DNA from: Bradyrhizobium sp. sBnM-33
GTDB lineage: Bacteria > Pseudomonadota > Alphaproteobacteria > Rhizobiales > Xanthobacteraceae
DNA: 64,000 nt
Direction: 5' to 3'
Assembly (NCBI RefSeq): GCF_032917945.1
Contig: NZ_CP136624.1
Location: 6,138,001 to 6,202,000, forward strand
The stretch's first letter is position 1. Every line of letters starts with the position of its first letter. The notes under the pieces are model-generated. The model was given only the letters and a program-made list of their open reading frames with translations. It did no database searches and was not told where the DNA came from. Positions 1 to 64,000 of this stretch are shown piece by piece. Made by a program: the position numbers and the translations under genes.

Positions 1-665
1 CCAGTGCGCTCGCGGCTGATCACGAAGGCGGCGCCGCCGTCGGACACCGGGCAGCAATCCAGCAGCTTCAGCGGCATCGCGACCGGCTTTGAGGCCATCA
101 CGTCATCGACCGTGATCGGTTCGTGGAACTGCGCGCCGGGATGAGTCAGGGCGTGGGCACGCATCAGAACCGCGAATTCGGCGAGATCTTCCTGGGTGAC
201 GCCATATTCATGCATGTAGCGCGAGGCGACGAGGCCGTAGTAGGCCGGGATCGTCGGCCCCAGCGGCACCTCGTAGTCGGGGTGGCCGACCTGCGCCAAA
301 GCCTGGATCGAGGCGTCGCGGCTCTGACCGGTGAGACGGTTCTCGCCGCCGACAACAAGCACATCCTTTGCGACGCCCGCATCGACCAGATGATGCGCCA
401 GCATGGCCATGGCAAGGCCGGTGGCGCCGCCGACTTGCACGGCGTGCGCGTAGGACGGCTGAATTCCAAAATGCTCGGCGAACACGGTTGCGAGCATGAT
501 GTGCGGCGAGACTGTCGAATAGCCGCAAAGAATGCCGTCGATCTCGGATCGCTTCAGCCCGGCGTCGGCGATGGCGAGCTCGGCCGCCTTGCTCATGAGA
601 TCAAGCGAGGACGAGCCTTCGTGCTTGCCGTAGGATGTCAGCCCGACGCCGGTGATGAAGCTCAT
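1..665 (-). CDS. thiolase-like protein (SCP-x/lipid-transfer type), 3' end off window
   Basis: The first 221 residues of a thiolase-fold protein are visible; the C-terminus lies beyond the left edge. The start is ATG at 665 (MSFITGVGLTSYGKHEG). The fold is supported by the N-terminal IADAGLKRSEIDG and CGYSTVSP segments and by the late CCPVSDGGAA segment. At the place where thiolases carry the nucleophilic cysteine (ACATG in the paralogue at 3683-4852) this protein reads VGGATG, so the cysteine is replaced by glycine. Cys-less thiolase homologues of this kind include the Ltp2-type aldolases that work with DUF35 partners, so a role other than thiolysis is possible. It is last in a minus-strand run with acyl-CoA dehydrogenase, CoA-transferase and thiolase genes, which suggests CoA-ester catabolism. 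Confidence 0.85.
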   Translation of the reverse strand, partial: MSFITGVGLTSYGKHEGSSSLDLMSKAAELAIADAGLKRSEIDGILCGYSTVSPHIMLATVFAEHFGIQPSYAHAVQVGGATGLAMAMLAHHLVDAGVAKDVLVVGGENRLTGQSRDASIQALAQVGHPDYEVPLGPTIPAYYGLVASRYMHEYGVTQEDLAEFAVLMRAHALTHPGAQFHEPITVDDVMASKPVAMPLKLLDCCPVSDGGAAFVISRERT

Positions 666-704
666 CCTATCGCCCCGCTCGAACGCAAAGCGCCGTGGCA
701 TGCC

Positions 705-787
705 GTCATTGCGAGGAGCGCCAGCGACGAAGCAATCCATCTGTCCCCGCGCGGAGAGGTGGATTGCTTCGCTTCGCTCGCAATGAC
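705..787. repeat. intergenic palindromic repeat, copy 1
   Basis: An imperfect palindrome with ends GTCATTGCGAG and CTCGCAATGAC fills the gap between the thiolase-like gene and the acyl-CoA dehydrogenase gene. The inner arms also pair (GAAGCAATCCA with TGGATTGCTTC). A second copy lies at 15272-15356. It is a dispersed, transcribable hairpin of the REP type. Confidence 0.85.
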
Positions 788-810
788 GATCTGTGTATGC
801 CAATCCATGA

Positions 811-1977
811 TCAATACGACTTCGGCAGTCCCAGCACCTTCTCGGCGATGAAGCTGAGAATGAGCTGCGGGCTGATCGGCGCGATGCGCGGGATCAGCGA
901 TTCCCGGAAATAGCGCTCGACGTGATATTCCTTGGCGTAACCGAAACCGCCGTGGGTCATCACCGCCTGCTCGCAGGCGTGGAAGCCGGCTTCGGCGGCG
1001 AGATATTTCGCGGCGTTGGCGGCCGGTCCGCACTGCATGCCCTGATCGTATTGCCAGCCGGCCGAGAGCACCATCAGCCACGCAGCTTCCAGCTCCATCC
1101 AGTTCTTCGCCAGGGGGTGCTGGATGCCCTGGTTCATGCCGATCGGACGGTTAAACACGATACGGTTCTTCGCATAGGCCGCGGCCCGCGACAGCGCGAC
1201 CTGCCCCAGCCCGACCGCCTCCGCTGCAATTAGGATGCGCTCGGGGTTCATGCCGTGCAGGATGTATTCGAAGCCACGGCCCTCTTCGCCGAGGCGGTCC
1301 TCGACCGGAATTTCGAAATTCTCGAAAAACAGCTCGTTGGAATCGACGGGCTTGCGGCCCATCTTCTCGATCTCGTGCACGGTGACGCGCTGCTTGTCGA
1401 AATCCGTGTAGAACAGGCTCAGGCCATGGGTCGGGTTCTTCACCTCTTCCAGCGGCGTGGTGCGCGCCAAGAGCAAGATCTTGTTGGCAACCTGCGCGGT
1501 GGAAATCCAGACTTTTTGCCCGTTGACGACATATTTGTCGCTCTTGCGCACCGCCCGGGTTTTCAACTGCGTGGTGTTCAGTCCGGTGTTGGGTTCTGTC
1601 ACTGCAAAACAGGATTTGTCGCGGCCATCGATGATCGGCGGCAGCATGCGTGTGCATTGCTCCTTGGTGCCGAATACGACCACGGGATTGAGCCCGAACA
1701 CGTTCATGTGCACGGCGGATGCACCCGACATGCCGGCGCCCGATTCCGAAATGGTCCGCATCATGATCGCGGCGTCAGTGATGCCTAACCCCGACCCGCC
1801 ATATTCTTCGGGAATGCAGATGCCGAGCCAGCCGGCATCCGCCAGCGCGCGGTGGAAATCGGCGGGGTAGCCGCCCTCCTTGTCCTTCTTCAGCCAATAG
1901 GCATCGTCGAAGCGCGAACAGATTTTGCCGACTGCGTCACGGATCGATTCCTGGTTGGCGGATAGCGCGAAATCCAT
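811..1977 (-). CDS. acyl-CoA dehydrogenase
   Basis: A 388-residue flavoprotein of normal acyl-CoA dehydrogenase length, expected to oxidise an acyl-CoA to the enoyl-CoA and pass electrons to ETF. It starts MDFALSANQESIRDAVGK. The N-terminal helical domain, the middle beta domain (CFAVTEPNTGLNTTQLKT, the usual FAD/substrate signature) and the C-terminal domain with MTHGGFGYAKEYHVERYFRE are all present. I cannot identify the catalytic glutamate with certainty. It lies 9 bases downstream of the CaiB/BaiF CoA-transferase stop and is probably co-transcribed. The cluster resembles a pathway that activates an acid by CoA transfer, dehydrogenates it and cleaves it by thiolysis; the substrate cannot be read from sequence. 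Confidence 0.93.
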   Translation of the reverse strand: MDFALSANQESIRDAVGKICSRFDDAYWLKKDKEGGYPADFHRALADAGWLGICIPEEYGGSGLGITDAAIMMRTISESGAGMSGASAVHMNVFGLNPVVVFGTKEQCTRMLPPIIDGRDKSCFAVTEPNTGLNTTQLKTRAVRKSDKYVVNGQKVWISTAQVANKILLLARTTPLEEVKNPTHGLSLFYTDFDKQRVTVHEIEKMGRKPVDSNELFFENFEIPVEDRLGEEGRGFEYILHGMNPERILIAAEAVGLGQVALSRAAAYAKNRIVFNRPIGMNQGIQHPLAKNWMELEAAWLMVLSAGWQYDQGMQCGPAANAAKYLAAEAGFHACEQAVMTHGGFGYAKEYHVERYFRESLIPRIAPISPQLILSFIAEKVLGLPKSY

Positions 1978-1986
1978 GTGTCCGTC

Positions 1987-3189
1987 CTATGTGTTTGGCA
2001 CGGCCTTGGTGACGCCATCGCGTACCAAAGCGGCAATTTCGTCCGCCGAGAACCCCGCTTCGCTGAGGATTTCAGCGCTGTGCTCGCTGAGGCGCGGCGC
2101 CAGCCGCTTCGCCTCAACCGGCGTTTCGGAAAATCGCGCCGATGGCCTCATGTTGCGAATGCGGCCCTCGGTCGGATGATCGACAACCGGGAAGAAATCG
2201 GTCGCGACGATGTGGGGATCGCCGAGCAGGCTCTCGAGATCATGCATCGGCATGACCGGCACGTCGGCCTTCTCCAGGATCGCGGACCATTCGGCGGTGG
2301 TTTTGGTCTCGAGGATGCGCGCCAGCTCGGCATAGACGGCATCGATGTTGGCGGCGCGGCCGGCGAAGGTCGAAAATTTCGGATGGACGCGAAGGTCGTC
2401 GCGCCCGGTGGCATCGAAAAAATTCTGCCACTGCTTGTCGTTGTAGACGATGACGCAGATATAGCCGTCGGAGGTCTTGTAAGGCCGACGGTCTGGTGAC
2501 AGGTGCCGGGCATAGCCGCCCTTGTCGAGCGGCGGCTCATAGGTGAGCCCGCCCATGTGGTCGCCCATCACGAAACCGGCCATGGTTTCGAACATCGGAA
2601 TATCGACGCGCTGGCCGCGCCCGGTACGGTTACGATCGACGAGACTGGCGCAAATAGCGCCGACCGCGGTGAGCCCGACGATACGGTCAACCAGCGCATT
2701 GGGCACGTAGCGCGGCACACCGTCTGCGGTCTGCGCCATCAGCGCCGGCAGCGCAGTCGCGCCCTGGATCAGATCGTCATAGGCGGGCTTTGCCGCGTAG
2801 GGGCCGTCCTGGCCGAAGCCGAACACACCGGCATAGATCAGGCGCGGATTGATTTTCGCGACCACGTCGTAACCGAGATTCAGCCGCGCCATCGCCTGCG
2901 GCCGCACATTGTAGACGAGCACGTCGGCGGATTTGATCAGCCGCAGCACCGCGTCACGCCCGGCTGGCTTCTTCAGATCGAGGCAGATGGAGCGCTTGTT
3001 GCGGTTGGTGTTGAGGAACACCGGCCCCATGCCGGGATGGCGGGTTGGCCCGATCTGCCGCGTCACGTCGCCATCGAGCGATTCCACCTTGATGACGTCG
3101 GCGCCGTAATCGCCGAGCATTTGGGTTGCATAGGGCCCCATCAGCACGGTCGTCATATCGATGACCTTGATGCCCGCCAATGGACCCAT
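1987..3189 (-). CDS. CaiB/BaiF family CoA-transferase
   Basis: A 400-residue class III CoA-transferase, expected to move CoA between carboxylic acids through an enzyme-bound aspartyl-CoA thioester. The start MGPLAGIKVIDMTTVLMGPY matches the family N-terminus. Asp168 in NALVDRIVG lies where the catalytic aspartate of formyl-CoA transferase is found. Other family segments are seen (LGDYGADVIKVE, DLKKPAGRDAVLRLIKSADV, GQRVDIPMFETM). It stands between a small coiled-coil ORF and the acyl-CoA dehydrogenase, whose start is 9 bases below its stop. It probably activates the substrate of the cluster; donor and acceptor are unknown. Confidence 0.93.
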   Translation of the reverse strand: MGPLAGIKVIDMTTVLMGPYATQMLGDYGADVIKVESLDGDVTRQIGPTRHPGMGPVFLNTNRNKRSICLDLKKPAGRDAVLRLIKSADVLVYNVRPQAMARLNLGYDVVAKINPRLIYAGVFGFGQDGPYAAKPAYDDLIQGATALPALMAQTADGVPRYVPNALVDRIVGLTAVGAICASLVDRNRTGRGQRVDIPMFETMAGFVMGDHMGGLTYEPPLDKGGYARHLSPDRRPYKTSDGYICVIVYNDKQWQNFFDATGRDDLRVHPKFSTFAGRAANIDAVYAELARILETKTTAEWSAILEKADVPVMPMHDLESLLGDPHIVATDFFPVVDHPTEGRIRNMRPSARFSETPVEAKRLAPRLSEHSAEILSEAGFSADEIAALVRDGVTKAVPNT

Positions 3190-3312
3190 GGATCAGCCCT
3201 GCTCCCGATAGCGGGCCATCTCCGGTCCGCATTATTGTCTCGGAACCAAGTAACGGCAGGCGCTTACGAAGATCAAGGCGCGCCCAGCGTATGGGCGTAT
3301 GCGCGATAGCGG

Positions 3313-3528
3313 CTATTTCTTCGATGGTTCTTTCTTCGATCTGGCGTCGCGTTCCCGGGTCAGCCGTTCCAGCTCTTCATTCTGCTGACTGAGCCGGTCG
3401 GCGATGCGCGCTTCGTTCCGTTCGCCGGAGGCCGCGGCAGCCTGTTCGATCAACTGGCGGATGTTGTCTTCCACAATCCTGATCCGGTTGTTCAGTTCCG
3501 CCTCTGACATCGAACTTTCGTTGCTCAT
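3313..3528 (-). CDS. small coiled-coil hypothetical protein
   Basis: A 71-residue protein from the ATG at 3528 (MSNESSMSEAELNNRIRIVE). An upstream in-frame ATG at 3588 would start inside an intergenic palindrome and is less likely. It is highly charged and looks like one long helix with heptad spacing, ending in a Lys/Arg-rich tail (ERDARSKKEPSKK). No catalytic motif is seen. It lies between the second thiolase and the CoA-transferase, on the same strand. I do not recognise a function. Confidence 0.65.
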   Translation of the reverse strand: MSNESSMSEAELNNRIRIVEDNIRQLIEQAAAASGERNEARIADRLSQQNEELERLTRERDARSKKEPSKK

Positions 3529-3550
3529 GATGCACGCTCCAGACGACTTT

Positions 3551-3640
3551 GTGGGGTGGGTAAAGCGAAGCGTGCCCACCCGTCTCATATCGCGCTAGTC
3601 ATGGTGGGCAACGCGCAAGCGCGCTTTTGCCCACCCTACG
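3551..3640. repeat. intergenic inverted repeat, GTGGGC family
   Basis: Two hairpins in tandem carry GGGTGGG...CCCACCC arms. The second has the inner palindrome GCGCAAGCGC. It lies between the small coiled-coil gene and the thiolase gene. It is one of four different palindrome families in the first 18 kb. Confidence 0.75.
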
Positions 3641-3682
3641 GAATGCTGCCGATGCCCAATCCGTGTCGGCATGATGCAACGC

Positions 3683-4852
3683 CTACTTCGCGGGCTCCAG
3701 CACGGAGACGTAGTTCGCTACCGCCGCGCCGCCCATGTTGAAGATGCCGGCAAGTTTTGCGTTGTTGAGCTGCATGCCCTCGGGCGCCTGTCCCACGAGC
3801 TGCATTGCGCTCATCACGTGCATGGAGACACCGGTGGCGCCGATCGGGTGGCCCTTGGCCTTCAGGCCGCCGGACGGATTGACCGGCAGCTTGCCGTCCT
3901 TTTGGGTCCAGCCTTCCTTGATGGCACGGGCGCCCTGGCCGCGCGGCGTCAGGCCCATCGCTTCATATTCGATCAGTTCGGCGACGGTGAAGCAGTCATG
4001 AGTCTCGACAAAGGAGAGATCGGAGAGCTGCACACCGGCCTGCGCCAGCGCGCGCTGCCAGGCCACGGTGCAACCTTCGAACTGCAGGATGTCGCGCTTG
4101 GACATCGGCAGGAAATCCTGCGCATGCGCGGTGGCACGGAAATTCACCGCCTTGCCCATGGTCTTGGCGGTTTCCGAATCCGTCAGCACCAGCGCTGCCG
4201 CGCCGTCCGACACCAGCGAGCAATCGGTGCGCTTCAGGGGGCCGGCGACGAACGGGTTCTTCTCGCTCTCGGCACGGCAGAACTCGAAGCCAAAATCCTT
4301 GCGCATCTGCGCATAAGGGTTGGCGACGCCGTTCTTGTGGTTCTTGGCTGCGATCATCGCCAGCGCGTCCGACTGGTCGCCGTATTTCTGGAAATAGCTT
4401 TGCGCGATCTTGCCGAACACGCCGGCAAAACCGCCGACGATATCGCCATCCTCAGGCAGATAGGACGCCTTCAGGAGGTACCGCCCGATATCGGCCGACG
4501 GTGTCCGCGTCATTTGCTCGACGCCGACCACCAGCACGATCCTGGCGGCGCCCGAGGCGATCGCCCGGATACCCTGGTGCACCGCCGCCGAGCCGGTGGC
4601 ACAGGCATTTTCCACACGCGTGGCCGGCTTGAAGCGCAGTTTCGGGTCGGCCTGCAGTACCAGCGAGGCGGTAAAATCCTGCGGCGAGAAGCCGGCATTG
4701 AAATGCCCGAGCACGATCTCGTCGACGTCTTCAGCGGTAATGCCGGCGTCAGCAAGCGCATCGGTTGCAACCTTGACCACGAGGCTCTCGACGGTTTCCG
4801 CGTCGAACTTGCCGAATGGCGTGTGCGCCCATCCGACGATGCTGGCTGTCAT
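3683..4852 (-). CDS. acetyl-CoA acetyltransferase / SCP-x-type thiolase
   Basis: A 389-residue thiolase, of usual length. Cys84 in RVENACATGSAAVHQG is the expected nucleophile. The HDCFTVAE motif and the GHPIGATG histidine motif are present. The C-terminal end is of the SCP-x type (FNMGGAAVAN) rather than the CxG type of classical thiolases. It is expected to cleave a 3-ketoacyl-CoA with CoA, or run the reverse condensation. It is the first gene of the minus-strand acyl-CoA cluster. It is paralogous to the thiolase-like gene at the left edge, which lacks the nucleophile. Confidence 0.92.
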   Translation of the reverse strand: MTASIVGWAHTPFGKFDAETVESLVVKVATDALADAGITAEDVDEIVLGHFNAGFSPQDFTASLVLQADPKLRFKPATRVENACATGSAAVHQGIRAIASGAARIVLVVGVEQMTRTPSADIGRYLLKASYLPEDGDIVGGFAGVFGKIAQSYFQKYGDQSDALAMIAAKNHKNGVANPYAQMRKDFGFEFCRAESEKNPFVAGPLKRTDCSLVSDGAAALVLTDSETAKTMGKAVNFRATAHAQDFLPMSKRDILQFEGCTVAWQRALAQAGVQLSDLSFVETHDCFTVAELIEYEAMGLTPRGQGARAIKEGWTQKDGKLPVNPSGGLKAKGHPIGATGVSMHVMSAMQLVGQAPEGMQLNNAKLAGIFNMGGAAVANYVSVLEPAK

Positions 4853-4907
4853 GGTCGTTCTCCCTGTTCCGGTTCTGAAGCCTTTGTACCCTATCGGGAA
4901 AAAGACT

Positions 4908-5558
4908 TCACGCCGGTTTCAGCGATTTCATGGTCCGCGCGCACATGGCGGTTATGTCGGCCCAGTTCCCGGACCGGATGTCCGCCGCCGGACAAAGCCA
5001 GGAACCGCCCACCGCCACCACGTTCGGCTCCGCCAGCCAGGTTGCGGCATTGGCCTCTCCGATGCCGCCGGTCGGACAGACCCTGATATTCGGAAACGGC
5101 CCGGCCAGCGCCCGAAGTGCCTTGATACCGCCGGACTGCTCCGCTGGGAAGAATTTAACGATGTCGAAGCCTGCCGCCAGTGCCTGCATCAGCTCGGAAG
5201 CCGTTGCGATGCCCGGGGCGAACGGCAGGTCGTTTGCGGCGGCGGCTTTCAACAGCTCCGGCGTCGAGCCCGGGCTGATACCGAATTTGGCCCCGAGCGC
5301 GCGCGCCCGCGCCAAGTCGTCGGCGTTCAGAATCGTACCGATGCCGACGACGGCCTCCGGCACCTCGGCGATCACGGCCCTGGCGGCCTCGACGGCCACC
5401 GGCGTTCGCAGGGTGACCTCCAGCACACGCACCCCGCCCGCAACCAGCGCGTGCGCCAGCGGCACCGCGTCCTCCAACCGCTCGATGGTGAGCACGGGGA
5501 TCACGATCGCGGACTTGAAGATGGCGGCGAGTTGTTCCTGCCGTGCGGCTGCAGTCAT
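4908..5558 (-). CDS. eda: KDPG/KHG (2-keto-3-deoxy-6-phosphogluconate) aldolase
   Basis: A 216-residue class I aldolase that splits 2-keto-3-deoxy-6-phosphogluconate to pyruvate and glyceraldehyde-3-phosphate. Glu47 (VLEVTLRTP) and the Schiff-base Lys135 (GFDIVKFFPAEQSGG) are in place, as is the phosphate-binding GISPGSTPE segment. The start is ATG at 5558 (MTAAARQEQ). It overlaps the kinase stop by ATGA, so the two are translationally coupled. A longer in-frame start at 5642 would run into the kinase gene. It is the last gene of the sugar-acid operon and follows logically on the kinase. Confidence 0.95.
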   Translation of the reverse strand: MTAAARQEQLAAIFKSAIVIPVLTIERLEDAVPLAHALVAGGVRVLEVTLRTPVAVEAARAVIAEVPEAVVGIGTILNADDLARARALGAKFGISPGSTPELLKAAAANDLPFAPGIATASELMQALAAGFDIVKFFPAEQSGGIKALRALAGPFPNIRVCPTGGIGEANAATWLAEPNVVAVGGSWLCPAADIRSGNWADITAMCARTMKSLKPA

Positions 5559-6520
5559 GGCGATGCCTTGCGAGAATGAACGTGGTTCGGGATGAGGCCG
5601 GACGGCATCTCCGCACGCGGAATGATCGCGCCGGGATGACATACCACAACGCCGGCCAGACGATGCCCGGCCCGCGCAGCTTCAAGCGGATCCGCGCCCA
5701 CGAGGCGCGCGGCCACATAGGCCGCAGCGAAGCTGTCGCCGGCCGCTGTGGTATCGACGACGGGCGCCTCCACCGGCTTGGCCTTGATCGGATAAGGAAC
5801 ACCTTCCAGACGCACGATGCTCGCCGGCTCGGAGAGCTTCAACACCACCTCGGCGCCGGGAATCCGGGCCAGCAAGGCTTCGTTGGTCACGCCCGGATAG
5901 AGCGGCAGCAAATCCTCCGTGGAAGCCAGCACGATATCGGCAGCCGTGAAGGCCTCTTGAAAAACGGCGCGGGCGACGTCGAGATCGGGCCAGCCGCGGG
6001 CGCGGAAATTGGTATCGAAAGCGAAACGCGCCCCATTGTCGCGCGCGCGGTTGAGAGCCGCAAACAGCCGCGTCCGCCCCTCCGCACCATATAGCGACAG
6101 CGTGATCGCCGAGAGATAGATCACGTCATAGCCAGCGAGCGCATCAAGGATCTCCGGCGTCTGCGGCAAATCCATCAGGCTGCGGGCGGCGGCGCTGTCG
6201 CGCCAATGAAAGAACCGGCGTTCGCCTTTGTCGTCGGTCTCGATCATGTAGAGACCCGGCAGTTTGCCGGGCAGCCGCGCCACGCGCGCCGTCCCGACTC
6301 CCTCCGCGGCCCAGCCGGCGATCATCTCGTCGCTCAGCGTATCGTCGCCAAGCGCGGTGATGTAGTCGGCGTCGACGCCCAGGCGCGCGAGATAGACGGC
6401 GGTATTGAGCGTATCGCCGCCATAGCCGCGCGAATACAGGCCGGCCTCAGTTCCTTGCTGAGTCCCTTGGGCCTGCTTCAGCTCGATCATGCATTCGCCG
6501 ATGCAGGCTACCTTGCTCAT
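5555..6520 (-). CDS. kdgK: 2-dehydro-3-deoxygluconate kinase (PfkB family)
   Basis: A 321-residue PfkB-family sugar kinase. The C-terminal signature DTTAAGDSF contains the catalytic base Asp262; the N-terminal GGDTLNTAVYLARLG segment binds the sugar. The sequence is closest in character to KDG kinases, which phosphorylate 2-keto-3-deoxygluconate to the substrate of the aldolase encoded next. The ATGA overlap with eda supports a joint kinase-aldolase step. A related 2-keto-3-deoxy acid as substrate cannot be excluded. Confidence 0.92.
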   Translation of the reverse strand: MSKVACIGECMIELKQAQGTQQGTEAGLYSRGYGGDTLNTAVYLARLGVDADYITALGDDTLSDEMIAGWAAEGVGTARVARLPGKLPGLYMIETDDKGERRFFHWRDSAAARSLMDLPQTPEILDALAGYDVIYLSAITLSLYGAEGRTRLFAALNRARDNGARFAFDTNFRARGWPDLDVARAVFQEAFTAADIVLASTEDLLPLYPGVTNEALLARIPGAEVVLKLSEPASIVRLEGVPYPIKAKPVEAPVVDTTAAGDSFAAAYVAARLVGADPLEAARAGHRLAGVVVCHPGAIIPRAEMPSGLIPNHVHSRKASP

Positions 6521-6553
6521 GACCGCATCCGCGTGAACTGGCGTGAAATCAAC

Positions 6554-7537
6554 TCAGGCCGCGAACTTGCCGCCGAGCTCATCCTCGATATGGATCTGGA
6601 TGATGTCGTCGAACGTCTTTTCCGCGGTGGTGAAGCCGAGCTTCAGCGCGCGGTCGGTGGAAAAGTCCCGCGGCCAACCAGAGACGATACTGATGATGGT
6701 CGGATCGGGCACCCGCTTGATGCGCGCGGTGACGTTCTTGCCGGCGACGCGGTCGAGCGCTGCGATCTGCTCGCCGACGGTGACCGACATTCCGGGCATG
6801 CTCAGGTTACGCCGCGGCCCCATCGCGTCGAGGTCCATGGTGCCGGCGTGGACCAGAAAGCCCACCGCCGATCTCGGCGAGGCGTGCCAGTGGCGCACGT
6901 CTTCGGAGACCGGCAACACGGCCTCCTCGCCGGCGAGCGGCTCGCGAATGATGTTGGAGAAGAAGCCGGAGGCCGCCTTGTTCGGCTTGCCCGGGCGCAC
7001 GCAGATCGTCGGCAGGCGGATCGAGATGCCGTCGAGCAGGCCCTTGCGCGTATAATCGTTGATCAAGAGCTCGCAGATCGACTTCTGCGTGCCATAGCTC
7101 GTCAGCGGGGTATGAAAGAATTCGTCGCCGATCTTTTCGGGGAACGGCGCGCCGAACACTGCGATCGAGGATGTGAAGACCAGCCGCGGCTTGTAGCCCC
7201 CGCCGGCGTGGCGGATCGCGTCGATCAGATAGCGCGTGCCGTCAAGATTGATCCGGTAGCCTTTGTCGAATTCGGCCTCGGCCTCGCCGGAAACGATCGC
7301 GGCGAGATGAAAGATCACGTCCGGTCGGTGCGCGATCAACGGTTCCGCCGCGCCGGGATCGGCAAAGTCGGAGGCCACGACGCTGATCGGGATCGACGCG
7401 TTGGGCTTGGTGGGCGCCACCACGTCCTGCAGCGTCATTCGGGTGATGTCGTGCTTGCCGAGGCGACCGTCGCGCAACAACCGTTCGGTCAGCTTGCGGC
7501 CCACCATGCCGGCGGCGCCGAGAATCAGAATGTGCAA
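6554..7537 (-). CDS. denD: NAD-dependent epimerase/dehydratase family protein, D-erythronate dehydrogenase-like
   Basis: A 327-residue extended SDR protein. The NAD-binding MHILILGAAGMVGRKLTERL motif opens the protein and SYGTQKSICE supplies the YxxxK catalytic pair. Overall it resembles DenD, which oxidises D-erythronate at C2 and is often found in sugar-acid operons. The N-terminal segment RLGKHDITRMTLQDVVAP is typical of that group. It lies between the ABC importer genes and kdgK on the same strand. The DenD call is from recalled family features and is moderately secure; a uronate or aldonate dehydrogenase role is the alternative. Confidence 0.8.
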   Translation of the reverse strand: MHILILGAAGMVGRKLTERLLRDGRLGKHDITRMTLQDVVAPTKPNASIPISVVASDFADPGAAEPLIAHRPDVIFHLAAIVSGEAEAEFDKGYRINLDGTRYLIDAIRHAGGGYKPRLVFTSSIAVFGAPFPEKIGDEFFHTPLTSYGTQKSICELLINDYTRKGLLDGISIRLPTICVRPGKPNKAASGFFSNIIREPLAGEEAVLPVSEDVRHWHASPRSAVGFLVHAGTMDLDAMGPRRNLSMPGMSVTVGEQIAALDRVAGKNVTARIKRVPDPTIISIVSGWPRDFSTDRALKLGFTTAEKTFDDIIQIHIEDELGGKFAA

Positions 7538-7586
7538 GACCCGTCTCCTTTTTGAACCCTGTTATCCGACCCGGGCCTTAAAGCGC

Positions 7587-8522
7587 TCACTCTTTCACGG
7601 CTCCCGTCATGGCCGACACATAATGCTCGACGAAGAAGGCGTAAAGGATGACCAGCGGCAGCGAGCCCGCCAGCGCGCCCGCCATCAGCGAGCCCCAGCG
7701 ATAAATATCGCCGTCGACGAATTCGTTGACGATTGCGACCGGCACCGTCTTGTTGGAGGTCGATTGCAGGAACGTCAGCGCATAGATGAACTCGTTCCAG
7801 CACAGCGTGAAGCAGAAGATGAACGCCGAGATCAGTCCGGGAATTGCCAGCGGCAGCACGATCTTGATCAGGATCTGCCAACGGCTGGCACCATCGATCA
7901 GCGCGCATTCCTCCAGCTCGAACGGGATGGTCTTGAAGTAGCCCATCAGCAGCCAGGTCGAGAACGGGATCAGGATGGTCGGATAGGTCAGGATCAACGC
8001 CATCGGCGAGTCGAACAGGCCGTACTGGAACACGACGGTCGCCAGCGGAATGAACAGGATCGACGGCGGCACCAGGTAGGCCAGGAAGATCAGGCCGCCG
8101 ACCATATTGGCGCCTTTGTAGCGTAACCGGACGATCGCATAGGCCGCGAGCACGCTGGCTATGATCGACAGGATGGTGGCGCAGACCGCGACATACATCG
8201 TGTTCCAGAGCCACATCGGATAGTGGCTTTCGAACAGGAGCTTGTAGAAGTGCTTGAAGGTCGGATTCCAGGTCCAGAACGGGTTGTACTTGTCGAGATC
8301 GAGCAACTGCTCGTCCGGTTTGATCGCCGTCAGCCCCATCCAGTAGAACGGGAACAGCAGCACGATGACGATGATCGACAACGGCAGATAGAGCGTCACC
8401 AGCCGGCGCGGCACCGACTGCAGATAGCTCATGCCTTCGCTGTGATCGTCCTTCGCGATCGTTGGCGCCGAGCCATGCAGTACGGCCTTGAGATCGATCC
8501 GTGAGGTGGGGAGATCAGTCAT
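7587..8522 (-). CDS. carbohydrate ABC transporter permease (MalG-type)
   Basis: A 311-residue inner-membrane permease with about six hydrophobic segments. The EAA loop reads EECALIDGASRWQILIKIVLPLAIPG and docks the ATPase. It belongs to the CUT1 type (MalG/UgpE position). Its start overlaps the upstream MalF-type permease stop by 8 bases. With that permease, the binding protein and the UgpC-type ATPase it makes a complete sugar importer. Confidence 0.95.
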   Translation of the reverse strand: MTDLPTSRIDLKAVLHGSAPTIAKDDHSEGMSYLQSVPRRLVTLYLPLSIIVIVLLFPFYWMGLTAIKPDEQLLDLDKYNPFWTWNPTFKHFYKLLFESHYPMWLWNTMYVAVCATILSIIASVLAAYAIVRLRYKGANMVGGLIFLAYLVPPSILFIPLATVVFQYGLFDSPMALILTYPTILIPFSTWLLMGYFKTIPFELEECALIDGASRWQILIKIVLPLAIPGLISAFIFCFTLCWNEFIYALTFLQSTSNKTVPVAIVNEFVDGDIYRWGSLMAGALAGSLPLVILYAFFVEHYVSAMTGAVKE

Positions 8523-9474
8523 TGTTTTCCCCTTGCTGCCACTTGCGGCGCTGCAGGCCGAACCAGGACACCATGATGGCGGCGAGCAGGAACGGGATCA
8601 TCGCGCTCGAGATCGCCGCTCCCTCGCCCAACTGACCCGCAATGATCGCGCGCTGGTACGACAGGGTCGCCATCAAATGCGTGGCGTTGACCGGCCCGCC
8701 CCGCGTCATTGCCCAGATCAACTGGAAGTCTGTGAAGGTGAACAGCACCGAGAACGTCATCACGACGGCGATGATCGGCGTCAACAGCGGATAGGTGATG
8801 AATCGGAACATCTGCCAGCGCGACGCGCCATCGAGCGTCGCGGCCTCATAGAGCGACGGCTGCACGGTCTGCAGGCCGGCGAGCAGCGTGATCGCGACGA
8901 ACGGCACGCCGCGCCAGATATTGGCGAAGATTACGCAAATGCGGGCCCAGGTCGTGTCGCCGAGGAAATTGATGTTCTGGGTGATCAGGCCCATCTGCTT
9001 CAACGACCACGAGATGATCGAGAATTGAGAATCGAAGATCCACCAGAATGCCAGCGCCGATAGTACCGTCGGCACGATGAAGGGGATCAGCACCAACGCG
9101 CGCAGCATCGCCTTGAACGGCATGTTCTCGTTCAACAGCAGGGCCAGATAGAGCCCTATTCCGAATTTGATGGCGCTCGCGATAAACGTGTAGAGAAGCG
9201 TGTTGAATACCGAAAGCCAGAAGATCGCGTCATCCCACAGCCATTCGTAGTTCTCGGTCCCGACATACTGCCCTACCCGGCCGATACGTGTATCCGTGAA
9301 TGAGAGCCAGATACCAAGGCCGAGCGGATAGGCCAGAAAGAAGATCAGGAAGGCCAGCGCGGGCACCATGAACCAGAAGCCCAGCCAGTTACGGTTGTGC
9401 TTGAGCTGGTCCCACGCACTGGCCTCGCGGATCTCCGTCTTGGCGCGTCTTGGCGCGATTGCGATGTCAGCCAT
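8515..9474 (-). CDS. carbohydrate ABC transporter permease (MalF-type)
   Basis: A 319-residue inner-membrane permease of the CUT1 family. The EAA loop is EAATLDGASRWQMFRFITYPLLTP. Hydrophobic segments begin at about residue 32. It overlaps the MalG-type gene by 8 bases, so the two subunits are probably made in equal amounts. The gap to the binding-protein gene is 123 bases, common where the binding protein is made in excess. Confidence 0.95.
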   Translation of the reverse strand: MADIAIAPRRAKTEIREASAWDQLKHNRNWLGFWFMVPALAFLIFFLAYPLGLGIWLSFTDTRIGRVGQYVGTENYEWLWDDAIFWLSVFNTLLYTFIASAIKFGIGLYLALLLNENMPFKAMLRALVLIPFIVPTVLSALAFWWIFDSQFSIISWSLKQMGLITQNINFLGDTTWARICVIFANIWRGVPFVAITLLAGLQTVQPSLYEAATLDGASRWQMFRFITYPLLTPIIAVVMTFSVLFTFTDFQLIWAMTRGGPVNATHLMATLSYQRAIIAGQLGEGAAISSAMIPFLLAAIMVSWFGLQRRKWQQGENND

Positions 9475-9597
9475 GCCTGATGTCCCGATTACTGCTTCTT
9501 GCTGCGCGTGACTTGCCGGAAAGCCGTCCCCCGCGTTTCCGAGTCACGCCTGTATTGACGGAGCGGACGGCGGCATCCGCCGCCCGCTCCGGTTTCG

Positions 9598-10917
9598 TCA
9601 GCGATAGATGCGCTTCAATTGCCGCTCGGCTTCCGCAATCGCGGTCTTGGCATCCTTGGCGCCGGTCGCGTAATTGGCGAACATGTCGACCACCAGGAAG
9701 TCGGCGATCGCAGTCGCCGCCTTCTCGCCGGGCGTGCCAATACCGGACGCAGGCAATGCGCGCTTGCTGGCCTGGCTGAACACCTGGTTCTTCGGGTCGG
9801 CCGTCCAGACCGGCGAGTTATCATAGGCATTGAGCGTGTGGGTGAGATAGCCCCGCGCACCCGACAGCCACTTGTCGTAGTTTTCCTTCTCCAGCATGAA
9901 GGCGATGAAAGCCTTCGCAGCGTTCGGGTATTTGGTGAACTTGAACGCCAGGATCGGAACGCAGAGCTGCAGTTCGGTCGGCTTGCCGACCGGCCCGACC
10001 GGCCAGAGCGCGTGATAGGTATCTTCCGCGAGCTCTTTCTTGGTCGGGTCGTCCTTTGCCGCGACATAGATCGAGATGCCGTTGGCGGTGCAATGCAGTT
10101 CGCCGGCGAGGAACGCCTTGTTGTTCGAGGAGTCGTTCCAGGATGCCACGCCGGGAATGAAGGTCTCCGACAGCGCCTTGCAGTATTCGAGCGCCTTCAC
10201 CGTCTCTGGCGAATTGATGATGACCTTGTTGTCCTTGTCCACGGTGTAGGCGCCGTGACCCCAGAGAATCCAGTGCAGCCAGGCGTTGGCGTCGCCCGAG
10301 GCGTGGCCGAGCGGGAAGCCGGCCGGGGTGTTGTTGGCCTTGAGCTTCTTGCACATCTCGAGGAAGCCCGGAAAATCCTTCGGGAATTCCTTGTAGCCGG
10401 CCTTGTCCAGCGACGACTTGCGGTACGTCATGTAGCCGCCGACGGTCGCAACCGGGATGCCGAGCCAGTTGTTGCCCTGCTTGCAGGTCACCGCCGCGGC
10501 CTCGGTCCAGCCGCCATATTTCTTGCCGAGATAGTCGGCGACGTCGTTCATCTGCAACACCTGCGCCGGGAACAGTTGCGGCAGCGTATGTAGGCCCCAG
10601 GCGAGGTCGAGACCCGAGCCGGTGTTGGCGGCAACGGACGCCTTCGGCTGCACGTCCTCGAACGACTCCGAGAACACGTTCATTTCGGTGCCGGTCGCGG
10701 CCTTGAACGCGGCGACCATCGCGTTGAACGCATCGTCTTCCGCGGGCACGAAGCGCTTCCAGCGCATCACGGTGAGCTTGGCGCCCTGCTCCGCCTTCCA
10801 CGGCGCAGCTTGCGCCCAAGCCTTGGCGAAATCGAGCAGTGCGGGTCCGGTCAGCGCGCCGGCTGCCGCCAGCGCGGTGCCACCCTGAAGCAGAGAGCGC
10901 CGGGTAAAGTCATGCAT
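9598..10917 (-). CDS. extracellular sugar-type solute-binding protein
   Basis: A 439-residue periplasmic binding protein of the CUT1 class. It opens MHDFTRRSLLQGGTALAAAG, a twin-arginine-like RRSLLQGG signal, so Tat export is likely. The mature part has the group features of a carbohydrate binder (TGTEMNVFSESFEDVQPKA, AFIAFMLEKENYDKWLSGARGYL). It lies between the ATPase and permease genes. From its neighbours the ligand is likely a sugar or sugar acid that feeds the dehydratase-KDG kinase-Eda route. Confidence 0.93.
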   Translation of the reverse strand: MHDFTRRSLLQGGTALAAAGALTGPALLDFAKAWAQAAPWKAEQGAKLTVMRWKRFVPAEDDAFNAMVAAFKAATGTEMNVFSESFEDVQPKASVAANTGSGLDLAWGLHTLPQLFPAQVLQMNDVADYLGKKYGGWTEAAAVTCKQGNNWLGIPVATVGGYMTYRKSSLDKAGYKEFPKDFPGFLEMCKKLKANNTPAGFPLGHASGDANAWLHWILWGHGAYTVDKDNKVIINSPETVKALEYCKALSETFIPGVASWNDSSNNKAFLAGELHCTANGISIYVAAKDDPTKKELAEDTYHALWPVGPVGKPTELQLCVPILAFKFTKYPNAAKAFIAFMLEKENYDKWLSGARGYLTHTLNAYDNSPVWTADPKNQVFSQASKRALPASGIGTPGEKAATAIADFLVVDMFANYATGAKDAKTAIAEAERQLKRIYR

Positions 10918-10972
10918 AGTCCATCCTCCCTTTAAATATTTTTGGTTATTGCTCAGCCCATTTAGTTATCGC

Positions 10973-12040
<1,068 letters not shown>

Positions 12041-12177
12041 CGAACTCTCTCCCCTCAATTTCTGCTTTGTGGCGCCACAGACGGGCAACGACGCCATGCT
12101 GTCTTTTCGACTCTAATGCCGGAAGTCGAATTCAACGGTCATTATCATCCGCAGTTTGGCGGCTTTTAGCAATCCGA

Positions 12178-12191
12178 TGGTAGCGCTGTCA
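12178..12191. promoter_or_regulatory. putative LacI-type operator O1
   Basis: TGGTAGCGCTGTCA is a near-palindrome centred on AGCGCT. It lies in the gap between the divergent ABC operon and the LacI-type gene. The same core with a one-base change occurs upstream of the dehydratase gene (13299-13312). This is the pattern expected for an operator bound by the adjacent regulator. Confidence 0.7.
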
Positions 12192-12233
12192 ATAATTGTT
12201 CAAACGTCTAATTTGTTGTGATATGAGCGCAAG

Positions 12234-13265
12234 ATGGGACGAAAACAGACAAAGTCTGGCAAAATCCGCCTCACCGAGGTCGCCAAGCTCGCTGGCGTCA
12301 GTCCAATTACGGCATCACGTTTTTTCAGGAACCCCGAAGCGCTGTCGCTTAGCAAGCGGGAACGCGTCGATAGCGCTGTCAAGGAACTGGGTTATGTACC
12401 CAATCTCGCCGCGCGCGCCCTCGCCTCGCACCGCACCGAAGTCATCGGCGTCGTCATTCCTTCTCTCACCAACAACGTGTTCGCCGACGTGTTGCGCGGC
12501 ATCTACGATTCTTCCGAAGGTAGCCGCTACACCATTCAACTTGCCAATACGCGCTACAGCATCCTGCAGGAGGAAAAGCTTCTGCGCCTGTTTCGAGCGC
12601 AGAAGCCTGCGGGATTGATCGTCACCGGCATCAACCAGACCGCGGAATCCCGCGCCATCCTGGAATCCATGAATTGCCCGGTCACACAGATCATGGAGAT
12701 CGGCGACAGTCCTGTCGACATGATGGTCGGCTTTTCGCACTATGATGCAGCTTCTGCGGCGATTTCGCACATCCTCGATCAGGGACGCCGCCGCATCGGA
12801 TTTCTCGGTGCGCGAATGGACCCCCGCGTGCAACGGCGGTTCGAAGGATATCGTGATGCCATGAAAGCGGCCTCGCTGTTTGACCCGAACCTCATCGTCA
12901 CCACTTCCGTACCCACGACCGTCACGCTTGGCGGAACGCTTTTCGCCGACCTCCTTGCCCAGACACCCGATATCGACGCGGTCTTCTGCGTCAATGACGA
13001 CCTCGCGCTCGGCGTCCTCTTCGAATGCCAGCGCCGGCAGATATCGATTCCCCGTGACTTGGCCATTGTCGGCTTCAACGACCTGGAATTCACCGCCGCC
13101 GCAGTTCCCTCGCTCAGCAGCGTGCGGACCAATCGCTATGAAATGGGCCGGCACGCCGTCACGATGGTGATCGACGCGATCGAGGGGCGTCGCCCGCAGA
13201 AGCCGGTTCTCGACCTCGGTTTTCAGTTGATGGTCCGTGAGAGCTCCACGCCGCAAAGCGTTTGA
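12234..13265 (+). CDS. LacI family transcriptional regulator of the sugar-acid cluster
   Basis: A 343-residue regulator. The N-terminal helix-turn-helix (IRLTEVAKLAGVSPITASRFF) and hinge region (LGYVPNLAARAL) are followed by a periplasmic-binding-protein-like effector domain. The closing part FNDLEFTAAAVPSLSSVRTN is typical of GntR/KdgR-like LacI members. It lies between two divergent arms of the catabolic cluster, each preceded by a matching palindrome. It is therefore probably a repressor of both arms and of itself, released by a sugar acid or its keto-deoxy product. The effector is inferred only from neighbours. Confidence 0.93.
   Translation: MGRKQTKSGKIRLTEVAKLAGVSPITASRFFRNPEALSLSKRERVDSAVKELGYVPNLAARALASHRTEVIGVVIPSLTNNVFADVLRGIYDSSEGSRYTIQLANTRYSILQEEKLLRLFRAQKPAGLIVTGINQTAESRAILESMNCPVTQIMEIGDSPVDMMVGFSHYDAASAAISHILDQGRRRIGFLGARMDPRVQRRFEGYRDAMKAASLFDPNLIVTTSVPTTVTLGGTLFADLLAQTPDIDAVFCVNDDLALGVLFECQRRQISIPRDLAIVGFNDLEFTAAAVPSLSSVRTNRYEMGRHAVTMVIDAIEGRRPQKPVLDLGFQLMVRESSTPQSV
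12368..12382. promoter_or_regulatory. possible intragenic operator inside the LacI-type gene
   Basis: CGATAGCGCTGTCAA shares the 12-mer TAGCGCTGTCAA exactly with O1, 190 bases away centre to centre. It encodes the conserved VDSAVK segment of the regulator, so protein constraint could explain part of it. A DNA-looping auxiliary operator is possible. Confidence 0.35.
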
Positions 13266-13298
13266 TCTCGACGCAGCATCGATGTGCGCCTGAGAAAA

Positions 13299-13312
13299 TG
13301 GTAGCGCTATCT
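13299..13312. promoter_or_regulatory. putative LacI-type operator O2
   Basis: TGGTAGCGCTATCT matches O1 in 12 of 14 positions and lies 130 bases before the dehydratase start. Taken together the sites suggest a consensus GRTAGCGCTRTC. Its place ahead of the plus-strand arm supports one regulon. Confidence 0.7.
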
Positions 13313-13441
13313 TTTCGGCCGAACTAAGATCGTTATGCTCAAATGGAGACGGGCAAGCGCGTTGCACCGGATGAAATTTTCGGCATCGTGCATCTTTGCC
13401 TTGATTAGGCCGGTCACGAGTTTGCAGTGCGGGAGGAACCA

Positions 13442-15262
13442 ATGAAAAAGAACGACAGCAAGACTGTGACCAATGGCAAGGGCCGAAGGCTACGTTCCCT
13501 CGAGTGGTTCGATAATCCGCATAATCCGGGAATGACGGCGCTCTATCTCGAGCGGTACCTCAACTACGGCTTGACCCGGGAGGAATTGCAGTCCGGCAAG
13601 CCGATCATCGGCATCGCCCAGACCGGCAATGACCTCTCCCCATGCAATCGCCACCACCTCGAACTGGCGCATCGCGTACGCGAGGGCATTCGGGCCGCCG
13701 GCGGCATCGCTATGGAATTCCCGACGCATCCGATCCAGGAAACCGGCAAGCGGCCAACGGCTGCGCTCGACCGCAACCTCGCCTATCTCGGCCTCGTCGA
13801 AATCCTGTTCGGCTATCCGCTCGACGGCGTGGTGTTGACCACCGGCTGCGACAAGACCACGCCAGCCTGCCTGATGGCGGCGGCGACCGTCAATCTGCCC
13901 GCGATCGTGCTCTCGGGCGGCCCGATGCTGAACGGCTGGCACAACGGCGAGCGCACCGGTTCGGGCACCATCGTCTGGAAAGCTCGCGAGATGCTTGCCG
14001 CCGGCGAGATCGACTACAACGGGTTCATCGAGCTCGTGGCTTCCTCAACCGCCTCGGTCGGCCATTGCAACACCATGGGTACCGCCTCGACCATGAACTC
14101 GCTCGCGGAAGCGCTTGGCATGTCGCTGCCGGGCTGCGCGGCGATCCCGGCGCCCCATCGCGAACGCGGCCAGATCGCCTATGAGACGGGAAAGCGGATC
14201 GTCGAGATGGTCTGGGAGGATCTCAAACCCTCCGACATCCTGACCCGCAAGGCGTTCGAGAACTGCATCGTCGTGAATTCGGCGATCGGCGGCTCGACCA
14301 ACGCGCCGATCCATATCAACGCGCTGGCGCGGCATATCGGCGTCGAGCTCTCGATCGACGACTGGCAGAAACACGGCCACGATATCCCGCTCTTGGTGAA
14401 CATGCAGCCGGCCGGCTTCTATCTCGGCGAGGAATACCATCGCGCCGGCGGCGTGCCGGCGGTGGTGCGCGAATTGATGGCGCACAAGCGCATCTATGAA
14501 GACGCCGTCACCGTCAACGGCCGCACCATCGGCGAGAACTGCCGCGAGGCGCCAAAGCCCGATGGCGACGTGATCTGGAGCTACGACAAGCCGCTGGTAA
14601 AGGACGCCGGCTTCCTGGTGCTGCGCGGCAACCTGTTCGATTCCGCGATCATGAAGACCAGCGTGATCTCGAAGGAGTTCCGCGAGCGCTATCTCAACAA
14701 CCCCAAGGACCCGAACGCATTCGAGGGCCGGGCCATCGTGTTCGAGGGGCCTGAGGATTATCACGACCGGATCGATGACCCCTCGCTCAATATCGACGAG
14801 CACTGCGTCCTGTTCATTCGCGGCGCCGGGCCGATCGGCTATCCCGGCGGCGCCGAGGTCGTCAACATGCAGCCGCCGGCGGCGCTGATCAAACGCGGCA
14901 TTCTTTCCCTGCCCTGCATAGGCGACGGCAGGCAGTCCGGCACCTCGGGTTCGCCCTCGATCCTCAACGCCTCGCCCGAGGCCGCCGCCGACGGCGGGCT
15001 GGCGATCTTGCGGACCGGCGACAAGGTTCGCATCGACCTCAACACCGGCGACGCCAATATCCTGATCTCGAGCGATGAATTGAAGAAGCGCCGCGCCGAG
15101 TTGAAGGACAAGGGCGGCTTCCCCTATCCGGCCCACCAGACGCCGTGGCAGGAGCTCTACCGCTCGACCGTCGGACAGCAGGCCACCGGCGCCTGCATGG
15201 AGCTCGCCACGCGTTATCAGAATATCGCCGGCACGGTTGGCGTGGCGCGGGATAATCATTAG
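13442..15262 (+). CDS. IlvD/Edd family sugar-acid dehydratase, D-xylonate dehydratase-like
   Basis: A 606-residue Fe-S dehydratase that removes water from an aldonic acid to give a 2-keto-3-deoxy acid. The start is ATG at 13442 with GGAGG at 13432-13436; a GTG at 13427 overlaps the ribosome site and is rejected. Three cysteines expected to hold the cluster are seen: Cys68 ([10 protein letters not shown]), Cys136 (TTGCDKTTP) and Cys209 ([11 protein letters not shown]). As far as I recall it, Caulobacter XylD has a very similar N-terminus (RSRDWFDNP, TALYLER, GIAQTG). Substrates could be xylonate, gluconate or another aldonate. The kinase and aldolase of the divergent arm would use its product. 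Confidence 0.9.
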
Positions 15263-15271
15263 CTGATCGCC

Positions 15272-15356
15272 GTCATTGCGAGGAGCGAAGCGGCGAAGCA
15301 ATCCATCCTTCCCCTTTTCGCGGTGAAATGGATTGCTTCGCTTTGCTCGCAATGAC
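15272..15356. repeat. intergenic palindromic repeat, copy 2
   Basis: The same GTCATTGCGAG...CTCGCAATGAC palindrome as at 705-787, here between the dehydratase and the first SDR gene. The inner loops of the two copies differ while the arms agree, as in mobile REP-type elements. Confidence 0.85.
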
Positions 15357-15394
15357 GGCCAATAGACATCAAGCCAATCCCCGGAGAAGAAAAC

Positions 15395-16129
15395 ATGTCA
15401 GACCGCCTGAAGGGCAAGCGCGCATTCGTTACCGCCGCCGCCGTCGGAATCGGCCGCGCCTGCGCCGTGGCCTTTGCGCGTGAAGGGGCAACGGTGTTCG
15501 CCACCGACATCGACGAGGACAAACTCGCCGCGCTCAAGAGCGAAGGCATCGCCGAAGTGGCGAAACTCGATGTGCGAGACAGCGCGGCGGTCGCCGCCAT
15601 GGCCAAGCGCGCCGGCAAGACCGACATCCTGCTCAACGCCGCTGGCTTCGTGCATCACGGCACTGTGTTGGATTGTTCCGACGAAGACTTCGATTTTTCG
15701 TTCGACCTCAACGTCAAGTCGATGCACCGCACGATCAGCGCCTTCCTGCCGGGCATGCTGGACAACGGCCGCGGCGCGATCGTCAACATCTCTTCCGCCG
15801 CCGGCGTGTTCAAGGCGGCACCGAACCGCTACGTCTATGGTGCGACCAAGGCTGCCGTTGCGGCGCTGACGCGCTCGGTCGCCACTGACTTCATCGCCAA
15901 AGGTATCCGGTGCAATTGCATCTGCCCTGGCACGATCGAGACGCCTTCGATGCTGGAGCGCGCGGCGGCGGCAGGCCCCAACGGGCGCGAGATGTTCATC
16001 GCCCGGCAGCCGATGGGGCGGCTCGGCACCGCCGAGGAGATCGCGTCCCTCGCCGTCTATCTCGCCAGCGACGAAAGCGCGTTCACCACCGGCGTCGCCC
16101 ACGTCATCGACGGCGGCTGGACGCTGTAG
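15395..16129 (+). CDS. SDR oxidoreductase, 2-keto-3-deoxy-L-fuconate dehydrogenase-like
   Basis: A 244-residue classical short-chain dehydrogenase. The NAD motif TAAAVGIGRA replaces the usual TGGxxGIG. Asp38 after the second strand (FATDID) points to NAD(H). Catalytic Ser134, Tyr148 and Lys152 are present (YGATK). The closing VIDGGWTL and the TAAA motif are those of the DHRS6/keto-deoxy-fuconate dehydrogenase group. It would oxidise a keto-deoxy sugar acid made by the dehydratase upstream, giving a non-phosphorylated route beside the kinase-aldolase one. The exact substrate is inferred. Confidence 0.85.
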   Translation: MSDRLKGKRAFVTAAAVGIGRACAVAFAREGATVFATDIDEDKLAALKSEGIAEVAKLDVRDSAAVAAMAKRAGKTDILLNAAGFVHHGTVLDCSDEDFDFSFDLNVKSMHRTISAFLPGMLDNGRGAIVNISSAAGVFKAAPNRYVYGATKAAVAALTRSVATDFIAKGIRCNCICPGTIETPSMLERAAAAGPNGREMFIARQPMGRLGTAEEIASLAVYLASDESAFTTGVAHVIDGGWTL

Positions 16130-16135
16130 TTCTAA

Positions 16136-16285
16136 CCTCTCCCCGCGCTTGGCGGGGAGAGGTCGGAAGCGAAGCTTCCGGGTGAGGGGCAAGGCACGAT
16201 ATCTTCGCGCGAACATTGTGTACCGAATTTGCGGAAGCAGCCCCTCACCCCAACCCTCTCCCCGCGAAGGGCGGGGCGAGGGAGT
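16136..16285. repeat. intergenic inverted repeats, CCTCTCCCCGC family
   Basis: CCTCTCCCCGC pairs with GCGGGGAGAGG at 16136-16162 to make a strong hairpin. A second half (CCCTCACCCCAACCCTCTCCCCGC) begins near 16241, with complementary GGGTGAGGGG at about 16180-16190. The element fills the gap between the two SDR genes. It could end transcription or simply be a dispersed palindrome. Confidence 0.75.
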
Positions 16286-16330
16286 GAACCGCCGATGCGG
16301 CGCCGAAGACCGAATTGAAAGGATGTGCTC

Positions 16331-17077
16331 ATGAACAAGATCGATCTGGACGGCCGTTGTGCCGTTGTCACCGGCGGGGCGCAGGGTTTTGGGCGCGCGA
16401 TCACCGAACGTTTCGTCGCATCGGGTGCGAAGGTCGCGATTTGGGATTTTGACCTGCCGCTCGCGGAAAGAACCGCGAAGGAAATCGGCCCGGCGGTGTC
16501 CGCCTTCAAGGTCGATGTCTCCGACCTCGCCGCTGTCGAAAAGACCCGCGACGAAACGCTGAAGGCGCTCGGCAGGATGGACATCCTCGTCAACAATGCC
16601 GGCATCGCCGGCGTCAACAAGACAGTCTGGGAGACCGACCTCGAGGAATGGCGCAAGGTGCTGCGCATCAATCTCGACGGCCCCTTCATCTGCTGCAAGG
16701 CGGTGGTGCCTGCGATGCTGCAGCAAAAATACGGCCGCATCGTCAACATCGCTTCGATCGCCGGCAAGGAAGGCAATCCCAACGCTGCGCATTATTCGGC
16801 CTCGAAGGCCGGCCTGATCGCGCTGACCAAGTCGCTCGGCAAGGAACTCGCGCAGCACGACATCCTCGTCAACGCAGTGACGCCGGCGGCGGCGAAAACC
16901 GCGATTTTTGACCAACTGACGCAGCAGCACATCGATTTCATGCTGTCGAAGATTCCGAAGGGGCGCTTTGTGCTTGTGGAAGAACTCGCGGCGATGGTGG
17001 CGTGGCTGGCGTCGGAAGATTGCGCGTTCTCGACCGGCGCAGTGTTCGATATCTCCGGCGGCCGCGCTACTTATTGA
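16331..17077 (+). CDS. SDR family NAD(P)-dependent oxidoreductase (FabG-like)
   Basis: A 248-residue short-chain dehydrogenase from ATG 16331 with AAAGGA just upstream. An in-frame GTG at 16325 is less likely. The motifs are TGGAQGFGRA, NNAGIAG, Ser142, Tyr155 and Lys159 (YSASK). Asp39 after the second strand suggests NAD specificity. It shares the plus-strand arm with the dehydratase and the other SDR, so oxidation of a sugar, lactone precursor or keto acid is likely. FabG-type names given by similarity would be misleading here. Confidence 0.88.
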   Translation: MNKIDLDGRCAVVTGGAQGFGRAITERFVASGAKVAIWDFDLPLAERTAKEIGPAVSAFKVDVSDLAAVEKTRDETLKALGRMDILVNNAGIAGVNKTVWETDLEEWRKVLRINLDGPFICCKAVVPAMLQQKYGRIVNIASIAGKEGNPNAAHYSASKAGLIALTKSLGKELAQHDILVNAVTPAAAKTAIFDQLTQQHIDFMLSKIPKGRFVLVEELAAMVAWLASEDCAFSTGAVFDISGGRATY

Positions 17078-17078
17078 G

Positions 17079-17474
17079 ATGGGCATGATCCGGGAAGGCG
17101 GATGTTTCTGCGGCGTGGTCCGGTTCAAGACCGAGGGCGAGCCGCTGAATGTCCGCATCTGCCATTGCCGCAACTGCCAGAAGGCGATGGGCTCGCCGTT
17201 CTTTGCTCGCGCGCTGTTCGACCAGCGGGCGCTGACGGTCGAGGGCGACACCGCGCGCTATCCCTCATCGGAGGCGCTCGACCGGGAGTTCTGCAAGATC
17301 TGCGGTACCAGGCTGTTTTCCCGCCGCACCAACGGCACCGCAGTTGGCGTCGCACTCGCCGCCTTCGACGACCGTAACGCCTTTGCACCGACCGAGCACA
17401 TCTGGGTCTCGGAGAAGATCGCCTGGGTGTGCCTGGATGACGGCCTGCCGCAATATCAGGAATCGGTTCCGTAG
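17079..17474 (+). CDS. GFA family (glutathione-dependent formaldehyde-activating-like) protein
   Basis: A 131-residue zinc protein of the GFA/CENP-V fold. The cysteine motifs GGCFCG, CHCRNCQ and CKICG are those that bind two zinc ions in the family. The start at 17079 lies one base after the SDR stop; an alternative ATG is at 17085. It may be translationally coupled to the SDR. Family members in bacteria are often of unknown function, so the formaldehyde name should not be taken as activity. Confidence 0.88.
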   Translation: MGMIREGGCFCGVVRFKTEGEPLNVRICHCRNCQKAMGSPFFARALFDQRALTVEGDTARYPSSEALDREFCKICGTRLFSRRTNGTAVGVALAAFDDRNAFAPTEHIWVSEKIAWVCLDDGLPQYQESVP

Positions 17475-17560
17475 CCCGGAATGCAGCGCCAGCGTAATCC
17501 GGGGCCGTCTCATAGGGGATCTCACTTATCCCGGATTGCGCTTCGCTCCATCCGGGCTAC
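17471..17560. repeat. intergenic inverted repeat, GTAGCCCGGA family
   Basis: The ends GTAGCCCGGA and TCCGGGCTAC are perfect inverted copies. The left end overlaps the stop codon of the GFA gene. It is a dispersed palindrome type common in rhizobial intergenic DNA. Confidence 0.8.
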
Positions 17561-17586
17561 GATGCCCGGCAACCGGGGCAGACCGC

Positions 17587-18267
17587 TTGAACATCTCACT
17601 GTACGGCATTTCGGTCTGGATTCTCCCGATCCTGATCGCCATCACCTTCCATGAGGCCGCCCACGCCTTCGTGGCCTACCGGCTCGGGGACAATACCGCT
17701 TGGCAGCTCGGCCGGGTCAGCTTCAATCCCTTCAAGCATATCGATCCGTTTGGGACAGTGATTCTTCCGGGGCTGCTGCTGCTGTCGCATTCACCGTTCC
17801 TGTTCGGCTACGCCAAGCCGGTTCCAGTGAACTTCCAGAACCTGAAGCACCCCCGGCTCGACATGGTCTGGGTGGCGCTGGCCGGCCCCGCCACGAACAT
17901 CGCGTTGGCGCTTGTCACGGCTTTGGCCTTCCACGCCTTGCCATTGGTGCCGGCGGAAGCTACCAAATGGACGGCGGACAACCTCAAAAACGCCTTTCTG
18001 ATCAATATCGTGCTGGCGATTTTCAACATGATGCCGATCCCGCCGCTGGACGGTGGCCGGGTCGCCGTCGGACTTCTGCCCCGGGTGCTAGCTTACCCGC
18101 TATCGCGGCTGGAACCGTATGGGTTGCTGATTTTGATCGGCCTTCTGATCCTGCTTCCCATCATCGGCGCGCAGCTTGGCCTAAATCTTGATGTTATTTC
18201 GGCGATACTGCGGACACTGACCGGTTATGTCATCAGCGCGCTTCTCTTCGTCACCGGCAACGCCTAA
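17587..18267 (+). CDS. site-2 protease family protein (peptidase M50)
   Basis: A 226-residue membrane protein starting at TTG 17587 (MNISLYGISVW); no ATG fits the fold's N-terminus. The zinc-binding HEAAH motif is in the first membrane segment and the third ligand motif is IPPLDGGR. About five to six membrane segments are seen. It is expected to cut a substrate within the membrane, as in regulated proteolysis. It has no PDZ domain, as in the small group of S2P proteins. It stands alone between a palindrome and a small membrane-anchored protein. Confidence 0.9.
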   Translation: MNISLYGISVWILPILIAITFHEAAHAFVAYRLGDNTAWQLGRVSFNPFKHIDPFGTVILPGLLLLSHSPFLFGYAKPVPVNFQNLKHPRLDMVWVALAGPATNIALALVTALAFHALPLVPAEATKWTADNLKNAFLINIVLAIFNMMPIPPLDGGRVAVGLLPRVLAYPLSRLEPYGLLILIGLLILLPIIGAQLGLNLDVISAILRTLTGYVISALLFVTGNA

Positions 18268-18305
18268 GTTTAGAAACAACACATAGGGAAGAACCGACCC
18301 GGGCC

Positions 18306-18740
18306 ATGGCGACAAAAGCTGCCGATATGTTGATCGCACGACGCGCCGACACTCGCGCGAGGGCAGATTTCGCAACCTGGAAAATGATCGCCAAGCTCAA
18401 CGGCTTTTCCGCCCTGCCGCCCGAGGCGCAGAGCTTCCTTGAAGGCTACCGGCAGTTGCTTGCCAGAATGACGGAAGACGATGCTTCCGAAGCAACCATC
18501 CAGCTCATGTACAAGAAATACTATGTGGAGATGGGCGGCTCAGGTACGCCGCCGCAGCTCCCGTCCCGCACGAGTGATCCGACCACCGACAGCGGCAACG
18601 TCACTGCGTTCCGCCGTCCGCCCGCCCGGCCGAAACAACAGGCTGTCTCGGGACCGGCGACAAAACCGCGGCTGCCGGTAGCGCTGATTTTTATCTGTCT
18701 TGCGATCGTCTACGTCAGCATTCGCTTGTTCTGGCGCTGA
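18306..18740 (+). CDS. hypothetical protein with C-terminal membrane anchor
   Basis: A 144-residue protein. The first 75 residues look helical and charged (MIAKLNGFSALPPEAQSFLE). A Pro-rich linker (FRRPPARPKQ) follows. One membrane segment near the end (VALIFICLAIVYVSIRLFW) makes it a likely tail-anchored protein with the bulk in the cytoplasm. It is downstream of the site-2 protease by 38 bases on the same strand and could be co-expressed. I recognise no family. Confidence 0.7.
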   Translation: MATKAADMLIARRADTRARADFATWKMIAKLNGFSALPPEAQSFLEGYRQLLARMTEDDASEATIQLMYKKYYVEMGGSGTPPQLPSRTSDPTTDSGNVTAFRRPPARPKQQAVSGPATKPRLPVALIFICLAIVYVSIRLFWR

Positions 18741-18782
18741 GGCGGGTACATTACTGCCCGGAAGGTCTGCAATACAACCGCA

Positions 18783-19694
18783 TCACGGCCATGCCGCGTA
18801 GGACGGACCGCTGCGTGCGTGCTCCAATCGTATCTGCCGGCGATAGTTGCCCGGTGACGCGCTGCGATACTTGCGGAAGAAGCGATTGAAATAGGCCGGA
18901 TCGCGAAAACCCAGGCCGTATCCGATCTGCTCGACGGGAAGATCGAGCTGCTGCAGACGCGTACAGGCTTCGCGCACCAGGCGCTCGTGGATGATCGCGC
19001 GCGGGCCGCAGTTTTTCTCCCGTTGGCAATGGGCGTGCAGCTTGTCGGACGTGACGCCGAGCGCGTCCGCATAGCGCGCTACCGGCCAGCCGTCACGGTA
19101 ATGCAGTTCGACCATTTGCAGGAAATTGCCGACCAGCGCCGGACCACCGCCACGCGCTGCAACCTCGTGACGCTCATCATGCGAGGAGCTGAGCCGGCAG
19201 AGTTGCAGACACAGCAACAGCAGATGTGAGGCGATCAGAGTCGCGCCGCCAAAGCCGGGCGCGCGCAACTCCGCCACGATCGCGCAGCAGGATTCGGCGA
19301 TCGTGTCGAGATGTGGAGAAAGCGTCTCGCCGGCAACCAGCGCAGCGCGCTCCGTGGTTCTGCGCAGATGCAGCGCCTCGGCACTGCCCGCGATGATCTT
19401 GATCAGGAAGGCATCGTCCACCGACAATAGGAATCCATGCGCGCCGGGACCAACGTGCAGCGCTGCATCGGTGCTGCCCGGCAACCAGAGCAGCGCCGGC
19501 GCTTCGAGCGCGACACCGGTTCCGTGCCATGAAGCCCGGCCGCGATCCGATTGCAGCAACAATAGATGCGCCCGGCGCTCCGCCTTCTGGCGGATGACCC
19601 ACGATCGAGCCGCCAGGGCGGCCGAAAAAGCTTCCGCACGTACCGCCAGCGCGACGCCGACCGGCAGTCCGTTCAACCCTGGTGATGCCGACAT
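18783..19694 (-). CDS. AraC family transcriptional regulator
   Basis: A 303-residue regulator from ATG 19694 (MSASPGLNGLP), with AGGAGA just above it; a longer in-frame start at 19793 is less likely. The C-terminal AraC domain has two helix-turn-helix parts, with VARYADALGVTSDKLHAHC and VEQIGYGLGFRDPAYFNRFFRKY. The N-terminal part is a cupin-like effector domain of the AraC_binding type. It is divergent from the liv-type importer and aldehyde dehydrogenase operon, with 170 bases between, so it is probably its activator. Confidence 0.93.
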   Translation of the reverse strand: MSASPGLNGLPVGVALAVRAEAFSAALAARSWVIRQKAERRAHLLLLQSDRGRASWHGTGVALEAPALLWLPGSTDAALHVGPGAHGFLLSVDDAFLIKIIAGSAEALHLRRTTERAALVAGETLSPHLDTIAESCCAIVAELRAPGFGGATLIASHLLLLCLQLCRLSSSHDERHEVAARGGGPALVGNFLQMVELHYRDGWPVARYADALGVTSDKLHAHCQREKNCGPRAIIHERLVREACTRLQQLDLPVEQIGYGLGFRDPAYFNRFFRKYRSASPGNYRRQIRLEHARSGPSYAAWP

Positions 19695-19864
19695 GCCCCC
19701 GTCTCCTGAGACAATCCGCCGCCAGTGAAGCGGAAGATTTGCCAGAAAAGTACAATCTTTCCCCGGTTTCGTCCAATTCCAAGCTTCCGGCAACCTCCCC
19801 TAACGTCAGGGCGATCACGAGCGCCAGTTCAATGGCGCCGGTCGACGCACCCTGGGAGGACAAA

Positions 19865-21091
19865 ATGATGACATTCCTGACGCGGCGCACCGCCCTGCTG
19901 GCGGCCGCCACCTGCGCGGCTACGCTCGGCCTGACCGCCATCGCCGAGGCGCAGACCTCGATCAAGATCGGCTACGCCATCTCGCGCACCGGCCCCAACA
20001 CCGGAGGCGCCGCGGTCACCACCATCCCCAACTACGAATTGTGGGTTAAGGAGGTAAATGCCGCCGGTGGCATCAAGCTCGGCGACAAGCGCGTCCCGAT
20101 CGAGGTCGTGCAATATGACGACCGCTCCAACGCCGAAGAGGCGGTGCGCGCGCTCGAGCGGCTGATCAACCAGGACAAGGTCGATTTCATCCTGCCGCCA
20201 TGGGGCACCGGCCTCAATCTGGCGGTTGGTCCGACGCTGAACCGCGAAGGCTATCCGCACCTCGCTGCGACCGCTGTGACCGACCGCGCGCCCGAACTCG
20301 CCAAGCGCTGGCCCAACAGTTTCTGGCTGCTCGGCACCAGCGCGGACGCCGCAAAATCGCTGGTCGAATTGCTGAACAAACTGCGCGACGAAAAGAAGAT
20401 CGGCGACACCGTGGCCATGGTCAGCATTGCCGACGGCTTCGGGATCGATCTGTCGTCGGCGGCGCGGCCGGCGCTCACCAACGCGAAGTTCAAGCTCGCT
20501 TACGACAAGAGCTATCCGATCGGCACGCAGGATCTGGCGCCGATCGTCAACGAGATCAAGGCGCTCAACCCGGATGTCTTCATCGCCTTCAGCTATCCGC
20601 CGGATACGCTGGCGCTGACCGAGCAATCGCGCATCGCCGGGCTCAATCCGAAGGTTTTCTATACCGGCGTCGGCACCGCCTTCCCGCTCTATCGGCAAAA
20701 ATTCGGCAAGAACACCGAAGGCGTGATGGGCATCGGCGGCTGGAGCGGCGACAGTCCGGCGATCAAGGACTATCTCGCCCGCCACAAGGCTTCCGCCGCC
20801 AACGGCGCCGAGCCGGACCGCTGGGCGAGCGCGGTCACTTATGCCAGCCTGCAGATGCTGCAGCAGGCGATCGAGCGCGTCGGCAAGATCGACCGCGCTG
20901 CCGTCATCAAGGACCTGCAGACCGGCACGTTCGATACCGTCATCGGCAAGGTCAAGCTCGAGAACAACATGCCGACGCGCTTCTGGTGGGTTGGCCAGTG
21001 GCAGGACGGTGAGTTCTATGGCATCGCACCGGCGAAGAACGAAGGCGCGCGCACCGCGATCGTCCCGAAGCCGGCGTGGGTGGCACCGTAA
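19865..21091 (+). CDS. branched-chain amino-acid-type ABC transporter substrate-binding protein
   Basis: A 408-residue periplasmic binding protein (LivK/amide-binding type). The start is ATG 19865 behind GGGAGGA; it opens MMTFLTRRTALLAAATCAATLG, a signal peptide with an RR pair ending near AEA-QT. The mature part begins IKIGYAISRTGPNTGGA, a common Leu/Ile/Val-binding family opening. Such proteins in rhizobia also bind aromatic acids and amides. It is the first gene of a five-gene importer with an aldehyde dehydrogenase at the end, so an aromatic substrate is plausible. Confidence 0.93.
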   Translation: MMTFLTRRTALLAAATCAATLGLTAIAEAQTSIKIGYAISRTGPNTGGAAVTTIPNYELWVKEVNAAGGIKLGDKRVPIEVVQYDDRSNAEEAVRALERLINQDKVDFILPPWGTGLNLAVGPTLNREGYPHLAATAVTDRAPELAKRWPNSFWLLGTSADAAKSLVELLNKLRDEKKIGDTVAMVSIADGFGIDLSSAARPALTNAKFKLAYDKSYPIGTQDLAPIVNEIKALNPDVFIAFSYPPDTLALTEQSRIAGLNPKVFYTGVGTAFPLYRQKFGKNTEGVMGIGGWSGDSPAIKDYLARHKASAANGAEPDRWASAVTYASLQMLQQAIERVGKIDRAAVIKDLQTGTFDTVIGKVKLENNMPTRFWWVGQWQDGEFYGIAPAKNEGARTAIVPKPAWVAP

Positions 21092-21121
21092 CGCCAAGAA
21101 AGTGACGCGGCCAGCACGCCA

Positions 21122-21991
21122 ATGACCAACGCCATTCTGACCGGCCTGATGCTGGGCGGCATGTATGCGCTGATCGCCATGGGGCTCACGCTCCAGTACG
21201 GCGTTGCGCGCATCATGAATCTCTCCTACGGCGAGTTTCTGATCGCCGCAGCCTTTGCATCGCACTGGCTGTTCACGGGCTGGGCGATCAGTCCGTTTGT
21301 CGGACTGGCGCTGGTCGTTCCCCTTGCCTTCGTGCTGAATTTTGCGATCTACAAGCTGCTGCTCACGCCACTGGTGCGCCGCGCGCCCAACCGCGACGCG
21401 CTGGAGGTGGACAGCATTCTCGCAACTTTTGGCCTCACCTTCGTCATTCAGGGCTCGATGCTCGCGCTGTTCGGCGGAGCCTATTACAGCTATTCGTTCC
21501 TGGCCTTCCCGGTGCAGTTTCTCGGCGAGACGGTTGCGGCCAACCGCCTCGCCGCGCTCGGGATCACCATCCTGCTCGGTCTGGCGCTGTATGCCGCCCT
21601 GACACGGACCCGCGCCGGCACGGCGGTACGCGCCGTCGCCGTTGATCCTTTCGCCGCCCAGCTTGTCGCCATCAATGTGCCGCAGGCCTCGGCCCTGACA
21701 TTTGCATTGGGTGGTGCGCTGGTCGCCGCCGCCGGCGTGCTGGTCAGCACCTTCCTCACCTTCAGCGCGTCATCCGGCGTCGTCTTCACGATGAAGGCCC
21801 TGATCGTCGTCGTGATGGGCGGCGTCGGCAATATGCTGGGCTGCCTGGTCGCGGGACTAGCACTCGGTCTCAGCGAGGCGCTGGTTGCCTCCTATGTCGA
21901 TCCCGGACTTACGCTCGCAGTCAATTTCGCACTGTTTCTCGCTGTGCTGCTGGTGAAGCCGGCCGGACTGTTTGGCAGGGCCACGCGATGA
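21122..21991 (+). CDS. livH: branched-chain amino-acid-type ABC permease (LivH)
   Basis: A 289-residue permease with about eight hydrophobic stretches. It opens TNAILTGLMLGGMYALIAMG, the usual LivH start, and includes NLSYGEFL and MGGVGNMLGCLVAGLALG. It forms the channel with LivM. Its last four bases overlap the livM start. It may carry a substrate other than a branched-chain amino acid. Confidence 0.94.
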   Translation: MTNAILTGLMLGGMYALIAMGLTLQYGVARIMNLSYGEFLIAAAFASHWLFTGWAISPFVGLALVVPLAFVLNFAIYKLLLTPLVRRAPNRDALEVDSILATFGLTFVIQGSMLALFGGAYYSYSFLAFPVQFLGETVAANRLAALGITILLGLALYAALTRTRAGTAVRAVAVDPFAAQLVAINVPQASALTFALGGALVAAAGVLVSTFLTFSASSGVVFTMKALIVVVMGGVGNMLGCLVAGLALGLSEALVASYVDPGLTLAVNFALFLAVLLVKPAGLFGRATR

Positions 21992-22932
21992 GCGCTCGTA
22001 TCGCCGGCTTCGGTGCCGTCGCGCTCGCAGCGCTTGCACTGCTGGCGCTCGTTCCGCGCCTCGGCAATGCCTACTACCTCGCGCTCGCCATTAGCCTGCT
22101 GCAATACACCGTGCTGGCGACGGCCTGGAGCATGTTCTCCGGGCCCACACGCTACGTCTCCCTGGCAACGACCGCCTTCTTCGGCGTCGGCGCCTATACC
22201 GTCGCCGTGCTGGGCGAAATTTTGCCGTGGCCGCTGGTGCTGCTGATCGCAGCGGCGCTCGGCGCCATTGTGGCTGGCATCGTCGGGCTCTCGACGCTGC
22301 GCTTGAGCGGCGTGTATTTCGTCATCTTCACGTTTGGCCTGACGGAACTGATCCGCCAACTCGTGGTCTGGTTCGAGGTCAACAAATCACGCGTGCTCGG
22401 GCGCTATGTCTTCGTCGACATCACGCAGGCCGATATCTACTGGCAATTGCTGGCGCTGACCGCCGCGGTATTCCTGCTGGGCTGGCTGATCGCGCGCTCG
22501 CGCCTCGGCTTTGCGCTGCGCGTGATCGGCGAAGACGAGACCGTCGCGAAACATTGCGGGATCAATACTACCTTTGCCAAGGTCGCCCTGTTCACGATCA
22601 GCGCCACGGTGATGACGCTGGTCGGCGCAATCATGGCACCACGCTGGACCTATATCGAACCATCAATCGCCTTCAACTCGATGATCTCGTTTCAGGTGCT
22701 GATCATGGCGCTGCTCGGCGGCGCGCACCGGCTGTGGGGACCGGTGCTCGGCGCCGTGCCGCTGACATTGCTGTTTGAGCTGCTGAGCGCGCGCTTCCCG
22801 AACACGTTCACGATCATCCTCGGCTGCATCTTCCTGCTGATCGTCTACATGCTGCCGAGGGGCGTCGCTGGATTGTTCGAGAAGCTCTCGACGACGGCGG
22901 GCGGCAAAGCCACGCAACGGATAGCCGCATGA
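21988..22932 (+). CDS. livM: branched-chain amino-acid-type ABC permease (LivM)
   Basis: A 314-residue permease with many membrane segments. LivM features include SLATTAFFGVGAYTVA, LRLSGVYFVIFTFGL and RVIGEDETVAKHCGIN. It has ATGA overlaps with livH before it and livG after it, so the importer genes are translationally coupled. Confidence 0.94.
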   Translation: MSARIAGFGAVALAALALLALVPRLGNAYYLALAISLLQYTVLATAWSMFSGPTRYVSLATTAFFGVGAYTVAVLGEILPWPLVLLIAAALGAIVAGIVGLSTLRLSGVYFVIFTFGLTELIRQLVVWFEVNKSRVLGRYVFVDITQADIYWQLLALTAAVFLLGWLIARSRLGFALRVIGEDETVAKHCGINTTFAKVALFTISATVMTLVGAIMAPRWTYIEPSIAFNSMISFQVLIMALLGGAHRLWGPVLGAVPLTLLFELLSARFPNTFTIILGCIFLLIVYMLPRGVAGLFEKLSTTAGGKATQRIAA

Positions 22933-23678
22933 GCCAGGACAGCGGAATACCAGTGCTGGCGATCAACGGACTGCGGCGCGCGTTCGGCGGGCTTGTCGCG
23001 GTCAACGATCTCGGCTTCGCGGTTGCCCAAGGCGAAATCATGGGCCTGCTCGGCCCCAACGGGTCGGGCAAGACCACCGCACTCAATCTGATCTCGGGCG
23101 TGCTGCGCCCCGATGCCGGCACCATCCGCCTGATGGGCCAGAACATCGCGGGCCTTGCGTCGTACCGGATCGCGCGGCTCGGCCTTGCCCGGACGTTCCA
23201 GCTCGTCCGCGTGCTCGACGGCATGGATTGCCGCGAGAACATCAAGGCGGGTTTGGCGTTCCAGAGACCGTATCTGCCCGCCTCCGAGGCAGAACTACGG
23301 ATCGACACGCTGCTTGATCGCGTCGGTCTTGCCGGCCACGGCTGGCGGCCCGCGGCGGACCTCACCTATATCGACCGCAAGCGCCTCGAACTCGCACGCG
23401 CCCTGGCGGCGAAGCCGCGACTGCTGCTGCTCGACGAATGGCTCGCCGGACTCAACCCATCCGAACTTGCGATCGGCATCGACCTGATCCGCTCATTGCG
23501 GGCTGACGGGATCACCATCGTGCTGGTCGAACATGTGATGAGCGCGGTTCGCGCGCTTTGCGACCGCTGCATCGTCATGAGCAGCGGACGCAAGATCGCC
23601 GAAGGCGCGACTGCGGACGTACTGAGCGACGCGGCCGTCGTGAAGGCCTATCTTGGCGGGGTGGCCGCCGATGCTTGA
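22929..23678 (+). CDS. livG: ABC transporter ATP-binding protein (LivG)
   Basis: A 249-residue ATPase. Walker A is GPNGSGKTT. Walker B is LLLLDEWLAGLN, with a Trp in place of the common Pro. The switch histidine is in VLVEHVM. The signature loop reads LTYIDRKRLELARALA instead of LSGGQ: the usual LSYG(Q/E)QR of LivG is altered to LTYIDRKR, but such signatures are common in LivG. The start has ATGA overlap with livM. Confidence 0.93.
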   Translation: MSQDSGIPVLAINGLRRAFGGLVAVNDLGFAVAQGEIMGLLGPNGSGKTTALNLISGVLRPDAGTIRLMGQNIAGLASYRIARLGLARTFQLVRVLDGMDCRENIKAGLAFQRPYLPASEAELRIDTLLDRVGLAGHGWRPAADLTYIDRKRLELARALAAKPRLLLLDEWLAGLNPSELAIGIDLIRSLRADGITIVLVEHVMSAVRALCDRCIVMSSGRKIAEGATADVLSDAAVVKAYLGGVAADA

Positions 23679-24405
23679 GGTCAAAAATCTCAGCCTGGCC
23701 TACGGGCTGCACCGCGCGCTCGATGGCGTCGCCCTCAATGTCGACCGCAGCGAGATCGTGACGATTCTCGGCGCCAATGGCGCCGGCAAGACGTCGCTGC
23801 TGAAGGCCATCGCCGGCGTCGTTCGGACACTGCCAGGCAAGCAGGTGCGCCTCGGTGGCCGCGATATCTCCGCGCTTGCCGCGCACGAGATCGTCGAAAG
23901 CGGGCTGGCGCTGGTGCCCGAGGGCCGCGGAATTTTCGGCGATTTGACTGTGAAGGAAAATCTTCTGCTCGGTGCCAACCCGAAGCGCGCCCGCGAGGGC
24001 GAAGCGGCGCGGCGCGAGCAAGTGCTTGCGCTGTTTCCGCGCCTGCGCGAGCGCGCCGGCCAGATCGCGCGCACCATGAGCGGCGGCGAACAGCAGATGC
24101 TCGCCATCGGCCGCGCGCTGATGTCCAATCCGGACATCCTGCTGCTTGATGAGCCGTCGCTCGGACTCTCACCTGCCATGGTGCAGGAGTTGTTCGCCAC
24201 CTTGCGCCGTGTGCGCGAGGCCGGCGTTGGGCTCCTCCTCGTCGAACAGAACGCGCAGGAGAGCCTGCGGATCGCCGATCGCGGCTATGTGCTCGCGAAC
24301 GGCGTCATCGTCGGGCACGGCACCGCCGCCGAGTTGAAAGCCGATCCCGCCGTCCAGCGCGCCTATCTCGGCGGCGTGCCGCCGGCCACCGCATCATCGT
24401 CATAA
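23671..24405 (+). CDS. livF: ABC transporter ATP-binding protein (LivF)
   Basis: A 244-residue ATPase from ATG 23671 (MLEVKNLSLAYG). The start overlaps the livG stop by 8 bases; an earlier in-frame ATG at 23653 lacks family residues. Walker A is GANGAGKTS, the signature MSGGEQQMLAIGRAL and Walker B LLLDEPSLGLSP. It pairs with LivG to drive the importer. Confidence 0.94.
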   Translation: MLEVKNLSLAYGLHRALDGVALNVDRSEIVTILGANGAGKTSLLKAIAGVVRTLPGKQVRLGGRDISALAAHEIVESGLALVPEGRGIFGDLTVKENLLLGANPKRAREGEAARREQVLALFPRLRERAGQIARTMSGGEQQMLAIGRALMSNPDILLLDEPSLGLSPAMVQELFATLRRVREAGVGLLLVEQNAQESLRIADRGYVLANGVIVGHGTAAELKADPAVQRAYLGGVPPATASSS

Positions 24406-24428
24406 GCCCCGCTTGAGGAGAGAAAGCC

Positions 24429-25880
24429 ATGTATGAAATTTCGCTGCTGCTCGAGAGCAAGGATGTGCCGGCATCGAACGGCGCGACGTTCGATCGCCTG
24501 AACCCGGTCACCGGCGATCTCGCAAGCCGCGCCGCGGCAGCCCAGATCGCGGATGCAAAGCGCGCGGCCGATACCGCCGCAGCCGCCTTCCCCGCGTGGT
24601 CCGCTACCGGCCCGAACGCCAGGCGCGCGATCCTGTTGAAGGCTGCCGATCTTCTGGCGTCGAAGGCGTCGCAATTCGTCGAGCTGATGGCCGCGGAAAC
24701 CGGCGCGACTGCCGGCTGGGCCGGCTTCAACGTTCACCTCGCGGCCGGCATGCTGCGCGAGGCCGCCGCCATGACCACGCAGATTTCAGGCGAGGTCATC
24801 CCCTCGGACAAGCCGGGCTGCATCGCGATGGCCGTGCGCCAACCCGCGGGCGTGGTGCTGAGCATGGCGCCTTGGAACGCGCCCGTCATTCTCGGCGTGC
24901 GCGCCATCGCGCTGCCGCTTGCCTGCGGCAATACCGTGATCCTGAAAGCCTCCGAAATTTGCCCGGGCACGCACCGGCTGATCGCCGAATGCCTGCGCGA
25001 CGCCGGCCTGCCGCCCGGCGTCCTCAACGTCATCACCAACGCGCCGGAAGATGCCCCTGCGCTGATCGAAATGCTGATCGGCCATCCAGCCGTGCGGCGC
25101 GTCAATTTCACCGGCTCGACGCGCGTCGGCCGCATCATCGCGCAGGTTGCGGCAAAGTACCTCAAGCCGGCCCTGCTCGAACTCGGCGGCAAGGCGCCGA
25201 TGATCGTGCTCGACGACGCCGATCTCGACGCAGCCGTTGCCGCCGCTGCGTTCGGCGCCTTCATGAACCAGGGCCAGATCTGCATGTCGACCGAGCGGCT
25301 CGTCGTCGACGAGAAGATTGCCGATGCCTTCGTAATGAAGCTCGCGGCGAAAGCCGGATCGCTTGTCGCCGGCGATCCGCGCAAGGGTAACGCGCCGCTG
25401 GGATCGCTGATCGGCACCGATGCAGCCGCCCGCATCCAGACCTTGATCAACGACGCCGTCAGCAAGGGCGCCAAGGTGGTCGCGGGCGGGCGCAGCGAGG
25501 GAACGCTGATGTCGGCGACTGTGATCGACGGCGTCAACTCGTCGATGCGGATCTACGGCGAGGAGTCGTTCGGTCCGGTAGTCTGCGTCGTGCGCGTCAA
25601 CGGCACGGACGAAGCCGTTCGCGTCGCTAATGACACTGAATACGGGCTATCGGCAGCGGTATTCGGCCGCGACATCGCGCGCGCCTTCGAGGTCGCCAAG
25701 CGCATCGATTCCGGCATCTGCCACGTCAACGGGCCCACGGTTCACGATGAGGCGCAGATGCCGTTCGGCGGCGTCAAGGCGTCAGGTTATGGCCGCTTCG
25801 GCGGCAAGGCCGGCATCGCCGAATTCACGGAACTGCGCTGGATCACGATCGAAACAGGGCCACAGCATTATCCGATCTAA
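24429..25880 (+). CDS. aldehyde dehydrogenase (vanillin/salicylaldehyde dehydrogenase-like)
   Basis: A 483-residue NAD(P)-dependent aldehyde dehydrogenase. The nucleophile Cys285 is in NQGQICMSTER and the general base Glu251 in LELGGKAP. The cofactor site is FTGSTRVGR. The CMSTER motif is frequent in aromatic aldehyde dehydrogenases. It follows livF by 23 bases behind an AGGAGA site, so it is the last gene of the importer operon. Together with the AraC regulator it suggests uptake and oxidation of an aromatic compound; that substrate is inferred. Confidence 0.9.
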   Translation: MYEISLLLESKDVPASNGATFDRLNPVTGDLASRAAAAQIADAKRAADTAAAAFPAWSATGPNARRAILLKAADLLASKASQFVELMAAETGATAGWAGFNVHLAAGMLREAAAMTTQISGEVIPSDKPGCIAMAVRQPAGVVLSMAPWNAPVILGVRAIALPLACGNTVILKASEICPGTHRLIAECLRDAGLPPGVLNVITNAPEDAPALIEMLIGHPAVRRVNFTGSTRVGRIIAQVAAKYLKPALLELGGKAPMIVLDDADLDAAVAAAAFGAFMNQGQICMSTERLVVDEKIADAFVMKLAAKAGSLVAGDPRKGNAPLGSLIGTDAAARIQTLINDAVSKGAKVVAGGRSEGTLMSATVIDGVNSSMRIYGEESFGPVVCVVRVNGTDEAVRVANDTEYGLSAAVFGRDIARAFEVAKRIDSGICHVNGPTVHDEAQMPFGGVKASGYGRFGGKAGIAEFTELRWITIETGPQHYPI

Positions 25881-25998
25881 CGCTTCGCTTCTGACCAAGT
25901 CAGAACCGAAGCTCTGGATTCTTGTTTTGACGCGTTCTCTTCACGCGAACCGGTGTCCACTTCGTGCGCGACCTGACGGACAAACGAGAAGTATCGAC

Positions 25999-26784
25999 TT
26001 ATTTTGCGTCCTTAAACGTGACGGGCAAAGTGCGAGTCAAACCTAGATCAGCGACCAACGGCGGTGGCTTCGGTACAGGATCAGCCCGTCGGACCATTTT
26101 CATAGCAGCTTCGTCATAAGCGCTCAGACCAGAACCTTCGGCGACGCTGACTGAAACAACGTGACCCATTCGGTCGAATTCAAGCGCGAGCTTCACCGCC
26201 GCGCCTTTCACCTTCACGCCGTCCGGAAACATCAGGAACTTCTTGAAATGAGCAACGACCTTCTTTTCCCACGCCACTTTCGCGAGCTCGACACTTTTGC
26301 CGATGCCCAATTTCGGAGCCTTAGCCGTGTTTTCACGACGCCCGTCAAGGTTAGGCGTCGCCGTCGCCTCTTGCGCCGCTGATTCCGGCGAGGCTTGCGT
26401 TTGTACCGCCGCAAGCTTCGGATCGTCCTCCTTCGGCTTTTCCGATTTGTTCGGCGTCACCGCGCGGTCAGCTTCATCGACGTCGGTCGGTCTGTCCTGC
26501 GGCAGTTCCGTGTCCTTGACCTCGGCCTCTTGGTCGGCGAGTTGGGGCGATGCTACGGAAGCCTCGGTATCAGGACCCGGGGGCAGGTTGATTTCTTCAC
26601 GGTTGGCCGATGCAAGTTCAACTCCAACCTCGATCGCTGACGCACCTACGGCATCGTCCGCTTCTACTTCGGATTGCAAATGCGCGATTGCCAGCGCAGC
26701 CCCACCAGCATGAAGCACAAGCGCAGTCACAGCGGCAAAAATCCAGAGCCGCCGTGATGGCTTCTGTTCGTCAAGGCCGATCAA
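25999..26784 (-). CDS. tonB: TonB-type energy transducer
   Basis: A 261-residue protein. One N-terminal membrane anchor (LWIFAAVTALVLHAGGAAL) is followed by a long acidic, Pro-rich periplasmic spacer. The C-terminal TonB domain runs from about residue 170 (WEKKVVAHFKKFLMFP) and contains VKLALEFDRMGHVVSV. It passes ExbB-ExbD proton energy to outer-membrane receptors. Its start overlaps exbD by ATGA. No TonB-dependent receptor is in this window. Confidence 0.93.
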   Translation of the reverse strand: MIGLDEQKPSRRLWIFAAVTALVLHAGGAALAIAHLQSEVEADDAVGASAIEVGVELASANREEINLPPGPDTEASVASPQLADQEAEVKDTELPQDRPTDVDEADRAVTPNKSEKPKEDDPKLAAVQTQASPESAAQEATATPNLDGRRENTAKAPKLGIGKSVELAKVAWEKKVVAHFKKFLMFPDGVKVKGAAVKLALEFDRMGHVVSVSVAEGSGLSAYDEAAMKMVRRADPVPKPPPLVADLGLTRTLPVTFKDAK

Positions 26785-27248
26785 GGTGTTGCCGGCGCTG
26801 CTTGCGCCGCCCCCGAATCAGGAACGCCTTCCAGCGCCACCAGCTTGATTTTCGAGTAGCCGCCGGAGCGCAAGATCTCCAACACGACCATCAACTCGCC
26901 GTAAGGTACCGCGCGATCGGCACGAATGAAGATATGACGGTCCTTGTTGCTGTCTGGCATCGCATCTAGCGAACGCACCAGATCAACGCGCTTGACAAGT
27001 TCCTCCCCGATCGCAACCGAGAGATCCGGCTTGATGCTCACATAAGTGGGCTTGTCCGGCTTCTTCTGCGGGGTTGCGGTCGACGTTGGCAAATCGATCG
27101 GCAGGTCGACGGTCGACAATGGCGCCGCGACCATGAAGATGATCAAGAGAACCAGAACGACGTCGATGAACGGCGTGACGTTGATCTCGTGCGATTCGGC
27201 GAAATCGCTGTCATCATCGAGGTCGTGTTCTGCGATTGACGCGCCCAT
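26781..27248 (-). CDS. exbD: ExbD, TonB-system energiser subunit
   Basis: A 155-residue membrane protein. The membrane segment includes the proton-path aspartate (VTPFIDVVLVLLIIFMV). The periplasmic tail has the family PTSTATPQKKPDKPTYVSI. It lies 3 bases below exbB and overlaps tonB by four bases. Confidence 0.95.
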   Translation of the reverse strand: MGASIAEHDLDDDSDFAESHEINVTPFIDVVLVLLIIFMVAAPLSTVDLPIDLPTSTATPQKKPDKPTYVSIKPDLSVAIGEELVKRVDLVRSLDAMPDSNKDRHIFIRADRAVPYGELMVVLEILRSGGYSKIKLVALEGVPDSGAAQAAPATP

Positions 27249-27251
27249 CGC

Positions 27252-28226
27252 TTACTCCGCCGCCGCGCGGGCATGCGAGCCGCCGAGTGAACTAACGTGC
27301 GTACGGTCGAGATCGCGCGACAGCAGCCGTCCTGCGGCGCCCGATGCACGGCTGACCAGTTCCATGTAACCCTTGGTGACGCGCGCGAAGTGATTGTAGA
27401 TGATGACGGCCGGGATCGCGGCGACGAGGCCGATCGCGGTTGCGAGCAGCGCTTCGGCGATGCCGGGCGCCACCACGGCAAGGTTCGTGGTCTGCGATTT
27501 CGAAATGCCGATAAAGCTGTTCATGATGCCCCAGACGGTGCCGAACAGTCCGACGAACGGCGAGGTCGCGCCGATGGTCGCGAGCAGGCCCATACCGAGC
27601 CGGATCCGACGCGCCTCGGCGCGCACGATTTCCGAGAAGCTCGACGCGGCGCGCTCCTTGATGCCGGCATCGCTCGAAATGCCCGCCGACAGCCGCGCCT
27701 CGCGCATCGCTGCCGCGAGCAAGGACGACAGCACGCTGCCCTTGGAACCCAGCGCGAATTGCGCTTCCGCCAGTGACCTCGCATCGGAGATCTTGGCAAG
27801 CGCCCGGCGCACTTTGCGCTGAATGACGGTGAGTTCGACCATCTTGGCGATGAAGATGGTCCAGGTCACCAGCGAGGCAAAGGCGAGACCGATCATGACC
27901 GCCTTGACCACCACGTCAGCCGACATGAACATCGACCAGGGCGACAATTCGCGGAGTTCAGCGGCAGCCGACTTCAGCAATTTGCTCTCGCGTTCCGCCG
28001 GCAAAGCGGCTGAATCCGAAGGTGCGGCCGGTGGGGCCGGCGCAGCCGACGGCTGTGAGGGCGTGGCCGGGACCTGCGATACGGCGGGTGCCTGCTGGGC
28101 CGCAGGTGCGGGCGGCGCCGCAGCAGGCGTACCCTGCTGGGCCGACGACGGCGCCGACAGCGACGGCATCGCCAGCGCCAACATCGCCGCAAATATCATG
28201 ACGCGAGAAAGAGACATGTTGTTCAT
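27252..28226 (-). CDS. exbB: ExbB, TonB-system energiser subunit
   Basis: A 324-residue member of the MotA/TolQ/ExbB family. It has a signal peptide-like N-terminus and an Ala/Pro-rich periplasmic region of about 70 residues, as in the longer ExbB proteins of proteobacteria. Three membrane segments follow (near residues 108-128, 210-235, 250-275). The segment [18 protein letters not shown] is the family signature. Its ATG overlaps the stop codon of a decayed piuC gene (TGA at 28223), showing the earlier operon structure. Confidence 0.94.
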
Positions 28227-28640
28227 ACTTCGGCCCAGTAGCGGATCAGGTTATAATAGAACCGGTCAATTTGACCGTTTCGGGGTCGCCTCGCCAAGCC
28301 GCTCCACCAGGGCCTAGATCGAGGTGTCGAGATCGAAGATCAGGCCGCGGGCGTAGGCATCCCTCTGGAGCCTGAAAAAAGATGCCACGCGCATACCCGG
28401 AGCAACCGGCCCGACCAGATGCAACTAGACGTAGGAGTCTAGACGCAGGACCAAGGCACGAGGTCACCGGCCGCGAGCTTGATCTGGTGGGAACCGTGAA
28501 GGTCCGCGACCACCAGCTCGCCGCCGCATTCATCCGGCTCCGAAAGGACGTGCCGCTGATTCAGCTCGCAGCGACCGGCCGGCGGCAGGACAAATCCTGC
28601 ACCGTAAGTACCGAGCGAAACTTTCGGGGTCAACGCGGTT
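28223..28640 (-). pseudogene. piuC: decayed piuC-type PKHD hydroxylase remnant
   Basis: Pieces of a PiuC/YbiX-type Fe(II)/2-oxoglutarate dioxygenase are spread over several frames on the minus strand. In order they read [18 protein letters not shown] and KLAAGDLV, then in another frame [13 protein letters not shown] and [12 protein letters not shown], an in-frame TAG, ALVERLG, then DPETVKLTG, and finally [12 protein letters not shown] with a stop at 28223. The last stop overlaps the exbB start as ATGA. PiuC genes commonly lie next to exbB/tonB or siderophore receptor genes. The N-terminal half with its first iron ligands is not recognisable. It is dead as a protein. Confidence 0.85.
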
Positions 28641-28924
28641 GGGGCGAGACGTCGCTTGAATCCATCCAGATCACAACGATTCTAATTTGCGGTCCAAAGT
28701 CGTTCGACAGTTGGTGATGCGGATGAGATTGCGAGCCACGCGTCATGCCGATCCTCGCGCCTGTACTATGCCGATCCTCGCGCGTGCGCTGCCGCAACCT
28801 TTCCAATAGTTTAGGATTCTCAAGCGCTCGTGCGTGTACGCACCGAGAGCGCGCAGACTATACCTGTCTCGACAGGGAACCGTGCTGGGCGCCTTTGCCT
28901 GTTATCCGAAACAAGTGGTTCAGC

Positions 28925-30094
28925 ATGTCGAGATCACGCACCATCCGTTGGGTCTTGTTGGTCGCAGCGATCGCCGCGCTAGTAGGCTTTTTCGGCTGGC
29001 AGCGATTCCAAAGCGAGGCCCGTGAGGCGCAAGCTGAAGCCCAGAAGCCCGCGCCAGCCCGTGCTGCCGTGCCCGTGCGAACGGCCCTGGTCGAAAGGAC
29101 CAGTTTTCCCGTTTATCTGACCGGCCTCGGCACTGTGCAAGGCTTCAACACCGTCGTCGTCCGCACCCGCGTCGACGGTCAGATCAATCGAATTGCGTTT
29201 CAGGAAGGCCAGTTCGTCACGGAAGGCGATACGTTGGCCGAGATCGATCCGCGGCCGTTCCAGGCCGCGCTCGATCAGGCCAAGGCGAAGAAGGCGCAGG
29301 ATCAAGCCAATCTCGCCAACGCCAACCTCGACCTGCAGCGCTCCACTCGGCTCGGTGAGTTCGCGACCCGCCAGCAAACGGATACCCAGCGTGCCTTGGT
29401 CGCGCAATTGACGGCGCAAGTGGCCGGCGACGATGCGGCGATCGAAAACGCGCAGACCCAGTTCGATTACGCCACCATCAAGGCGCCGATCTCCGGTGTC
29501 GCCGGGCTGCGCCAGGTCGACGTCGGCAATATCGTCAACGCTGCGACTCAGACCGGCATCGTTACGATCGCCCAGATCGAACCGATCGCGGTGATCTTCA
29601 CCGCGCCGGAAGACCACTTGCCGGATATCAGAGCCGCGCTGGCCGCCGGTTCTCCCAAAGTGATCGCACTCTCCACGGACGGCAAGCGGGTGCTTTCCAC
29701 CGGCACGCTTTCCCTGATCAACAACCAGGTCGACACGTCAAGCGGTACGGTTCGGCTCAAGGCGGTCTTTGACAACAAGGACCACGCGCTGTGGCCGGGC
29801 CAGTCGGTTTCGACCCGGCTGCTGATTGCGACGCTGGAGAACGCTACCGTAATTCCCGACGATGCCGTCCAGCATGGCCCCAACGGACTTTACGCCTACA
29901 CGGTCAGCCCCGAGAACAAGGCCGAGCTCCGCAAGATCAAGGCGACGCGGTCAATCGATGGCCGATCTGTGGTCGACGAGGGGCTGTCGCCGGGCGATCG
30001 GGTGATCACGGCGGGTCAGTTCAAGGTTCAGCCCGGCACATTGGTCACAACCGCGGTCGCCAGTTCGGATCAGGCGAAGGCTGCCCGGGAATGA
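28925..30094 (+). CDS. RND efflux periplasmic adaptor (MdtA/HlyD family)
   Basis: A 389-residue adaptor from ATG 28925 (MSRSRTIRWVLLVAAIAAL). The frame is open further upstream without family residues. One N-terminal membrane anchor is followed by the lipoyl half-motif VQGFNTVVVRTRVDGQI, a coiled-coil hairpin (about 110-180), the second lipoyl half (FDYATIKAPISGVAGLRQVDVGNIV) and barrel domains. It connects the pump to an outer-membrane channel. No TolC-type gene is in the window. The stop overlaps the pump start by ATGA. Confidence 0.94.
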   Translation: MSRSRTIRWVLLVAAIAALVGFFGWQRFQSEAREAQAEAQKPAPARAAVPVRTALVERTSFPVYLTGLGTVQGFNTVVVRTRVDGQINRIAFQEGQFVTEGDTLAEIDPRPFQAALDQAKAKKAQDQANLANANLDLQRSTRLGEFATRQQTDTQRALVAQLTAQVAGDDAAIENAQTQFDYATIKAPISGVAGLRQVDVGNIVNAATQTGIVTIAQIEPIAVIFTAPEDHLPDIRAALAAGSPKVIALSTDGKRVLSTGTLSLINNQVDTSSGTVRLKAVFDNKDHALWPGQSVSTRLLIATLENATVIPDDAVQHGPNGLYAYTVSPENKAELRKIKATRSIDGRSVVDEGLSPGDRVITAGQFKVQPGTLVTTAVASSDQAKAARE

Positions 30095-33000
30095 GCCAGG
30101 GAATTTCCGCCCCCTTCATTCGCTACCCGATCGGGACCTCGCTGATGATGGCGGGGATCATGTTCGTCGGCCTCGTCGCCTATCCACTGCTGCCGGTCGC
30201 GCCGCTCCCGCAGGTCGATTTTCCGACCATTCAGGTCTCTGCCTCCCTGCCCGGCGGCAGCCCGGAGACTATGGCGTCGTCGGTGGCGCAGCCGCTGGAG
30301 CGCCAGCTCGCGCAGATTCCCGGCGTCGCGCAGATGACCTCGACCAGCTATCTCGGTACGACGGCGATCACGATCCAGTTCGATCTGAACCGCCCGATCG
30401 ACGCCGCGGCTAACGACGTGCAGGCCGCGATCAATGCGGCCAGCGGCCAGTTGCCAAAAAACCTTCCCTCCCCGCCGATCTATCGCAAGGTCAACCCGGC
30501 GGATGCACCAGTCCTGATCCTGTCTGCGACTTCGGACACGCTGCCGCTCACCACCGTCAGCGACGCCGTGGATGCCCAGCTTGCCCAGCAGATCAGCCAG
30601 ATCTCCGGCGTGGCCCAGGTGATCATCGGCGGACAGCAGAAGCCTGCCATCCGCATTCAGATCGACCCGGCAAAGCTTGTTGCCAAGGGGCTATCGCTGG
30701 AAGACGTTCGCAGCCAGATCGCGATCACAACCGTTGACAGCCCCAAGGGCAATATCGACGGCGAGCGCCGCGCCTATACCATTTATGCCAACGACCAGTT
30801 GCCGGATTCCAAGGACTGGAACGACGTCATCATTGCCTATCGCAACGGCGGCCCATTGCGAATTCGCGATATCGGCCAGGCCGTCACCGGTCCGGAAGAC
30901 GCCAAGCAGGCGGCCTGGGCCAATGGCAAGCGCGGTGTGTTCCTGGTCGTATTCAAGCAGCCCGGCGCAAACGTCATCGAGACTGTCGATCGGATCAAGG
31001 CGACGCTGCCGCGGCTGGTCGCCGCGATCCCGGCGGCGGTCAAGATCGAGGTGATGAGTGATCGCACCACGACGATTCGCGCTGCGGTCGAGGACGTGCA
31101 ATTCACCATGCTGCTGACCATCGCGCTCGTCGTGATGGTCATCTTCATCTTCCTGCGCAACTTCTGGGCAACGGTAATCCCGGCCGTGACAGTGCCGCTG
31201 GCGCTGCTCGGCGCCTGCGCGCTGATGTGGGTGTGCGGCTATTCGCTCGACAATCTCTCGCTGATGGCACTCACCATCGCCGTCGGTTTCGTGGTCGATG
31301 ACGCCATCGTGATGCTCGAGAACATCACGCGCTACATCGAGAAAGGCGAGAAGCCGATGGCCGCCGCCTTCAAAGGCGCCAGCGAAATCGGCTTCACCAT
31401 CGTATCGATCAGCATCTCGCTGGTCGCCGTGCTGATTCCGCTGTTACTGATGGGCGGTATCATCGGGCGGCTGTTCCGCGAATTCGCGGTGGTGCTCGCG
31501 ATGACCATTCTCGTATCGATGATCGTATCCCTGACGCTGACGCCGATGATGGCTTCGCGCTTCCTCCGCGCGCACGGCGAAACCAGCCATGGCCGGGTTT
31601 ATCAATGGAGCGAGCGAGGTTTCGACGCGATGCTGCGCGTCTACGAGCGCAGTCTCGATCTGGCGCTGCGCTGGAAGCTCACCACGCTGATGATGTTCTT
31701 CGCCACCTTGGGATTGTCGGTCTATCTGTTCGTCATCATCCCGAAAGGCTTCTTCCCGCAGCAGGACAACGGCCTGATCACGGCCACCTCGGAAGCCAGC
31801 CAGGACATCTCCTTTGCCGACATGAAGTGGCATCAGGAGGAGCTTGGAAAAATCGTGCAGGCCGACCCCGACGTCGCCTCGGTCGCGATGGCGATCGGCG
31901 GCAGCGGCCGCGCCGGCAATAACGGCAATCTCTACATCACGCTAAAGCCGCGCGACGAGCGCGAGGCGAGCGCCCAGCAGATCATCGCGCGTCTCCGTCC
32001 GCAGCTCGAGAAAGTCGAAGGCGCCCGCCTCTATATGCAGGCGGCGCAGGACGTGCGGCTCGGCGGCCGGCCGACGCGAACCCAGTTCGAGTTCACGCTG
32101 CAGGACGCCGACCTCGCCGAGCTGAACGAATGGGCGCCGAAGATTTTGGCGAAGATGCAGACGCTGCCGGAACTGCGCGACGTCGCCACCGACCAGCAGA
32201 CCAACGGCACCACGCTGGAGCTGAAGATCAACCGCGACACCGCCGCGCGTTACGGCATCCAGCCGCAACTGATCGATGACACGCTTTATGATGCGTTCGG
32301 CCAGCGCCAGGTGACCCAGTATTTTACCCAGCTCAACACCTACAAGGTGGTGCTCGAGGTGCTGCCTGAATTGCAGGGCAGCCTCGACACGCTGAACAAG
32401 ATCTACGTGAGGTCGCCCACCACCGGCGAGCAGGTGCCGCTGTCGACCTTCGCCACCTGGACCAGCGTGCCGGTGCGGCCGCTGTCAATCAGCCATCAGG
32501 GCCAGTTTCCGGCGATCACGATCAGCTTCAACCTCGCGCAAGGCGTGGCGCTGGGACAGGCGACCGACGCGGTGCAGAAGGCGATGGTCGAGCTTGGCGC
32601 GCCGACCACGCTCAATTCGAGTTTCCAGGGCACCGCGCAGGCGTTCCAGCAGTCGCTCGGCACCGTGCCGCTATTGATCCTCGCAGCGCTCGTGGTGGTG
32701 TACCTGATCCTCGGCATTCTCTACGAAAGCTACATCCATCCGATCACGATCCTGTCCACGCTGCCATCTGCCGGAGTCGGCGCGCTGGCGATCCTGATGC
32801 TGTTCGGGTTCGATTTCAGCCTGATCGCGCTGATCGGCATCGTGCTGTTGATCGGCATCGTGAAGAAGAACGGCATCATGATGGTCGACTTCGCGATCAC
32901 GGCCGAACGCGACGAGCAGCTCGAGCCCGAAGCCGCGATCCGAAAGGCGGCGCTATTGCGATTCCGCCCGATCATGATGACGACGATGGCGGCGCTGCTC

Positions 33001-33237
33001 GGCGGCGTACCGCTGATGCTCGGCACCGGCACGGGATCGGAAATTCGCCAGCCGCTCGGTTATGCCATGGTCGGCGGCCTGCTCGTCAGCCAGGCGCTGA
33101 CGTTGTTCACGACGCCAGTGGTCTATCTCTATCTCGACCGGCTTTCGAACGCCTTTGCGCTCTGGGGCCGTTCGGCCGATCTTGACCATGACGCCCATGC
33201 GGATGGGCAACACTCCGTCAAGCAAGCCGCCGAATGA
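30091..33237 (+). CDS. RND multidrug efflux transporter (MdtB/MdtC-like)
   Basis: A 1048-residue inner-membrane proton antiporter, standard length for the AcrB family. It opens MSQGISAPFIRYPIGTSLMM. Repeated halves each have a large periplasmic loop and a transmembrane bundle. The proton-relay aspartate pair is in AVGFVVDDAIVMLEN. The end portion GIVKKNGIMMVDFAI is of the MdtB/C type. It overlaps the adaptor by four bases. Substrates cannot be told from sequence. Confidence 0.95.
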   Translation: MSQGISAPFIRYPIGTSLMMAGIMFVGLVAYPLLPVAPLPQVDFPTIQVSASLPGGSPETMASSVAQPLERQLAQIPGVAQMTSTSYLGTTAITIQFDLNRPIDAAANDVQAAINAASGQLPKNLPSPPIYRKVNPADAPVLILSATSDTLPLTTVSDAVDAQLAQQISQISGVAQVIIGGQQKPAIRIQIDPAKLVAKGLSLEDVRSQIAITTVDSPKGNIDGERRAYTIYANDQLPDSKDWNDVIIAYRNGGPLRIRDIGQAVTGPEDAKQAAWANGKRGVFLVVFKQPGANVIETVDRIKATLPRLVAAIPAAVKIEVMSDRTTTIRAAVEDVQFTMLLTIALVVMVIFIFLRNFWATVIPAVTVPLALLGACALMWVCGYSLDNLSLMALTIAVGFVVDDAIVMLENITRYIEKGEKPMAAAFKGASEIGFTIVSISISLVAVLIPLLLMGGIIGRLFREFAVVLAMTILVSMIVSLTLTPMMASRFLRAHGETSHGRVYQWSERGFDAMLRVYERSLDLALRWKLTTLMMFFATLGLSVYLFVIIPKGFFPQQDNGLITATSEASQDISFADMKWHQEELGKIVQADPDVASVAMAIGGSGRAGNNGNLYITLKPRDEREASAQQIIARLRPQLEKVEGARLYMQAAQDVRLGGRPTRTQFEFTLQDADLAELNEWAPKILAKMQTLPELRDVATDQQTNGTTLELKINRDTAARYGIQPQLIDDTLYDAFGQRQVTQYFTQLNTYKVVLEVLPELQGSLDTLNKIYVRSPTTGEQVPLSTFATWTSVPVRPLSISHQGQFPAITISFNLAQGVALGQATDAVQKAMVELGAPTTLNSSFQGTAQAFQQSLGTVPLLILAALVVVYLILGILYESYIHPITILSTLPSAGVGALAILMLFGFDFSLIALIGIVLLIGIVKKNGIMMVDFAITAERDEQLEPEAAIRKAALLRFRPIMMTTMAALLGGVPLMLGTGTGSEIRQPLGYAMVGGLLVSQALTLFTTPVVYLYLDRLSNAFALWGRSADLDHDAHADGQHSVKQAAE

Positions 33238-33458
33238 TTTGTTTAGGTCGTCGATAAATCATCTTGGGGGTCTGTCGCCGCGGTTCGAAGCGCCACCTAA
33301 ATTGGTTTGCTCAGCTTCAAAAAGCCCCCTTCCACGCTTGCCAAGGCCCGGACCGAACGGGTAGAACGACGCACCAGCGAAAGCGGCGATTTGCACGATC
33401 CCGCTCCAGCCGATTGCCCGGACATTCGAATAAGCTATTGATGTTATTGAGCAATCAT

Positions 33459-33532
33459 TGGGGAATGGTGTAACGGTAGCACAACAGACTCTGACTCTGT
33501 TTGTCTAGGTTCGAATCCTAGTTCCCCAGCCA
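33459..33532 (+). tRNA. tRNA-Gln (CTG)
   Basis: A full cloverleaf can be drawn. Acceptor TGGGGAA pairs with TTCCCCA, the D arm is GTGT/GCAC, the anticodon stem ACAGA/TCTGT holds the loop CTCTGAC with anticodon CTG, and the T arm is CTAGG-TTCGAAT-CCTAG. Discriminator G and an encoded CCA end it. A tyrosine integrase gene begins 76 bases downstream, so the 3' end is a likely attachment site. Confidence 0.95.
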
Positions 33533-33607
33533 GACTCCGAAAAACCGCAACAATCCTGACAGCTTAGATCGGCCGATCTGAAATCCGGCAGACGATGGTC
33601 CAACACC

Positions 33608-35439
33608 ATGGTCCACGGGAGCCGGATTGTGCCTTCCTACCTACGCCGCCGAGGTCATACATGGTTTTTCCGGTGGAAATGGCCCAAGCGTCTTGCGGGT
33701 TGCGGTTTCCCGGGTGAGCTTATTTGCAGCCTGAAGACGAGCGACGTCCGCATCGCTCGCCGCCGGGCGATGCTGCTTGTCCTCAAAATCGAATTGCTAA
33801 TGACTTCAACGAGCAACCCGGGCCGAGCCGAACTGCAGAATGCGGTCCGTAACTGGATTGATGATTGCATCTGGCGCCGCGAGGTCCGGCGCGCGGACAC
33901 CGGCGGGCTGGATTTCTTCGAGCGCGACGAGATCGAACAGATGGGGCGCCAAGAGGCCGCCGAGCTGGACGGTCTCTTCCGCCTCGCCTCCGACATGTTC
34001 GCGCCAGAACAACAGGCCAAGATCGAGCGCATTCTGACCGGCAAGGAGGCATCGGACAAATACCAGACCATCATCGCGGCGGCAGCGCGCGAAATCGGCC
34101 TGCCAGCCGATCCTAATACCGTGGCCGGCCGGTTAGTGGAACGGACCATCCTGCGCGGCTATGCGACCCTGCTCGACGAAATGCGGCAGGCCGTCATTCC
34201 GATTCCTCGCGAGATCGCCGTAGAAAAGAAGCCCGCGCAGCCGGACGCGTTTATCTTTACCGCGTTCTGGGATCAGTTCGAGCAGCACAAGAAGGATGTT
34301 CGCGAGTGGAAATCCGATACGGCCGCGAACGCTGCAGGCACGAAGAACATCTTTGACAAACTATTTCCCGCCGCGACCGTGGCGCAGTTGATCGACAAAC
34401 CGATCGCCAGCGACTTCAAGACGAACCTGCTGTTGCTCCCGCGCCATTATGCCCGCGGCGACCGGAAGAAGATGTCCGGGGAAAAGCTGTTGGCGCAGGG
34501 CCGGACGCTGCCGCAAAAAGAAAGAATGCAGAGCCCGACGGTCAACAAGCACGTCAGCAACCTCGCAGAATATTGGGATTACCTCGTCGAAAAGAAGAAA
34601 ATTCCGGCGGATATCGAAAACCCTTTGCTGGTCTCCATGTCCCTTTGAAGAAAGGCCGTAAGGCGCGGAACGAACGGTTCAATTGGCCGGCCAGCCTCGA
34701 AAAAACACTATTCGAGTCGCCGCTATATGCAGGATGCTCCTCGATTTTCCGGCGGGCAAAGCCTGGAAACGAAATTCACCGCGACGCTCTGTTCTGGATG
34801 CCGCTTCTGGCGCGCACCATGGGGACGCGGGAGAATGAGACCTGCGACGCGCTCGTCGGCGACATCAAGGTGCAAGATACCGGCGAGGGTCCGATCCCGT
34901 ATTTGGAAATCACCGATGGCAAAGATTCGGGCTCGCCTAGAGACGTTCCTTTCGCGGACCTGGTGCTCGACATGGGCTTTCTCGAACAACGGGTGATCGG
35001 CCGCGCCCCCTCCGAGCCCTTGTTTCCGGAACTGATTCCGCAAGGACCCGGAAAGCGCCGGTCTGCGGCATTCACTGATCGCTTTTCCTATTATAGGCAG
35101 TCAATAAAGGTCTATCGGGCCCGCATTGATTTTCATTCGTTCCGCGGCAACGTGGAAACCGACCTCAAGAACATGGCCGGAATCAATCAAGCGTGGATCG
35201 ACGAACTCATCGGCCACGAGTCGATCATCCGCCGCTCCGAGGGCGAGCGTTACACGAAGCGGATTCTGCTCCCGATACTGCGGCGGTTGGTGAACGCGAT
35301 CGAGATCAAGGCCGACTTGTCTCATCTCCGCTACCTCGGAACGCGGGGCGTCGCAGCGCCTAAGCGCGACGCAGAGCTCGCGCGTCATGTCGCCTTGGCA
35401 GAGAAGGAAATGAAAAAGAAAGCAAAGCCTATCGGATAA
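33608..35439 (+). pseudogene. tyrosine integrase with one frameshift, next to tRNA-Gln
   Basis: A phage-type tyrosine recombinase with a DUF6538-like N-terminus (VPSYLRRRGHTWFFRWKWP). The first part is open from ATG 33608 to a stop at 34648. The rest continues in the -1 frame up to 35439. The expected NPFAGLHVPLKKG is restored if one base is added in the CCC run at about 34621. All catalytic motifs lie in the second frame: LLARTMGTREN (Arg), DFHSFRGNVE (HxxR), LIGHES and a tyrosine in EGERYTKR. It may be dead, or a sequencing error or frameshift may be involved. It marks the left border of an island. Confidence 0.85.
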
Positions 35440-35664
35440 CAGCAGCGCAAACTTGCTTAGCTAGATCTGCCGCACTCGGGTCGAACCCCAGACGGCACCG
35501 GAGGGTTATTTCGCGTAATGAACCTTATGCGAACTAGGTCCGACATAGCGGCGTGTGCCAGTGTGTGGTGATCGACCCAAATTGAGTCTGGCGAGCCGGA
35601 CCTTGAGTCCAGCCTAGTAAGTTGAGTCTGGAAGTTTGCAGGCGCATGGCCCGCGCTCGCCCGG

Positions 35665-36478
35665 CTACAGGAGAAACGAGAGTGCCGCCTCGCAGCGGTC
35701 TCGGATCTTCAGGGCCAGCAGATCGTCAGCCCGTGTCCGGCCGAGATTGACGGCGGCGATCGGAATGCCGAGCCGTGCTGCCGCCTGAGCGAACCGGAAC
35801 CCCGAATAGACCATAAGGGACGAACCCACGACCCAGCATCGCGTCGGCCTGCTCCAGAGCCTCCATGGCCAGGAAGACCTGATCCCGCGGAACGCTTTCG
35901 CCAAAGAACACGACGTCCGGCTTCATCACGCCGCCGCAGGACGGGCAATGCGGCACGGCGAAGCCCGAGAAGTCCAGGTGGTCGAGCTCGGCGTCGCCAT
36001 CCGGCAAAACGGCGGCATCCAAGTCGGCCCAGCTTGCGTTGAGACGGACCAGATCTTCCTGAAAGTCGGCGCGGCGTAGGGCAGCCGAGCAGGCCATGCA
36101 GCGCACCAGATCGAGCCGGCCGTGAAGGTCGATCACCACCCTGCTCCCGGCGGCTTGATGCAGCCTATCGACGTTCTGGGTGAGGAGCATTCGGCTCCGT
36201 CCGTTGGCCTCGAGCCGAGCCAAGGCGTGATGCGCGTCGTTGGGAATGGCTTGTCCGAACCGACGCCAGCCGATCATGCTGCGCGCCCAATAGCGGGATC
36301 GGATGGCGTCGTCTGCGACGAACGCCTGAAAGCGCACCGGCTGCATTCGCTTCCAGCTGCCGTCGGCGTCCCGATAGTCGGGTATCCCGGAGTTCGTGCT
36401 GCAGCCGGCACCCGTAAGGACAAACAGTCTTTCGTGGCTCTGCTTCGCCGGGCTGAGCTCGAGCTTCGCCAGCGCCTG
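35665..36478 (-). pseudogene. broken Sir2-type (SIRT4-like) NAD-dependent deacylase
   Basis: On the minus strand the NAD-binding motif LTGAGCSTNSGIPDYRDADG, LLTQNVDRLHQAAGS, the catalytic DLHGRLD histidine and the zinc cysteines (CMAC and CPSCGG) are all seen in one frame. Near 35830-35840 a frameshift occurs, and the end VVGSSLMVYSGFRFAQAA...LSFLL is read in another frame. There is no start codon: a stop TAG at 36479-36481 closes the frame just upstream of LSPAKQSHERLFVLTG. So the gene is cut at the 5' end and frameshifted at the 3' part. Confidence 0.88.
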
Positions 36479-36486
36479 CTAAATTG

Positions 36487-37468
36487 CCGAGCTGCTTTGG
36501 ATACACGAAGAATTTCGCAGTTCGCAACGCGCCGCCGAGGCGAGCTCGTCACGCCCGAGTTGCGAGACCGTATCATGGCCGAGATTCAGCGGCTTGACTT
36601 GGGCCACGTTCCGTTCCGGTTTGGCGAGGCGACTGAGCGCGGTCGGAACCTGTTTGACGTAGCGCTAGACGCCCACCGACCTGCCGTAAAGGCCAGAGTA
36701 CTGAGCGAAGGCGAGCAGCGCGCGCTCGGCATCGCTTGCTTCCTCGCGGAAATGTCCCGTATTCCAGGCTACCACGGGATCATTGTCGATGACCCTGTGA
36801 CCTCTCTAGACCACCAGCGGCTGCGCAAGGTTGCCGAGCGGCTGGTCGAAGAGGCCGCAGCCGGCCGCCAAGTAATCGTCTTTACCCATCACTTGATCTT
36901 CTACCAAGAGATATTGGCGGCGGCGGCCGCGCGGGTCCCGCAGGTCCCGGCGATCGTCAATCTGATCGGTAAGTCCGACGGGCGCTTCGGTCTGGTATCC
37001 GAGAACGACGAGCCTTGGATTGCTAAGAAAGTTACAAAGCGCATTGAGGCGTTAGAGGCGCGTCTGCGGGCTGTCCCGGCCGGAATACATCGCGATTCGG
37101 AGGATTTCCGCCGTGTTGCCAAGGATTTTTACACGGACCTGCGCGAGACTTGGGAGCGGCTCGTGGAGGAGGTTCTGTTAAACGGCGTCGTCGAGCGCTT
37201 CTCCTCCGGTGTCAAGACGCTGAGCTTGAAGGGTGTGGTCGTCGAGGACAGCGACTATCAAGTCATCTTCGCCAACATGAAACGCGTTTCGGAGCTCTCC
37301 GGACACGATATGGCTGCCGGACGTCAAATCCCAATGCCAGACGTGGCCGAAATGCGCCGCGATTTGAACGCCCTCGCCACCTATCGCAGTGAAATCCATC
37401 GAAGGAAGAATACTCTCGCAAACAGACGAGAGGCACTCGAGGAGCCTCCAATCGCACGCGTGGAATAA
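36487..37468 (+). pseudogene. 5'-truncated AAA/ABC-type ATPase (RloC/AAA_13-like C-terminal part)
   Basis: The open frame gives the second half of an SMC/ABC-like ATPase: signature VLSEGEQRALGIACFLAEM, Walker B GIIVDDPVTSLDHQR and switch histidine VFTHHLIF. A helical C-terminal part follows with FYTDLRETWERLVEEVLL and SGHDMAAGRQIPMPD. The Walker A motif and N-terminal half are missing; homology starts near 36490-36540. Upstream the frame only runs through the antisense of the Sir2 remnant. Full-length relatives I recall are large defence-type ATPases, but the role of this one is not known. It is likely non-functional. Confidence 0.75.
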
Positions 37469-37595
37469 TAGCGTTTGCACCGTGCCGCCGCGCTGCAGAC
37501 TTCTTGCAGGACGAAATATAAGTTTGGACTTGTGCCACCCAAGCTGGACTCAGCGCCAGGTATGTCGGGACTGGAGCGGGTACCTTCCCTCCCGC

Positions 37596-37670
37596 GGGCG
37601 CGGCTTCAATGGTTAGAACTTTCCGCTCATAACGGTCTGGTTGCAGGTTCGAGTCCTGCCGGGCCCACCA
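37596..37670 (+). pseudogene. degenerate tRNA with CAT anticodon (Met/Ile2-like)
   Basis: The 3' half is well formed: T arm GCAGG-TTCGAGT-CCTGC, acceptor strand CGGGCCC, A and CCA. The loop CTCATAA gives anticodon CAT. The 5' side is damaged: acceptor GGGCGCG pairs at six of seven positions, positions 8-9 of the normal tRNA appear lost, the D arm has an extra T and the anticodon stem has two mismatches. This is the pattern of an attachment-site remnant of a tRNA gene. Confidence 0.6.
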
Positions 37671-37936
37671 TCCGGCTATTTGTGCGGACTACGAAAGAAC
37701 GACTCGATCACGCTTTAAGAACGACTCGATCCGCACCACTAAGGACGACTCGATTTCCCCAAGTTTTTGAAGTTGTAGGAAATTTGGCTCAGTTTTTCGT
37801 TCAGCTGGATTTCGGTGCAAAGAAAATCGAGGGGGGGGTCAATTTTGTTCGGCTATCCGGATTTTCGTGTTGAAATGTCCATGCTCTGGGAATGGCCGTC
37901 CGTGTAGGCGGCTCGGCGCCTAAGGTGGCCATGGCT

Positions 37937-38287
37937 TCATTTTCTTCCGCCCCTGGGGGATACGGCCATGCCGAGGAACACCATCATCGCTTGATTGAGC
38001 CGTACCATATCTTCATCGTCGAGACGCCCAACACGCCTGCCGACCTCGGCTTTGGGAACGGTTGTGATTTTGTCTACCATCAGCCGGCATGTCGAGAGCA
38101 AGCCGTTGCGCTCATTCGGCTCGAAGATGAGCCGGAACAACGGCGCATCCGTCGGATCGGTGGTGAAGGGGCAAATGGTGATGGAGTCGGTCGCGTCGAA
38201 CCTGTCGTCCTGCACGATGACGACGGGGCGCGGCTTGCCTGCGTAATCCTTGCCGCCAGCGACGGTCCAGATCTCACCGCGTCTCAT
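37937..38287 (-). CDS. type II toxin, MazF/PemK family
   Basis: A 116-residue MazF/PemK-like endoribonuclease. It opens MRRGEIWTVAGGKDYAGKPRPVVIVQDD, the family signature with the conserved GKPRPVVI strand; later TICPFTTDP and LMVDKITTVPK are seen. It cuts mRNA when the antitoxin is lost. It overlaps the antitoxin gene by four bases (ATGA). The frame is intact, so the locus may be active. Confidence 0.92.
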   Translation of the reverse strand: MRRGEIWTVAGGKDYAGKPRPVVIVQDDRFDATDSITICPFTTDPTDAPLFRLIFEPNERNGLLSTCRLMVDKITTVPKAEVGRRVGRLDDEDMVRLNQAMMVFLGMAVSPRGGRK

Positions 38288-38508
38288 TCATCGTCCAGAT
38301 CAGACACGTCGTCGATGAAAGCCTGATCGTCGCGGGCATGGCTGCTGGCCGCAACAGCAAGTGACTGACGATGAGCCTGCTTGCGGAAGGATGAAGACCG
38401 CACATCGGGCACCCAAATCTGGATAGGTCGCAAACCCTGTGCCCGCAACCTTTCACGATGTTCCCGGACCTTCGTCCGGCCAGGCTTGGGCCTTGACGCC
38501 GTCGCCAT
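38284..38508 (-). CDS. MazE-type antitoxin (DUF3018-like)
   Basis: A 74-residue antitoxin from ATG 38508 with GGAGG eight bases above; an in-frame ATG at 38520 sits before that site. KVREHRERLRAQGLRPIQIWVPDVR is the DNA-binding part known from MazE-family partners of PemK toxins. The acidic tail (FIDDVSDLDDE) would hold the toxin. It is the first gene of the pair and likely autoregulates. Confidence 0.88.
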   Translation of the reverse strand: MATASRPKPGRTKVREHRERLRAQGLRPIQIWVPDVRSSSFRKQAHRQSLAVAASSHARDDQAFIDDVSDLDDE

Positions 38509-38870
38509 CGGTCCCTCCATGTTTGGTTACATGTAACCTAGCATCGCATCCGATTGGCCAGCCTTTTTGCCAATGCATCGAGGGCTGCTCAGATACCCTC
38601 AACACGATAAGCGTTGGGCGCCGCGGTTTGCCCTGCTTGCGGCGTGTTCAACCGTAAAGACACCTTCTCAATCAAGTGAGGTTTGAGATCGACCTTCGGA
38701 ATAAACGCGGGCTGCTCCGGATCGGGCTGTCCTTGTTGTGTTTGGGATTAGCCGCCCAGCCCTCGCTGTCGGGCACCTCCTCCAATCCAATGACGAATAC
38801 GCCGAAACCGTCTTCCGCCAGTCTAAGGCGAAGGAAATTGTTGTAGCCGCCGATTGGCACATCAGGCCCT
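38509..38870. other. no gene recognised
   Basis: Short frames occur on both strands but none has family residues or a good ribosome site. It separates the MazEF pair from the thiamine-diphosphate enzyme fragment. Confidence 0.5.
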
Positions 38871-39118
38871 AGCAGCAAGGGCAAGACGGCTTTCACGGTT
38901 ATCGCATCATCAAGCAGCGGCTGTTGGCGTTCCACCAGGACGATCATTTTGTCGGCATGGACTTTGCCGATCCCCCCGTCGATTTCTCGGCGATTGCGCG
39001 AGGGCTCGGATTGGAAACTATTCGAATCGATGCCGCCGACGGACTGGATGTCTTGCCATCCGCGTTCAAGAGACCCGGCCCGAAGCTAATCGAAGTGATG
39101 GTCGACAGGGCGGTCTAG
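38871..39118 (+). pseudogene. C-terminal fragment of a thiamine-diphosphate (acetolactate synthase-like) enzyme
   Basis: The frame reads GFHGYRIIKQRLLAFHQDDHF and then MDFADPPVDFSAIARGLG and SAFKRPGPKLIEVMVDRAV, the last part of the C-terminal domain of ThDP-dependent decarboxylase-type enzymes. An in-frame TAG lies directly upstream, and the other 85 per cent of the enzyme is absent. It is a leftover from a deletion or transfer event. Confidence 0.75.
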
Positions 39119-39442
39119 CTTCAGCCAGACAACGGAAGCTCCTTTGCACTCGCCTTGGCCAGTATCGTAAGATCCCGACACTGGACGGACGCCATGAACC
39201 GCACCAGTTTCGCATCAGAAACGACCTAGCCGAGACGCAACGAACGGCATCGAAAACAAACAAAACCACAGCAAAAACAACGAAGCTGATCGATATTTCC
39301 CCTGCTGCCGCAGCTTAGTGCCGCGATGACGGCGGACACAAGCGGGTCGCGGAAGTTGCTTGGGCAATGTGCTCGGACTCTTGACTTGGCCGGCGTCGGC
39401 GTCGTGAATTGTGCGGTAGGCGATGTGTTGTGGGGGTGCGTC
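39119..39442. other. no gene recognised
   Basis: I see no convincing coding frame or RNA in this stretch. An A-rich patch at about 39250-39285 may be promoter-like but has no clear boxes. Confidence 0.45.
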
Positions 39443-39586
39443 ATGGATCGGGGGTTCTACCGGCAGCAGGCGCAGCGCGTCGGCGATCTGGCCGAGAAGG
39501 CAGATCCTTTCACCAAGCAGCGCCTGCTGGACCTGGCTGTCGGTATGATGCAAGGGCCGTCAGTCCTTCCACGGGGTCGAGGGTGA
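39443..39586 (+). CDS. small rhizobial orphan protein, likely shortened
   Basis: A 47-residue frame from ATG 39443. MDRGFYRQQAQRVGDLAEKADPFTKQRLLDLA is clearly related to the small protein at 43660-43854 (VRDLAEKADPFIKRRLLDLAARYED). The related protein keeps a longer C-terminal part, so this copy may be cut after residue 33. The helix is amphipathic. No function is known to me. Confidence 0.5.
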   Translation: MDRGFYRQQAQRVGDLAEKADPFTKQRLLDLAVGMMQGPSVLPRGRG

Positions 39587-39822
39587 TCGAACGGCCGCTG
39601 CCGCGCACCACGCCGCCCGTCTCTGCCTTCCTCGGGGCAGGCGAGGCATGAAAACGGCAGGCCCCGAAATCCGGTGCGATGCCTGCAACGGCACGGGCCC
39701 GGCGCCGGCCCATGCGGCCTACTGGTCGCCTCAGCGGATGTCGCTGACGGGACGTCCTTTACCTTGTAAGAATATCGCCACGGGAACAGGTATTTCCCAA
39801 TTGGATATACAAGGAGATGCGC

Positions 39823-40056
39823 ATGACGAGCTCCACGGTGTTCACGAGCAATCGCAGTCAGGCTGTCCGCCTACCCAAGGCAGTGGCCTTTCCCGAGAAT
39901 GTGCATCACGTCGATATTCTGAAGATCGGCCGTAGCCGTGTGATCGTGCCGCAAGGCAAACGGTGGGATGATCTGTTTCAGAACGGACAGCGCGCGAGCA
40001 AGGATTTCATGGTCGAGCGTAAGCAGCCCGTAGCCGAGGAGCGCGAGCCGCTCTGA
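39823..40056 (+). CDS. vapB: VapB-type antitoxin (AbrB/SpoVT fold)
   Basis: A 77-residue antitoxin from ATG 39823, with AAGGAG six bases above. An ATG at 39817 touches the ribosome site and is rejected. It reads TSSTVFTSNRSQAVRLPKAV, the swapped-hairpin AbrB DNA-binding motif of VagC/VapB, and ends with a toxin-binding region containing WDDLF. Its stop shares one base with the toxin start (TGATG). The gene is intact though its toxin partner is broken. Confidence 0.9.
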   Translation: MTSSTVFTSNRSQAVRLPKAVAFPENVHHVDILKIGRSRVIVPQGKRWDDLFQNGQRASKDFMVERKQPVAEEREPL

Positions 40057-40446
40057 TGCTTACCTACATGCTTGACACAAACATCTGCATCTATGTCATG
40101 AAGAACTATCCGATCGAGCTGCGCGAAAAGTTCAATGCATTGGCCGAGCAACTCTGCGTCTCACGCTCGGCGAGTTGCACTATGGCGCAGAAAAGTCCGC
40201 ACGCCGCGCCCACAACATAACGGCAATCGAGCATTTTGTGGCGCGCCTCGATGTACTGTTGCTGAGAAGGCGGCTGCGCACTACGGTCAGGTCCGAGCGG
40301 AGCTGGAGCGCGCGGGAACACCGAGTGGTCCGCACGACATGCAAGTCGGCGGTCATGCCCGCGGCGAAGGCTTGATCGTCGTCACCAACAATATGCGCAA
40401 GTTCGCCTGTATGCGGGGTCAGAGCCGAGAACTGGATCCTGACTGA
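40056..40446 (+). pseudogene. vapC: broken VapC toxin (PIN domain ribonuclease)
   Basis: The ATG at 40056 begins MLTYMLDTNICIYVMKNYP, the PIN-domain start with its first metal aspartate. After CVS the homology continues in another frame as TLGELHYGAEKSARRAHNIT and ARLDVL. It then moves to a third frame as VAEKAAAHYGQVRAELERAG and IVVTNNMRKFACM, and the last residues GVRAENW need one more shift. At least three frameshifts make it non-functional. Confidence 0.88.
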
Positions 40447-41195
40447 GGCCAGGATGTTTCAAACACGAAATTCCGAATAGCCGAAAAAACGAAACCCCAA
40501 GTAAGGAGCCGGCGTCCGAAATGTCGTGGTACGGCTGAGCCCTATGGGATTGCCGGTGGCAAACGCGGAGCATCCGGCTTCAGCAATTCGCATCGGCCCG
40601 CGCAGTAGCTCAAGGCATGGCTCCAGTCTGTCCGGGCACAAAACGGCCAGTGCCGCCGACCCTGCCGCCAGCTTAACCTCTACGGCGAACATTGCGGCGC
40701 CGGTCGGCGATCCCATACGACGGGGCCCGCAAGGTCGCCGAAAAGAGGCACGAGGAACTGGCGGATGTGTTGCCGCGGCCATCTATATGACAATTGTCGT
40801 TGCGGTCGCCATCAAACTCCGCGTTGCATCCAATTTTAGAGATCTCTCGAAGCGACTTTTCAAGCATTCGCGCTATCAATTGAAACACGAGCACACCAAA
40901 CCATACCCTGCTCCTGCGCCCTGGATTCTGGTCGCGTGGCCCAGCAAACCACTGACCGTCACCTTGATAGATCTCCCCAGTATTGGTGTCGGGAGAGAGC
41001 AGGAAAATTTGTGCCCCCCTTACCACATCGTGCCGGTTCCAAAGGTGTTTTGTTCGCTTCGTTACAGACTCCGCTGCCGGGAGTCCTAAGTCTCCTTTTG
41101 CGCGGTATCAAGGCAGCGGCGGCGGTTGCGGACTCGTTGAGGAAACCTCCAAGCCTCGCCGAGTCCGCTCGTGCACATCGGTAACGAGGCTGCCA
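40447..41195. other. long stretch without a supported gene
   Basis: Open frames on both strands lack recognised motifs. One minus frame (40673-41026) is open for 117 codons, but its composition gives no family. I see no RNA gene or repeat. It is probably decayed DNA between vapC and the nuclease gene. Confidence 0.5.
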
Positions 41196-41777
41196 TCAAC
41201 ACCACGGGCGCAGGAGCGTCGGACAACTTGTCGCGCCGCATACGAAGCGAACGGCCAAGCCTTCATTGATCAAGGTCGATCCTACATCCACGCCATTGAC
41301 TCTAAGTGTGCCGCAGCGGCGGCCGAAGTTGCAAGCCTCCGTGCCTTCCGTACCCGGCGCGCACGAACAGGCAACTTGCTCAAAGTCGGATCGGCCGTTG
41401 CTAACAAGTTCGCGGAGCCTCTGCCTAGCAGCCTCACCTTTCTGGCGCTCCGCTTCGCATCTGGCTCGGCTTCCTGTTTCTGGCGCGTTGAATCCAACCA
41501 GACGAACGTTCCGCTTGCCGTCCTCTAGGCTGATGGTGTCCCCGTCAATCACGCGCACCGATGACGAAGCCGGGATGCCGGCCGATTTGGAAATTTCAGG
41601 TTTGACCTTCGGCCATGCCTGAACGGCCACGAAACTAACAAGCAGGCAAAGAATGACAAGGCAAGAAAAAGAAAAGTAGCGCGAACTCGACCGCTTCGAT
41701 TTGAAGTAGGCCAGCATTTTGAACCTCTTCAGATCGGCCCATTTCGCTTGGCGAAACTTGTAAACGTTATCAGGCAT
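41196..41777 (-). CDS. thermonuclease (SNase) family protein with membrane anchor
   Basis: A 193-residue protein. A membrane segment or uncleaved signal (about residues 36-54, FSFSCLVILCLLVSFVAVQA) is followed by an SNase-like OB fold. Motifs are VRVIDGDTISL, VRLVGFNAPE and GSTLINEGLAVRF. By alignment with staphylococcal nuclease, Arg92 and Glu100 match Arg35 and Glu43, while the calcium ligand Asp40 is Asn97 here. It has six cysteines in its second half, which suits the periplasm. Activity is likely but not certain. Confidence 0.88.
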   Translation of the reverse strand: MPDNVYKFRQAKWADLKRFKMLAYFKSKRSSSRYFSFSCLVILCLLVSFVAVQAWPKVKPEISKSAGIPASSSVRVIDGDTISLEDGKRNVRLVGFNAPETGSRARCEAERQKGEAARQRLRELVSNGRSDFEQVACSCAPGTEGTEACNFGRRCGTLRVNGVDVGSTLINEGLAVRFVCGATSCPTLLRPWC

Positions 41778-41969
41778 CCGCTATCAATACATGACCACCG
41801 TTAACTCAAGGTGGAGCTTGCCCCGGAAATCGCTTGGAATGCGATTGGATGGCAGCGCGAAAAGCTGGTCACGCTTCGCTGCCCTAATCTCAGCATCGAT
41901 CTCGGCGACGTCATGCGCCGTCAGATGCGGCAGCCACACCGCGACCCGAGATCCGGCACGCCCCTCGGG

Positions 41970-42758
41970 CTACGCCGCGATCGAGTCCGCCAGGACGTCC
42001 GCCCGGACCACGCGATTGCGACCTCGATGTTTGGCCGCATAGAGCGCCTGGTCGGCCATGCGCATGACCTTGGCTAGGTCTGCTTCACCCAAGCATGCGG
42101 CCAGGCCGATGCTGATCGTCACGCTGACCGACGCGTCGTCGCCGACGACCGACTCGGCGGCGCAGGACTGCCGCAGCTCTTCGGCGTATTGGGCAGCGCG
42201 CTCCTTGGATACGCCGGTCATCAGAATGGCAAATTCCTCGCCGCCATGTCTTGCCACCAGCATCTGCCTTCGCTCGGCGAAGGAGCGCAACACCTCCGCG
42301 ATCGCGATGAGCACCTTGTCTCCGAACTCATGCCCGAACTGGTCGTTGATCGCCTTGAAGCGGTCGATGTCGCACATCAGCACGGTGGTGGGCAGGTTCG
42401 CATGGCGCGCCGTGGCCAAGGTCGCTTCGGCGGCCTGGTCAAAGCCCCGTCGGTTGAGCAGCCCGGTCAACTGATCGGTGCCGGAAATTCGCTGCAGCTC
42501 GGCGCGCGTCAGCGTCAGCTCCCGCATCATCAGCGCGGACCGGTAGCTCAGGGCTGCGGTCAGCAGTCCCGAAATGGTCATGCTGATCATGATCGACGAT
42601 GTGGTCACGAAGCCGGCGCGCACGAACGCATCCGGATCGGAGCCGAACTGCAAGAGGCAAAAGGACAACGTCAAGACGACGGTCAGGCCTACGCTCACGG
42701 CGGAGCGAGTCGCGGTGTGGCGCAGCGCATCCCTGTGCGTAATGATATCGGTAGCCAT
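41970..42758 (-). CDS. diguanylate cyclase (GGDEF) with two membrane segments
   Basis: A 262-residue protein from ATG 42758 (MATDIITHRD); a farther in-frame ATG at 42869 is possible. Two membrane segments (about 21-40 and 50-71) are joined by a short periplasmic loop. The GGDEF domain begins at about residue 92 (GTDQLTGLLNRRGF). It has the metal aspartate in MCDIDRFKAIND and the active site HGGEEF (171-176), so it should make cyclic di-GMP. No RxxD inhibitory site is seen before the active site. A PilZ protein is encoded 6.4 kb away. Confidence 0.92.
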   Translation of the reverse strand: MATDIITHRDALRHTATRSAVSVGLTVVLTLSFCLLQFGSDPDAFVRAGFVTTSSIMISMTISGLLTAALSYRSALMMRELTLTRAELQRISGTDQLTGLLNRRGFDQAAEATLATARHANLPTTVLMCDIDRFKAINDQFGHEFGDKVLIAIAEVLRSFAERRQMLVARHGGEEFAILMTGVSKERAAQYAEELRQSCAAESVVGDDASVSVTISIGLAACLGEADLAKVMRMADQALYAAKHRGRNRVVRADVLADSIAA

Positions 42759-43176
42759 TGGCTCCGCCGTCGTAAAACGACCAGCATGGGCCTCCTCTCC
42801 TTCACGGCAGGTTAAGACACGCATTGGTCCAGGAGACGCCGTTAATGGGGCCCTAAGGACGAAGCTCAAATTGCTGATATCGCCGCTTCGGCGGCCACCT
42901 TTTGCGAGTCATTCGTGCTGCATTCGTTGCCGAGACCACTGCATGGCCGTCCTTCAAAACCGTTTTCAGCACTGAAGCAAATTCAGGATCGGCGAGAAGA
43001 GCGTCGGCCACGGTGAATGAAGGGTCCTTGATTCACTTAGCGCCGTTACTTACTTCCGGCAGCGCGCTGCTTCCGTCATCGCACGGCCGCTACCAACCTC
43101 AATGAACTTTCCGGACCCCTGTGCACAGTCTATGCCCCCCGTTTTCGCTTTCAGGCCTCGCCTCAAAGGCCGGGTC
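42759..43176. other. no gene recognised
   Basis: The gap between the diguanylate cyclase and the next minus-strand gene has no supported frame. It contains the promoter side of the cyclase. Confidence 0.5.
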
Positions 43177-43596
43177 TCAATCGAGCGCTCGATGACCCTC
43201 ATTGGTAAGCACGGGCACGTCGTCGCGCATTTCGACGAGGCCCATTTCAATCAAGGTCTTTAGATCATCTGGATTCGCTGGCGTTAATTTGGTTCGCTTG
43301 GCTTTGATATCGCGCAGCGCCCAGCGGAGGCGGATCGCTGCGTCTAGCTCTATACCGGCCAGTGGGGAAAGCGGTTGATTTGTTGTCGCCGGTTCGTGTT
43401 CGCGCTCAGGTTCAGTAATGGCTGTAGCCACGGCAGATCCAAGCTTTACCCTCGCATCATCAGCGGTAGCGTCCTCTGTGGCAATTGGATTGGTCTGTAA
43501 AGGTGCGGCCACGGTGGAATCAGCTTGCGAGCGGGTTCTAGACGAGGCCGCGGCTAACATTTCTGCGAATTGGTGAAGTTTGTCCGCTGCGCTCAT
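43177..43596 (-). CDS. hypothetical protein
   Basis: A 139-residue protein (MSAADKLHQFAEMLAAAS). The first half is Ala/Thr-rich and probably disordered. The second half is charged and helical (LRWALRDIKAKRTKLTPANPDDLKTLIEMG) and ends with VPVLTNEGHRALD, which resembles the wing of a winged helix. I do not recognise the family. It is on the same strand as two small orphans above it. Confidence 0.6.
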   Translation of the reverse strand: MSAADKLHQFAEMLAAASSRTRSQADSTVAAPLQTNPIATEDATADDARVKLGSAVATAITEPEREHEPATTNQPLSPLAGIELDAAIRLRWALRDIKAKRTKLTPANPDDLKTLIEMGLVEMRDDVPVLTNEGHRALD

Positions 43597-43659
43597 TTCC
43601 CTTTGCCTTCAACCAGCCTTAGTCGGCAGATTGCGTCGCCGTGGCCAGCCATTCCATGC

Positions 43660-43854
43660 TTAACGTTCCGAACCTTCATTGCTATGGCTAACGAACTGCA
43701 GGTCGTTTGGCGTGCTAGTGACATGAGAGAGCCGGCCCTTGTCTTCATATCTCGCTGCGAGATCAAGAAGCCGCCTTTTGATGAACGGGTCGGCTTTCTC
43801 TGCAAGATCACGTACGGTTTGGGCGCGCTGTTTCTTAAATTCGTCATCCAACAT
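43660..43854 (-). CDS. small rhizobial orphan protein
   Basis: A 64-residue protein from ATG 43854 (MLDDEFKKQRAQTVRDLAEK). The helix VRDLAEKADPFIKRRLLDLAARYED is shared with the shorter protein at 39443-39586. Two related copies in 4.5 kb and the conserved core suggest a real family. Function unknown. Confidence 0.6.
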   Translation of the reverse strand: MLDDEFKKQRAQTVRDLAEKADPFIKRRLLDLAARYEDKGRLSHVTSTPNDLQFVSHSNEGSER

Positions 43855-43956
43855 GACAGGCCCCACCACAACAAACAAAGTGCAATGGAAGTAGTATACT
43901 GTCTTGGGCTACTCGCGAAAAGCCTCGTCTCCCGATAGGACCGGAACCTGCAAGCG

Positions 43957-44142
43957 TTACCGCGGCTGCAGTCGCACCTTCTTGGGGTCAAGGGCGCGAT
44001 CAATTGCCGTCTTCGCCGCGGTGATGGCGTGATCCCGGACGCGCGCCTCGCCCTGCCGGCGCCTCTCCTGAAGCCGGACAGACCATTTCCACTTTCTGTC
44101 GATGCCCTGGACCACCCTAATCTCGAAGCCTCGATACTCCAT
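43957..44142 (-). CDS. small basic hypothetical protein
   Basis: A 61-residue protein from ATG 44142. MEYRGFEIRVVQGIDRKWKWSV is an amphipathic beta-rich start of a kind seen in small rhizobial proteins. The rest is Arg/Lys-rich with helix RDHAITAAKTAIDRALDP. It is 26 bases downstream of the broken cold-shock gene on the same strand. Confidence 0.55.
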   Translation of the reverse strand: MEYRGFEIRVVQGIDRKWKWSVRLQERRRQGEARVRDHAITAAKTAIDRALDPKKVRLQPR

Positions 44143-44168
44143 GCCGGCGCGAGCCAGCTGACTCGAAT

Positions 44169-44371
44169 TCACCCGACTCTTAGATTTTCCGCGGACGTTT
44201 TGCCCCGGTTGCTCATTTCTTCATAGCTCACCTTGGCACCTTCATTGAGGCTGCTCAGGCCGGCTTTCTCAACAGCTGAAATATGCACGAAAACATCCTT
44301 GCCGCCGCTGTCGGGCTGGATAAACCCATATCCCTTCGTTCGTTGAACCACTTTACCGTACCTGTCGCCAC
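44169..44371 (-). pseudogene. frameshifted cold-shock protein (CspA family)
   Basis: From a GTG at 44371, behind AGGGAGAGG, the frame reads [12 protein letters not shown]. It then shifts, and [20 protein letters not shown] continues in the other frame to a stop at 44169. Adding one A in the run near 44336-44340 restores a normal 67-residue cold-shock protein with RNP1 (KGYGFIQ) and RNP2 (VFVHIS). The damage may be recent since both parts are otherwise well kept. Confidence 0.82.
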
Positions 44372-44408
44372 TGTCCTCTCCCTTTTGAACCAGTGGGCGA
44401 CAGCTACG

Positions 44409-45044
44409 AACCAAGAAGCGATGCGCGCGCTCTTCCGCGTGATGAACCGTTATGTCGGCAACCTGCCCCCGATGCCAGGCGTGTTTCCCGATTATCCCGC
44501 GCCCGTCATTCGCAATGCGGGCACCGAACGCGAGTTGACCCTGATGCGCTGGGGCATGCCGCCACCGCCACGCACTGGCGGGCCGCCGGTGACCAATATC
44601 CGCAATACGTCCTCGCCGCATTGGCGCGGTTGGCTGGAGCCGGAAAATCGTTGCCTAGTGCCATTCAACAGCTTCGCGGAGTATGCGCCTGAGCCGAACC
44701 CGGAGACCAAGAAAAAGGACGTCGTCTGGTTCGCCATCAATGATGATCGGCCGCTGACCTGCTTCGCGGGCATCTGGACGGAGTTCAAGTGTGATCGCGG
44801 GACCAAGTCGAAGCCCGTTCCTGGACCGCATAATGTCTACGGCTTTCTTACCACGTCGCCCAATGCCGTCGTCGACCCGATCCATCCGAAGGCCATGCCG
44901 GTCATCTTGCAGACGGACGAGGAACGCGACGTTTGGATGCGTGCGCCGTGGGATGAGGCCAAGGCGCTGCAGCGGCCGCTGCCAGATGACGCGTTGAAGA
45001 TCGTGCTGCGAGGAGCGGACAAGGAAGACAAGGTTGCCGCATGA
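44409..45044 (+). pseudogene. SRAP (YedK/HMCES-like) protein without its catalytic N-terminus
   Basis: The frame carries nearly all of an SOS-response-associated peptidase domain: [71 protein letters not shown] and [15 protein letters not shown] proteins bind abasic DNA through Cys2 directly after the initiator Met. Here the expected MCNLYSITT start is absent; upstream of TNQ the frame reads LNQWATA and runs into the cold-shock 5' region. The first in-frame ATG is at 44421. Without Cys2 it cannot form the DNA crosslink. The rest is intact, so loss is confined to the first dozen codons. Confidence 0.8.
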
Positions 45045-45294
45045 AATACGCTACCGCTCGCCGCTGATTGGTGGACAGGGGCGAGCACCCTTGTGAACTC
45101 CGCTGGGTGTCAGAACTTGAAATGGCCGCGCCGCCGCCCGGGGCTCCCGAGGTGGGCGGTTCGATTCCGTACGTTCGAGCGCGCATCTCTCTTCCAAAGT
45201 CTGGTTCAGGACAGACGCGCGGCTAAACAAGTCCTATGAACCGAATTTCAATGCTCTCCAACTAATGGAGAGATGCGCTGATGAGGTGACGCTC

Positions 45295-45411
45295 ATGCTT
45301 GCGGAAAAATTCATGCTCGTGCTCGAAGCACTTCGGCGAAACTCCGACGGTTCTAGAGTAGTGGTGAGTACCACGCCGCACGTTCCCGTGATCCTGCCGG
45401 TGAAGAAATAG
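45295..45411 (+). CDS. tiny rhizobial protein (38 residues)
   Basis: ATG 45295 follows GAGGTGA by five bases. The frame MLAEKFMLVLEALRRNSDG and TTPHVPVILPVKK is short but matches a kind of tiny protein that I recall as frequent in Bradyrhizobium genomes (MLAEKF...PHVPVKLP). Function is unknown. It is too short to be secure by itself. Confidence 0.45.
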   Translation: MLAEKFMLVLEALRRNSDGSRVVVSTTPHVPVILPVKK

Positions 45412-45542
45412 CCGCCCAATCGCGGCCTTTTCCATCACCTTCACAAAATCGTCGCACTACGTCCCTCTAGGGTAAGGGACCTTCCGCCAATTCCATTAGC
45501 TGCATAAAGAGCTGCTGGGCGGTCAAACCTCAGGGGTGCGTA

Positions 45543-45713
45543 ATGACCAATGCCGACCGTTTGGAGCCAACACCACGCGAGCGCTTTCTTGAAGCGGCAC
45601 AGAAGGAGCTTGCCGCCTTTGAGCGCAAGGAAAATGAGTTTCGCAAGAAGCTACGTAAGGAACGCGCTGCAGAGCTGCGGTTGCCCAGCGCCAAAAACGA
45701 CGCTGTGAATTAG
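45543..45713 (+). CDS. small charged coiled-coil protein
   Basis: A 56-residue frame from ATG 45543, MTNADRLEPTPRERFLEAAQ. The middle AAFERKENEFRKKLRKERAA is a strongly charged helix. A weak GGGG ribosome site lies upstream. No family is recognised. Confidence 0.45.
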   Translation: MTNADRLEPTPRERFLEAAQKELAAFERKENEFRKKLRKERAAELRLPSAKNDAVN

Positions 45714-45917
45714 TCAGAGCTGTAGCAACACCTTGAAGAAGGGAAACCTGTAGCTTTGGTTCAGTCTTCCCCCGGGATACGGACTATAGTTCTCTGACTT
45801 GAGGCGTCCCGAAGCTGCCCGTGGGACTGCTCTCGCTTTCTCTCTCGACCAAAATTCACGTGCACCACAGCATGCATTCAAATCGCGCGAGCTTGGCCGC
45901 AGCGTCGCGGGCCAGCG

Positions 45918-46073
45918 CTACATGTCAACGCTAACCGATCCGCAGGGCTTGAAGGTTTGGAGCGAGCGCCCGTGCAAGCACCCCTCATTTTTTTGGGCGT
46001 AGGCAAGCACGCCCATGATAATCAAAGCCACCACGACCAATACGATCACTAGCTTCTGCACCATTGCTGCCAT
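45918..46073 (-). CDS. small single-pass membrane protein
   Basis: A 51-residue frame from ATG 46073 (MAAMVQKLVIVLVVVALIIM). Residues 6-26 form one membrane helix. The short tail has two cysteines (NEGCLHG, FKPCGS). The ribosome site is weak. The clean hydrophobic block suggests a real small protein, but I recognise no family. Confidence 0.45.
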   Translation of the reverse strand: MAAMVQKLVIVLVVVALIIMGVLAYAQKNEGCLHGRSLQTFKPCGSVSVDM

Positions 46074-46544
46074 TCCAAGGTGAACTCATGAACAAGGCGG
46101 CCAGGCGCGAACCGTGGGATCAACGCCGGGGGCCGCGCTCCCTCTCGTCGAGCCGACCATGGGACTCGGACTGAAATGATCAGCGAGAGGTCGCGCAGCC
46201 AAAGAGAGCACAACCGTTGATATGATGGCAGTGCAAACTTTGCCGCGCTGCGCAAATTCGATGCGCGATCAGAAGCCGCGTCTTCGAAAAATCGCCTGTT
46301 TGGCCGACATTGCCGCGATGCTGGCGCTTTCGGGGCGAGCGGCCGAGATGGACCTCGATGACCAGTCTGCTCGCGCGCCTGCCGACGCCGCCGAAGGACG
46401 CCGTGCCCCGCTCGCAGCGCGAGGGGATTTCCCTTAGGCCGGTGCGTACAATCGTCGGAAGACCGCTCGCGCTAATGGCGAGTTGACGGGGCGCCGAGGA
46501 TTTGGCCCACATCAGGCTCCTCAAGTCCGTCAGCACCGACGCAG
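46074..46544. other. no gene recognised
   Basis: Both strands have open frames of 70-118 codons here (for example 46222-46437 plus and 46180-46536 minus) that lie over each other. Neither has known motifs, so I call none. Confidence 0.45.
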
Positions 46545-46660
46545 TCGCACGGCATGCCCGCCCCGCATTGGCAACCCAGCTCGTCGCTCCACCCGCTTCG
46601 GATGATTTTCACATACCCATCCTACTCCGAAGCAGGTGCGACAATCAGGATTGATCCTTC
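46545..46660 (-). pseudogene. remnant of a small CxxC zinc-ribbon-like rhizobial protein
   Basis: The minus strand reads CRTCFGVGWVCENHPKR in one frame and LGCQCGAGMPCDC in another. Together they match a small Cys-rich protein type that I recall from rhizobia (CxxC, GWVCENH, CxCGAGxPCP). A frameshift near the middle would break it. It partly overlaps the end of the ligase gene. Confidence 0.4.
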
Positions 46661-47529
46661 CGAGAAAGTCCTTTGAACGAACTGGCACGTAGTAGACCTT
46701 CCGATGTGATGTCTCGATACTCAACATCCGCAAAGAATTTCGGTTCGACCCATGTCGCCTTTGGCTTTTTGATGGCTTTGGTTAGTTTTGATTTCGGGCT
46801 GACCACCGTGTCGAGTTGCTTCCTGATGTGGCTGGAAACAGTGCGAGACCAACCCGTCCCGACCTTGCCCATATAAACCAGTTCGTTGCCTTCCTGTTTG
46901 CCGAGGTACAGCGCGGCGACGCCGCTAGGGTCTTTGACAAAGCCAACGACGGGAAACTTGCCTTTGTGCACGGCCTTGATCTTCGGCCAGTTCTCATTTC
47001 GCTCCGACCGATACGGGGCGTCAGCCCGCTTAGAAATGATGCCTTCCCAATTCAACTTGGTGGCATGCTCAAACATCTTCTGACCGTCGCCGACGAGATG
47101 TTCAGAAAACAGCACCGGAAGCTCGATGTCGTTTTCGCCGAGCAGGTCCGACAGGAGCTGCTTGCGTTCGATCTGCGGTCGCCTGCGAAGGTCTCCGTCG
47201 CGCCAGAGGAGATCGAATGCATAAAAGACCAATCGATCCTGTTTGCCCGCGGCAAGTTCGGCTTGGAGTTCGGAAAAGTTGGTGCGGCCTTCATGAACTA
47301 CGACGACCTCCCCATCGATGATGGCTTGGCCCGGAATATCGAAGGCGCCAGCAATGACAGAGAACCGTTTGGTCCAGTCCAGCCCGGTGCGGGTGTAGAC
47401 CTTCTTGCGCCCGCTGTTTACGTGAACCTGCACGCGATAGCCGTCGTACTTGATCTCATGAAGCCACTGGTCGCCCTTCGGCGCCTTCGACCTCAGCGTC
47501 GCAAGCTGGGGCTTAATGAAGCCCGGCAT
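46645..47529 (-). CDS. ATP-dependent DNA ligase, LigD ligase-domain type, stand-alone
   Basis: A 294-residue ligase from ATG 47529 (MPGFIKPQLATL). The AMP-accepting Lys27 is in EIKYDGYR (motif I); AIIDGEVVV, YAFDLLW and WEGIISKRADAPY follow, and the OB domain contains GWSRTV. It matches the central ligase domain of LigD without polymerase or nuclease domains. No Ku gene is in the window. It would seal nicks or help end joining. A small piece of a second such gene is at 48540-48575. Confidence 0.92.
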   Translation of the reverse strand: MPGFIKPQLATLRSKAPKGDQWLHEIKYDGYRVQVHVNSGRKKVYTRTGLDWTKRFSVIAGAFDIPGQAIIDGEVVVVHEGRTNFSELQAELAAGKQDRLVFYAFDLLWRDGDLRRRPQIERKQLLSDLLGENDIELPVLFSEHLVGDGQKMFEHATKLNWEGIISKRADAPYRSERNENWPKIKAVHKGKFPVVGFVKDPSGVAALYLGKQEGNELVYMGKVGTGWSRTVSSHIRKQLDTVVSPKSKLTKAIKKPKATWVEPKFFADVEYRDITSEGLLRASSFKGLSRKDQS

Positions 47530-47895
47530 CTGAATTTGCTTTGACAATAACTCAACCCACAAAAATGCCCGCTGGAAAGTGAGCATTTTTGCTCAGTTCT
47601 CAGAAATCTCGAACAATCAGGGGACGTGATCGCTTCTGCCACTACCTTGCTATCAAGGTGGACTCGAGGACGACTCGGCTGGTTCAAAGGCGTCCTGGCC
47701 TAGTCGTAGATGCCCGTTTTATCCTCAGGTGCGGACATCGCGTGTTATGGCCGCATGTCCGTTTTGTGCCAACAGCGGAAGTGCTCAGGCTTTTTCGATG
47801 ACCGGGTCGGCGCGACCGAATAGCGTGCGCTTAGCTCTCGATCAAAAGGCTGCCTCCAGGAATAAAGCAATACACGAGTTCCTCAACGCCACGCT
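47530..47895. other. intergenic region with an ATGTCCG-type element
   Basis: No supported gene. At 47753-47790 the sequence ATGTCCGTTTTGTGCCAACAGCGGAAGTG resembles rhizobial intergenic elements of the kind found near 60.7 and 63.2 kb, but is not the same. Confidence 0.4.
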
Positions 47896-48237
47896 TTAAG
47901 ATCCAAACGACCCGGCTGCAGACTGACCGTCGGGACTCTCGCGATCATGCTCTATTTTCTCCGGCGGAATAGTGGTCCAATAGCCGTCACCGCCGACCTT
48001 GCGGGCGATCCAATGACCGTCTTCGAGCCTAGACTCTGCGGGCGAACAGTCTCCGTTGTCACAGCATGATACGGTGCGATTGTCTGGCATCATCCAGTTG
48101 GAGTAAAACCGCTCATGGATGGCCTGATCTTGCGGCCGATGGCGATGTTCCTGCGCTATGGCGGAGGTGACGGTAAGAATGAGGCTGCCGGAAATGAGAA
48201 TGCCGGAGATGTTTAGGTACATTCGAAACTTCGTCAT
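47896..48237 (-). CDS. exported hypothetical protein
   Basis: A 113-residue protein from ATG 48237. A signal peptide (ISGILISGSLILTVTSAIAQ) ends near residue 27. The mature part has VSCCDNGDCSPAESRLEDGHW and YWTTIPPEKIE, seen in small exported rhizobial proteins with paired cysteines. The tail after SPDGQS looks shortened. Role unknown; it is likely periplasmic. Confidence 0.7.
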   Translation of the reverse strand: MTKFRMYLNISGILISGSLILTVTSAIAQEHRHRPQDQAIHERFYSNWMMPDNRTVSCCDNGDCSPAESRLEDGHWIARKVGGDGYWTTIPPEKIEHDRESPDGQSAAGSFGS

Positions 48238-48561
48238 AACAACATCCGCATCCGAAAGGTGCCCAGATGTGTGACTGGCGCAGCGGCGTCGATGTTTTTG
48301 AATGGGGTCCGCTTGTGCGGAAAGGATATGCAACACGCCGTACTTTGCAGGCCGGTGCCTGCGCAAGCACCAACCCGGCCAAACCGCAGCCGCTCGTCCA
48401 ACAACGGTAGTGAAATCCCGGCGTCGACATGGCGGGCCTGCTAAGGACACGCGTAGTACGATGCCGACTTAACACTTTGCGAGTGGAAGGCCACCCTCCA
48501 CCAAACACAATAGGTGTCCGGTGGTTCATGCGCGACGTCTTCTGACGTGATGTCCCGATAC
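48238..48561. other. mostly non-coding, with a ligase shred
   Basis: No full gene is seen. The only recognisable part is the ligase fragment starting at 48540. Confidence 0.45.
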
Positions 48562-48575
48562 TTAACGTCGGCGAA
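48540..48575 (-). pseudogene. fragment of a second LigD-type ligase
   Basis: The minus strand encodes FADVKYRDITSE, which matches FADVEYRDITSE in the C-terminal part of the ligase at 46645-47529 in 11 of 12 residues. The DNA also matches at most positions. No further ligase sequence is seen on either side. It overlaps the 3' end of the XRE gene. Confidence 0.55.
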
Positions 48576-48855
48576 CCCTTGCGCGCTTCCTTATCGTTGC
48601 GCACCCGGTCGGTACGTAGGGTCTCGGTGGCCATTCCAGAAGCTCGACACCTGTTTTCGTAAAGACGATGCCTGCCGCGCTTAATTCAGTTATCAATGCG
48701 GATAATGTTGACGCCTGCGGTTCGCGCTTGCCGCTTTCGAGATCAGCGATGATTCCACGACGAACACTGACACCTTCTGCCAAATAGGATTGAGACCAAC
48801 CAAGAAGTGCGCGTGCGCCCCTTACCTGCGCAGCGAGTTTCGGAAAATCATGCAT
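48562..48855 (-). CDS. XRE-family helix-turn-helix regulator
   Basis: A 97-residue protein. The HTH spans about residues 8-60 (VRGARALLGWSQSYLAEG, IADLESGKREPQASTL). A tail of the sort found in small rhizobial repressors (GIVFTKTGVELLEWPPRP) follows, then a basic end (RKRARVRRR). Its last codons run through the ligase shred, so its C-terminus may be changed by a junction. It may control nearby island genes. Confidence 0.88.
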   Translation of the reverse strand: MHDFPKLAAQVRGARALLGWSQSYLAEGVSVRRGIIADLESGKREPQASTLSALITELSAAGIVFTKTGVELLEWPPRPYVPTGCATIRKRARVRRR

Positions 48856-49206
48856 GGCTACTCCAAAAAAGAGTACAGAGCATTCAAAAGTGGACAGTAT
48901 TATTTCGATACAAAAAGATTTTTATTGTTGGCTCTTCGTTAGCGTCAACCAAGATCAGGTTGTGAGCGCAATGCCAGCAAACTGATGCGCGATGAAGACT
49001 TGCGACGTGCGCACCGTAGTTTTACGGAGGAAAGCTCGCGTGACTGGCCCCGTCATCCATCGCTTTTGAGCAAATATTAACCGCTCACCTATATTCTTTG
49101 TTCATCGTGGTCCAATCCGAAAAGCGGCACCGCGGGAGCATTGCATATTGAACCGTCTCCTTGGCGGTCCCATCGTCATTCATTTTAGTTCGACGATTTT
49201 GGTTAG
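48856..49206. other. AT-richer intergenic region
   Basis: The part at 48880-48935 is AT-rich and may hold promoters for the XRE gene on the left. I see no gene. Confidence 0.45.
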
Positions 49207-49506
49207 ATGGAACAGCGTAAGGCCCACCGTGTCGTATTCGAGCGCGGGTTCGCCGCAAACATGATGGCGATTGATGGTACGTGGCAGCGTCCGCGTACAA
49301 TGCAGGATATATCGGAGACGGGCGCTAGACTTTCCGTCGGCGGTTCGATTGAAGGTCTTCCGCTGAAAGAATTCTTTCTTGTGCTCTCGACAGTGGGGAA
49401 AGCATACCGGCGTTGCCAACTAGCTTGGGTCAACGGCGATCAGGTTGGCGTCCGCTTCATTAAAGCGGCCGACATAAAGAAGAAGTCTCAGCAGCCGGTG
49501 CCTTGA
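49207..49506 (+). CDS. PilZ domain protein (cyclic di-GMP binding)
   Basis: A 99-residue single-domain PilZ protein. Arg residues near the start (MEQRKAHRVVFERG) and DISETGARLSVGG form the RxxxR and (D/N)xSxxG motifs that bind cyclic di-GMP. The barrel goes on through GKAYRRCQLAWVNGDQVGVRF. It may respond to the diguanylate cyclase at 41970-42758. Confidence 0.9.
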   Translation: MEQRKAHRVVFERGFAANMMAIDGTWQRPRTMQDISETGARLSVGGSIEGLPLKEFFLVLSTVGKAYRRCQLAWVNGDQVGVRFIKAADIKKKSQQPVP

Positions 49507-49676
49507 ACTCCGGCACAGCAAGCAGTCGGCCGGGCTTTGTGGACGGACCGCATTATAGGCTCAAGATGGCAGGCTTTGAGCAAAAAGACCGTTCCTCGGT
49601 GCAATTTGAGCGCCAAGCAACGCCGTGCGAGATTCACCGTCTGGTCCAGCCCCGTGGCGTTGGGCAAGCATCAACT

Positions 49677-49910
49677 ATGATTTTCCACGTGCATGCCCAC
49701 GTTGACGATCACATGTTCAAAGCCACCGCCAAAACGGCTAGGGACGCTTTTGCAAAAGCGGTCGAATGGCATGTCGTCGGGAGGCTAACAGGCATCTCGA
49801 TCAGCGATGGCACTAGGATCTATTCCATCGCCGAGTTTGCATCGGTGATGGCACTTGCGGAGATTGCGAACATCAAGGCTTCAGCCGAGCAACACGAAGC
49901 GAACAGATGA
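49677..49910 (+). CDS. hypothetical protein
   Basis: A 77-residue protein from ATG 49677 (MIFHVHAHVDDHMFKATAK); the frame is open further upstream, with ATG at 49566. The core DAFAKAVEWHVVGRLTGISI and YSIAEFASVMALAEIAN looks like a compact alpha/beta protein. I recall similar small rhizobial proteins but no function. Confidence 0.6.
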   Translation: MIFHVHAHVDDHMFKATAKTARDAFAKAVEWHVVGRLTGISISDGTRIYSIAEFASVMALAEIANIKASAEQHEANR

Positions 49911-50388
49911 ACGCAGACACCGCCAGTCGCAACCGTTGAGTAGCCAAATTCCCGAGGTTTCACGGCTAGATAACTTTCACAGCGAAGCGGCGGCCAAAAG
50001 ACAAAGCCCCCGGAGATGATCTTTCCGGGGGCTCCTTAGATCGCAGGGATTGGGTACATCCGCCAACCCAACGATACTCTGCGCGACATCTCGCCCCGCA
50101 ATTGTGATCTTTGTGGCAGCGGTCCGTCACTCCCTTGATCCTGTCTGTCCGTATCGACGACAGCACTAATAGCTATTTCGTCCTCGCGATCACCTGCTCA
50201 CGCTCAAGGTCAAGGAGCCGGCATGACAATCGCTACGCCCATCTGGAAGCTGAAGGCATCTCTCGATGCCGTCACTGCACCGAAGCCGCACCGAACAGGC
50301 GCTGGAAGCCGGTGGACAACATTGTACGCCTCCGGAGGGAACAGACCCTCGAATTTGGGTCCTGGTACCGGGAAGACGAACGCTGAAC
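49911..50388. other. intergenic region with a strong hairpin
   Basis: It contains the terminator-like hairpin at 50005-50033. One short frame ends at 50386 (CRHC, RWKPVDNIVRLRR), which may be part of a small zinc protein but is not secure. Confidence 0.4.
50005..50033 (-). terminator. Rho-independent-type terminator hairpin
   Basis: AGCCCCCGGA and TCCGGGGGCT make a perfect 10-base stem with a 9-base loop. Read on the minus strand it is followed by TTTGTCTTTT, so it would stop minus-strand transcription. No minus-strand gene ends directly at it now, so its original gene may be lost. Confidence 0.6.
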
Positions 50389-51067
50389 AGGTGCAATCTC
50401 TATTCGATCACCACCAACCAAGCCGCCATCCTCACGCTGTTCCGCGTCGTTAACCGTTACGGGCAACCTAGCGACGATGCGCGGCGTACTTCCGGACTAT
50501 CCCGCTCCGATCGTCCGCAATGCCAGGACCCGACGGCGAGATGGTCATGATGCTGGGAATGCCGCCACCGCCGAAACTCGATGGTGCACCGGTCACCAAC
50601 ATCCGCAACACGTCGCCACCGCACTGGCGCGGCTGGCTGACCGGAGAACCGCTGCCTGGTGCCGGCGAACAGCTTCGCCGAGTACGCTCCGGAGCCGAAT
50701 CCGGAGACCAAGAAAAAGGACGTGGTTTAGTTCGCGCTGAACGAAGACCGGCCGCTGTTCGCGTTCGCCGGCATCTGGACCGAATTCAAGGGCGACCGTG
50801 GCACGAAGTCGAAGCCGATCCCTGGGCCCCATCTGGTCTATGGTTTCCTGACAACGTCACCGAACGCCGTCGTCGAGCCGATCCATCCGAAGGCGATGCC
50901 CGTGATCCTGACGACCGAAGAGGAGCGCGACGTCTGGATGCGCGCCGTGGGACCAGGCGAAGGCGCTGCAGCGTCCGCTGCCGAACGACGGGCTCAAGAT
51001 CGTTATGCGAGGACCCGACAAGGAAGACCGGGCCGTCGCGCTCTCGTCGGCAGAGAGACCCGCCTGA
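50389..51067 (+). pseudogene. second SRAP (YedK/HMCES-like) gene, heavily damaged
   Basis: Homology starts at CNLYSITTNQAAILTLFRVVNRY, with the catalytic Cys2 codon kept (TGC at 50392), but the start codon is AGG instead of ATG. Several frameshifts follow. Fragments of [37 protein letters not shown] and [13 protein letters not shown] lie in different frames. A TAG at 50728-50730 replaces the usual Trp codon in VVWF. The end [16 protein letters not shown] closes at 51067. It is about 75 per cent like the SRAP remnant at 44.4 kb by eye. Confidence 0.87.
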
Positions 51068-51318
51068 GCGCAAACTCTCAAAAAATGGCAACCGTAGTGG
51101 CCTGGGGGCCGCCCTAGAGGCCGGCCTTCTATGCCGACGTCGTCCGGCGACGCTGACGGTGCCGGGCGCAGCGGACTATTGGCTTCCCGCCGCCGTTTTT
51201 CAGGGGCAGCGGAACAGGTGGAAAAAGCATTCGCCCCGCGATTCCGAATCCCTGGCATGTGTTAGCTGCCGGAACGGGTACGGGCCGTAAGGATTCGTCC
51301 CGGGCAGGAGCTATTTCG

Positions 51319-51588
51319 ATGCTGATGACGAAGGAACGGCGTCCCACCATCCGCACGATGCGCGGCTGGGCGATCTCCGTGCTGCAGGAGGCCGGCGCCA
51401 TAAAGGAATGCGACGAACACGGCTGGATGCAGGACCGTGCCGATCCGCATGCTCGCGAGCGGGCCGTTCTCCTCGCTCGCCAAGATCCGCCGCCTGGCGT
51501 GTCTCCGGACGAGGCCGTTGCAGAAGTACGCGACGTGCTGGATTCGATCGGCGACACCTGCTCGGAGTGCCCGCCCGGTTGCGGCTAG
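51319..51588 (+). CDS. hypothetical protein with C-terminal Cys motif
   Basis: An 89-residue protein from the ATG at 51319 (MLMTKERRPTIRTMRGWAIS), with GGAG about ten bases above. RGWAISVLQEAGAIKECDEHG and DPHARERAVLLARQDPPPGVS are helical. The end GDTCSECPPGCG has four cysteines. I recall related small rhizobial proteins but no function. It meets the next gene tail to tail. Confidence 0.65.
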   Translation: MLMTKERRPTIRTMRGWAISVLQEAGAIKECDEHGWMQDRADPHARERAVLLARQDPPPGVSPDEAVAEVRDVLDSIGDTCSECPPGCG

Positions 51589-51755
51589 GCCGCCTCCACA
51601 TTGGCGCTATAGGGACGTCGTGCCGGTCGTCCGCGGGCGAGCTCTCGCCAGGCCATGGCGAGACTGATCCATATCTCGCGCTCCCGGCCATGAGCAGCGA
51701 CGGCGAACTTCATGGCCGCTTCCGCTTCGCTCTCGGGATCGTATTCGCTTTCCAT
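51585..51755 (-). CDS. small hypothetical protein
   Basis: A 56-residue protein from ATG 51755. MESEYDPESEAEAAMKFAVA is acidic; WISLAMAWRELARGRPA forms an amphipathic helix. The ribosome site is weak. It is convergent with and overlaps the neighbouring gene by four bases. Confidence 0.5.
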   Translation of the reverse strand: MESEYDPESEAEAAMKFAVAAHGREREIWISLAMAWRELARGRPARRPYSANVEAA

Positions 51756-51935
51756 CCCAGGAAATGTAATCCCTGATCGTAAAGGATCACCTGAAGACGG
51801 CCCCGTATGAATCCGGGTCGCTGGGTGCGCTGCACGCGCAGCCCGCCACGCTACATTTGCCCTCGCCGTAAATGCGACGACCATCGAGACGTGGTATAGT
51901 GCGTCCAGTCGTCCTCAGGCTGCTAAGAGGATCGA

Positions 51936-52912
51936 ATGAAGCGGCGGAAGTTCATAACGGGAACTGCGGCGCTGCTCGTTTTGCCAAGGTGTTCGTGGGC
52001 GCAGGGGGCTCGCCGTCGACTTGGCTTTCTTGCCATAGGTGATGGAAGCGGGCAGGCCCTGAATCAAGCTGAGCGTGTGTTCCTTGATGGGCTGCGAAGC
52101 CTCTGTTGGATAGATGGACGAAACCTGATTATCGAATCTCGCTTTTCCCATCCCCCGATCGACTGCCAGCTTCAGTCGCCGACCTCATTGCTCTCAATCC
52201 CGATGTGCTCATCGCCGCTGCACCACGGGCAACCGCGGCCCTAAAATCGGCAACTGCTACCGTTCCGATTGTATTCGTAGCTGTGTTCGATCCCGTAGGG
52301 CTCGGCTTCGTGCAAAGCCTACCGCGTCCCGGCGGCAACATAACGGGTCTTGCGACCTCCGCGGGAGTAGCGGTTGCAAAACAAATCGAAATCCTCCGGG
52401 AACTGGTTCCTGGCGCCTCCAAGATCGCGATCCTGGTCAACCCGGGCAACCCAATGCACATGCTGATGTTAGCGGAAGAGGTACCCCGCACAGCCCGGAA
52501 CCTGGGCGTGGCTCTGCCAATAGTTGAGGCGACCACGGCCGAGGAGCTCGATACCGCCTTTGCCTCGGCCGCCGCCCAGCATCCCGATGCAATGATTGTT
52601 TTTGGCGATGCCCTCACGGTCGTCCAAGGCCCCCGAGTTATCGCGCTCGCGGCGAAGCATCGCCTGCCTGCTATTCATATCTCACGACAATTCGCCAATG
52701 GCGGATTGGTCGTGTACGGCCCCGATATAGCCGATCTGTTCCGCCGTGCAGGCGGCTATGTCGATAAGATCCTGAAAGGCACCAAGCCTTCCGATCTACC
52801 GGTAGAGCAGCCGACCAAATACGAGCTCATCGTCAACGTGAAGACGGCCAAGGCGCTCGGCCTCACCGTGCCGCCCTCGTTGCTCGTCCGCGCCGACGAG
52901 GTGATCGAATAA
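51936..52912 (+). pseudogene. PF04392-type solute-binding protein with one frameshift
   Basis: It starts MKRRKFITGTAALLVLPRCSWAQ, a signal peptide, and reads GDGSGQALNQAERVFLDGLR and WIDGRNLIIESRF. The frame then shifts near 52145-52160 and goes on as DRLPASVADLIALNPDVLIA through FDPVGLGFVQSLPRPGGNITGL to LPVEQPTKYELIVNVKTAKALG and RADEVIE. Without the shift it would be about 325 residues, as normal. All other parts are well kept, so the change may be recent or an error in the sequence. Confidence 0.85.
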
Positions 52913-52950
52913 TTCTGCCTTCTCAGCCAACCATCAGTCTGCTGTGGCAC

Positions 52951-54204
52951 TCAACCCAATTCCATCCGGACCCCCTTGCCGCCGTTGAGTAGCCGTTTCA
53001 GATGAAAGCCGGCGAGCGGGTCATCCGAATGCATGCCGACCAGCGCCGCGAAGGCCGGCATTGCTCCTTGATCGCCGGCTTCGAGCCTAGCAAAGGCTTC
53101 GGAATAGCGAGCGGTGGCGGCCGCCGCGAAGGCCTCGGCCTTCAGTGGTTCGTAGGCGCGAAGTGGTCCGCTCCGACCCCGCAAGATCAGGTCGCCGACC
53201 GGGCGCCCGCGGAAATTCGCTGCTGCATTTGCGACGGCCGCGCTGGCGCAGATCCTGGTCCCCAAGAACTTGTTGGCCGCTTCCAGGCGTGCCGCGGTGT
53301 TGATTGTGTCGCCGTGGGCCGTGTAGTCGAAGAAGCGACTTCCTCCGAAATTTCCGACCAGTGCGGGGCCGGCGTGAACACCGATGCGGGTCGCTCCGAA
53401 ATTTACGCTCCTGGCTTTCCACCGCTCACGGAATTCTTCCGCCCAAGCGTCGAGAGCATGCGCGCAAGCGACCGCGCGCGTGGCATAATCGGGCTGATCG
53501 CCGGGTGCATTGAAGAGAACCTCGATCGCGTCGCCAATGATCTTGGCCACCGTTCCTTCGTGCGCAAAGACTACGTCAGTCATTCCGGTGACGTATTCGT
53601 TCAGCAGTTCGCTCAAAACCCCCGGCGCGGCAGCTTCGACTAGGGACGTGAATCCAGTGATGTCGGTGAAGATGGTCGCGACTTCGCGCCAGTGCACCTC
53701 CATGCCGTCGGCCTCACAACTGCCAGCCGCAAGACGTTTGGCCAACTGAGGCGAGAAATAGCGCGATAGCGAAGCATTGGCGAGCTCCGCCTCGATCTGA
53801 CGGCGGCGGGTTTCGCGCAGCATCTGGACGTGCCGCATCGTCTTGTCGATTGTCGCTTCGAGGTCTGCGAACTCGATCGGCTTGGTGAGGAAGTCGAAGG
53901 CGCCGCGGTTCATCGCTATACGGATATTGCTCATGTCTCCGTACGCCGAAACAATGATGGTCGACTTCTTCTCGTCCTCTTGCTGAAGTTTTGCCAGGAG
54001 CGATAGTCCGTCCATCCGCGGCATGTTGATGTCGGTGACCACCAGATCGATATCCGGATGAAGCTCAATCAATTGCAGCGCCTCGACGCCGTCACGCGCG
54101 AACATGAACGTTACAGCACCCCCGTGGATTTGCCTGCGGAACTTCTGCAGGACCAACTCCTCCAGGTCTGGCTCGTCATCGACTACGAGGATGGTGGCCG
54201 TCAT
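52951..54204 (-). CDS. response regulator with class III adenylate cyclase output
   Basis: A 417-residue protein. The receiver (1-125) has phospho-acceptor Asp58 (VVTDINMP) and Lys108 (FLTKPI). A helical linker (125-165) leads to a class III nucleotide cyclase: metal Asp181 (IFTDITGF) and Asp225 (KIIGDAIEVLF), Lys221, and transition-state Asn302 and Arg306 (HGDTINTAARLE). So phosphorylation is likely to control cAMP production. Its ATG overlaps the stop of the lone receiver gene. It is the last gene of the three-gene signalling operon. Confidence 0.93.
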   Translation of the reverse strand: MTATILVVDDEPDLEELVLQKFRRQIHGGAVTFMFARDGVEALQLIELHPDIDLVVTDINMPRMDGLSLLAKLQQEDEKKSTIIVSAYGDMSNIRIAMNRGAFDFLTKPIEFADLEATIDKTMRHVQMLRETRRRQIEAELANASLSRYFSPQLAKRLAAGSCEADGMEVHWREVATIFTDITGFTSLVEAAAPGVLSELLNEYVTGMTDVVFAHEGTVAKIIGDAIEVLFNAPGDQPDYATRAVACAHALDAWAEEFRERWKARSVNFGATRIGVHAGPALVGNFGGSRFFDYTAHGDTINTAARLEAANKFLGTRICASAAVANAAANFRGRPVGDLILRGRSGPLRAYEPLKAEAFAAAATARYSEAFARLEAGDQGAMPAFAALVGMHSDDPLAGFHLKRLLNGGKGVRMELG

Positions 54205-54590
54205 GCCGCTTCCTCGAGCCTGGCATCGATTTCATGCCGCAACAGAGCGAAATCGATCGGCTTGGTCAGAAGACCCTCTGCGCCACTCTCGATCGCTTTT
54301 TTCCGAGTTTCGGCATCGCCATAGGCCGTGATCATGATGACGGGAACGTCGGGCCGCCGGGCTCGCACTTCCGGCAGCATCTCCAGGCCGCTCATGCCGG
54401 GCATGTTGATGTCAGAGAGGATCAAAATTAGCGTGGCATCCCGGATCTCCACGGCGCGCTGCAGCGCCACCGCCGCCGAAGGAGCAAACTCCATGAGGAA
54501 TCGGCCGGCGCGCAGATCGCGCCGGAAGTGCTGGCGAAACAGGACCTCCACGTCAGGTTCGTCGTCGACCACAAGAATGTAAACGCTCAA
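54201..54590 (-). CDS. single-domain response regulator
   Basis: A 129-residue receiver with no output domain. Asp10/Glu11, phospho-acceptor Asp60 ([13 protein letters not shown]), Thr/Ala (MITAYGD) and Lys110 (LLTKPIDF) are in place. It has ATGA overlaps with the histidine kinase above and the cyclase below. It could be a phosphate sink or a link between the kinase and the cyclase. Its receiver is related to the receiver of the cyclase protein. Confidence 0.93.
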
Positions 54591-57190
54591 TTTGCGCCTC
54601 CCGCTCTTGCTTGCGCCGCCAACGTCCGTGGCAGCGTAATAATGAATTCGGTAAACACGCCTGGTTCGCTGAGAACGTCGATCTTGCCCGCATGCTGTTT
54701 CACCACGATGTCGTGGCTCATGGAGAGGCCAAGTCCGGTGCCTTCGCCTGCGGGCTTGGTAGTGAAAAACGGATTGAAGATCTTCTCTCGGACCTCCTTG
54801 GGAATCCCCGTGCCGTTGTCCCGAATGCGGATCTCCACCTTATTGCCAAGACTCCTGGTGCTGGTGCTAAGGGTGGGCTCAAATCCGTCGCTTTCGGCTT
54901 GCTTGCGCTTCGTCGCTGCGTAAAAACCGTTTGAAATCAGGTTCAGAAGGACCCGCGTGATCTCCTGCGGGAATATGTCGACCGCGCCCGCGTCGGGATC
55001 GAGATCGCGCTTGAGCGTGATGTTGAAGTCGGACTTCTCCGCGCGGGCGCCATGATAGGCGAGATTGAGGCTCTCCTCGACGATCGTGTTGATATCCGTA
55101 GGGCGGCGCTCTCCCGATCCCGCACGCGAGTGCAACAGCATGTTCTTGACGATCGAATCGGCGCGTTTGCCGTGCTGCACTACCTTTTCGAGATTGCCTC
55201 TCAGAGTGTGCGTGAGGTCATCCAGCTCCTCGCGCACCCTGTCGGCGAGCGGGGTCGATTTGAGCAGAACGTTCACTTCGTCGATCAGCTCGGTCGACAG
55301 CGCCGAGAAGTTGTTGACGAAGTTCAGTGGGTTTTTGATTTCGTGCGCAATACCAGCGGTGAGCTGGCCGAGAGAGGCAAGTTTCTCCGTCTGGATCAGC
55401 CGGTCCTGCGCGGCGCGCAGTTCTTCGAGCGACTGCGACAATTCGGCCGTACGGTCACGTAACTCGTTTAGCAGTCTCGCGTTCTCGATCGCGATCACCG
55501 CTTGAGTGGCGAAGTTGGCGACCAGCTCGATCTGCTTGTCTGTGAACGGCCTGACCTCCTGTCGGAAGATCGTAATCGTGCCGACTAGATCGTTCTCTTT
55601 GACCATCGGAACGATCACCAGTGTTCGCGCGCCGGCAAGGTCAGCGAGCGCACGGACGTAAGGGTTGCCTTGAAGGTATGGCGGCTGCGTTCTGATGTCA
55701 GAGATGTGGACCGTTTGATGCGTCCGCTGGATTGTCGCGAGGCCACTCTCGGGGTGAGGACGAATGAGCTGGTAAAGCTGGATATCAATGTACGCCTTCG
55801 GAGCATTGTACACCGCTACCGTGCGAAAGCCGTCGCCTTCATAAAGGGTCATGGTGCCGAAATGGGCTCCGCAGATCCGAGTTGCGTTTTCGAGCATCTT
55901 TTCGAATACAGGCGCGAGATCGCCGGCCGACGACGTGATCGTCTGGAGGACCTCGGAGGTCGCCGTCTGCTGCTGAAGGGACTCGCGCAACTCGGCCGTC
56001 CGCTGCTCGACCTTCTTTTCCAAGTCGGCGTAGGATTCCTGCAGTCGCGCCCCCATCTCGTTGAACTGGTCGGCAAGCCCTTCCAGCTCGTCACCGGTCC
56101 TGATTGCGATACGTTGGGCAAAATCTCCGCCACCGATACGCGCGGCGCCGATACGCAGCGCCTGAATCGGCCCGACCATGCGCCGGGCGAGAAGAACCCC
56201 CGCGAGTACGGCGAAGATCGAGGCGGCCAGCAACACGATCCCTAACCGCTGCAAGGCGGCATAGAGCGAGGCGTAGGCCTCCTCCACCGGCAGCTCCACG
56301 AGCATGGTCCAGCCCACGGGAGCAATTGGTGCGGAGGCCGTCAGAACCTGTTGCCCGTGGATGTTCAGTGCGCCCTGCAACTCGTTCGCTGCGTCGTCAA
56401 GCCGGCCAGTCTGCGCGGCCTGGACCTGCGCCAGCTTCGACATGTCGGTGTTACGTAGCACCAGACTAATGTCGGGATGCGCGATCAATCGGCCTTTTGA
56501 GTCGACCACGTAGGCGTGACCGTGCTGGCCGACCTTGATCTGGGAGACCACGTCCCAGATCAGCTTCAGGTTAACTTCCGCGATGCTGACCCCGGCGTCC
56601 TTGCGGGTGCCGGCGACCGCCAGGGTCATGTACGGCTCGGACTCTCGTCGGAAATAGACCGGCCCGTAATAGACCCTGTGCGCCATGGCCTCGGTAAACT
56701 TCGGATCCTTTGAGAGATCGAGTCCGCTGTCGATCACGTCCATAGCCAGGCGCGATACACGCAGCCGTTCCTTGCCGGTCGAATCCACCTGGGCCAGTTC
56801 CGTGACGGCCGGCACCTGGCGCAAGAGCCGTAGGGCATCGAACCGACGTTGCTCTGGCGATCCGGCCGACCACGGCAACTGTGTCGTCCAGCCGAGCTGG
56901 CTTTGGATCTCCTTGACGAATTGGCTGATCTTTGCCGCGGCGGCTTCCGCTTGTTCGTGCTGGATGCGTATGAGGGAAGCTTTGTGCTCGCGATAGTAAA
57001 AGAAAACTTCGAAAACTCCATTTGTTAGGAGCGCAACGGCGACGACTGCAACGAACAGTGCGACGTACTTGACGAAAAGGCGGCTCCGGTCCTTACGCCC
57101 CGAAGCTGCTGGCTTCGACACCGCGCTCTCTGGCGGCAGTGCCGTCAAGGTCCCGCCTTGAGGCGCATCGGGGTGGAGGGAAATGCTCAT
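54587..57190 (-). CDS. sensor histidine kinase with periplasmic Cache, HAMP and GAF domains
   Basis: An 867-residue inner-membrane kinase. Membrane segment 1 is about residues 40-68. A large periplasmic region (about 70-310) has double-Cache features ([36 protein letters not shown]). Membrane segment 2 is at about 318-340, then HAMP, coiled coil, and GAF ([16 protein letters not shown]). The H-box is [13 protein letters not shown] (phospho-His); N, G1 and G2 boxes are [14 protein letters not shown] and GTGLGLSM. It senses a small ligand outside the cytoplasm and passes phosphate to the two receivers. Three solute-binding genes precede it on the same strand. Confidence 0.94.
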
Positions 57191-57307
57191 ATGCCTAACC
57201 CTGGAAACAACTCCGAACCTTTCTCATGCTCGGGCCGGCAGAGCTGCTGCCGCCACGTTCACAGCCTTTCTGCCTTGGACAACTGGACCGAACGACACCT
57301 TTCTCCC

Positions 57308-58264
57308 TCATTCGACAACGCTGTCCGCCTGCAGCAACACCAACTCCGGAACTGTGAGTCCAAGCGCTTTCGCCGTACGAAGATTGATCATGAACCGAAA
57401 CGTAGCTGGCTGCTCGACGGGCATTTCGGACGGGTTAGCGCCTTTGATGATTCTGTCCACGTAGTAGGCCGCTTTCACAAACATGGCCAAAATGTCCGGC
57501 CCGTAGCTCATCAGCCCCCCCATCTGGATGTACGCATCCACCTGATAGATTGCCGGTAAGACAAATTTCAGAGATAGCTCCGGTATCGCTGGACGAGGAG
57601 GATCTGCGAGAACGTACACCGCCTCGCATTTGGCAAATTTCATTGCCTTGAAGGCGGCCTCGAGATCGTTCGGCGTGTCCGCGACAAACCGTTCAGCCGA
57701 AATCCCAATTGCTTCGGCTCCACGCTTTGCAACCTCAAACAAGGGAGGGTGCGTCGGATTGTTGGAAGTTAACACGCCGATTTTCTTAGCGTTTGGAAGC
57801 ACAAGGTGGAGAAAGTCCAGCGTCTTTGCAGTCAGATCGCCGAACATGTTCGCCACACCGGTGATGTTGCCACCCGGACGGGCAAAACTCTTGATGAATC
57901 CCGAACCTATCGGATCGGTCGCAGGGGACATTACGATTGGAATCGTGGAGGTTGCCTTCTGCGCGGCGGCTATAGCAGGGGTAGCCTCGGCGATAATTAC
58001 GTCAGGTTTTGAGCTAACAGCTTCTCTCATAAGATCGGGCAAGGTACTGTAGTTGCCCTTTGCCTCTCGTACCTCGAGGATCAGATTCTTTCCATCAACG
58101 TATCCAAGGCCGCGCAAAGCGTCCCTCAACACTGGGACCGATCGCACCGCTGAGCCAGACCCCACGTAGGCGACGCGCCAAGTTCGAGATGGTTCGGCGA
58201 CGGCGCGACCACGCGCAAGAAGCAGTAAAGCAAAGCTGCCCGATAGAAGTTCGCGCCGCCTCAT
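57308..58264 (-). CDS. PF04392-type solute-binding protein
   Basis: A 318-residue periplasmic binding protein, last of three overlapping paralogues. It opens MRRRELLSGSFALLLLARGRA, an RR-type signal. PF04392 features include LRDALRGLGYVDGKNLILEV, PDVIIAEATPA, SPATDPIGSGFIKSFARPGGNITG and GANPSEMPVEQPATFRF. The end is LLQADSVVE instead of ADEVIE. No permease or ATPase gene is nearby. Its ATG lies in the last codons of the upstream paralogue. The kinase start is 117 bases below. Confidence 0.92.
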   Translation of the reverse strand: MRRRELLSGSFALLLLARGRAVAEPSRTWRVAYVGSGSAVRSVPVLRDALRGLGYVDGKNLILEVREAKGNYSTLPDLMREAVSSKPDVIIAEATPAIAAAQKATSTIPIVMSPATDPIGSGFIKSFARPGGNITGVANMFGDLTAKTLDFLHLVLPNAKKIGVLTSNNPTHPPLFEVAKRGAEAIGISAERFVADTPNDLEAAFKAMKFAKCEAVYVLADPPRPAIPELSLKFVLPAIYQVDAYIQMGGLMSYGPDILAMFVKAAYYVDRIIKGANPSEMPVEQPATFRFMINLRTAKALGLTVPELVLLQADSVVE

Positions 58265-59256
58265 TCGATCACCTCGTCGGCGCGGGCAAGCAGCGGTTCA
58301 GGACTTAGTAGTCCGATGTCCTGAGCAGCCTTGCGATTGATGACGAACTCGAATTTGGTCGGCTGATAGAAAGGGATATCACCCGGTTTCGCGCCCTTGA
58401 GGATTCGATCAGTCACATGGGCGGCTTGTCGAAAAATCTCCACGAGGTCGATGCCATAGGCCATAAGGCCACCGGCTTCCACAAATGAACGAAACGGGTA
58501 GATGGCCGGCAACCGATACTGTGCAGCCAGTTCGCCGATCAGCTGCCGCTTTGTGATGTGCTCCGGGCTTCCATCGACAAATAGCGCCTCGGCACCTTCC
58601 TGCGACATCCTGGCGAAGACGCGCCGATATTCTTCCTCGCTCCCATCATCGATAAAAGATGGACCCGCGACCTGGATACCCGCTTTCTCGACAGCCTCTT
58701 GCATTGAGGCTCGTTCGGGGTTTCGTCGTACAGCCAGGATTGCCAACTTGGATACTGTTGGAACGAATTCCCTTAGAAGCTGGATGCGTTTTGCCCAAAG
58801 CTCCAGACCGGCATCGACGGTAACGCCGGTGATGTTTCCACCGGGCCGAGCGATACTAGCCGCGATACCGTGGCCAACCGGATCGCTGGTCATGGCAACA
58901 ATCGGGATTGCTGACGTTGTTTCTTTGAGAACGGCAACCAGCGAAACACTAATCGCAAAAATAAGGTCTGGATTTCGGGCCGCAACATCGCGGGCGAGCT
59001 TGGGATAGCTGTCGACGCGCCCTTCCGCCGAGAAGCGCTCGATCACAAGATTATGTCCTTCGACATACCCGAGCTGGCGAAGTTCTCCGAAGAACTCGCG
59101 ATAGTACCGGAAGCGGCTGAGTTCGTTCAGCTCGGTTATCGGGTGCGACGGATGCATGATCGCCATCCGGTACATCTTTGCCGCTTGTTGCGCACGCACC
59201 GTAAGCGGCAGTATGGAAACTGCACCTAGGATCGCAATAAGCTCGCGCCGTCTCAT
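58261..59256 (-). CDS. PF04392-type solute-binding protein
   Basis: A 331-residue periplasmic binding protein, second of three. It begins MRRRELIAILGAVSILPLTV with the same RRRE opening and ends LARADEVIE. Middle features are FGELRQLGYVEGHNLVIERF, IVAMTSDPVGHGIAASIARPGGNITG and GAKPGDIPFYQPTKFEF. ATGA overlaps join it to both neighbours. The ligand is unknown. It is closer to the plus-strand gene at 62137 (KPGDIPFYQ) than to its neighbours, by eye. Confidence 0.92.
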   Translation of the reverse strand: MRRRELIAILGAVSILPLTVRAQQAAKMYRMAIMHPSHPITELNELSRFRYYREFFGELRQLGYVEGHNLVIERFSAEGRVDSYPKLARDVAARNPDLIFAISVSLVAVLKETTSAIPIVAMTSDPVGHGIAASIARPGGNITGVTVDAGLELWAKRIQLLREFVPTVSKLAILAVRRNPERASMQEAVEKAGIQVAGPSFIDDGSEEEYRRVFARMSQEGAEALFVDGSPEHITKRQLIGELAAQYRLPAIYPFRSFVEAGGLMAYGIDLVEIFRQAAHVTDRILKGAKPGDIPFYQPTKFEFVINRKAAQDIGLLSPEPLLARADEVIE

Positions 59257-60239
59257 TCGATAACCTCATCCGCACTAGCGAGCAATGTTGGCGGTAGAGC
59301 CAGATTAAGTGCGTTCGCGACCTTGAGATTGATCACCAGCTTGAAGCGCGTGGGCTGTTCGACGGGCAGGTCAGCAGGTTTTGCGCCCTTCAAGATTTTG
59401 TCGACGTAACTGGCCGCTTTGCGAAAGAAGTCGGGGAAATCCTGACCGTACGACATCAACAGTCCGTGGGGCACCATTTCTGCAATGACGGACCCCGCCG
59501 GTATTCTGTGCGCCAGCGCAGCCTTGCCGACCCGCTCCCGTTCATTGAACAGCATCGATCCCATCACAAGCGCGGCGTCGTAACTGTTGCCCGCGACTGA
59601 TGAAAACGCCGTCTCAATCGCATCCGGGGTTGGCACCTCGACAGACCCAGCTTTCAGCCCCAGAGCCTTCGCTGCGCTAAGATATGATGAGAGGTTCGCA
59701 TTTACCGGGTCGTTAGTGTCGATCAGGAGCGCCACGCGCTTGAGCGTCGGAACCGCCTCCTTCAAGAGACCTAACCGTTTGCCCGAAGTATCTAGAGTCA
59801 TGACGGAAAGTCCCGTGACGTTGCCGCCTGGGTGAGCCAAGCTTTCAATCAGGCCACTGCTGACCGGGTTAACGCCTAGGACAAGGACTACGGGAATTGC
59901 ACTCGTCGCCCGCCTAAGCTCCATCGCGCCTCTTTGGGTCACAGCCAAAATTACGTCGGCTCTCTCTTCGACGAGGTCCTTTGCGAACTGGCGAAACCTT
60001 TCGGGTTGCTCAGCGGGAAATCGGTGCAAGAACACGACGTTCTTGCCGTCGACATAACCGAGATCACTGAACGCCTTGGTTAGGATGTCCAGATAGACCT
60101 TCTCTTCGTCAGCACTGCCGGCGTGCCAAAGCACACCGATTTTGACGACCCGGCTACTCGCAGGAGTCCGCTGTGCGTGCGCGACCAGCGGCCAAGCAGA
60201 TGACATTGCCACAAGGTGGATGAATTGCCGCCTCCTCAT
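59253..60239 (-). CDS. PF04392-type solute-binding protein
   Basis: A 328-residue periplasmic binding protein, first of the minus-strand run. The start is ATG 60239 (MRRRQFIHLVAMSSAWPLVAHA) with GGGGAGG close above; an in-frame ATG at 60350 is rejected. It has FSDLGYVDGKNVVFLHRF, LGVNPVSSGLIESLAHPGGNVTG, GAKPADLPVEQPTRFKL and the end ASADEVIE. Directly upstream the DNA still spells EVIE-stop, a leftover of a lost paralogue. Confidence 0.92.
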   Translation of the reverse strand: MRRRQFIHLVAMSSAWPLVAHAQRTPASSRVVKIGVLWHAGSADEEKVYLDILTKAFSDLGYVDGKNVVFLHRFPAEQPERFRQFAKDLVEERADVILAVTQRGAMELRRATSAIPVVLVLGVNPVSSGLIESLAHPGGNVTGLSVMTLDTSGKRLGLLKEAVPTLKRVALLIDTNDPVNANLSSYLSAAKALGLKAGSVEVPTPDAIETAFSSVAGNSYDAALVMGSMLFNERERVGKAALAHRIPAGSVIAEMVPHGLLMSYGQDFPDFFRKAASYVDKILKGAKPADLPVEQPTRFKLVINLKVANALNLALPPTLLASADEVIE

Positions 60240-60408
60240 TCGATCACCTCCCCGCGAGTCTACGCGGCGACATTGGCGTTCTTTGATTGAGCGGAAGACC
60301 CTTCTGCTGCTCGTGATTGAACACCCAGCGTCAGAGGTTGTCGATTCCAAAACGCCCCATTCAGACGTTAGATCATGCCGTTTCGGTCAACGTTGCTGAC
60401 CGTAAATC

Positions 60409-60660
60409 TACGAAGGTACCACCATTTTCATCGAGCGAAGGAGTGGGTTCTCGCCTTACCAGCTTTCGACTTTTGCCGCCGACCTGGTGCGATCGAAACC
60501 CGATCTCATCGTCACCATGTCAATCGAATTCTCAAAGGCGCCAAACCGGATTGAGCAGCCCACCAAATTCCTGCTTCTCATTAATCTCAAGACAGCGAAA
60601 TTGCTCGATATTGAGATTCCGGTGTCCCTTCTCACCCGTGCGGACGAGGTGATCGAGTGA
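60409..60660 (+). pseudogene. internally deleted PF04392-type solute-binding gene
   Basis: The plus strand reads YEGTTIFIERRSG and STFAADLVRSKPDLIVTMS, the first third of the family. It then jumps to RILKGAKPD (in a shifted frame) and IEQPTKFLLLINLKTAK with the end LLTRADEVIE and a stop at 60658-60660. About 150 residues between, the signal peptide and a start codon are missing. It is divergent from the intact run on the left. Confidence 0.85.
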
Positions 60661-60713
60661 AGCGACCACTTCCGTTGTTGGCATTTCTTTGCGACTTGCG
60701 CCAAATACCAACA

Positions 60714-60787
60714 ATGTCTGTTTATCGGGGTAGACCGGAAGTGACCGGCTGACAGTCAAAACGACGCGATTGACCCAACTCGGACAT
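60714..60787. repeat. 74-base intergenic element with ATGTC/GACAT ends, copy A
   Basis: It is bounded by ATGTC and GACAT and contains GACCGGAAGTGA and, 49 bases in, GACGCGATTGACCCAACT. A copy of the same length with the same motifs at the same spacing lies at 63195-63268. Both sit between solute-binding protein genes. Confidence 0.7.
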
Positions 60788-60907
60788 CACGCAGGGTCCA
60801 ATTGGATATACAGGTAGCTGTTAAGCGGCTAAAACAGGCACCGGAAACCACGTTTGGTTTCGGGCAATTAAATGAATAGCTGCGCTTCATTGCTCTCAGG
60901 GACAAGG

Positions 60908-61870
60908 ATGAAACGGCGTGAGTTTCTCTTAAGCCTCGGCGGAGCCGTAATATGTCCCTTTGCTGCGTTTGGGCAGCAAATCAAAGTTCCGACAATCGGC
61001 GTACTCGTTTTTGGGAATCCTAATCCCGGTCCCTTTTTGAAAGCTCTTCGAGAAGCGCTGGGAAAAATTGGCTACATCGAAGGCCAGAGTTTTCGCCTAG
61101 AGCTGCGATCCGCGGGTGGCGATGCGGCAGCCCTTGGAGACTTGGCTAGTGAATTGGTTCGCCTCAAAGCCGACGTTATTGTCGCTTGGCAAACGCCATC
61201 TGCCATGGCGGCGAAGCAAGCCACGAGCAGCATTCCCATCATCATGGCGGCAGTCGGCGATGCGGTTGCTACCGGGCTTGTAAAGAACCTGGCACGGCCT
61301 GAAGGTAACATCACCGGAAATACGGCTATCGCTGCAGAAGTCATGGCTAAGAACGTCGAACTCATTCGTGAGACGTTGCCGGCCGCTCGCCGCGTTGCAG
61401 TTCTGGCGAACACGGTGGACCCCTTCAGCAAGCCCTTTCTCAGTCAGATCGAGCTCGCAGCACCGGCCCTTGGCATCGAGATCAATCGGGTAATGATGCA
61501 TCCAACGGAGAATGCCGAGGGTCATTTTGAGGGAATGAGCCAAAGCAAGGTGGATGCAGTTATTATTCAACCAACCTTGGTACGGAGGGATGTCATCGAA
61601 CTCACACTGAAGCATCAGATGCCTTCGTTCTCGATGGTTGGTTCGTTTCCTTCTTCGGGCGGTCTGATGTCGTACGGCGCCTCTGATCCCGACCAGTGGC
61701 GGGAAGTGGCCATATACGTGGACAAGATACTGAAGGGCTTACGCCCGGCCGATTTGCCAGTCGCGCAACCGACCCGGTTTGAGCTAATCGTGAATCTCAA
61801 GACCGCCAAAACGCTTGGCATCACCATTCCTCCGTCGCTGCTTACGCGCGCGGATGAGGTGATCGAATAG
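60908..61870 (+). CDS. PF04392-type solute-binding protein
   Basis: A 320-residue periplasmic binding protein from ATG 60908 (MKRREFLLSLGGAVICPFAA) with AGGGACAAGG above; an in-frame ATG at 60872 is less likely. It has REALGKIGYIEGQSFRLELR, VGDAVATGLVKNLARPEGNITG, LRPADLPVAQPTRFELIVNL and the end LTRADEVIE. It stands alone on the plus strand. A 15-mer at 60798-60812 shared with the vapB promoter region is 96 bases upstream. Confidence 0.92.
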   Translation: MKRREFLLSLGGAVICPFAAFGQQIKVPTIGVLVFGNPNPGPFLKALREALGKIGYIEGQSFRLELRSAGGDAAALGDLASELVRLKADVIVAWQTPSAMAAKQATSSIPIIMAAVGDAVATGLVKNLARPEGNITGNTAIAAEVMAKNVELIRETLPAARRVAVLANTVDPFSKPFLSQIELAAPALGIEINRVMMHPTENAEGHFEGMSQSKVDAVIIQPTLVRRDVIELTLKHQMPSFSMVGSFPSSGGLMSYGASDPDQWREVAIYVDKILKGLRPADLPVAQPTRFELIVNLKTAKTLGITIPPSLLTRADEVIE

Positions 61871-62136
61871 CGTTTTCTTGCTGTGGCGCATGAGTCCGGT
61901 TTTGGCACTTTCAGACCTGCCGTTCGCGTTCAACGATGTCCGTTTGTTGGGGTAGAGCTGATACCGTTGGGATCGCAATTTCGTCTAAGGCTGACCCTTC
62001 GCGGTCATGGCGCAACGCAGAATAGCGGATTGCCGCGCTCGACATCTTGCGCCTCCAACACCCCTGACTCCCATGCCGCAATGTGGTATGCTTCGACCTG
62101 GATTTAGCGTGGTCCTGAGCCTCCTTGGAGGGCTGC

Positions 62137-63141
62137 ATGAGACGGCGCGATTTCATCGGTCTTCTTGGCGGTGCGGCGGTGGCATGGCCGCTCGCTGCAG
62201 CGGCACAGCAGAGCACCAATAGCAAGCGTCTTGCTATCTTCAGCCCATCACAGCCAAGCGCGGACCTGCATGAACATAGCGAAAGCAAAGGTTGGCGAGC
62301 CTTATTCGCTGAGCTTCGGCGGTTAGGACAGATCGAGGGACAAAACCTCAATGTCGAAAGTTACGGCCGAGAGCAAAGCACCTCCGGCCCCGAAGCCCTG
62401 GCGACGGAAATCGTTCGAAGCAACCCGGACGTCATCTTCGTCGTTGGCCCTGGCGCAGTCATCTTCAAAAAACTAACATCGCGTATTCCCATCGTAGCGA
62501 TAACTGGTGACCCCGTTAAGACGGGGATCGCCGACAGTCTGGCGCACCCGGGCGGCAATTTCACGGGAGTTAGCGTCGACGCCGGTCCATCCATTTATGG
62601 AAAACGGATCGCACTGTTGCGCGAGATGTTCCCGACCATGTCGAAACTTGGCTGTCTCATTCTTCGATTGCAATGGAATGTAACCCAAGGCCCCGCAATC
62701 CGCGCAGCGGCCGAAACGGCAGGCCACCCTCTCGCGGTGTCTTTAGTGGAAATGGGTACCAGCGAAGCAGGCTATCGGGCGGCGGTCGAGAGCATCTCTC
62801 GCGACGGTGCAGATGCGGTCATGGTCGTCGAGTCGCCTGAGACCGAACAAAAAGGCGCTTTGATCGCCAAGTTGCTCGGCGACGCGAAGCTTCCGGCGAT
62901 TTTTTCGTTTACCGAATCCGTCGAGGCCGGGGGCTTAATGGCCTATTCCTTCGACCTGATCGAATTGTATAAGCGCTCCGCACATCCTATCGACGCAATT
63001 CTCCGGGGAGCAAAACCCGGCGACATCCCGTTCTACCAAGTAATTAAATTCGAGTTGTCCATCAACCTCAAGACAGCTAAGCAGCTGGGGCTTTCCGTAC
63101 CTCCTGCGCTCGTCGCGATTGCCGATAAGGTAATTGAGTGA
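62137..63141 (+). CDS. PF04392-type solute-binding protein
   Basis: A 334-residue periplasmic binding protein. ATG 62137 follows GGAGGG by four bases and begins MRRRDFIGLLGGAAVAWPLA, an RR-type signal; the ATG at 62125 is before the ribosome site. It has AELRRLGQIEGQNLNVESY, TGDPVKTGIADSLAHPGGNFTG and GAKPGDIPFYQVIKFEL. The end reads IADKVIE, a change from ADEVIE. No transporter partner is near. Confidence 0.92.
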   Translation: MRRRDFIGLLGGAAVAWPLAAAAQQSTNSKRLAIFSPSQPSADLHEHSESKGWRALFAELRRLGQIEGQNLNVESYGREQSTSGPEALATEIVRSNPDVIFVVGPGAVIFKKLTSRIPIVAITGDPVKTGIADSLAHPGGNFTGVSVDAGPSIYGKRIALLREMFPTMSKLGCLILRLQWNVTQGPAIRAAAETAGHPLAVSLVEMGTSEAGYRAAVESISRDGADAVMVVESPETEQKGALIAKLLGDAKLPAIFSFTESVEAGGLMAYSFDLIELYKRSAHPIDAILRGAKPGDIPFYQVIKFELSINLKTAKQLGLSVPPALVAIADKVIE

Positions 63142-63194
63142 ACAAGCAAAGGTCCGGTTATTGCACTTTTCGGAAGTGGTGGTCCCGATGCGTG

Positions 63195-63268
63195 ATGTCC
63201 GCAGTTGAGGGAAGACCGGAAGTGATCAGTGGTCGGCCGAACCGACGCGATTGACCCAACTGAGACAT
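63195..63268. repeat. 74-base intergenic element with ATGTC/GACAT ends, copy B
   Basis: It has the same length and layout as the element at 60714-60787; the 18-mer GACGCGATTGACCCAACT and 12-mer GACCGGAAGTGA are identical. A weaker relative of the left part is at 61935-61956. Confidence 0.7.
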
Positions 63269-63389
63269 GGGCGGCTCAAGACTTTTGCGGCGCAATGCGC
63301 CTAAGCGTGGTACAAGTGCCCCTATTGAATTGTGTGGACCCGACCTCCCGCCCAACTAATTCAGCGCGGCGCAGGAAAGGAGACCAATC

Positions 63390-64000
63390 ATGTGGCGCAA
63401 GACGGTGTGGCTCATCGCGATCCTGACCCTCAGCATCTTCGTCGCGCCGGTCGCCTCGGCGCAGAAACCTGGAAAGGTACATCGAGTGGGCATGGTGTTT
63501 ATCCGACCGCCCAATCTTCTCCCGCCTAATATTCCGCAGCCGTCGTTTGGGAAAGGTGGATTTGCCCGCGCGTTTCTGGATCGGCTGGCCGACCACGGCT
63601 ACATTCAGGGAAAGAACCTCGTCATCGAAGCGCGGTACGGAGGATACGAGCGATTGGCGGAACTTGCAGCTGAGTTAGTGCGCCTCCCGGTCGACGTCAT
63701 CTACGTTGGCGGCACGAAGGCGGTCCGGATCGTCAGCGCCGCGGTGAAGGAGACGCCGCTGGTGATCCTCTCTTGCGACGCGTTGGCGCACGTCGCTGGG
63801 CTCAACCGACCAGAGGGCAACCTTACCGGAGTGACCTGCCTGTCCACGGAGCTGAGCCCGAAGAGGCTCGAGTTGCTCAAAGAGGCGGTCCCGAACGCGG
63901 TCCGGGTGGTCTACCTTTCCGACCCTGAAGACGCGCCGCCCGGGCTCAAACTGACGCAGGACGCTGCACCTCGCCTGGGGATCAAGCTCCAAGTCACCGA
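63390..64000 (+). CDS. PF04392-type solute-binding protein, cut by window end
   Basis: The first 203 residues of another family member. ATG 63390 is preceded by AAAGGAG. It begins MWRKTVWLIAILTLSIFVAP, a signal without the RRR opening of its paralogues and with an AXA-type cleavage at ASA-QK. The mature part has FLDRLADHGYIQGKNLVIEA and LAHVAGLNRPEGNLTGVTCL. It seems a more distant branch of the family. The end is outside the window. Confidence 0.9.
   Translation, partial: MWRKTVWLIAILTLSIFVAPVASAQKPGKVHRVGMVFIRPPNLLPPNIPQPSFGKGGFARAFLDRLADHGYIQGKNLVIEARYGGYERLAELAAELVRLPVDVIYVGGTKAVRIVSAAVKETPLVILSCDALAHVAGLNRPEGNLTGVTCLSTELSPKRLELLKEAVPNAVRVVYLSDPEDAPPGLKLTQDAAPRLGIKLQVT

Follow-up and report, generated by a model that had tools for sequence, protein, structure and literature searches.

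The locus studied here raises the question of whether periplasmic binding proteins (SBPs) of family PF04392, encoded in line with a Cache-sensor histidine kinase, a receiver and a receiver-cyclase, present ligands to the sensor and so set cAMP levels, as originally predicted, or serve import. It lies at positions 52951-60239 of the window, the whole 64,000-nucleotide stretch of DNA that was analysed from Bradyrhizobium sp. sBnM-33. Sensor kinases activated by SBPs are exemplified by TorT-TorS, LuxP-LuxQ and XylFII-LytS. The available part of PMC11113362 gives ten of eleven characterised SBP-kinase couples as gene neighbours and also reports SBPs encoded near two Pseudomonas kinases that were tested and showed no interaction. 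The SBP-driven receptors described in the available part of PMC9602780 are kinases, chemoreceptors, c-di-GMP enzymes and Ser/Thr kinases; adenylate cyclases are not listed there. No report of a link between PF04392, Cache and cyclase was found in the open-access literature, screened by titles and the starts of abstracts, with most subscription journals outside the scope of the search.

Genes of the locus

The six predicted minus-strand ORFs were recovered at their expected positions from the window ORF list and with Pfam. The outermost PF04392 gene, S59 (59253..60239, Pfam E 2.1e-40), encodes a protein with the Tat-like start MRRRQF. It is followed by S58 (58261..59256, E 1e-37) and by S57 (57308..58264, E 1e-46), which adjoins the kinase gene; each overlaps its predecessor by ATGA. 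A gap whose predicted length of 117 bases (57191..57307) was confirmed by reading the sequence separates S57 from the gene of a sensor histidine kinase with the architecture dCache_1-HAMP-GAF-HisKA-HATPase_c (54587..57190; Pfam). The dCache_1 domain of this kinase (residues 69-298) lies between two predicted transmembrane (TM) segments (hydropathy, residues 35-67 and 308-341), an arrangement that places a putative periplasmic ligand-binding domain between them. A single-domain receiver (54201..54590, PF00072 E 1.2e-22) with a TTG start and a receiver-class III cyclase (52951..54204, PF00072 and PF00211, the latter with E 6.4e-17) complete the series. ATGA overlaps had been predicted within both halves of the locus; reading of the junctions verified them for both SBP/SBP joints and for receiver/receiver-cyclase, but the kinase/receiver joint is TTGA. 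Because the ends and starts of the SBP genes are alike, a tandem-duplication origin of the ATGA joints is possible, and the SBP-SBP joints may in part be its by-product.

The motifs FTDITGF, IGDAIEV and DYTAHGDTIN were located in the receiver-cyclase, and their key residues are presumed by us to have metal-binding roles. With a catalytic domain and these motifs, the protein is predicted from its sequence to be a class III adenylate cyclase, and no TM segment was found in it by hydropathy. An anti-phage (Pycsar) reading was set aside; matches to PycC models were confined to the cyclase domain (best E 6e-20).

The structural model of S57 (pLDDT 93.3) found its best solved match in 3lft, an L-Trp-bound structure (TM 0.86), and that of the Cache domain (pLDDT 88.9) in 3li9, a kinase dCache. 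Both comparisons confirmed the expected folds and nothing beyond. Scanning with consensus patterns revealed no promoter-like site in 52850-60900 (0 vs 2.7 in shuffles) and no terminator-like site inside the 117-base gap (scan total 7 vs 7.9 in shuffles); the scan says little, because neither total exceeded that of shuffled sequence.

Setting of the locus

The three orphan SBP genes of the original prediction are present, but their number was understated, as plus-strand PF04392 genes flank both sides: 14 of the 16 PF04392 matches of the window genome sit in one 24-kb array. To the left, a plus-strand PF04392 gene in two frames, broken or mis-sequenced, occupies 51936..52912, with ORFs at 51936-52244 and 52106-52912 that both match the SBP profile. 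To the right, also on the plus strand, follow an array gene divergent from S59 (60872..61870, E 4.4e-43), another at 62125..63141 (E 2.1e-29), which is a recent duplicate whose DNA is 89% identical to that of another array copy lying more to the right, and a gene running off the window (63390..64000), beyond which the genome holds seven more members of the array. About 18 kb separate the start of the array from a tRNA-Gln/integrase junction, and a transposase and recent duplicates occur within the array. No att repeat was detected, the tRNA-Gln 3' end (at most two mismatches) matching only the tRNA itself in the window genome, and the array is no more than a possible part of the integrase island.

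Three other kinases encoded inside SBP arrays (L068, L080 and L108) contain GAF domains but neither a match to the window Cache nor a convincing TM segment; array membership alone therefore does not imply contact.

Conservation of the trio

The trio of kinase, receiver and receiver-cyclase was stable, being present at 65 of 68 kinase loci; these are 80 loci minus 12 (L115-L126) whose kinase has no match to the window Cache, and the counts are not independent, as orthologous loci recur among genomes. An SBP gene was found at 33 of the 68 loci, and an RND efflux pump with no SBP within the fetched DNA at 30. The link between trio and SBP is real but not obligatory. An RND gene lies upstream of the trio at 47 of the 68 loci, 17 of which have an SBP between pump and kinase (in L066 this SBP is a 151-aa fragment), and the fetched DNA of 16 loci with an SBP contained no RND gene. 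These contexts are intermixed on the kinase tree, with 16 changes as the fewest. When five SBP-less genomes were searched, the cognate SBP type was absent from four (best identity 35-39%; genomes 100% complete by tool estimate), and the fifth encodes a 63% relative elsewhere. The arrangement also occurs at a distance: L114, from a divergent genome, reads SBP-SBP-SBP-kinase-receiver-cyclase with five 4-base overlaps throughout (sequence read), and L295, from another family, reads SBP-SBP-kinase-receiver-receiver/cyclase.

Pairing of Cache-HAMP sensors with PF04392 genes

Outside Bradyrhizobium, a homologous Cache-HAMP gene abuts a PF04392 gene in seven of nine loci (eight genomes, six families), with a 4-base overlap in three of the seven pairs; the other two loci (L292 and L293) have a Cache-HAMP gene without an SBP. 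Two of these pairs, being convergent, are weaker. In five of the eight genomes the paired PF04392 gene is the only one above the family cut-off. The outputs of the paired sensors vary between a kinase, a kinase plus a cyclase, and a cyclase directly. The ORFs of SBP and kinase overlap by 4 bases in L114, L186, L190, L235, L294, L299, L300 and L309 (sequence read for the first four), and in the window the SBP gene lies next to the kinase gene. The window genome itself holds a second pair, in which a Cache-HAMP-cyclase ORF overlaps the only other free-standing PF04392 ORF, and it also encodes a PF04392-PAS-HisKA-HATPase fusion. Homologues with a Cache-GAF-cyclase architecture were accompanied by an SBP in none of eight stretches and by an RND gene 3-4 kb away in all eight.

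Neighbourhoods were then compared with controls, domain labels being assigned with local profiles derived from proteins of the window and of the loci, of which selected ones were checked against Pfam. A signalling match (cyclase, kinase, receiver, GAF or Cache) lay within 3 kb of PF04392 in 15 of 33 and 17 of 41 stretches, as against 0 of 60 partly overlapping control windows from 20 arbitrary stretches; these counts use a widened cyclase profile, the narrower one behind the overlap listings having missed some cyclases. About half of the PF04392 stretches (18/33 and 24/41) had no signalling gene within this distance. The 33-stretch set comprises the listed strong PF04392 matches of nine genomes, with three clustered G008 matches taken as one stretch and weak matches, including kinase fusions (L194-L197), omitted; the 41-stretch set (G006, G011) was hand-picked from 115 PF04392 matches. 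Among the matches listed for three single-contig genomes (24 of 28 in G002, G005 and G008; 15 of 16 in the window genome), 7 of 24 PF04392 genes had a cyclase or dCache match no more than 3 kb away, compared with a circular-shift mean of 0.67, and none of 5000 shifts gave a value as high. The figure for PF13458 was 3 of 150 among the matches listed (circular-shift mean 4.07), based on 150 of 200 PF13458 matches and part of the dCache matches. Conserved linkage in related genomes, on which the original prediction had been made to depend, was thus found as PF04392/sensor neighbours in several families of the order but is optional for the exact trio (30/68 without SBP).

Correspondence between SBPs and sensors

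The same SBP is not kept with the same kinase at the window locus. In the two closest relatives, L047 and L069, kinase identity to the window protein is 93% and 89%, but S57 and the kinase-side SBP share no more than 51% and 47%, and the equivalent of the 117-base gap measures 4 and 35 bases, respectively. S59 and S58 have closer relatives, of 85% and 88% identity in L047 and 80% and 90% in L069, those of S59 lying within the array. On the SBP tree, the proteins paired with hybrid kinases form one clade (6/6 rows, support 100), those paired with Cache-cyclases require three changes for nine rows, and 13 of 15 RND-type SBPs fall into one clade. The array kinase-side SBPs are not one lineage, requiring 11 changes for 12 rows, among which the array-labelled L053 and L072 are really RND-type; a single dedicated partner beside the array kinase was on this count rejected as a general rule. 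Five array kinase-side SBPs share one 13-row clade (hypergeometric 8e-5, 10 rows), a clade that was chosen post hoc.

ABC transport genes

The predicted lack of ABC genes in the surrounding 12 kb was borne out with local profiles: the nearest recognised one ends at 24405, 28 kb leftward, and on the right none was recognised in the roughly 24 kb that separate 60239 from genome position 6222000. No permease and ATPase that could form an importer operon with the SBPs were thus recognised within 24 kb on either side. Five window SBPs score 78-143 bits against TrpX, below its equivalog cut-off of 390 bits. ABC matches within 3 kb occurred in 1 of 33 and 0 of 41 PF04392 stretches vs 14 of 60 control windows, and no SBP-permease-ATPase operon was seen around Cache/PF04392 pairs in the fetched stretches. 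Single ABC genes lie a few kb from such pairs in some stretches (e.g. L173, L193 and L297). G194 has a canonical PF04392-permease-ATPase operon, and two other PF04392 genes, in G242, have an ABC ATPase 1.6-2.7 kb away. The window genome contains weak Liv-type permease matches and no close relative of the G194 permease (best E 4.8e-6, 25% identity).

Proposed mechanism and alternatives

The originally predicted role in signalling instead of import gains from the recurrent Cache/PF04392 neighbours and the frequent 4-base overlaps, but the SBP is optional for the trio, and the one beside the window kinase differs from that of the closest relatives. We give an even chance to a model in which a Cache sensor sets cAMP with SBPs as its optional co-receptors. 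The model builds on the observed gene content, order, overlaps and conservation, on the cross-family recurrence of Cache/PF04392 and on the PF04392-kinase fusion. The trio would act as a phosphorelay that produces cAMP, and its periplasmic dCache would be a member of a sensor family working with PF04392 SBPs. A soluble SBP, probably exported by the Tat route, would capture a small ligand, its predicted fold being similar to that of the L-Trp-bound, TrpX-like 3lft; once loaded, it may contact and modulate the Cache domain, and the kinase would phosphorylate two receivers, the single-domain one and that of the soluble cyclase, with a change in cAMP. The SBP would be an exchangeable, optional input, multiplied and swapped in array loci while sensor and output stay constant. 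Counted in favour were the cross-family pairs, the 4-base overlaps, the SBP clades by sensor, the scarcity of ABC genes and the absence of a G194-type permease. Counted against were the SBP-less trio loci, the missing cognate SBPs, the swapped kinase-side SBP, the SBP-less Cache-GAF-cyclases, L292/L293, the Cache-less array kinases, the ATGA joints, some of which may derive from duplication, the PF04392 stretches without signalling genes and the failed SBP/kinase interaction reported elsewhere in the available part of PMC11113362.

The SBP-less loci could also mean that direct sensing by the Cache domain makes the trio independent of SBPs, and that in this strain a mobile, expanding array took up the trio or spread around it, which we consider unlikely. 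The 30/68 RND loci without SBP, the cognate SBP missing genome-wide in 4/5 tested genomes, the contexts intermixed on the kinase tree (at least 16 changes) and the array features (a tRNA-Gln/integrase junction at about 18 kb, transposase, recent duplicates) agree with such a history, and the Cache model resembles dCache domains that bind ligands directly. The adjacency of SBP and Cache recurs, however, in families with one PF04392 gene and no array, and SBPs cluster by adjoining sensor type, with a hybrid-kinase clade and few changes for RND-type and Cache-cyclase SBPs. That the co-location marks a target and not an input, the trio controlling the RND pump by default and the SBP genes in array strains, seems to us decidedly improbable; the SBPs would then do something else, such as scavenging or feeding a distant Liv-type permease. 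An RND gene does stand upstream of the trio in 47/68 loci (17 with an SBP between pump and kinase) and 3-4 kb from the Cache-GAF-cyclase homologue in 8/8 stretches, but the trio has no DNA-binding output by Pfam, 16 SBP-bearing loci have no RND gene in their fetched DNA, and the window SBPs have no adjacent permease or ATPase recognised. We regard as very unlikely that the SBPs are importer components whose permease gene lies elsewhere, their position here being due to chance or shared regulation: one PF04392 SBP, that of the G194 operon, is indeed of importer type, ABC ATPases lie near the two G242 genes, and the window genome has weak Liv-type permease matches, but this genome has no close relative of the G194-type permease and ABC matches occur less often around PF04392 genes than around control points.

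Extending the co-receptor reading beyond this locus, we propose, tentatively and with more doubt than conviction, that PF04392 SBPs in Hyphomicrobiales are a widespread undescribed receptor class that left transport and became exchangeable, ligand-sensing co-receptors for a dCache-HAMP family with kinases, hybrid kinases and adenylate cyclases as outputs, the Bradyrhizobium arrays allowing a single sensor to respond to many molecules in setting cAMP. If this is confirmed, many "ABC transporter substrate-binding proteins" of soil bacteria and symbionts would be mis-annotated sensors. The overlapping pairs with a single SBP (L190, L294, L299 and L300) offer small systems for direct tests of SBP-Cache contact.

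Comparison with known systems

As in the SBP-activated histidine kinases described in the available parts of PMC11113362 and PMC9602780, a free SBP gene lies beside or overlaps a membrane kinase gene; unlike them, the window system has PF04392 SBPs, a dCache sensor, a receiver-cyclase output and an SBP array. Its S57 model shares the fold of the TrpXYZ importer SBP (3lft, TM 0.86), and five window SBPs match the TrpX model, whereas TrpXYZ consists of a PF04392 SBP, a BPD_transp_2 permease and an ATPase, and these window SBPs fall below the cut-off and have neither a permease nor an ATPase recognised in their vicinity. Genomes with numerous SBP genes from a single family are also known from Bordetella Bug/TctC in the available part of PMC9602780, but these belong to another SBP family, and the window copies are mostly in one array around the kinase and cyclase. 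The Sinorhizobium CyaD1/CyaD2/CyaK-Clr systems likewise tie rhizobial class III cyclases to envelope or plant signals; in the portions of the sources available, these Cya cyclases are of CHASE2 or membrane type, whereas the window encodes a predicted kinase-receiver relay with SBPs. The PF04392-histidine kinase fusion (L130 and L194; window genome and a relative) differs in being covalent and without Cache, and it similarly points to PF04392 as a likely kinase input.

The six-gene module and PF04392 genes of the genome

ORF calling and Pfam searches recovered all six minus-strand genes (window 52951-60239), with positions and domains as claimed in the original prediction: three PF04392 periplasmic binding proteins (SBPs; S59, S58 and S57, the last beside the kinase) and a trio comprising a Cache kinase, a lone receiver and a receiver-class III cyclase (PF00072 and PF00211). 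When the junctions were read, the anticipated ATGA overlaps were seen at both SBP/SBP joints and at the receiver/receiver-cyclase joint; the kinase/receiver joint is TTGA. The kinase has a dCache_1 domain flanked by two hydrophobic segments, followed by HAMP, GAF, HisKA and HATPase_c domains (Pfam and hydropathy). Because no hydrophobic segments were detected in the receiver-cyclase by hydropathy, this protein is probably cytosolic. In fold comparisons, the predicted model of S57 resembles 3lft, a structure solved with L-Trp, and that of the Cache domain resembles dCache domains from kinases and chemoreceptors; both predicted folds are intact.

The single 9.18-Mb contig of this genome contains 16 PF04392 matches. 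Fourteen form one 24-kb array, which encloses the trio and a second, hydrolase-fused cyclase; the 15th is an ORF at 5.23 Mb overlapping one for a dCache-HAMP-cyclase, and the 16th, at 0.47 Mb, makes up the N-terminal portion of a PF04392-PAS-HisKA-HATPase protein. All 16 are thus arrayed with, adjoining or fused to signalling genes. As predicted, no ABC permease or ATPase was detected nearby: the closest that local profiles recognised is 28 kb left of the module, and on its right-hand side they recognised none within ~24 kb. A loose twin-arginine-like pattern occurs near the N-terminal start of 160 of 211 collected SBPs, and no lipobox was seen in the listed array SBPs inspected by eye, from which we infer that the array SBPs are soluble periplasmic proteins.

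The trio and its SBPs in related genomes

The kinase search yielded 80 loci, of which the 68 with the Cache type were used for trio counts. The lone receiver and receiver-cyclase accompany the kinase in 65 of them; L051 and L105 stop at a contig end, and L072 is without the lone receiver. Immediately upstream of the kinase, 30 loci have an RND pump and no SBP, 26 an SBP, seven another gene (six of these have an SBP in some other part of the locus) and five a contig end (one with an SBP); over all the fetched DNA, 33/68 loci have an SBP. In 17 of the 26, the order is RND-SBP-kinase, and 47-56 bases separate SBP and kinase. Three upstream states are intermixed on the kinase tree (64 rows), requiring a minimum of 16 changes; the well-supported branches on their own impose 6 to 8 changes for each state. 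SBP and pump have therefore undergone repeated loss, gain or exchange. The matching SBP type was not detected genome-wide in four of five SBP-less-trio genomes examined (best identity 35-39%); the fifth has a 63% relative located elsewhere. In L114, from a divergent MAG, the genes for three SBPs, kinase, receiver and receiver-cyclase each overlap the next by 4 bases; four of the five junctions are ATGA and the fifth is GTGA.

Compared with the two closest relatives (L047 and L069), S59 and S58 show 80-90% identity and the kinase 93% and 89% (Cache domain alone, 96% and 93%); S57 shares just 51% and 47% with the SBP occupying its slot, which in L047 stops four bases upstream of the kinase start. 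In a tree of 211 SBPs, the kinase-side array SBPs are scattered, with five in one clade. Judged from these sequences, divergence at the S57 slot could reflect an exchanged input or the lack of any dedicated partner.

Recurrence of the Cache-HAMP sensor beside PF04392 genes

The Cache-HAMP part was searched in 297 genomes of the order, giving 34 matches in 17 genomes at 1e-30. Surroundings were read for 29; the matches omitted were four from the own genome and one that is the second fragment of a match split in two. Outside the genus, taken as Bradyrhizobium, a PF04392 gene stands at the Cache gene in 7/9 loci. SBP and kinase ORFs overlap by 4 bases in L294, L299 and L300; L295, from another family, has a complete SBP-SBP-kinase-receiver-receiver/cyclase set; and L296-L298 have Cache-cyclase genes with an adjoining SBP (convergent in L296 and L298), L297 also having ABC permease matches 2.7 kb from the SBP. 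No SBP was found in the surroundings of L292 and L293, both from G194. In 5/8 genomes outside the genus, the Cache-adjoining gene is the sole PF04392 gene above the cut-off; such genes account for 2/4 in G257, 1/4 in G242 and 0/2 in G194. Within the genus, an SBP lies at or near the Cache gene in 6/20 loci (L301 being an array), five have the trio with RND and without SBP, one has neither, and eight (L303, L305, L307, L310, L312, L315, L318 and L320) have a Cache-GAF-cyclase with an RND pump 3-4 kb away and no SBP. A Cache-GAF-cyclase homologue is also present in the own genome (L131). The recurrence outside the genus is a stronger pattern than the exact trio-SBP link.

Among the matches listed for three single-contig genomes, 7/24 PF04392 genes have a cyclase/dCache match at a distance of up to 3 kb (shift mean 0.67), compared with 3/150 genes of the control SBP family PF13458 (mean 4.07). 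With local profiles, a signalling gene was found within 3 kb in 15/33 and 17/41 PF04392 stretches compared with 0/60 control windows, so that about half of the stretches are without one; ABC matches were found at this distance in 1/33 and 0/41 compared with 14/60. G194 carries a true PF04392-permease-ATPase operon (SBP and ATPase by local profiles, permease by Pfam), with no close relative of its permease in the own genome, and in G242 an ABC ATPase lies 1.6-2.7 kb from two other PF04392 genes.

Proposed mechanism and possible further PF04392 partners

SBP-activated kinases are an already known kind; the SBP targets listed in a survey are chemoreceptors, kinases, c-di-GMP enzymes and Ser/Thr kinases (PMC9602780). 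Compared with known SBP-activated kinases, new here are the PF04392 family, the repeated pairing of this family with a single dCache sensor type across several outputs including cyclases, and the SBP arrays. Beyond gene linkage, we infer every mechanistic step: a ligand-loaded SBP would contact or relieve the dCache domain, the kinase would then phosphorylate the receivers, and the soluble cyclase would in turn alter cAMP. The original prediction, that SBPs present ligands to the Cache domain and set cAMP instead of serving import, is partly supported. Strict SBP-sensor coupling appears doubtful, because trios occur without SBP and arrays also contain apparently soluble GAF kinases. For two kinases of Pseudomonas, the SBPs encoded nearby showed no interaction with them (PMC11113362).

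The GAF kinases without this Cache lie inside SBP arrays (L068:19428-22538, L080:4666-8271 and L108:4461-7622); they are a second kinase type tied to PF04392 SBPs and are apparently soluble. In L108, the GAF kinase and SBP ORFs overlap by 4 bases. PF04392 and a histidine kinase are combined in one protein at L130:7515-9764 and L194:6246-8111, with adjoining receiver genes. At L327:7468-10150, a PF04392 gene lies a few bases from a gene whose membrane protein product, a possible further partner, has an MFS domain preceded by a long N-terminal region.

Surroundings of the array

At window 33459-35439, a tRNA-Gln (CTG) comes directly before an integrase that spans two overlapping frames and matches DUF6538, its phage integrase match falling under the cut-off; this is likely a genomic island edge. 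A second copy of the tRNA-Gln end was not found in the own genome. The PF04392 gene at window 51936-52912 spans two reading frames and is either a decaying array member or affected by a sequencing error. The array is flanked by three same-direction copies, 77-87% identical, of one gene (window 44406-45051 and 50407-51039, and L128:13651-14302), which we take to resemble an SOS-response-associated peptidase; the middle copy appears degenerate.
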